Assembly: GCA_958430865.1 (NCBI GenBank)
Contig: CAUDNR010001247.1
Span: 61,967-90,201 of the forward strand
DNA from: Entrophospora sp. SA101
Lineage: Eukaryota; Glomeromycota; Glomeromycetes; Entrophosporales; Entrophosporaceae
DNA length: 28,235 nt
Direction of reading: 5' to 3'
Position numbers and translations under genes: made by a program. The notes beneath the pieces were generated by a model. The model was given only the letters and a program-made list of their open reading frames with translations. It was not told where the DNA came from and made no database searches. Below, one piece after another: positions 1-28,235 of the stretch. Position 1 is the first letter of the stretch, and each line of letters opens with the position of its first letter.

Positions 1-1
1 G

Positions 2-446
2 GATGCTGATCCTAAAAAAAGACCAACAGCAGATGAAATTTTAAAAATTATTACTTTTTGGAAAGATGCAATTGCTAAAGATCTAAAATTTAATAAGCCT
101 ACTTATTCTAAAGAGCAGCTTGATGAATTAGAAAAATTGAGAAAAATATTTAAGGAAGCAGATAAAAAACCATTTAACCCTTCAACAATTTCAGCAATTG
201 TTCATCCAAGTGCTATTTATACAAGTAGATTATTGAATTTTACAAATCTTCCTCAACCTGTAAATTCCAACAAAGTTACAATTATTAGTAACAATAATGG
301 TAATTATCTAATTTATTGTTATATATTTAACCTTAATGATTTATTATTAATGATATTTTAAATTATATATTTAAATTATAGAATCTAAACAAATTGAATT
401 AACTATGCCAGATTCTAAACAAATTGAATTAACTATACCAGAATAA
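2..446 (+). CDS. C-terminal end of a TKL-type protein kinase (5' truncated by window)
   Basis: Joined exons 2-299 and 382-446; the gene begins before the window. The first residues read DADPKKRPTADEIL, the subdomain XI region of tyrosine-kinase-like domains, with the conserved Arg-Pro. The tail includes HPSAIYTSRLLNFTNLP, which matches my memory of the C-terminal tails of the greatly expanded kinase family in Rhizophagus-type fungi. Unspliced, the frame runs to a TAA at 359-361 through an AT-rich stretch. An 82-nt GT-AG intron (300-381, donor GTAATT, acceptor TTATAG) gives a better end: exon 2 encodes ESKQIELTMP then DSKQIELTIPE and stop at 444-446. That tail is a tandem 10-residue duplication also visible in the DNA. 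The catalytic core lies outside the window, so activity cannot be judged. The stop overlaps an AATAAA. The splice is inferred from consensus sites and the repeat staying in frame. Confidence 0.85.
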
Positions 447-644
447 AATCATTGGAATTTTCACTTAGTCTCTTGGGGATGTTGCACAGTGAACAAACAC
501 CTCTTATTAATGTTAAAAAAATTTTCAATGATCAATCAAAGCTTTATATTTTGTCTATCTATTACTTTTATTATAGAAATTTTATATTCAAGCATTTATA
601 TATATTGTTTAATATTTTATTTCAATTTTTATTTTTATCACCTA
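447..644. other. AT-rich 3' flank of the kinase gene
   Basis: Only overlapping short AT-rich frames occur here. They are hydrophobic and Phe/Tyr/Ile-rich, as expected from T-rich DNA, and share no motif. No supported gene. Confidence 0.5.
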
Positions 645-870
645 TGGTTGGCTTGGTCTAAAGACCTCCTATTGATGTGTCATATGCTCAAATTTCAAAA
701 AATATGATTCATTCAAAAATGCAATAAAATTTTTCAAAAAGGGTTTCATGTGATTTCGGTTAAGAATTTATTTTCTTTACTGCCAAATTTAGATATGATT
801 ATCGAGTATTAGTCTAAATTTAGCAATGAACCTGGCGCTCATATTCCTCATGAGCAAACAGGAGACCATT
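645..870 (+). repeat. Copy of an interspersed repeat with the end TATGGTTGGCTYGGT
   Basis: The segment starts with TATGGTTGGCTTGG and TAAAGACCTC, continues through a CTCAAATTTC block and an ACTGCCAAATTTAGA block, and ends near CCTCATGAGCAAAC. The same blocks in the same order occur inverted at 15945-16130. The internal part recurs in direct orientation at about 1880-2050, and the outer end recurs inverted at 2206-2236. It is therefore a dispersed repeat family, probably the end of a TIR DNA transposon. I see no open coding frame in it. Confidence 0.7.
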
Positions 871-884
871 CTGGTAACACAAAA

Positions 885-1260
885 TTTTAACCCGTGCAAT
901 TGTTGATTGACCAACTAAAAATTGTGAATTTGATAATGTAAAAATAAATGTTGGTTTAATTCATTTTGTCAACAATCATTTCACCAACAATTGTTACATT
1001 GACAAATGGTTCGAATTTAAGAAGTTGGAAGCAACCATGAAACAAACGTTTGAAATAGTCTAATAAATTAAACTGTACTACTCAAAAATGTATTTAAAGG
1101 GTTAGTTTTTGACTTGGTTGAAGAATAACTCTCTTCCAAACTTTTCTCTTAACAATATCTCTCAATATAATCAAAATAACCTTAATATAATGAATGTTGA
1201 TGACATGATTATAAGCACAATCAATTTAAGATATATGATTAAGACAAGGCATGATGATGT
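885..1260 (+). pseudogene. Decayed coding relic, left arm of a ~350-bp inverted repeat
   Basis: One frame from about 919 reads NCEFDNVKINVGLIHF, then KWFEFKKLEATMKQTFEIV, two consecutive TAA stops, and later FLTWLKNNSLPN and MNVDDMIISTINLRYMIK, with one further TAG. Three stops in about 110 codons, with otherwise protein-like composition, mark a dead coding sequence. The region (about 877-1236) pairs with 2233-2547 as an imperfect inverted repeat, by eye around 85% identical. I do not recognise the protein family. The stops could have come from CAA/CAG codons by C-to-T change; that is inference. Confidence 0.55.
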
Positions 1261-1299
1261 ATGAAAAAATCAAACAAATTTATTTAATAAAAAAAAAAA

Positions 1300-1870
1300 T
1301 TACAACCCAAAAAATGTTTTTTTTGCATGTTCTAATAAAATTTCCATCGTTGCTGCATCATCTGTTGCTGATTCAACATTACCCAGATCATCATCAACTG
1401 TATTTTTGTTATTTTAATAAATTCATTTTTGTTTAATCTTTTTGTTGTACCTTCTTTTATTTCAACTTGAAGATAGTCAGTCCAAGATATCAAACATTTA
1501 GATTTGCACCTTTGTAGACAATGATTGTGATAACCATGTCCACACAATGAGTACACTACAATTATTCAAATTAGCATAGTTAGTGTAATCACAATTAAAG
1601 TTGCCTGCTGAAACCTCTTAGTGACTGTCAAAACTCTGTTGAAACTTTAATAAACTATTAGTATATACATTGACAAAACTCTGGCAATTGACAAAACCCC
1701 TAAATGCGAAACTCTGCCAAAACTCTAATAAATAATTAATGTGTAACCTGTCAAAACTCTGTCAATCGATTTCTGGGGAGCTTCACTCACAACCCTAATC
1801 ACAATATATGTAATTGCAAAAAATATTTGTAGATGGTTTCCTAAAAGTAACAAAGTTTTAGTAATCATAG
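1300..1870 (-). pseudogene. Relic of a cysteine/histidine-rich (RING-like) protein, interrupted by an insertion
   Basis: On the minus strand a frame reads CGHGYHNHCLQRCKSKC, close to the second half of a RING or related zinc-binding domain (CGHxYHxxC then C-x(3)-C). After a frameshift it continues VDDDLGNVESATDDAATM and EHAKKTFFGL to a stop at 1302-1300. Upstream of the Cys/His block another frameshift leads into DYTNYANLNNCS. That frame continues past a 202-bp insertion (1595-1796) into CNYIYC when the insertion and one copy of its target duplication are removed. At least two frameshifts make it nonfunctional. RING-type identity is my reading of the spacing; the first Cys pair is not secure. 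Confidence 0.55.
1595..1796. mobile_element. 202-bp insertion with 8-bp flanking duplication AATCACAA
   Basis: AATCACAA occurs at 1587-1594 and 1797-1804. Removing the segment and one copy restores an open minus-strand frame of the RING-like relic, supporting a real insertion. The interior repeats a short motif ending AAAACTCTG about five times. Terminal inverted repeats are weak (left TTAAAGTTG, right complement AGGGTTGTG), so the superfamily is uncertain. An 8-bp duplication would fit hAT. Confidence 0.5.
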
Positions 1871-1879
1871 GATACTAAT

Positions 1880-2236
1880 TTCATGCTTGATATTGTAATA
1901 AAATTTTTCAAAAAATAGGACTTCACGTGATTTTAGTTTCTTACTGCCAATTTTAGATAAGATAGTTGAGAGCTAGTCTAAATTTAGTAATATTTTCCTA
2001 AATTTAGAAATGATCATAGTGGACAAATTCCTCGCGAGCATAGTAAAGCACATGTTTTAAAAAAGAATAGAACTCTACAGCAAATAATTTTTTTAAGAAA
2101 ATCTCTATTACATTAAATTAAAGACATATTCTATCAAATAATAGAGCTATTTTTTTAAAAGGTAGGACAGAAAGTTACTTCTATACTTTTAAAGTTTGCC
2201 CAAAATTTAGGAGGTCTTTAGACTGAGCCAACTATA
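1880..2236 (-). repeat. Second copy of the TATGGTTGGCTYGGT repeat family, rearranged
   Basis: About 1890-2050 repeats the 715-870 block in direct orientation (TAAAATTTTTCAAAAA, TTACTGCCAATTTTAGATA, CTCGCGAGCATAG). The outer end lies inverted at 2206-2236, reading GGAGGTCTTTAGACTGAGCC. Together with 645-870 this could define a TIR element of about 1.6 kb (645-2236) bounded by TA, but the internal direct repeat shows later rearrangement. Confidence 0.5.
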
Positions 2237-2547
2237 TATCTTAAATATTGGTTGTGCTTATAATCATTTTGATTATATCAAGAAATATGGTCAAGAGAAG
2301 AGTTAGGAAGAAAGTTATTCTTCAACCAAAATCAAAAACCAACCCTTTAAATACATTTTCAAGTAGTACGATTTAATTTATTAGACTATTTCAAAGGTTT
2401 GTCACATGGTTGCTTCTAACTTCTTAAATTCGAACCATTTGTTAACAAAACAACTGTTGGTGAAGTGATTGTTGACAAATGAATCAAACCAACATTTATT
2501 TTTACGTTATCAAATTCACAATTGCATGTGTTAAAATTTTGTTAACT
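2233..2547 (-). pseudogene. Right arm of the inverted repeat: second copy of the unknown coding relic
   Basis: Read on the minus strand this gives CEFDNVKINVGLIH, a one-base deletion, KWFEFKKLEATM, a TGA, QTFEIV, the same double TAA, and MYLKGWFLI. The double stop is shared with the left arm, so it arose before the duplication. The frameshift and the TGA are private to this copy. Confidence 0.5.
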
Positions 2548-3080
2548 GTTCTTGTTCCTTCACTCAAACAAATAATTGTTCACAGCACAACATTATTTAG
2601 AATGTAATTGTTTTTTATGTGTTAATACTTAATAAATGTTCTGGTCTTGGATAATTCTTGTTATTATTACAATGATACCAGCTGCAGTGTTCAAGATTCA
2701 ACTGTGCCTTAACATAAAACTAATTTTTAGAAAATCTGGCAAACATTAACATACATATTAATATTTTCATAGTTGATTCATATTATTATTGTTGTTTAAC
2801 TCTTTTATTGAACATAATTTTATTTCTTTTCATTCCCCATTTTATATTGACACATAAAACTTGCTTTTTCAAATTATAATAAACACTTATTGTGTATGAA
2901 TTTGATTTATTTATTTTTGCTTCCTATGTTGTAAAATAAACATTATTGTTTGCATGAGAACCTTATGCAATGTAAAAATTATAATAACCAATAATAAAAA
3001 ATAAAGATAAAGGTAAAAAGAAGAATACAATTTATAATATCACAACCAAAATTAAAGTAATAAATGAAGTTATCAAAGAG
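2548..3080. other. AT-rich spacer and 3' flank of the microexon gene
   Basis: No ORF with coding character on either strand. It should contain the 3' untranslated region and polyadenylation site of the minus-strand gene ending at 3081. A minus-strand AATAAATAAA at about 2906-2915 is a possible signal, but such strings are common at this base composition. Confidence 0.4.
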
Positions 3081-5174
3081 CTAAAGAGCAAATACAGCCT
3101 TATTTACTATTTAAAATAAAACAAAAAATCAAATCAACAGTTAATATGTTTTCAAAAACAATGATATTATTGGCTTTAATAATAGTAATGATGAAAATGC
3201 TTACTTTCTATTTATTATTTAAAATAAAATGGGAATCGATCAACAGTTAATATGTTTTCAAAAACAATGATATTGACTGTAATGATAGTGCAATGATGAA
3301 AATACTTACTTCCTATTTATATAAAATAAAACAAAAAACAATCAACAGTTAATATGTTTTCAAAAACAATGATATTGACTGTAATAATAAATAAATGATG
3401 AGAATACTTACTTTCTATTTATTATTTAAAATAAAATAGGAATCGATCAACTGTTAATATGTTTTCAAAAACAATGATATTGACTGTAATAATAAATAAA
3501 TGATGAAAAAATACTTACTCCCTATTCATTATTTAAAATAAACCAAAAATCAATCAACAGTTAATAATATGTTTTCAAAAACAATGATATTTACTGTAAT
3601 GATAGTGTAATGATGAAAATACTTACAGTCTTATCATTATTTAAATAAAACAAAAAAAAATCAACAATTAATATGTTTTCAAAAACAATGTTATTGACTG
3701 TAATAATGGTAAACAATGAGAATACTTACATGCTATTTATTAATTAAAATAAAATGAGAATCAATCAACAGTTAATATGTTTTCAAAAATGATAATAGTG
3801 TAATGATGAAAATACTTACTCTCTATTTATTATTTAAAATAAAATGAGAATCAATCAACAGTTAATACGTTTTCAAAAACAATGATATTGACTGTATTAA
3901 TAGATGAATGATGAAAATACTTACAGGCTATTCATTATTTAAAATAAAACAAAAAACAATCAACAGTTAATAAATATGTTTTCAAAAACAATGATATTGA
4001 CTGTAATGATAGTGTAATGATGAAAATACTTACATTCTATTCATTATTTAAAATAAATCAAAAAACAATCAACTGTTAATATTTTTCAAAACAATGATAT
4101 TGACTGTAATGATAGTGTAATGATGAAATACTTACTTTCTATTTATTATTTAAAATAAAGTAAAAATCAATCAACAATTATTATGTTATTGTTGTATGTG
4201 AAAATGAAATTATGTGAAATTCAAATTTACATGTGTGAAATTCAAATTAGCCAATCAGAATTTCACCCTACTCCATAATATTTCAATTTCACATAATTTC
4301 AATTTCACATACAACATTATCAAAAACAATGTTATTGACTGTAATAATGGTAAATGATGAGAATACTTACAGGCTATTTATTATATAAAATAAAACATAA
4401 AACAATCAACAATTAATATGTTTTCAAAAACAATGTTATTGGCTGTAATGATAGTGTAATGATGAAAATACTTACAGCCTTATTCATTATTTAAAATAAA
4501 ACAAAAAAAAATCAACAATTAATATGTTTCAAAAACAATGTTATTGACTGTAATGATAGTAATGATGAAAATACTTACTGGCTATTCATTATTTAAAATA
4601 AAACAAAAACCAACCAACGGTTAACATATTTTCAAAAACAATGATATTGACTATAATAATAAATAAATGATGAAAATACTTACAGCCTATTCATTATTTA
4701 AAAACAATCAACTGTTAATATTTTTTTCAAAAACAATAATCTTGGCTTTAAAAATAGCAGTGATGAAAATACTTACTTTCTATTTATTATTTAAAATAAA
4801 ACAAAAATCAACCAATGGTTAATAAATTTTCAAAAACAATGATATTGACTGTAATGATAGTAATGATGAAAATACTTACAGGCTATTCATTATTTAAAAT
4901 AAAACGAGAATCAATCAACAGTTAATATGTTTTCAAAAACAATGATATTGACTGTAATAATAGTAACTTACCACTCTATTTATTATTTAAAATAAAATGA
5001 AAACAAATAATTAATATGTTTTCAAAAACAATTATATTGACTGCAATAATAATACAAAAATACTTACGGAACTATTCATTATTTAAAATCAAATGAAACC
5101 CAATAGTTAGCATTTTTTCAAAATCAATGATATTTGACTATAATGATGTTTATTGCAATAGTTAAATGAAATAC
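3081..5174 (-). repeat. Tandem intron array, about 19 units of roughly 105 bp
   Basis: Spacing between successive microexons is mostly 102-110 bp, with three shorter (about 90 bp) and one long unit of 235 bp that carries a transposon. On the minus strand the consensus unit runs GTAAGTATTTTCATCATTA, an ATTACAGTCAATATCATTG block, TTTTTGAAAACATATTAAC, TATTTTAAATAATGAATAG, then the variable microexon. An internal ATTACAG after about 33 nt could act as an alternative acceptor, but the exon it would create has stops in all three frames. The array behaves as a minisatellite whose boundaries are splice sites. Confidence 0.9.
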
Positions 5175-5268
5175 CTCGCTCCTCTAAATTATTGTTAATA
5201 CCCATTGGACTTGCTAAAACAACGACAGCAAAGATAACCAAAAAGAGAAGAGAAATATTGAATTTCAT
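3081..5268 (-). CDS. Small secreted peptide precursor encoded by single-codon microexons
   Basis: Predicted 55-aa secreted precursor. Exon 1 (5268-5175) encodes MKFNISLLFLVIFAVVVLA, a classic signal peptide, then SPMGINNNLEER plus one base. Next come microexons at 5071-5068 and 4975-4972 (4 nt each), then 16 of exactly 3 nt: 4882-4880, 4779-4777, 4686-4684, 4581-4579, 4478-4476, 4373-4371, 4138-4136, 4036-4034, 3927-3925, 3822-3820, 3732-3730, 3629-3627, 3521-3519, 3414-3412, 3312-3310, 3207-3205. The terminal exon (3098-3081) gives AVFAL and TAG. Each microexon sits between ATAG or ATAAG and GTAAG. The phase closes exactly (1+4+4 = 9 nt), after which every microexon is one whole codon. Mature part: VPVPKAPAPKNPRHTGKEK then AVFAL. 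Introns are ~100 nt with TTAAC/CTAAC branch-like motifs. Splicing is inferred; an unspliced 53-codon reading of exon 1 also exists. The terminal GCT could be another microexon. Confidence 0.8.
4190..4316. mobile_element. 127-bp MITE inside an intron of the microexon gene
   Basis: The ends are TGTTGTATGTG and CACATACAACA, with inverted similarity continuing inward (GAAATTATGTGAAAT). TTAT flanks both sides (4186-4189 and 4317-4320). Removing the element and one TTAT leaves ATGTTATCAAAAAC, matching ATGTTTTCAAAAAC of neighbouring units, so the array itself supplies the empty site. It lengthens only the intron between the microexons at 4371 and 4138. An internal piece (GAAATTCAAATTAGCCAA) recurs at 20532-20562. 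Confidence 0.85.
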
Positions 5269-5334
5269 TTTTGATTTGTTCAGTTAATTCTTAGCAAATT
5301 TTGGTTTTTTTTCAAATTGTACGCAGTTGAGAAA

Positions 5335-5340
5335 TTTATA
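5335..5340 (-). promoter_or_regulatory. TATA box candidate for the microexon gene
   Basis: Minus-strand TATAAA about 67 nt upstream of the ATG at 5268, in TTTTTTATAAATTTC. The spacing suits a short 5' leader, but TATA-like strings are frequent here. Confidence 0.4.
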
Positions 5341-5349
5341 AAAAATTTA

Positions 5350-6285
5350 TCGTAAATCAGTTATTTAGAATTTTGGTTATTCTTCGATTAAACAAGAAAT
5401 TGATTGTTGATCGTGAATGGGCTGTGTGCCGTGTATCATACATAAAGTGAATAATGTAACGACAACGACAATAAACAACAAAGAAAGAAAAAAATACAAA
5501 TGGTTATTTACTTTTAGGCGTGTATCGAAGATAAACGGAAATGACCAACTTCATTATAAATAACCATAAGAAAATTAATTAATACTCGATCGTTTTTTAA
5601 TTCTATAATGGCAAAATGCCCATTTTAATTATAAATCTTGTTATATTAATATGCGGAAACAAAAATTTTATTTAATTACCATAATAGTCACAGGACATGT
5701 CACATCAATTGATTTCTATATTATTATGTGAAAATTAGTTTTTTTAAAATATCTCATTATTTTTATAATAAACTCGAACATCGTTGTTAGAGTAAAATGA
5801 AAGTATTCCATTAAAGCTTTCTAATCAATACTTTTTTATATCGAAAGCTCTTCCATGCATGAATTCACAGCTATTCAAAAACGGTATTACTTTTTCACTT
5901 CAAAGCTCAGATTATTTCTCAATATTGCTTTAAAAGGTTTGATAGTAAATGAGAAGGTGTAGAATACTTTAAGCTTTCATACGGTCATTACTTTATGGGA
6001 AGTATTGGTTAATAAGTTTTAGAGAGGCTTACGAAAAAATATTTTATAAAAATTTAATAGTCATGAAGAATTTTTGTAGATGGGATTCAGCAAAAACTAA
6101 AAGGTATTTTATTAGATTGTTTTATATTTCTGACTTTATATTGATTAAAGTTTCATTAATGATTATTATGAATATCTATCAATCAGTAATTGTTATAGCA
6201 ACATTAAACAATAATATTAGTAGCAATAAATAGCAAACGACAATAACGAATCATCGTTTTTTGAGGATGATAATAAAGATTAAGA
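5350..6285. other. Intergenic, upstream of the microexon gene
   Basis: Mixed AT-rich sequence without a supported ORF, tRNA or repeat array. The first few hundred bases presumably hold the upstream control region of the minus-strand microexon gene; I see no distinctive element. Confidence 0.4.
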
Positions 6286-6289
6286 TCCA

Positions 6290-7332
6290 GTTTGTGTAAG
6301 AGTGATCGAAGTAAGCATTAAGAACAAGATCTATGAACAAAATATAATAACGAACGTTTTATTAATAATTCAATAGTTTATGTAGGAGTGATCAAAGTAA
6401 GCATTAAGGACAAGATCTATGAACAAAATATAATAACAAACGTTTTATTAATTATTCAATAGTTTATGTAGGAGTGATCGAAGTAAGCATTAAGGGCAAG
6501 ATCTATGAACAAAATATAATAACAAACGTTTTATTAATTATTCAATAGTTTGTATAAGATCTATGAACAAAATATTCTAACGAACGTTTTATCAATTATT
6601 CAATAGTTTGTGTAGGAGTAATCGAAGTAAGCTTTAAGGACAAGATCTATGAACAAAATATTCTAACGAACGTTTTATTAATTATTCAATAGTCTGTATA
6701 GGAATGATCGAAATAAGCGTTAATGGCAAGATCTATGAAGCTTGCGAAGCAAGTTTTACAAAAATTAGTGGTTGTATCCGTTGATTATCCGGGTGTTTGA
6801 GCAATTAGTCAATCAATAAAACTCAACATCCGGATAATTGGTCAGTCAATAGAATTCAACACCCGGATCATTGATCATTCACTGAATATCCGCCGAATAT
6901 CCGCCGAATATCCGTTAAATATTAAATTTATTTAAAAAAAATTTTTTTATTCATCAGGAAAATATAATAAATTTTTATTCATCAAGATCAAGAAAATATT
7001 TTCAACACACACATTGCATATTTTTTTTAAGAAATACAATTCTTTCAAATAATAATGGGTTCAATTTTGTTCGTTTGGCTGTCATTAAAGAATGTAAGTG
7101 ATAAAATATTATTTATTATATTAATTACGTGGATATTTTTATTTTTTTATATTCTGTACCACCGATTATTCACCAATTATTTGGTGAAAATTTTCAACAC
7201 CCGATTAATTAATCAATGAAAAATTCTCAATACCCGATTAACCGGATAATTAGTGAATAATTGGTGAATATCATTCGGCGGTTACAACCACTAACAAAAA
7301 TGAATGTTTTATCAATTATTCAATAGTTATTT
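6290..7332 (+). repeat. 86-bp minisatellite, interrupted by a transposon
   Basis: Units begin at GTGATCGAAGTAAGC (about 6301, 6387, 6473), then a shortened unit, then about 6617 and 6703. A final part unit at 7302-7332 (GTTTTATCAATTATTCAATAG) lies beyond an inserted element. Period is 86 bp. Each unit has an AATAG and a GTAAGC that resemble splice sites around a 20-nt segment, but that segment barely varies and is not a multiple of 3. Confidence 0.8.
6766..7293. mobile_element. 528-bp hAT-type nonautonomous element, 8-bp TSD ACAAAAAT
   Basis: Ends are TAGTGGTTGTATCCG and CGGTTACAACCACTA. ACAAAAAT flanks both sides (6758-6765 and 7294-7301). An 8-bp duplication and TAGTG-type termini are hAT hallmarks. 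The interior has further inverted similarity built from CCGGATAATT and ACACCCG blocks near both ends and no transposase frame. It sits in the 86-bp minisatellite. Confidence 0.85.
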
Positions 7333-8472
7333 ATTTATGTATATAAATTTCTTTTATTTTAACTTATATTTAATAACATCACTATGACAAATAATTAAAT
7401 GAATAAAGTCAGAGATAAAAACCTTTTAATTCAATCATTATTGTTGCTTGTTTACTATTATAATTATTATTTATGTATATACTGTAGGTAAAGAAAAACT
7501 TTAATGCCTATTTATTTATTATATTACTTTTAAAATAAATGATTTTGCTATAAAAGACACACCTAAGTGATCAAAATCTACAAGTATTCATAATAATGTA
7601 ACATTTGGACATTTATTTCTACTTATACTTGCGATTTGACGCGTCAAACAAAATTTTTCATATATGAATATAAAGGCAAAATTTGACTTTGAGGGTCAGA
7701 TTATTTTCGGTTTTATTAACAACCTGCTTTGAAAATAAAGCAGATACACATGATAAAGAAGTTATATCTCAAATTTGGCGGTGGTTGCTACACAGCAAGG
7801 TATTAAATGGGGATTAGAAGTCACTTGATTGTAAAATTTTACTATGATGCAGATCATCAAAAATTTACTATGTTTTACAACTCCCTATTGATCGAAAGAT
7901 AGGACCCGTGACATTGCTTTTTTTATGGTTCGTCACGCACAATTTGTATTAATCGTCACAATTTCATTGATATTTGTCACGAGGCCACCTTTCCAGACTT
8001 TACGGTAGTGTTTGACTTTACCTAGATTACCTAATTCGGGTTAGCACCACTTAAAAGAAAAGATAAACAGTTGCGGCACACGGAAAATCTTTCCGAGGGT
8101 TATGACATAAAATCACTTTTTAGTCGGAAATTAAACAGTAGGGTAGGGTTTAATTGCATATTGAATGGTATAGAGCTAGAGTTTCTATTCATAATACTGT
8201 AATAGAGATACCTATTTGAAATGTTCGTTTTATTTGAACAAACTTTCAATTGCAATGTAATTTGAATACTAGTAACGAATAAAGCAAATAATTTGAATAG
8301 AACCATGAGATTTTGCGACTCAGTTTGATTATTTACTTTGGTAGAAAGTAAAGGTTTAATTTTTGGTTTTTGTTAAGTGTAAACGTTTTTGTTTTTGTAA
8401 ATGAATTTAAGTATTTTTATGTTGTTATTACATATCACTTTGTTGTATTGTGTTAAAGTATTTTGCAAAAGT
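7333..8472. other. AT-rich region with a solo transposon end
   Basis: No supported gene. TTTCCAGACTTTACGGTA at about 7990-8007 equals the terminus of the mariner-type MITE at 16184-16421 and looks like a solo or truncated copy. A 68-codon minus frame at 8306-8100 starts with a hydrophobic stretch but has nothing else in its favour. GTCAC/GTGAC motifs are repeated between 7910 and 7985. Confidence 0.4.
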
Positions 8473-8762
8473 ATGGCTAAATTTAACCAGCCAAAGAAAA
8501 GTAAAAATAAATAAACAAGGAACTTCACTAAAGAATTTATTGCTTTATAATAGGGCTATGCTTTATTTTACGATAAAAGTGTGCTTACGGACTTTCTAGG
8601 CACAAGAAAGAGGCAGCAAATTCGGAAAACAAGTTAATTGAATATAAAGTCTTGCAATTAATCAACAAGTATAGCTCAAAAGTTAATTCAAACACGGCCA
8701 TACATATTTTGGAAGATCAAAAGGTGATGCAATTCATCAAAATAATAATATTTCTTATTTGA
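8473..8762 (+). pseudogene. Decayed coding relic, basic N-terminus then helical segment
   Basis: The frame from the ATG reads MAKFNQPKKSKNK, TAA, TRNFTKEFIAL, TAA TAG, then YDKSVLTDFLGTRKR. After a frameshift it reads AANSENKLIEYKVLQLINK and HILEDQKVMQFIK to TGA at 8760-8762. Composition is protein-like (Lys/Gln/Asn/Leu, helical) and unlike the flanks. The three stops before the frameshift are TAA/TAG, each one C-to-T step from a Gln codon. Family not recognised; a transposon-borne or lineage-specific protein is likely. Confidence 0.5.
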
Positions 8763-9726
8763 TTAGTAAAACAATTTAAGTAAAATTGAGAGAAATGATT
8801 TTTATATTAAAAATAAATAAATGTTAAATAAATATTTTTATACAACCAAAAAATTACTTCTTTAGAAACGATTATTTATTTTCGTTCAACATGTCAGAGT
8901 TGAGCAAAGCAAATGTTTAATCATGAACCATATTTCATTTAGGTATGGAACGATGAATATATTTATGTGGTGTTAACCATTATGTTTTCATCTTGCGTTT
9001 TAGATCACTCTAAATTGACATACTTGTCCCGGATGCCTTTATCTTTTGATTGTAAAATGCCCGTGATGGACAAAGCAAATGTTTAATTGGGAATCAGCAA
9101 ATTTTGTTATAGAGAAAATTGAATATAATTATTTATTGAATATAAAACATTGATTTAAAATCACTTGATTGTATTTTTTACATAATGCTATATTATAACA
9201 TGTAGATTATAAATGGTGAAAATATTAGACCCTGCTTGCTTAATAAAAAATGGGAATTGTGCCCGAATACTTTATTTAAATCTAAACATTAATAAGTTGA
9301 TCTACATGCCCCATTTTTATTTGTTACAATACGCAATAAAATTAAGTTTTCCATATAACAAATTTTGTCATTTACCTCGAAAGTTGTTTTTGCTAGAGAC
9401 AGTTCCATATATTGTCCTAAAATTTGAATCAATTTCAATAGAAAATCAGTCAACAAAAAAAGGCTCTACACTCAACATTATCCAAACACCCTACATTGGT
9501 TATATGATTTTGAATTGAAGCAATCCCATTTTTAAGCACTTTCAAGAGCATAATAATAATGGACATTTGTTTTATCACAAAATCAAATGCTTTTATGTTG
9601 TGAATTTAGAATAGGAAAAAAAATTAGTTTGACAAATATATCTTTTTTTTTTACATTGATATATTGCTTTATTTCTTCATTTAGGCAAAACTTGATCATC
9701 TAATTCATCAGGTATTGAATGGTCAT
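8763..9726. other. AT-rich spacer
   Basis: The motif ACAAAGCAAATGTTTAAT (or close) occurs near 8906 and 9070, and a TCACTTGATTGTA block at 9161 also occurs at 7821, suggesting old dispersed repeats. A 101-codon plus frame (9213-9518) has no recognisable motif and is left uncalled. Confidence 0.35.
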
Positions 9727-9734
9727 ATTAGAAG

Positions 9735-10348
9735 CAAGGTTGGGTGATGAAAATATTTTGGAGTGTAAAAAGTATTTTGTCAAATGGGGCACATGTGACA
9801 AAAGTGACAAAAAGTGACAATGGGTAAAGTCAAAAGTCAAATTGTGATAAAAATATAAAATTCAATTTTATTTAGATTTAATTAAATCAAAAATTTAATT
9901 TTGAACATTTTTTTACATTGTAAATCATGTTTCTTGGTTGGATACTTAATTTTTGTGCACAAAATTTTAGTAGGAATTGCTGCTTCACATCTATTGCTGG
10001 GTTTCATATAACTTTCTTCAAAATCTGTAGAATCATCTGATCATTCTGATTGTTGAAATGATTCTTCATTTACTATTGTAATGGAGTGTAACCATACATC
10101 AAACACAGGATGTCCTGTATCTAATTCTTGATTATTGTTAAATGAACTTTCAGGTATATTATCTAATTTTAATGTTTGCAAATTCATATTATTGGGAAGG
10201 AATTGATGAATTGGGAGAATTAGAATTTGACACCATGAATTTTATTTACTCCATAATTTAAAATCCACAAAATAATTGGTTTATTTGTCAAATTACTCAA
10301 AGTATAAAAGCCCCATTTCATCACACTTATTTTTGTCATCCAACCTTG
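9735..10348. mobile_element. 614-bp hAT-type element, 8-bp TSD ATTAGAAG
   Basis: Ends are CAAGGTTGGGTGATGAAAAT and the inverted CAAGGTTGGATGACAAAAAT. ATTAGAAG flanks at 9727-9734 and 10349-10356. It carries a broken minus-strand coding sequence (9882-10236) rather than a recognisable transposase, so it probably depended on an enzyme supplied elsewhere. Confidence 0.9.
9882..10236 (-). pseudogene. Broken ORF inside the 614-bp hAT element
   Basis: From an ATG at 10236: MVSNSNSPNSSIPSQ, then a one-base frame change into MNLQTLKLDNIPESSF, NNNQELDTGHPVFDVWLHS, ITIVNEESFQQSE, a TGA (one step from CGA), SDDSTDFEESYMKPSNRC, then KILCTKIKYPTKKH and stop at 9884-9882. About 115 codons with only one stop and one shift. 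The acidic/serine-rich segment followed by a Lys/Cys-rich tail is not a transposase catalytic domain. It may be the accessory protein or 3' end of an autonomous relative. Confidence 0.6.
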
Positions 10349-10356
10349 ATTAGAAG

Positions 10357-10971
10357 TAACATTTTAAAGGTTTTAGAGATCTATACATATCAAAATTGTT
10401 TCATTTATTTTGTTTTTTTTTAAGTATTGTTCTGAATATTTCTGTAATGTTAAGAATGCCTGAATATTCTTAATAATAATAATAATAGATGGTGGTTAAG
10501 AAGTGTTACATGCAGATAAATTTTATACTTTAAGAAAGAAGTTTATAATATTAAAAAAATTTTTTTTTCATAACATATAATATAAAGAAGGTAATGTAAA
10601 AAAACATGAAAAAGATTACATATGTATGTTTTCTTGTATATATATATATTATTTAAAGATAACATAACAATCTCACCATGATAATAAAAATGATTTAATG
10701 GTGAAAAAAGACAAAGAGTAGATAATATTTTAGATAAATATGAAATTAAATTATAAAAGAGTAGGTAATAAGACTACTGTGCAACAATTAAAGAAACAAA
10801 GAAATATGACATTAAGAAAACGAAAATATAAAAAATATATGACCAACCATCTTTATTTATATAGAATGAAGGGTATGCTTCCAAATTCGTGTAATGATCA
10901 TCACAAATATATACGCATACACACTCTAAAAAACGAATTTTAGTACTAATACTAATACGTTTTCCTGTTTT
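10357..10971. other. AT-rich spacer with short microsatellites
   Basis: Contains (AAT)n near 10470-10486 and (TA)n near 10637-10650. A 67-codon Lys/Tyr-rich plus frame (10740-10943) has no supporting feature. Confidence 0.35.
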
Positions 10972-11085
10972 TCCGGGCTAATAATTTGCATATATAATTT
11001 CTAAATTTGGTAATAGATTTCTGCATTACCTTCTTGTTATAGAAATAAAATTACCAATTTAGGTAAACGTCTAAGGATTTTTAAA
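10972..11085 (-). mobile_element. Degenerate copy of the 151-bp hAT MITE
   Basis: The reverse complement aligns through most of its length with the element at 16612-16762, sharing GTTTAAAAATCCTTAG, ACCTAAATTGGTAATTTT, ATTACCAAATTTAGAAATTA and TTATTAGCC in the same order. The TAGTGATG ends are not recognisable, and I found no target duplication. Confidence 0.7.
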
Positions 11086-13009
11086 CTATTGTTTGGCCTC
11101 TCTAAAATTTTGCTTCATCCAATTGTTTGATTCTGATAAAATTAATTTCAAAATCTTTAGCTACTTATCTTGAGTTAAGCCAAGATCATTGTTAGCATGC
11201 ATACATAACTCTTTTTTTTTGCGAAGCACTTAAAGAGGTTCTTTTTGGAGAGGTTTGACTCATTTTTTAAACTAATATTTTATTAAAATTACAAAATCGA
11301 TTGATCGGAATGATTTGATTGGTTTTCCCATTATGCTTATAACGGGAATAACATAAATTTTGTTTTTATTGTAACCTGTATTGGCCAATTTTTTCAAATA
11401 AAATACTAATACTGCTTTAATTTTTTTATGAATTTTAACAACGATTCCAATGACCACAAATATATTTTATTAAAGGTAAGTTTTAATTATTTTTTTTTTT
11501 CATACAGAAGTAAAAATTTATTAATTTTTTATTAACAAAATTTTAAACAATATAAATTTTTTAGTAGGGAAATAACAATAAGTAATTCTGTTCAGGAAAA
11601 GAGAGCATAAAAATTCAAATCAAAAATCAAAAATCCAGTCATGGTGGAATGTTTGAGATAGTGATAGTTTAAACATAAAAATAGTTGGTCTTCAACAATT
11701 ACAAATCAAATTAAAATTTAAAAATGGTAAGAAAAGAAATGTACAGCTATTGATATAATCAATCAATTTTATAGGCAACTCAAATGTCAAGTATATTTTT
11801 AATAATTTACAATGCCTATTTTTTGCAAATGATGGAAAACACTATATTTAATGAATTAAACATTAATTCCAACTTTAACACCACCAAAAATGCCATACGG
11901 TTAAAATAAACTAGTTAATTATTATTATCAATAAATATTATTTATATTTAATATATTTTTTATAAAAAATATTTCCATTTTGTGTCAACCCTACAGTATC
12001 TTATCTGTAAATAATTTTAATATATCAATTTATATATATATATTTCAACAATGAACATCAATAAAATAAAAATAACAATGTTCAATCAACAATATTAATA
12101 TAATAACTAATTAGTTGATATTTTAACAAACCAAAAACCACATCTTGATATTAATTTGAATGATGAAAATATTTGAATACCTATTTTTCTTTAATGATTA
12201 TTATTATTAAATCCAAAAAGTTTTATATTTTATTTAGCATGTTTTTGTTTTTTTATATTGATCAAAAAAAAAAAAAAAAAGGTCCATGCGAATATTTACA
12301 ATAATTGTGTTTTCACTATACCTTAATAGGCGGCAAATACTTCTAAAATCAAATCCTAGCTAGAGAACAGGGACTAAGAGTCAGTCAGTAGTAATAAATT
12401 TAAAATTAAGGGTAGAGTGTAGTCATGTGATTTTATTTAACGTCGCCTCAAAAAAATTGTTACCCATAAGAACACAAAATATATTATTAAATTTCAAAAA
12501 AAAATTTTTTACCCGAGTTCACAAGGTGGTATTAGACTTGTTAGACTATAAAATAGCCTTATTGGTATATATATAAAAGTTAAAGCATAAGAAAATTAAT
12601 TCATTGGCATCATATTTTATTTTAGGAGCTCGAAAAAATATTTTCGTCGATAGTCTGTTTTATTCTTGAAATGATATTTGTCTCAACCTTTTGCTAATAA
12701 AAAATAATGGAAAGAAAAAAAAGATTAATTTTTTATTGTTATTGGTCAAGTAATAAAATATTTCTGACGCATTCGTTCATATTTATTATTATATAAATCG
12801 ATTTGATCAACCCGAATATTTTGGCAGGTTAAATAATGGCTTTTTGTTGTGCATGCATACACAGTTTTTTCACATTATTTTTAGGTAAAAAAAAAAATTT
12901 TTTTTTCTTTTTAGGTGTTGATAGATTTTTGTACTAACTAAATCTGGAAATTAAATGCTGATTTTTTGTAAATGGATCCACATTACATTAAACAATAATA
13001 AATTGTCCA
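11086..13009. other. Long AT-rich region without supported genes
   Basis: No coding relic as clear as those elsewhere. A 61-codon minus frame at 11457-11272 is hydrophobic and basic without a motif. Poly-A of about 17 at 12266-12282 and dispersed (TA)n tracts are present. A TATATATAAAAG at about 12567 could be promoter-like but has no ORF downstream. Confidence 0.35.
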
Positions 13010-15050
13010 ATTTGATAAATTTCGAAACCCCGAAAATTCGCGTTTTAATTTGGGTTTATTTTTAAACTCGAAATATGTATGTATCCTTGTTAAAAGAAAC
13101 TAATTTTTATATAAAAAATAAAAATAAATTACATACTGACATATATGTTGGTATTTAATATTTAAATAATTTCTTTGTTTATATTCTTACATTATTGTCT
13201 ATTGATTAATCAATTGCGGATGATGCGATTGAATAAAAAATGGGTTTGGCGTTATTGCCTACCTTCCATTCTTTTTACAGATTCGTTTATTTATCATTTC
13301 TAACAGGGATAAAGAAAGTAAATACTGCAGTATTTTTATCACCACCACCACCACCACCATCATCATCATCACCATTATATAGTATTATCATTATGTCGTA
13401 TTGTAGTATCGCATATTCTGTACAAATTGATACATATCTGGTTTTCTATTAAAGAGGAACAATCACTTTAGTATTGATAAGATTACAAATATTGCTTTTT
13501 TATTGGGAAATGTTGTTTCCTTTATTTGTGTATATATAGCTTGTAGACCGATTGATTCGATTCGATTGGTTTAGTTCAGATTGATAGATAATTAAGAGTA
13601 CAAATAAAATAGTAGATTTTGCTGTTATTGTGATCCTTATAAGTTAATTAAGACGTATATATACGCACGTACGCGCACATATATATACATATGTGTAATA
13701 TTAGATAGATGGATAGATACCATTTTATGTATAATTTGTAATTAATAATTAATAATATCAGCAACAAAAACACAACAATAACGACGACAACAACAATAAT
13801 AACAGCAATATTAATAATAATAACAATAACAACAATAATAGCGTGATCAATTGAAGTTAACAACAATAGCATACATTAATTATTCTATTTGGATCAATAA
13901 TCTGCCATTCCGGAATTGTTCAGTGACTGATAACAATGATAAGTGAAAAAAGATGGTGAAGGCAATTATAGTTGGATGATAAGATGAAGACAATTGAGGA
14001 TAAAATTCGATTAAACTAAAATTAATCAAAATAAAGTTTGATCTATTTATTTCGTGCGATTGCTAATATATTATCATTTATCGTTGGTTGTTTTGGCGTA
14101 TATCTCTCTTTCATTATTTCCTAGCTTTATTCTATATATGTCTTTATCCGCATTCGTCAACAACAATAATAATAAAAACAAAAAGGTTGATTATTGTGTT
14201 TATGCTGTTAAAACATCCCAAAGCTCCACGTGAATAGAAAAAAAAAAAGAGATTTTTTACCACGATTGTTAATCTCCGTGAACTTTAAATTTAAGATCAT
14301 TATTGTGAAGTATTAAATACTAATGAGGATAAATATATATCATATTAAGCATCTCTCTTTATCTTTCTCCATGGATAGATTAATTAATCAATAAATCAAT
14401 TGAACAAATGAATGAATAAAACAACTTTAAACTTTATTTAAAATTACGATTACGAAACGCTAAATAAAAAGAAATGAAACTTTAATAATTTTAATCTAGT
14501 TCAAATTAATAATAAATTAATAACTCAGTATAACTTATTATCACACAATAGTATCATCTTTTATCACAATATTTTAATGTTAATAACAAAATGCAGGCAT
14601 TCGGAAATTATAATTAATCACCAAAATATAAAATATAATTATTTTGAACATAGTTTTTCTAATAATAGCATCCCCGCCATAATCAAAAATTATTTGTAAT
14701 AAAAGTGCCCTGTAAAAAATAGTAACTGCTGCTGATTTATTTATTATTATTATTTATTTATCCCATGAGATACCGAAATCTTTAATTGTATGGACATGTG
14801 TTTGTTGTGCACGAATTTATTTATTTTCGTTTAATTGCGAAGAAAAACTGTTTTACAACAACAGCAATAGTACTCAAATTAAATAAATAAATATGCTGAT
14901 TAACTTATAAATATATACTTTATAGATATTATATAGATGCATATATGCCTTTTAATTGAACTATTCTTTAAATATATACCTTTTTTAAAATAAATTTCTT
15001 TTTAGACTCGTCATCGTCAATATTGGTGTTGACATTTAATTTAATCAATT
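13010..15050 (+). repeat. ~2-kb segmental duplication, copy 1 (direct repeat of 25900-28110)
   Basis: Colinear shared blocks include GTTTATTTTTAAACTCGA, GGTTTAGTTCAGATTGATAG, the TACGCACGTACGCGCAC cluster, GAATTGTTCAGTGACTGATA, GCTGTTAAAACATC and CCGTGAACTTTAAAT. Microsatellite lengths differ and reading frames are not conserved (13648-13872 minus and 26574-26906 minus are low-complexity and differ), so the segment is noncoding as far as I can see. CAC/ATC repeats at 13336-13372 create a spurious poly-Pro/Ser frame. Confidence 0.8.
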
Positions 15051-15140
15051 CAATAAAGATAAATTTCTCACATACAAGGGAAAAAAGTTGATGTCAAAAA
15101 ATGCCATTTATATTCTTGGATTAAATTATTAATTAATCGT
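15005..15140 (+). repeat. Copy of a ~150-bp repeat (TTGACATT / CACATACAAGGGAAA)
   Basis: Shares TTGACATTTAATTTAAT, CACATACAAGGGAAA, TTGATGTCAAAAA and TTTATATTCTTGGAT in order with 19668-19845, and the latter blocks inverted with 20815-20897. The first block also recurs at 28050-28110. Confidence 0.7.
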
Positions 15141-15248
15141 ATCAGGAAACATAGGGTCCAAAATTGGCCAGCATTATGCTGAGATTTTGGTAATTTTGAT
15201 CAATTTTGAACCTTACATAGGTTTACGCAAGATTTATTTTCCTGATAC
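15139..15248. mobile_element. 110-bp MITE with ends GTATCAGGAAA
   Basis: Ends GTATCAGGAAA and TTTCCTGATAC are perfect inverted repeats of 11 bp. The interior AAAATTGG...AATTTTG adds weaker pairing. No flanking duplication beyond a possible TA was found. Confidence 0.55.
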
Positions 15249-15944
15249 AGTGCGGATCATCTATACTCAAAAGTTAAAATTTTTGAAATATTATGTGATC
15301 CACATATTGGATTTTAAAAGACTCGCCACCATTCAATTCAGCTTTAAAAAGGGAGTCTATTAATCTAAAAAAAATTTGTCTCAAATTTTCTTTTTCATAG
15401 AAAGTCATGCTCAGAAGTGCAAACAATAATTTTCGTGTTACAATATTTTGAATCTCACGACCAAATTGGTAATAATTTTATTTTGTAATTTATGAATAAA
15501 AAAAAGGAAATAATTAAGTCAAATAAATCAAATATTTGTTGTAGAAAATATTCTATGAAAAAAAAATTGTTACACGAAATTTACTTAGTCTCAATTTCTT
15601 AAGTGTATAACAAAATTCGGAATTTTCAAAATGTTAAGGCTCAGCCAATTTTCAGTTTAGAAAAAACCAGCCGATAAGTTTTGAAGCTTGAGTCATGAAC
15701 AATAAAACTTATCGGTTAAATTTTTTAAAATGATATAATTTTTTTTTGTTTGAGTATTTTGAAGTTGAACAATTGTGTCGCATTATTCAAGTTTATTTTC
15801 AATGGAGAGATACTAGTTCACACACATTTCAGGGTCTCCACAATACCGAACAGCAATAAACAGTATGTTCTTAGACAACTGGTTGTATATATTTACGTCA
15901 ACATTGACTTTAATAAAAATAAAATTATTACGTAATATTACAAT
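15249..15944. other. AT-rich spacer with a small hairpin
   Basis: No supported gene. CCGATAAGTTTT near 15670 and AAAACTTATCGG near 15704 form a stem of about 12 bp around a 22-nt loop. A 61-codon frame at 15750-15935 starts at TTG and has no recognisable motif. Confidence 0.35.
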
Positions 15945-16130
15945 GTTCATGAGGAATTTTAGCGCTAGGATCATTTCTAAATTTAGACTAATTTTCGGCT
16001 TTCATTACCAAGTTTGGACTAAGACTTGACATCATAATTTGGCAGTAAGGAAAATATTTTTTTTGAAATTTGAGCGCGTGGCGCAGCAAATATGAGGTCT
16101 TTAAACCGAGCCAACCATAAAAAAATTATC
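15945..16130 (-). repeat. Copy of the TATGGTTGGCTYGGT repeat family
   Basis: The reverse complement begins TATGGTTGGCTCGGT, TAAAGACCTC, then CGCGCTCAAATTTC, CTTACTGCCAAATT, GTCTAAATTTAGAAATGATC and CTCATGAACATTG, the same block order as 645-870. The better preserved GCGCGTGGCGCAGC segment makes this copy more GC-rich and perhaps younger. Confidence 0.75.
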
Positions 16131-16183
16131 CCCAAATTTGGTCATATAATTCAAAAATATTGTAACACGGAAATTATAATCAT

Positions 16184-16421
16184 TACCGTAAAGTCTTGAA
16201 AGATAGCACCCTTTTGACAATTCAGTTTGAGGATAAGGTTAAGTAAAAAAGGCAACTAATTTATTAGAGAAAATGTTAAATAATATATTATGCAAAAATT
16301 CATCGAAGAAATGAGGCTAATACTAATAAATTTTGTTTACTTGTGAACATATCCTTATTGCCTTCTATTTTTGGAAGGTTTTATCTTTCGGGGGAGTGCT
16401 ATCTTTCCAGACTTTACGGTA
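16184..16421. mobile_element. 238-bp mariner-type MITE inserted at TA in a pseudogene
   Basis: Ends are TACCGTAAAGTCTTGAAAGA and the inverted TACCGTAAAGTCTGGAAAGA, inverted similarity continuing through TAGCACTCCC. The intact gene copy at 23495 reads ATCATTACTGGATAG and this locus reads ATCAT-TA[element]TA-CTAGATAG, so it entered at a TA dinucleotide, as Tc1/mariner elements do. A lone terminus of the same family lies at about 7990-8007. Confidence 0.85.
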
Positions 16422-16795
16422 CTAGATAGTAAATAATTATTGATATTATTATGATGATGTTGCAAAATCAGACTCGTTTTCATAGCTTCTTCTTCGACTG
16501 TTCTTAACCCATCCAACGCTTTTTTAATAATTTGACCAAATATTAATTCATTCCATCCAAATCCCAGAGAAATATTATACATTTGTATGTGTTGTAAGTA
16601 TTGTTCCAAAGTAGTGATGTTAGCCGTTTAAAAATCCTTAGCCGGCTAAGCCGTTTACTACCTAAATTGGTAATTTTATTTCCATAACAAGAAAGAAACG
16701 CGGAAACCTATTACCAAATTTAGAAATTAAGTATGCAGATTATTAGCCGGCTAACATCACTATTCCAAAGAACCAGATTTTATCATTGACTTTGA
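16422..16795 (-). pseudogene. Partial duplicate of exon 1 of the 21401-24110 gene
   Basis: The minus frame reads EQYLQHIQMYNISLGFGWNE and KKALDGLRTVEEEAMKTSL, close to residues 149-196 of the intact gene, and ends in LSS where the mariner-type MITE begins. Upstream it is split by the hAT MITE at 16612-16762. Beyond that the homology (AACCAGATTTTATCATTGA) fades near 16795. About 220 bp of exon survive, with no start codon, so it is nonfunctional. Confidence 0.85.
16612..16762. mobile_element. 151-bp hAT MITE, 8-bp TSD TTCCAAAG
   Basis: Ends TAGTGATGTTAGCC and GGCTAACATCACTA; TTCCAAAG at 16604-16611 and 16763-16770. The intact gene at 23665 has a single TTCCAAAGAACC, giving the exact empty site. 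Internal TTAGCCGGCTAAG and ATTACCAAATTT/AAATTGGTAAT pairs make it highly palindromic. Related copies: 10972-11085 and 22028-22073. Confidence 0.95.
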
Positions 16796-16934
16796 CATTT
16801 AAGATATAATAGCTTAATAATTTATAATTTATTGATTTAACTAATATAAAAAAAGATTTGAAAACTTTTTTACGTATATAAACATAATAAATTAATATTG
16901 GATATTTTAAAATACAAATTTGAAATAAAAATTA

Positions 16935-17474
16935 CTAAAAATAATAAAAAAAAAGGCCATCGTTGTTATTCAATATTGCCATCATACATTGTTGGTTATT
17001 AATGTTATTGAGTTGATTTACGATATTTTGAAGTAGGAATATGATGGAAATTAGTTGATTGACGATAGAATTTTGGTGATGATGATAATTATTTTGATGA
17101 ATAAAATTGTTGTAATCAAAAGAATTGGGATTACGGTCAATCAGAGCATTAATATTATTGATAATTCCTGTTGGGACAAGAAGGTTTCGGTCAGCGAGAC
17201 CATTGTTACTGACGATACCCGTTGGAATCAAAGGGTTTCGATCGCCGTGATGAATGAGATTATTGTTTTGGTGAATGTAATTATTAGGATTTGGGTATTG
17301 ATTAGTAATATTTGTTTGCCCATTAAAATGAGGAATGAGATTTTGATTAATAGGATTTTGGTTGTTGGAGTTGTTAACCCAGTCATCGCAATTATTATTG
17401 TTATCAATATTATTATTGTCAATATTATTATTAATATTATTATCAGGATAACTTTGATGACTTCGATTATACAT
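16935..17474 (-). CDS. Asn-rich low-complexity protein, 179 aa
   Basis: Starts MYNRSHQSYPDNN at 17474, the first ATG in an uninterrupted frame. Residues about 10-40 are mostly Asn/Asp. A tandem repeat of about 17-18 residues follows, DRNPLIPTGIVSNNGLA then DRNLLVPTGIINNINALI, with a third DRNP start. The C-terminal part is Gln/Asn/Ile-rich (SIVNQLISIIFLLQNIVNQL) and could form a short amphipathic or hydrophobic helix. No family recognised. In favour: length, repeat structure at the protein level, and a CCAAT box about 110 bp upstream. Against: DNA this poor in G/C can leave Asn/Ile frames open by chance. The opposite-strand frame at 17055-17498 is its shadow. No intron is needed. Confidence 0.5.
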   Translation of the reverse strand: MYNRSHQSYPDNNINNNIDNNNIDNNNNCDDWVNNSNNQNPINQNLIPHFNGQTNITNQYPNPNNYIHQNNNLIHHGDRNPLIPTGIVSNNGLADRNLLVPTGIINNINALIDRNPNSFDYNNFIHQNNYHHHQNSIVNQLISIIFLLQNIVNQLNNINNQQCMMAILNNNDGLFFYYF

Positions 17475-17582
17475 TCTTTTCTCAAATATTTATTTTAATA
17501 TTTTTTGAATTTAAAAATTTTTTTAAGCTAGTCTGAGAATGTCTCCATTTTATAATAAAAAATTATATGTGACATATGTCTG

Positions 17583-17587
17583 ATTGG
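17583..17587 (-). promoter_or_regulatory. CCAAT box upstream of the Asn-rich ORF
   Basis: The minus strand reads AGCAACCAATCAGAC, a good CCAAT-box context (A/G-CCAAT-C/A), 110 bp before the ATG at 17474. The motif is short, so this is only suggestive. Confidence 0.35.
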
Positions 17588-17787
17588 TTGCTATATAAAT
17601 TTTTTATCACGTAAATTATTACATATTAATATAATACGTATTATAAAATTTAAGTTGGAAATATTAATGGATCAAACATGTATGCGTGTATTGGTGATGT
17701 GATTTGGAAATCAAAACAAATAGTTTTTCATTGCTTCTTCTAATGTTGACATTTATGAAAAGAACTCGCTGAAAAAGGAAAGATTAA

Positions 17788-17943
17788 ATGAACGTGAAAA
17801 GGGTTATACATCTAATGGAATTTTTAATTAGATTCGTTATTTTAATAAATTTAGCCTTAGTCCAATCTCGGAAAAAAGTCTTGGAAGGATGTTTTACTGT
17901 GAGTTGTCATTTATCGTTTACAACAAAGAAAATACTACAATAG
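17788..17943 (+). CDS. Possible 51-aa small secreted peptide
   Basis: ATG at 17788 opens 51 codons to TAG at 17941-17943. The N-terminus is basic then hydrophobic (MNVKRVIHLMEFLIRFVILI, then NLALVQS), signal-peptide-like, followed by a dibasic RKK and a mature part with two Cys (VLEGCFTVSCHLSF). An internal Met at residue 10 gives a more canonical signal peptide. No homology, intron or promoter supports it, and hydrophobic ORFs arise easily in T-rich DNA. Confidence 0.2.
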   Translation: MNVKRVIHLMEFLIRFVILINLALVQSRKKVLEGCFTVSCHLSFTTKKILQ

Positions 17944-18396
17944 TATCACCGTCACTATAATAAATAATGATTATAAATCTGATTTGTTGGTTTTCTACTA
18001 GTGAAGTATCGATTAGTATAATAGTGACGATAATTAATTATAGATATTAAAATAAATTATAAACTATTTCTCGTTTATTACGCGGCGGCAACTGCAGCAA
18101 CTATCTATCTGTAGTCCACTGTGGATGACGGGCATTTACTTATTGGTGGAATTTGATGATAAATATTCATTAATAGTAGAACAAGTTAAAATAAATCCGA
18201 TGTTTATTTATCTCAAAAGACTGAGCTGTTTTCCGCGAATGCGCGGTTAGTTTATAAAATTTTTTCAAATATAAACAAAAATATATATCACAATTATGTA
18301 TGGATCTTATATAAGTTTTATCACTCACAATTTATTTTTTTTTTATTTATGGATATTTATATAAAAACGTCGAATCTATTGTGTCACACCCAATTT

Positions 18397-18525
18397 ATTC
18401 CTCTTTCGAATTAAATATTAATGATCGCCATGTATCCTTCCCGAAATTACTAATTATGGAAAAATGAGCAACTATACGAAACAAACGAGTAATAAATAGC
18501 ATATAGTAATCGAATGATGTTACTA
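18397..18525 (+). repeat. 129-bp near-identical dispersed repeat, copy 1
   Basis: From ATTCCTCTTTCGAATTAAAT to ATCGAATGATGTTACTA this matches 20560-20689 with about three differences. It is absent from the corresponding place upstream of the intact gene (about 24297), so it is an insertion. No inverted ends, target duplication or ORF were found. Confidence 0.85.
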
Positions 18526-18697
18526 TTTTATTTATGAATCTTTATATAAAAACGTCGAATATATTCTCAAATTTGCAGAAGAAAAATCTTTTTTATTTTT
18601 TTATTTCAATAAGTTTATTTCTCAAAGAAAATTTTTTTTTTAAAAAAACAAACTGTTAATTGCGCCCATCATCAATTCACACGCTCATTAAAGAAAG

Positions 18698-19011
18698 ATG
18701 CCAGCAATCCGCCACGCAAACAATTCCGCATCCGAAATAACGATAATAATAATAATAATAACAATGACAATGAAAATGTCAATGGTCTTTTTAAAATCTT
18801 TATCCTCCTCGTCATCCGCTTCACCTTCATTTTTTTCAAACTTTTATTCTAGGAGAGTTGTTGAAATAATAGCACTATCACAAATATCGAAAATGCTATT
18901 ACTAACATCAGCACCAGTAGCACTATTATTAGTAATGCTAGTTATTATCGGAGAACAAAAAGTGTGACGAATTTTATCAATATAATCAAATCTCTACGCG
19001 GCGACGAATCT
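18698..19011 (+). pseudogene. Truncated, frameshifted 5' copy of the 21401-24110 gene
   Basis: Starts MPAIRHANNSASE as the intact MPPIRHANNSASE. The poly-Asn tract shifts frame, the LKSL...SPSFFSNFYS block returns in frame, then another indel shifts it again. About 34 bp are missing after the YYRRTK-equivalent codons, and homology ends at 19011. The plus frame 18698-18967 is therefore a composite of right and wrong frames. Its promoter region is also duplicated, so it may still be transcribed, but not into the parental protein. Confidence 0.85.
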
Positions 19012-19342
19012 TAAATCCATCCCTGTTATACGAAATAATAAATCTCACGGTCCATGATTTTTGTGAGTTTTTTAAAGAGAAGTCGTTATTGAAAACAATG
19101 ATTATACATTCATTAGGGTAAAAAAGTGAGTACATGTGTATAATTTATATAATTAAATTTTTCTATAATGACAATGAAATAACAAAGATGTTTAAAAATG
19201 TTGATTCACTGAAGAAATGTAAATCTTATGGAAGGATTCCAATAATGTTATAACGTCTGACAAAATTAATCATCTTCATTAATTAAGAAGTGGCGATCAC
19301 ACACGGAATCTTATTCTATTTTTCTAAAAATAGATATAATAA

Positions 19343-19537
19343 AATCAATTAATATTTCCAAGCTTTAATAAAGCCATAAAGCGTGATTTATTACCGAATG
19401 AATTTTTATTGGTAAATACTCAAAGAAAAATTCTAGTATGGAATAATTGGCCAAATGAAGGCCAAAAAATAGGTTTTACTTCTTATATAACTTCACTAAA
19501 AGACAACAATAATAATTTTACTGATACATATTGTTGA
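19343..19537 (+). pseudogene. Open coding-like segment of 64 codons without start
   Basis: A frame open from 19343 to TGA at 19535-19537 reads LIFPSFNKAIKRDLLPNEF, LLVNTQRKILVWNNWPNEGQ, KIGFTSYITSLKDN. It has two Trp, Pro, and balanced charge, which is unusual for noncoding DNA here. There is no ATG, and the frame is closed by TAA just upstream. Likely an exon or relic of an unrecognised gene. Confidence 0.3.
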
Positions 19538-19667
19538 CATGTTTTCGTAAAAAATTTACTATATATTATGAGTTGAATTACGTTCTTTTTGTGGCATTGC
19601 GAACCTTAAGGTTAAATCATATTACCAACATGAATTCTTGTTACTGACCTGCCCATCTATATAGTTT

Positions 19668-19845
19668 GGGGATAGACTCCGTTAATATTGACATTGACAT
19701 TGACATTTAATTTAATTAATTTAACAACAACAACAACAACAACTACTACAACAACAATTTTTCACATACAAGGGAAAGAACTTGATGTCAAAATGTCATT
19801 TATATTCTTGGATCAAAACTACTAATTAATTAATCAATCAATCAA
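19668..19845 (+). repeat. Copy of the TTGACATT / CACATACAAGGGAAA repeat with (TTGACA)n and (CAA)n
   Basis: Contains three TTGACA units, (ACA)n at 19724-19745, then CACATACAAGGGAAAG and the TTCTTGGATCAAAACTA block shared with 15005-15140 and, inverted, with 20815-20897. Confidence 0.7.
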
Positions 19846-20240
19846 CCACAATAGAAGTACAAACTACAATTAGTGAAATTTTGGGGTTTCAAAGATTTTT
19901 AATCTTTACACGGAATATTCTCAAACTTTGTTGATGTAATTATTTTCTTTGCAAATTTATCAGTACAAATGTGACTTTTCAAGAAATAAACATATAGCTA
20001 GCCTAATTCAAGGACTATTCCCATGTATAATTTGTTACGAAAGAAATATTTAACTTAGAAACTGTAGTTGATAAAAGTTTGAGTTAAAAGTCCTTGCTAA
20101 TAAAGTATGATTAATCAAATCAAATGTTTTTAAGCTATATGGAAAGAAAAGGCAATGACACGTCGGCTCGAACGATCTAATTTATTAGATACGGGGCATT
20201 TGTTTGTCTAGTTAGATAAGATTGTTTGTTTCGAGAGGCA

Positions 20241-20339
20241 TTCATTTTACCGACAACTCGGAAGTTACATTTAACCTCCACATAATCAAACAGCTAATAA
20301 ATGCTAAAATGGAGTGCTGTGTGTTGTTGGTAAAATGAA
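20241..20339. mobile_element. 99-bp MITE-like inverted repeat
   Basis: TTCATTTTACCGACAAC at the left and GTTGTTGGTAAAATGAA at the right pair with one mismatch; the interior AACCTCCAC / GTGGAG-like blocks pair weakly. No clear target duplication, so class is unknown. Confidence 0.5.
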
Positions 20340-20559
20340 CTGTCAGTAAAATGATTGTCGGTACTGTAAGTTTTAGTACACCACCATTCGATTACTGTTT
20401 GTCAAATAATATTTTTTTCATTACATAACCGAATATCTGAAAATAATACCAGAAGAATTGGTATTATTTGATATTAATAATCTAGACCTTGTATGGAAAT
20501 ATAGAGGATGTAATTAATTGATTTGCATTCTGTTGTGAAATTCAAATTAGCCAACCAGA

Positions 20560-20689
20560 ATTCCTCTTTCGAATTAAATATTAATGATCGCCATGTATCC
20601 TTCCCGAAATTACTAATTATGGAAAAAATGAGCAATCATACGAAACAAACGAGTAATAAATAGCATATAGTAATCGAATGATGTTACTA
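20560..20689 (+). repeat. 129-bp near-identical dispersed repeat, copy 2
   Basis: Same sequence and orientation as 18397-18525. It is preceded by GAAATTCAAATTAGCCAAC, a fragment of the MITE at 4190-4316, so it may have inserted into an older MITE copy. Confidence 0.85.
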
Positions 20690-20814
20690 AAAACTTACAG
20701 CATGTATAATGAACGCTTAATCCTCGGTGTCTGCAATCTGCGTTTATCTTTTCTCAGGGTCTACTTTATGATATAAATTTATAAAACAACAATTTAATTG
20801 ATCAATTAATTAAT

Positions 20815-20894
20815 TAATTTGATTAATTAATAGTTTTGATCCAAGAATATAAAAGGCATTTTTGACATCAAGTTCTTTCCCTTGTACGTGAAAA

Positions 20895-20959
<65 letters not shown>
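20815..20959 (-). repeat. Inverted repeat copy followed by an (ATT)n microsatellite
   Basis: The reverse complement of 20815-20897 gives the CAAGGGAAAGAACTTGATGTC and TTCTTGGATCAAAACTA blocks of 19668-19845. From 20895 to about 20959 there is a pure (ATT) run of roughly 21 units, the counterpart of the (ACA)n in the other copy. Confidence 0.8.
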
Positions 20960-20960
<1 letters not shown>

Positions 20961-21400
20961 TAATTATTATATTACTGTATTACTATATTACTATAATGTT
21001 ATCATTACTATCGCTATTACCATTACTATAAATGCTGTCATTGCTATCACTGTTATCATCACTATAACGCTATCGTTGTTGTTATCTGCGATGAATAATT
21101 AATTCATTAAAATCGATCGATATAATAAGAAGAGGAGGAGGATAAGAAGAAATAAATAAGAAGGAGGGACAAAAATATAAATATATTTATTATGTGATAA
21201 AAATCGATAATAAATTAATAATTAAAATAAATTAATAACTAATTGATAATAAATTGTCACTTTGATATTTACAAATATATATAGTTGTTTGCTACTATTC
21301 ATTTACAATATTATCGTATATATATATATATATTGCTATGTTTAATACTCATCGTTCTATATTATCATTATATTTACACATTCGCTACTATTATTATTCA
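20960..21400. other. 3' flank of the four-exon gene
   Basis: Low-complexity ATT/ACT/ATC repeats, (GGA/GAA)-rich 21130-21170 and (TA)n near 21318-21332. It should include the 3' untranslated region of the minus-strand gene ending at 21401. Confidence 0.4.
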
Positions 21401-24033
21401 CTAAAAATAATCAAAATCAACCCCTTGAGAATTTTCTAAGCTCACTACAATATCGGTATGCTCAACACCTGAAATAACTTCTCTGATCAAGTCATTTGGG
21501 ATATATTCGAGTGAGCTATCTGCTGATCTGATAACGAATTGTTTGTTTGGTGGAGCGGATGCATTATTTATAGCAAACGTAACAACTGAAGAAAATGTGG
21601 TTGTATCTGATACAGCAACTTTTTGCTTATAAACTTTTTTCTTAGATCTGACTGTTACAGATTTTAATAATGGGGTCGTTACTTTGGGTGTTGATTGTAG
21701 TGGTGGTGATAATGACAATGATGATGATGAAAGAAGAATGTTAGGTGAATTGAGTGGCGGTGGTAAAGGTGGTGGTTGAGGTGGTGGTGGGGGTTGTAGT
21801 TGAAATTGATGTAAAGGTGTTGTTGTCGTAGTTGATGGCTTCGCTGGAAGAATAATATTTTGTTGTTGTAATTCTAGTGATGGTCTATGTTGAGGAGCTC
21901 TTAACGTTGAAGATGGAGGTGGAGATAGAGGAGGAGGGGGGGAAGCATAAATTGAAGCTTTGATTTAAATAAAGAAAGGTATTTTAAAAAATCAGTTAGC
22001 ATAAAAGTGATTATTTAACATTAAGAGTAGTGATGTTAGCCAGCTAAGAATTTTTAAACGGCCAACATTATTAATAAAAAAATAATACTTACTATTACTA
22101 TCAGCAATAAAATTTCTTGGAGGAGAGTGTGGAGAGTAATAATATGTGGTATCTACAATCAATTACACACGCGATTAATTAGTTTATAAATAACAGTATT
22201 ATAAAATATTTACTTTGTACTTACCATTATTGTTATTATTACTACTAATATTATTAATATTTTTGAAAACATTGTTTTTTCGATAAAGAATTAATTGTAT
22301 TTCACACTCATATTCGTCATCTTCTGCATCATTGTCATCGGGATTTTTATCATGGTTCACTGGTCCACCTTCTCCTTTTCCCTTGAGGTCTTCTTTATCG
22401 TCAGTTTCGTTATATATATTTTTAACAATCTTCCAAAATTTGTTGAAGCTGTCTTCATCGTTTAATTCTATAATTACATCGTTGCAATAATCATCATTAT
22501 TATTACTCGCAACAGCTTTCTTTTTGATGGCAGTTGTCTTTTTCGACTCATCGACATTCTTATCGCCTATATCTTTATTATTGCTGTCATCATTTTCAAT
22601 CATCATAATTATCCCGTTACCCTTGGCGTCGTCGTCAACAACCTTGGTTTTATTTTCAACTAGGGTTTTTTCTTTTTTATTCTTTCTAATCACTTTATAA
22701 TAAAGTTTTTTGACATCAACATTACCCCAACTTGTTGGAAAAGCGGTTGACGAAACGACGTTGGAATGAAAATTTTTATAAGTTTGGTTTGATTTTGGAA
22801 AATTCATATCATCCAAATAAATCTCAATTTGTTGATCGAGTTGTATGGAATCGTTGGAGTTGGCATCTAAACATATCACAGTAAATTTTTTTGATGATTT
22901 CGTCTGCTCTATAAAAATAATAACGATAACAGTCAATTCGTCAGTAAACATATATAATTAGAATGATCATTATTATTGCTTTAGAAATGTGCGTTCAGGG
23001 ATTATCATTAGTGTTGGTTTCCAAAACTAGAGAGTTTCGCGACTGTGCAAAAGTCAAAAGGTTTCGTCATAAGTCAAAACTAGTTTTGATTTTTGATTAT
23101 TGACTTTTGATTAGTTTTGACATATAAATTTTAATTTTAGTTTTGACTTTCGTCTCTTAGAAATAGTTTTGACAACCAATACTAATTATCATGTAGTTAT
23201 CCGCAAAAAATATACGCAATCGCCAAATCGATTTCTAAATAAGGATAACACACACGCACCAACCAACCAATAAAATTGGAAAAAATAATACTCGTGGCAC
23301 AATTAGGGTTGTATTCACGGATACCGTAAGGAGGTCACATAGGGATTTTTTGCTGATTTATTAGTGTGTAATCCCCTTAACGGTATTCATGGTATCCGTG
23401 AATACAAACCCTAGGCACAATATGATTTGCTTACCATCTATTTCATCGTCAATGATCATCATAACCATTTCTTTATCATTACTGGATAGTGAATCATTAT
23501 TGATATTATTGTGATGCTGTTGTAAAATCAAACTTGTCTTTATAACTTCCTCTTCGACCGTTCTTAGCTCATCCAACGCTTTTTTAATAATTGGACCAAA
23601 AATCAGCCCATTCCACCCAAATCCCAGGGAAATATTATACGCTTGTATGTGTTGTAAATATTGTTCCAAAGAACCGGATTTTATCATTGATTTTCGTTTA
23701 GCATTGATGTATTCTTCCAGCAGTTTTTCTGTAATTGGAAAGTACGGGATTTGTTCACCAGCGTGTAGAGATTTGATTATATTGATAAAATTCGTCACAC
23801 CTACTCTTGAAGCTCGTGTGTTTAGGCTCGGTGACCTTTTCGTTCTACGATAATAACTAGCATTACTAATACTGCTACTGGTGCTGGTGGTAGTAATAGC
23901 ATTTTCGAGATTCGTGGTAGTGCTATTATTATTAGCAACGCTTTTAGAATAAAAGTTTGAAAAAAATGAAGGTGAAGCCGGTGATGTAGAGGATAATGAT
24001 TTTAAAGAAGAATCATTGACATTTTCATTGTCA

Positions 24034-24064
<31 letters not shown>

Positions 24065-24110
24065 CGTTATCTTCTGATGCGGAGTTGTTGGCGTGTCGGA
24101 TTGGGGGCAT
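21401..24110 (-). CDS. Four-exon gene with a recombinase-type SAM-like DNA-binding domain
   Basis: Exons 24110-23435, 22908-22225, 22152-22093, 21957-21401; all introns are GT-AG and all junctions phase 1, total 658 codons before TAG. Residues 1-95 are Asn/Ser/Thr-rich. About 104-184 (TNFINIIKSL, PITEKLLEEYINAK, LEQYLQHIQAYNISLGF, IIKKALDEL) follows the helical pattern of the N-terminal core-binding domain of tyrosine recombinases such as Cryptons. No catalytic R...HxxR...Y block follows, so recombinase activity is not expected; a DNA-binding role is inference. Residues 230-305 and 370-437 form two hydrophobic/charged modules (KKFTVICLD, LYYKVIRKNKK; IELNDEDSFNKFWKIV, ECEIQLILYRKN) divided by acidic linker. 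Exon 4 opens with a proline-rich stretch and ends in a basic-then-folded segment (VRSKKKVYKQKVAV, VTFAINNASAPPNKQFVIRS). Introns 1 and 3 carry MITEs. Confidence 0.8.
22028..22073. mobile_element. 46-bp deletion derivative of the TAGTGATG hAT MITE, in intron 3
   Basis: Starts TAGTGATGTTAGCCAGC, includes TTTTTAAACGGCC and ends CAACATTATTA, matching only the two ends of the element at 16612-16762. Flanks ATTAAGAG and ATAAAAAA do not match well, so the target duplication has decayed. Confidence 0.55.
23009..23184. mobile_element. 176-bp hAT MITE in intron 1, TSD ATTATCAT
   Basis: Ends TAGTGTTGGTTTCCAAAACTA and inverted TAGTATTGGTTGTCAAAACTA; ATTATCAT at 23001-23008 and 23185-23192. The interior repeats CAAAACTA and AAAGTCAAAA in both orientations, so it folds into a long hairpin. 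Confidence 0.93.
23304..23413. mobile_element. 110-bp hAT MITE in intron 1, TSD GGCACAAT
   Basis: Ends TAGGGTTGTATTCACGG and the inverted TAGGGTTTGTATTCACGG; GGCACAAT at 23296-23303 and 23414-23421. It lies just inside the donor of intron 1 (23434), and the last 17 or so codons of the unspliced frame that runs to 23361 are translated from this element and the adjoining intron, not from real exon. Confidence 0.93.
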
Positions 24111-24243
24111 TTTTCTTTAATGAGCGTGTGAATTGATGATGGGTGCAATTAACAGTTTGTTTTTTTAAAAAAAAATTTTCTTTGTGAAATAAACTTATTG
24201 AAAATAAAAAAATAAAAATGATTTTTCCTTCTGCAAATTTGAG

Positions 24244-24340
24244 AATATATTCGACGTTTTTATATATAAAGATTCATAAATAAAATAGCATAAATTAGTT
24301 GACACAATAGATTCGACGTTTTTATATAAATATCCATAAA
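24244..24340 (-). promoter_or_regulatory. Duplicated TATA-like promoter motif
   Basis: TATATAAAAACGTCGAAT occurs twice on the minus strand (about 24307-24333 and 24246-24268, the second with one extra TA), 140-220 bp before the ATG. Both are kept in the truncated copy on the other strand (18355-18376 and 18541-18562). The ACGTCG core next to a TATA-like string is the most distinctive upstream element in the window. Confidence 0.4.
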
Positions 24341-24669
24341 AAAAAAAAAAATAAATTGTGAGTGATAAAACTTATATAAGATCCATACATAATTGTGATA
24401 TATATTTTGAAAAAATTTTACAAACTAACCGCACATTCGCGGAAAACAGTTCGGTCTTTTGAGATAAATAAACATCGGATGTATTTTAACTTGTTTACTA
24501 TTAATGAATATTTATCATTAAATTCCACCAATAAGTAAATGCCTGTCATCCACCGTGGACTACAGACAGATAGTGCCGCAGTTGCTGCCGCGTAATAAAC
24601 GAGAAATAGTTTATAATTTATTTTAATATCTATAATTAATTATCGTCATTATTATACTAATCGATACTT

Positions 24670-25593
24670 TTTTTTATTACAATTATTGTTTTATTATTAC
24701 GATAATAAAGGTGATTATAATTTGCGATCCTTATTTACCAAAATAAGTTTATAAAATAAAGATAAAAATATATATTTTTTTTATTAAATTGACTTTTTTT
24801 GTTTTTATTCGAGTTCTTACTTTACAAGGTTTTTGTTTTATTTCTTGTTTGAATAAAATACCAAAGATTAAGAATATTAATATGGATATTTATATAATTG
24901 AAAGAATAACAAACGAGTAAAAAAAATCGCGTTTTATGATTGGTAGTACAAAGGAATTTTAAAAAAATTATAAAAAACAAGGTATATTGAAATTAAAAAA
25001 ATAAAAATAAAAATAAAAAAATATTTGTATAATTACAAACCCTGCCTGAACTTGATATTTACGTATTCATTTAATTATTTTGCCCATATAAATATAAATA
25101 GAGAGAACTCGAATTCAATTTTTTTATTCCAAAAATTAATTTACTGAATTTAGGATGTTTAAAAAAAAAAAAACAGTGTTTGAATGAACTAACTTATATT
25201 TATTTTGCATTTAACATAAGCGATGGAATAAACTTAGAAAACACTAATAGAAAAATAATGACAAAATAATAATTAAATTAAATTTAGTAAAGCCTTGTTC
25301 GCTTATAATCAAGGACCCAAATAAATGTATATTAATATACAGTGATGAATAAGTAATTTATAATTGATATCGAATGCCCTATACAAGTTATCTATAAATA
25401 AACACAAGACATAGAATCTTCCATTATTTTAAATTAGTAAATTGCCTTGTTATAATATTGATAGGAATATTCGGCGTTATATATAAAATAAACAAATAAT
25501 TTTTTAATCTTATAAACTATAAATTAGCCACACGTAACGGTCTATGTAACATATTGACAAATAAAATTCAATAATTTTTGTAATGTCGTCATA
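24670..25593. other. AT-rich intergenic region
   Basis: Above 80% A+T by eye, with poly-A/T runs and no supported ORF or repeat. It lies beyond the end of the inverted duplication with 18005. Confidence 0.4.
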
Positions 25594-25691
25594 TACACAG
25601 ACAGACTCGATAAGTCAGCCGCATAATTTATACTATTGAGTACTTTAAACAATTGATTACTGCGGGCTGACTTATCGAGTCTGTCTGTGTA
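25594..25691. mobile_element. 98-bp MITE with perfect 27-bp terminal inverted repeats
   Basis: Begins TACACAGACAGACTCG and ends CGAGTCTGTCTGTGTA; pairing is perfect for 27 bp through AAGTCAGCC. The terminal TA is consistent with a Tc1/mariner-type TA target. Perfect ends suggest recent insertion. No other copy in the window. Confidence 0.9.
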
Positions 25692-25899
25692 ACATTGTAT
25701 TAGATTTGGATATTTTTTTGCAAATAGTTACAATGAGTGCATAATAATGACCATTGTTATCATATGAATTTTTACTGAAAATAAAAATATCTCAATTCAG
25801 GTTAGACATTCTTTATAAGACATTCCCTTGTTTAAATTTTCTGTTCCGAAAATATTGCACGGAAAATTAAGCAAAATAAAATTTTTTAAATTTCCCAAT

Positions 25900-26639
25900 T
25901 TTGAAAATTTTCAAAAACCGAAACATTTTCACGCTAATGCAGGGTTTATTTTTAAGCTCGATATATATATATATATATATATATACATAAATATATGCCT
26001 TGTTAAAAGAAAAATTTTATTTGTGCAATAACAATAACCTAATTTACATTCTAATTGATATTTAAATGATTTCTTTGTTTAGATTTTTATATTTTTTATC
26101 TTTAATTAATTAATCAATTACGGAAAAAAAAATCACGCGATTAAATAAGAAATGTTTTTTTCAATTTTTGGCGTTAGAGTTTTTTTTATCCTATCCTTTT
26201 TGCTTTATTCTACAGATTAATTCTATTTATCATTTACAACAGAGATGAAGAAAGTAAATACCACAGCATCGTCATCATCATAATCAACATATAATATTAT
26301 CATTATGCAGTATTGTAAGTGTCGAATGTTCTGCAAATTGACACAATGCCTGGTTTTCTGTTAAACGTAACAATCGATTTGCTGTTATTAGTATTAATAA
26401 TATCATAAATATTGCTTTGTAATTAGTTTTTTATTAGAAACGTTTGTTTCCTTTATTAGTACATATTACTTTTATTAACCGCACCGGTTTCTATTTGATT
26501 GGTTTAGTTCAGATTGATAGATAATTAAAAGTACAAATAAAAATAATAGATATTGCTGTTGTTGTGATCCATATTAGTTAATATATACGCACGCACGCGC
26601 ATATATACGTAATAGCAGATATAAAGATAGATGTCCTTC

Positions 26640-26673
<34 letters not shown>

Positions 26674-28110
26674 GTAATAATAGTAATAATAGTAATAATA
26701 GTAATAACAATAACATTATTATAATAATAAATGCCTGCAATTAAGGCAACAACAATAATAGCACACAATTTATTATTCCATTCGGTTCCAATAATCTTCC
26801 ATTCCGAATTGTTCAATGACTGATAATAATGATAAGTGAAAGGAGATGGCCAAGGCAATAATAATTGGAACGATAAGGTTATGAAATGATTGAAGATAAA
26901 AGTCAAACTAAACTAAAAAATAAATCAAAAATGATATTTTTTAAGTTTAAGTCGAAATCAAGAATCAATTTTTTTTAAGTTTAAATCAAAAAAACAAAAA
27001 AAACTGATAGATTAATTAATAAATAAATTTATAATCTATTTATAATCGTGCGATCAATTAATTACTAATGCTTATTTGTGTATACTGATAATATCTTTTT
27101 TAATATTACTACCATTAACCGCAATCATTTTGGCGTTTTGATACTTATTCTTCCTAACTTTGTTCTTCTATTTGACTTATTCGTATTCACAAACAATAAA
27201 GTAATTAACTATTGTCTGCGTGCTGTTAAAACATCAAGATTCACCCACGCGTTGAGAATATCCATGTGAATAAAATGAAAATGAAAATGAAAAATGAGAT
27301 TTGCCGCGCTTTGCTTTCGTTGTTGATAATGTCCGTGAACTTTAAATCTAAGATCTTTGTTGTAAAATACCAGATATTAATCAGGATGTTCACACGCATA
27401 TACATTAACCATCTTTCTTTCTCTTTTTCTTTCTCTTAAGAATGAATGAATGAATGAGTAAATCAATCAATCAATCAATCTATCAATCAAGAAATGAACC
27501 AATCAACCATTAATCAATGAGTGAGAGATTACACGGAATTTAAACTTTATTTTATCGTTTAAAGTTGTTATTACGAGTATTAAATGAAAAATGGAAACTT
27601 TAATAAGTTTAATTAATAATAATTAGTAACTCAGTATAACCAACCTATCACACAATAATATCATTTTTTATCACGCTAGTCTAATAAATAATAAAGTGCA
27701 GGTATCCGAAAATAATAATAACCACAAAAATATAAAATATAACTAATATTTACCGTTGTAATATCGCAATTAACAAAATAGCTGGTCCGTTTATTATTTA
27801 TTTATCCTAGTCTTTAATTTATTGGATATGGATATGTGGCGAATTTATCTATTACCTTGCAATCAGTCAATTAAAATAATTATAAGTGTGGAAAAGAAGA
27901 AACCGCCCTAATTCTAATGCAGGGGAAACAAACAAATCAATTAAAATCACAACAACAATAGTAATAACAATAATAACAAATATAGACTGTATATATATGC
28001 CTTTTAATTAAACTTTCCAGTAAATACTTTTTTTAGATATATTTTTTTGGGGGATCTACGCCGTTAATATTGACATTGACATTGACATTGACATTTAAAT
28101 TTAATTAATT
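25900..28110 (+). repeat. ~2-kb segmental duplication, copy 2
   Basis: Colinear with 13010-15050 (see shared blocks there). Differences are mostly microsatellite length and small indels; identity is patchy, so the duplication is older than the inverted one at 18005. Contains (TA)n at 25965-25985. GGTTTAGTTCAGATTGATAG is among the best conserved parts of both copies. Confidence 0.8.
26642..26712 (+). repeat. (ATA)n microsatellite
   Basis: (ATA)n with interspersed GTA units, about 70 bp. It accounts for the poly-Ile run of the minus frame at 26906-26574. Confidence 0.9.
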
Positions 28111-28165
28111 TAATAATAACAACAACAACTAAAACAACAATAATAATAACAATAATAACAATAAC

Positions 28166-28235
<70 letters not shown>
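28050..28235 (+). repeat. (TTGACA)n and (TAA)n microsatellites at the window end
   Basis: Four TTGACA units at 28069-28093, then CAA/TAA mixtures and pure (TAA)n from about 28168 to the last base. The block order matches 19668-19745. Confidence 0.9.

Follow-up and report, generated by a model that had tools for sequence, protein, structure and literature searches.

Can a gene spell out a secreted peptide one codon per exon? The question arises from a 28,235-nt stretch of Entrophospora sp. SA101 DNA with 26% GC (referred to here, at its full length, as the window). On its minus strand (5268-3081), 18 units come after a signal-peptide exon, each with its exon letters set between splice-site-like letters: AATAG (GATAAG once, AATAAG once), exon letters, GTAAG. 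The initial annotation described this layout, with two microexons of 4 nt, sixteen of 3 nt and closure of the frame to phase 0. Every element was reproduced exactly, as was its statement that no window triplet is a stop (0 of 16). The reading favored here, in which we place considerable confidence, is that the window carries one member of a large family, whose predicted signal-peptide exon precedes ~100-bp cassettes with codons that would be spliced singly into a short secreted peptide. The argument is drawn from the DNA itself: anatomy, family size, codon-like triplets, frame closure, phase-shifted sister arrays, shared blocks and whole-unit differences can all be read there.

All exons of the window gene lie on the minus strand. 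Exon 1 (5175..5268, 94 nt) encodes a predicted signal peptide and pro-region, MKFNISLLFLVIFAVVVLASPMGINNNLEER, plus one base of the codon that follows; the exon-1 part is conserved across the 16 precursors that were aligned. Microexon 1 (TTCC, 4 nt, 5068..5071) and microexon 2 (AGTG, 4 nt, 4972..4975) follow, and the frame is closed at the latter (1+4+4 = 9). In other loci, the microexon 2 position has 1 or 7 nt, with an equal remainder modulo 3. Sixteen single-codon microexons and their introns occupy 3205..4882. They read, in order, CCT (4882-4880), AAA (4779-4777), GCT (4686-4684), CCA (4581-4579), GCT (4478-4476), CCT (4373-4371), AAA (4138-4136), AAT (4036-4034), CCT (3927-3925), AGA (3822-3820), CAT (3732-3730), ACT (3629-3627), GGA (3521-3519), AAA (3414-3412), GAA (3312-3310), and AAA (3207-3205). 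The coding sum of 94+4+4+16x3 nt amounts to 50 codons, and the predicted spliced reading is MKFNISLLFLVIFAVVVLASPMGINNNLEER VPVPKAPAPKNPRHTGKEK.

The window array is a tandem repeat with a period of 103. Its units are spaced 90-109 bp apart with a single exception, a gap of 235 bp, and the introns between microexons measure 87-106 nt, again with one exception of 232 nt. The long intron, which precedes microexon 9, contains a MITE-like insertion of 125 bp (4191..4315) with 13-bp inverted ends (GTTGTATGTGAAA/TTTCACATACAAC). A 232-nt intron occurs at the matching place in loci L009 and L010, and a sequence resembling the MITE-like element was seen by eye near the start of L034. Upstream of the gene, positions 6289-6739 of the window form a minisatellite with an 86-bp unit, and this region can also be aligned upstream of L017.

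The end of the peptide probably differs from the one first proposed. The last intron of the window contains two usable AGs, AAATAG followed by TAA (3104..3106, minus strand) and AATAAG followed by the AVFAL reading. The terminal exon originally described (GCTGTATTTGCTCTTTAG, 3081..3098, minus strand, with its stop after AVFAL) is reached only via the second. The first AG sits between the branch site and the acceptor of that exon and yields an immediate stop. A GCTGTATTTGCTCTT stretch is present in 15 of the 30 loci modelled in this genome (see below). There, the first AG leads to TAA in six loci (the window, L009, L010, L011, L017, and L028) and to AAA TAA in two (L024 and L032); the remaining seven (L012-L014, L018, L026, L027, and L040) have an earlier in-frame stop in their models. 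The reading downstream of the second AG ends differently among loci. Since the first AG gives TAA or AAA TAA in several loci while the second-AG ends differ by locus, TAA directly after KEK is the likelier stop. The AVFAL exon is present in the sequence and in frame, but its use is doubtful, as the earlier AG would place TAA after KEK. The predicted precursor would then have 50 aa, not the 55 aa of the initial annotation, and the GCTGTATTTGCTCTTTAG stretch (3081-3098) is more likely 3' untranslated.

Elsewhere in the window, the ORFs at 23361-24113 and 16358-16627 resemble each other by eye (..LEQYLQHIQxYNISLGFGWN..) and represent a Glomeromycotina protein family with no Pfam match. The product of the former is 100% identical to an Entrophospora sp. 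SA101 protein over the 39% of the ORF that aligned, and its other named relatives are from organisms that we take to be Glomeromycotina. A Pfam scan of nine window ORFs gave no match, nor did Rfam at gathering scores, and an NCBIfam search with four proteins gave nothing close to a cutoff.

The same architecture recurs throughout the genome (101 Mb in 2,123 contigs). A DNA search returned at least 87 array matches, overlapping hits included; exon 1 gave 58 matches (E up to 10), and a second query gave 62 (E up to 1). Searched as a 27-base pattern whose triplet is left free (TTAAATAATRAATAGNNNGTAAGTATT), the unit was counted 280 times, and never when read backwards, and a variant pattern for ATATAG-type units occurs 204 times vs none backwards. 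A chance origin of the unit pattern is excluded. Viral contigs lack the exact pattern, and prokaryote genomes lack a similar one. The initial annotation was right to read a secreted-peptide gene, but its gene is a member of a large family, and the idea of a lone odd gene was rejected on the 87 array matches.

To describe the family, 32 loci were fetched (20 + 6 + 6), 29 of which were modelled; with the window, this makes 30 models. The other three (L033, L034, and L038) lack the exon-1 start pattern. Thirteen of 15 further stretches (L041-L055, with L049 and L055 outside the reading) were partly read by eye or with a simple pattern; they include short arrays (L041-L043 and L048) and an intron-free locus (L044), and some stop at the contig end. 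Near-identical copies among the modelled loci are L009/L010 and L015/L016/L020. The models contain 10 to 48 non-empty units, with a longest run of consecutive 3-nt units that ranges from 6 to 36, and 578 of 679 non-empty units, copies included, are 3 nt long. These loci share the architecture of micro-exon genes, that is, a signal-peptide exon with many tiny, mostly frame-neutral exons, as predicted by splicing in silico. Exact exon ends are approximate: TAAATAG-type ends and AGT/AGA/AGC units were decided by a first-AG preference, some acceptors are ambiguous (for example, AAATAG|TAAATAG|AAA in L012-L014), and in L030 and L031 the first microexon is an uncertain call. L033 has many GCN, CAC, and TTG triplets with no recognised exon 1 nearby and may belong to a different family of like layout.

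Do the triplets behave as codons? For this count, L029 and L030 (phase 2, counted apart), L031 (first microexon missed by the model), and the two decayed units of L025 were excluded, and units identical in the triplet and 45 nt of flank were merged, which left 286 distinct triplets. None is a stop. Shuffling predicts a mean of 18.9 stops (minimum 6) when letters are shuffled freely and 11.8 (minimum 3) when positions are preserved, and none of 5000 shuffles of either kind reached zero. The GC content at triplet positions 1, 2, and 3 is 0.53, 0.52, and 0.13, which gives a wobble-like third position, and the corresponding entropies are 1.94, 1.91, and 1.37 bits, compared with a flank mean of 0.67. 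Triplets also diverge at 57% of sites, as opposed to 0.4-17.5% in flank blocks (4381 unit pairs with at most 5/48 flank mismatches); because identical units had already been merged, any pair without a flank mismatch differs by construction.

Frame closure points in the same direction. In 28 of 30 models, one base of a split codon is left at the end of exon 1; L022 and L023 differ by a frameshift within that exon. In 27 of the 30, the frame is restored by the first two microexons, with lengths of 4+4 (n = 17), 4+1 (n = 7, a class that includes L022 and L023), 1+1 (n = 2), or 4+7 (n = 1). The exceptions are L031, whose first microexon is missing in the model, and L029 and L030, which form a sister subfamily. 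At the other end of the gene, the stop in L021, L022, L036, and L039 would be split between exons (T|AA or T|AG), the T being left over from a pair of longer exons close to the end (9 or 12 nt, then 7 or 10 nt).

The sister subfamily would account for the stop triplets within units. With copies kept, TRR triplets make up 13 of 280 AATAG-type units (10 TGA and 3 TGG) and none of 204 ATATAG-type units, and all ten TGA units lie on contigs C65, C200, C1117, and C1987, two of which (C65 and C200) provided modelled arrays. These are L029 (C65) and L030 (C200), in which exon 1 (MKFN..PFDH..) stops after the first base of a codon and a first microexon of 4 nt (7 nt in L030, uncertain) shifts the array to phase 2. 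TGA then reads ..T|GA., which is no codon, and both arrays are stop-free before the last modelled exon. The wobble-like position has moved to exon position 1 (T 0.58 and GC 0.34, compared with a GC of 0.61 at positions 2 and 3; 38 units). By hand reading, a TGA triplet in L042 is also in such a phase.

These observations bear on a simpler possibility, namely that the array is a non-coding minisatellite with mutationally variable triplets and that exon 1 belongs to a small gene of its own or is a relic. The array is a tandem repeat by any measure, and decayed copies are present. However, a satellite of this kind would have to lack stops, show a wobble-like third position, and have its frame closed by odd-length exons. 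It would also have to confine stop triplets to the contigs of an other-phase subfamily and assemble stops across exons, and the database protein P0034, described below, speaks against it as well. A non-coding satellite was rejected on the absence of stops and the codon-like triplet statistics, and we consider it extremely improbable.

Comparison of the arrays suggests how they change. The window shares 442 bp exactly with L017 (units 1-3) and 1859 bp exactly with L009 (units 3-19), and by these blocks it would be a clean hybrid between two further members of the family. L026 is a mosaic of exact blocks shared with L040 (its units 1-6), L023 (7-10), L025 (13-25), L021 (26-27), and L018 (27-36). 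In the pairs L012/L014, L014/L013, and L015/L019, sequence identity is complete on both sides of a single break, over the whole stretch between start codon and array end, and the lengths differ by 289, 400, and 101 bp, which equal three, four, and one units; local alignments run through such repeats give 98.6% where exact identity flanks a whole-unit difference. About a dozen units of L025, a decayed 1-nt unit among them, are duplicated within the array. Differences in unit number and mosaics could in part be an assembly artefact of tandem repeats. Otherwise, they fit a predicted mode of turnover: ~97% of the array is homologous intron and only ~3 bases in 103 are exonic, so unequal exchange and gene conversion would break almost always in introns, and the peptide would change by whole residues. 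Codons would be swapped, gained, and lost as whole units, with the frame undamaged.

Some copies carry defects. In 12 of 30 models, no in-frame stop is reached; two of these (L028 and L032) gain TAA or AAA TAA by the first-AG reading, and some tails among the stopless models look unrelated to the family. The stop falls in the last four non-empty exons in 17 of the 18 models that reach one. The exception is L024, with TAG at exon 5 of 17 via a poor GAG acceptor preferred by the model; another model has TGG at this position. Two decayed 1-nt units in L025, excluded from its count, would disrupt the frame, and L051-L053, in which the start codon is absent, look like decayed copies. Zero-length units (AAATAAAAG|GTAAGT or AAATAG|GCAAGT) follow the last codons in L012, L018, L021, L022, L025, L026, L027, L036, and L039; possible interpretations are recursive splice sites or decayed units.

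Could the family then consist of once-real genes that are now mostly decayed and unexpressed? The frameshifted exon 1 of L022 and L023, the decayed units of L025, the lost start codons of L051-L053, and the 12 models without an in-frame stop are what such a pseudogene family would contain. Except for L024, however, no in-phase stop precedes the last four non-empty exons (with L025 counted minus its decayed units), and the exact shared blocks and substitution-free unit differences speak for recent turnover of frame-intact arrays, which makes wholesale decay very unlikely. Stops and frame-breaking indels in sister copies had been named at the outset as evidence that would count against the gene. 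The copies are mostly favorable to it, with no stop in 286 distinct triplets and whole-unit indels in three near-identical pairs, and the exceptions are L022, L023, L024, L025, and L051-L053.

A protein from outside this genome supports splicing of the array. A profile built from the 16 predicted precursors found two proteins among 5.8 billion, P0034 and P0035. P0035 consists of exon 1 followed by read-through of intron 1. P0034 has exon 1 followed by a 25-residue segment, RLPTVWCWDEQWAQWYDCRDPYVSE, that is not intron read-through, and its contig has 1,024 bases, which, at ~100 bp per unit, could not hold a 25-residue array. P0034 is what a spliced cDNA would give, although it may instead be an intron-free relative, possibly from a metagenome. 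The closest exon 1 in the genome is 93% identical to that of P0034 and no identical copy exists there, so P0034 would come from another strain or species. The window precursor alone, used as a protein query, gave no candidate. Protein searches of the own genome with a spliced peptide and P0034, by nature blind to single-codon exons, returned exon-1 matches only, some extending into intron 1. A search of the own genome for a processed form of the spliced window array, run without a positive control, found none. Taken over the 30 modelled loci and P0034, the predicted chain of single-codon exons claimed by the initial annotation for a secreted-peptide gene is strongly supported. If transcripts confirm it, secreted peptides of this class in arbuscular mycorrhizal fungi would be escaping gene finders and read aligners, as suggested by the two protein searches that gave only the spliced-looking P0034 and the read-through P0035.

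How might such an array be spliced? Each ~100-bp cassette would comprise an intron-like stretch and one codon. Introns are presumably defined as units, with both splice sites wholly intronic (GTAAGTATT; a TTAAC-like branch site with AATAG), and the exon letters would be free for that reason. Splicing could start at the 5' end and advance unit by unit, with three letters brought next to the following donor every time. The splicing itself is predicted, with support from P0034. A related proposal is that the arrays are spliced with unit skipping into many isoforms and that RNA-level diversity is their point. Any 3-nt unit could be skipped in frame, and alternative splicing yields diversity in schistosome micro-exon genes (MEGs; PMC10526429); yet donor and acceptor are near-invariant across units. 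We regard skipping as the main purpose of the arrays as rather unlikely, and it is compatible with, not exclusive of, serial splicing of single codons.

The predicted peptides come in different styles. Those of the window, L009, L011, L017, and L028 are Cys-free and rich in Pro, Gly, or charged residues, whereas L018, L021, L025, L026, L036, and L039 are Cys-rich, with Cys supplied by individual TGT exons. The L018 peptide terminates in TKEELAALRAALREKFLAEL, by eye a stretch with the look of an amphipathic helix. Kex2-processed secreted peptides carry a dibasic site between signal peptide and mature part. Among the 16 aligned precursors, the putative cleavage site is KR in 11 and RR in one; the non-dibasic precursors have ER (window and L017) or SR (L018), and L030 differs. 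The secreted peptide is likely cleaved at this mostly dibasic site. The mature peptide probably begins after it (dibasic in 12 of 16 precursors, ER in the window), which supplies a likely start for the mature part defined by the initial annotation, whose AVFAL end is doubtful.

The Cys-rich members raise the question of whether the peptides are antimicrobial or defensin-like and not directed at the plant. L044 (101-361) is an uninterrupted 86-aa ORF. Its signal peptide, similar to exon 1, has 59-68% identity to the query sequences, and the ORF passes the Pfam Gamma-thionin cutoff just barely (25.9 bits, cutoff 25.1). This intron-free locus weakly suggests descent from defensin-like secreted peptides. 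When five array precursors and P0034 were compared with defensin profiles, none reached a cutoff. The best was the spliced L025 peptide, a weak AtDEF-like match of 21.6 bits (cutoff 25). As several members have no Cys and none of the five array precursors tested reached a curated cutoff, an antimicrobial or defensin-like function appears doubtful. A role at the interface with plant roots, where the peptides of this arbuscular mycorrhizal fungus would act as hypervariable secreted effectors or signals, is a better candidate, and it is put forward tentatively.

On balance, we lean toward viewing the one-codon-per-exon family as a frame-proof peptide generator in which introns serve as recombination joints; a multinucleate fungus could carry many versions. 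If confirmed, this would be a genetic design that lets the length and sequence of a peptide change with the frame intact, and a natural test of the smallest serial exon and of ordered splicing over up to 36 consecutive 3-nt exons. By titles and abstract openings, the matches listed in a literature search, in which subscription papers and bioRxiv are thinly covered, include none on single-codon exon arrays or arbuscular-mycorrhizal microexons. Exon shuffling is usually conceived at the grain of domains. The arrays, if the reading is true, represent its limit case, since the predicted grain is one amino acid and the splicing information is wholly intronic.

Several known systems invite comparison. 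The microexons of aphid bicycle genes are longer than one codon, unlike the Entrophospora units. The resemblance to bicycle effectors lies in a large, fast-evolving family of putative effectors whose relatives are found by gene structure (PMC9168663). Single-nucleotide exons are spliced in Arabidopsis APC11 and Fusarium CYP621A, the latter with SRA reads, and some members of the present family have a predicted 1-nt exon; APC11 and CYP621A are conserved enzymes with one such exon per gene, unlike the arrays (PMC4674806; PMC12940212). SP7-like effectors are likewise secreted, repeat-built, and from Glomeromycotina, and one of the features that define their family is a conserved intron ahead of the first repeat (PMC11333574). 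However, their repeats are protein repeats, whereas the array repeat is intronic and its predicted protein non-repetitive. Measured against the mark of SP7-like proteins, a signal peptide plus imperfect hydrophilic protein repeats that end in a conserved island, the 16 aligned precursors have just the exon-1 part in common and no shared protein repeat.

Schistosome MEGs are the nearest kind. They comprise 35 genes with 10-20 short exons of 6-81 bp (given as 3-81 bp in the abstract of the source), mostly 15 bp, and introns of up to about 5 kb (PMC10526429). As in those genes, a signal peptide is combined with many tiny, mostly frame-neutral exons, variable secreted products, and difficult automatic annotation (PMC10526429). 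No MEG protein is among the matches listed by two homology searches, and the likeness described here is one of architecture. Unlike MEGs, the Entrophospora arrays have exons that are nearly all 3 nt long, introns that are near-identical 100-bp repeats, and a diversity that would be genomic, in the form of exchanged cassettes.
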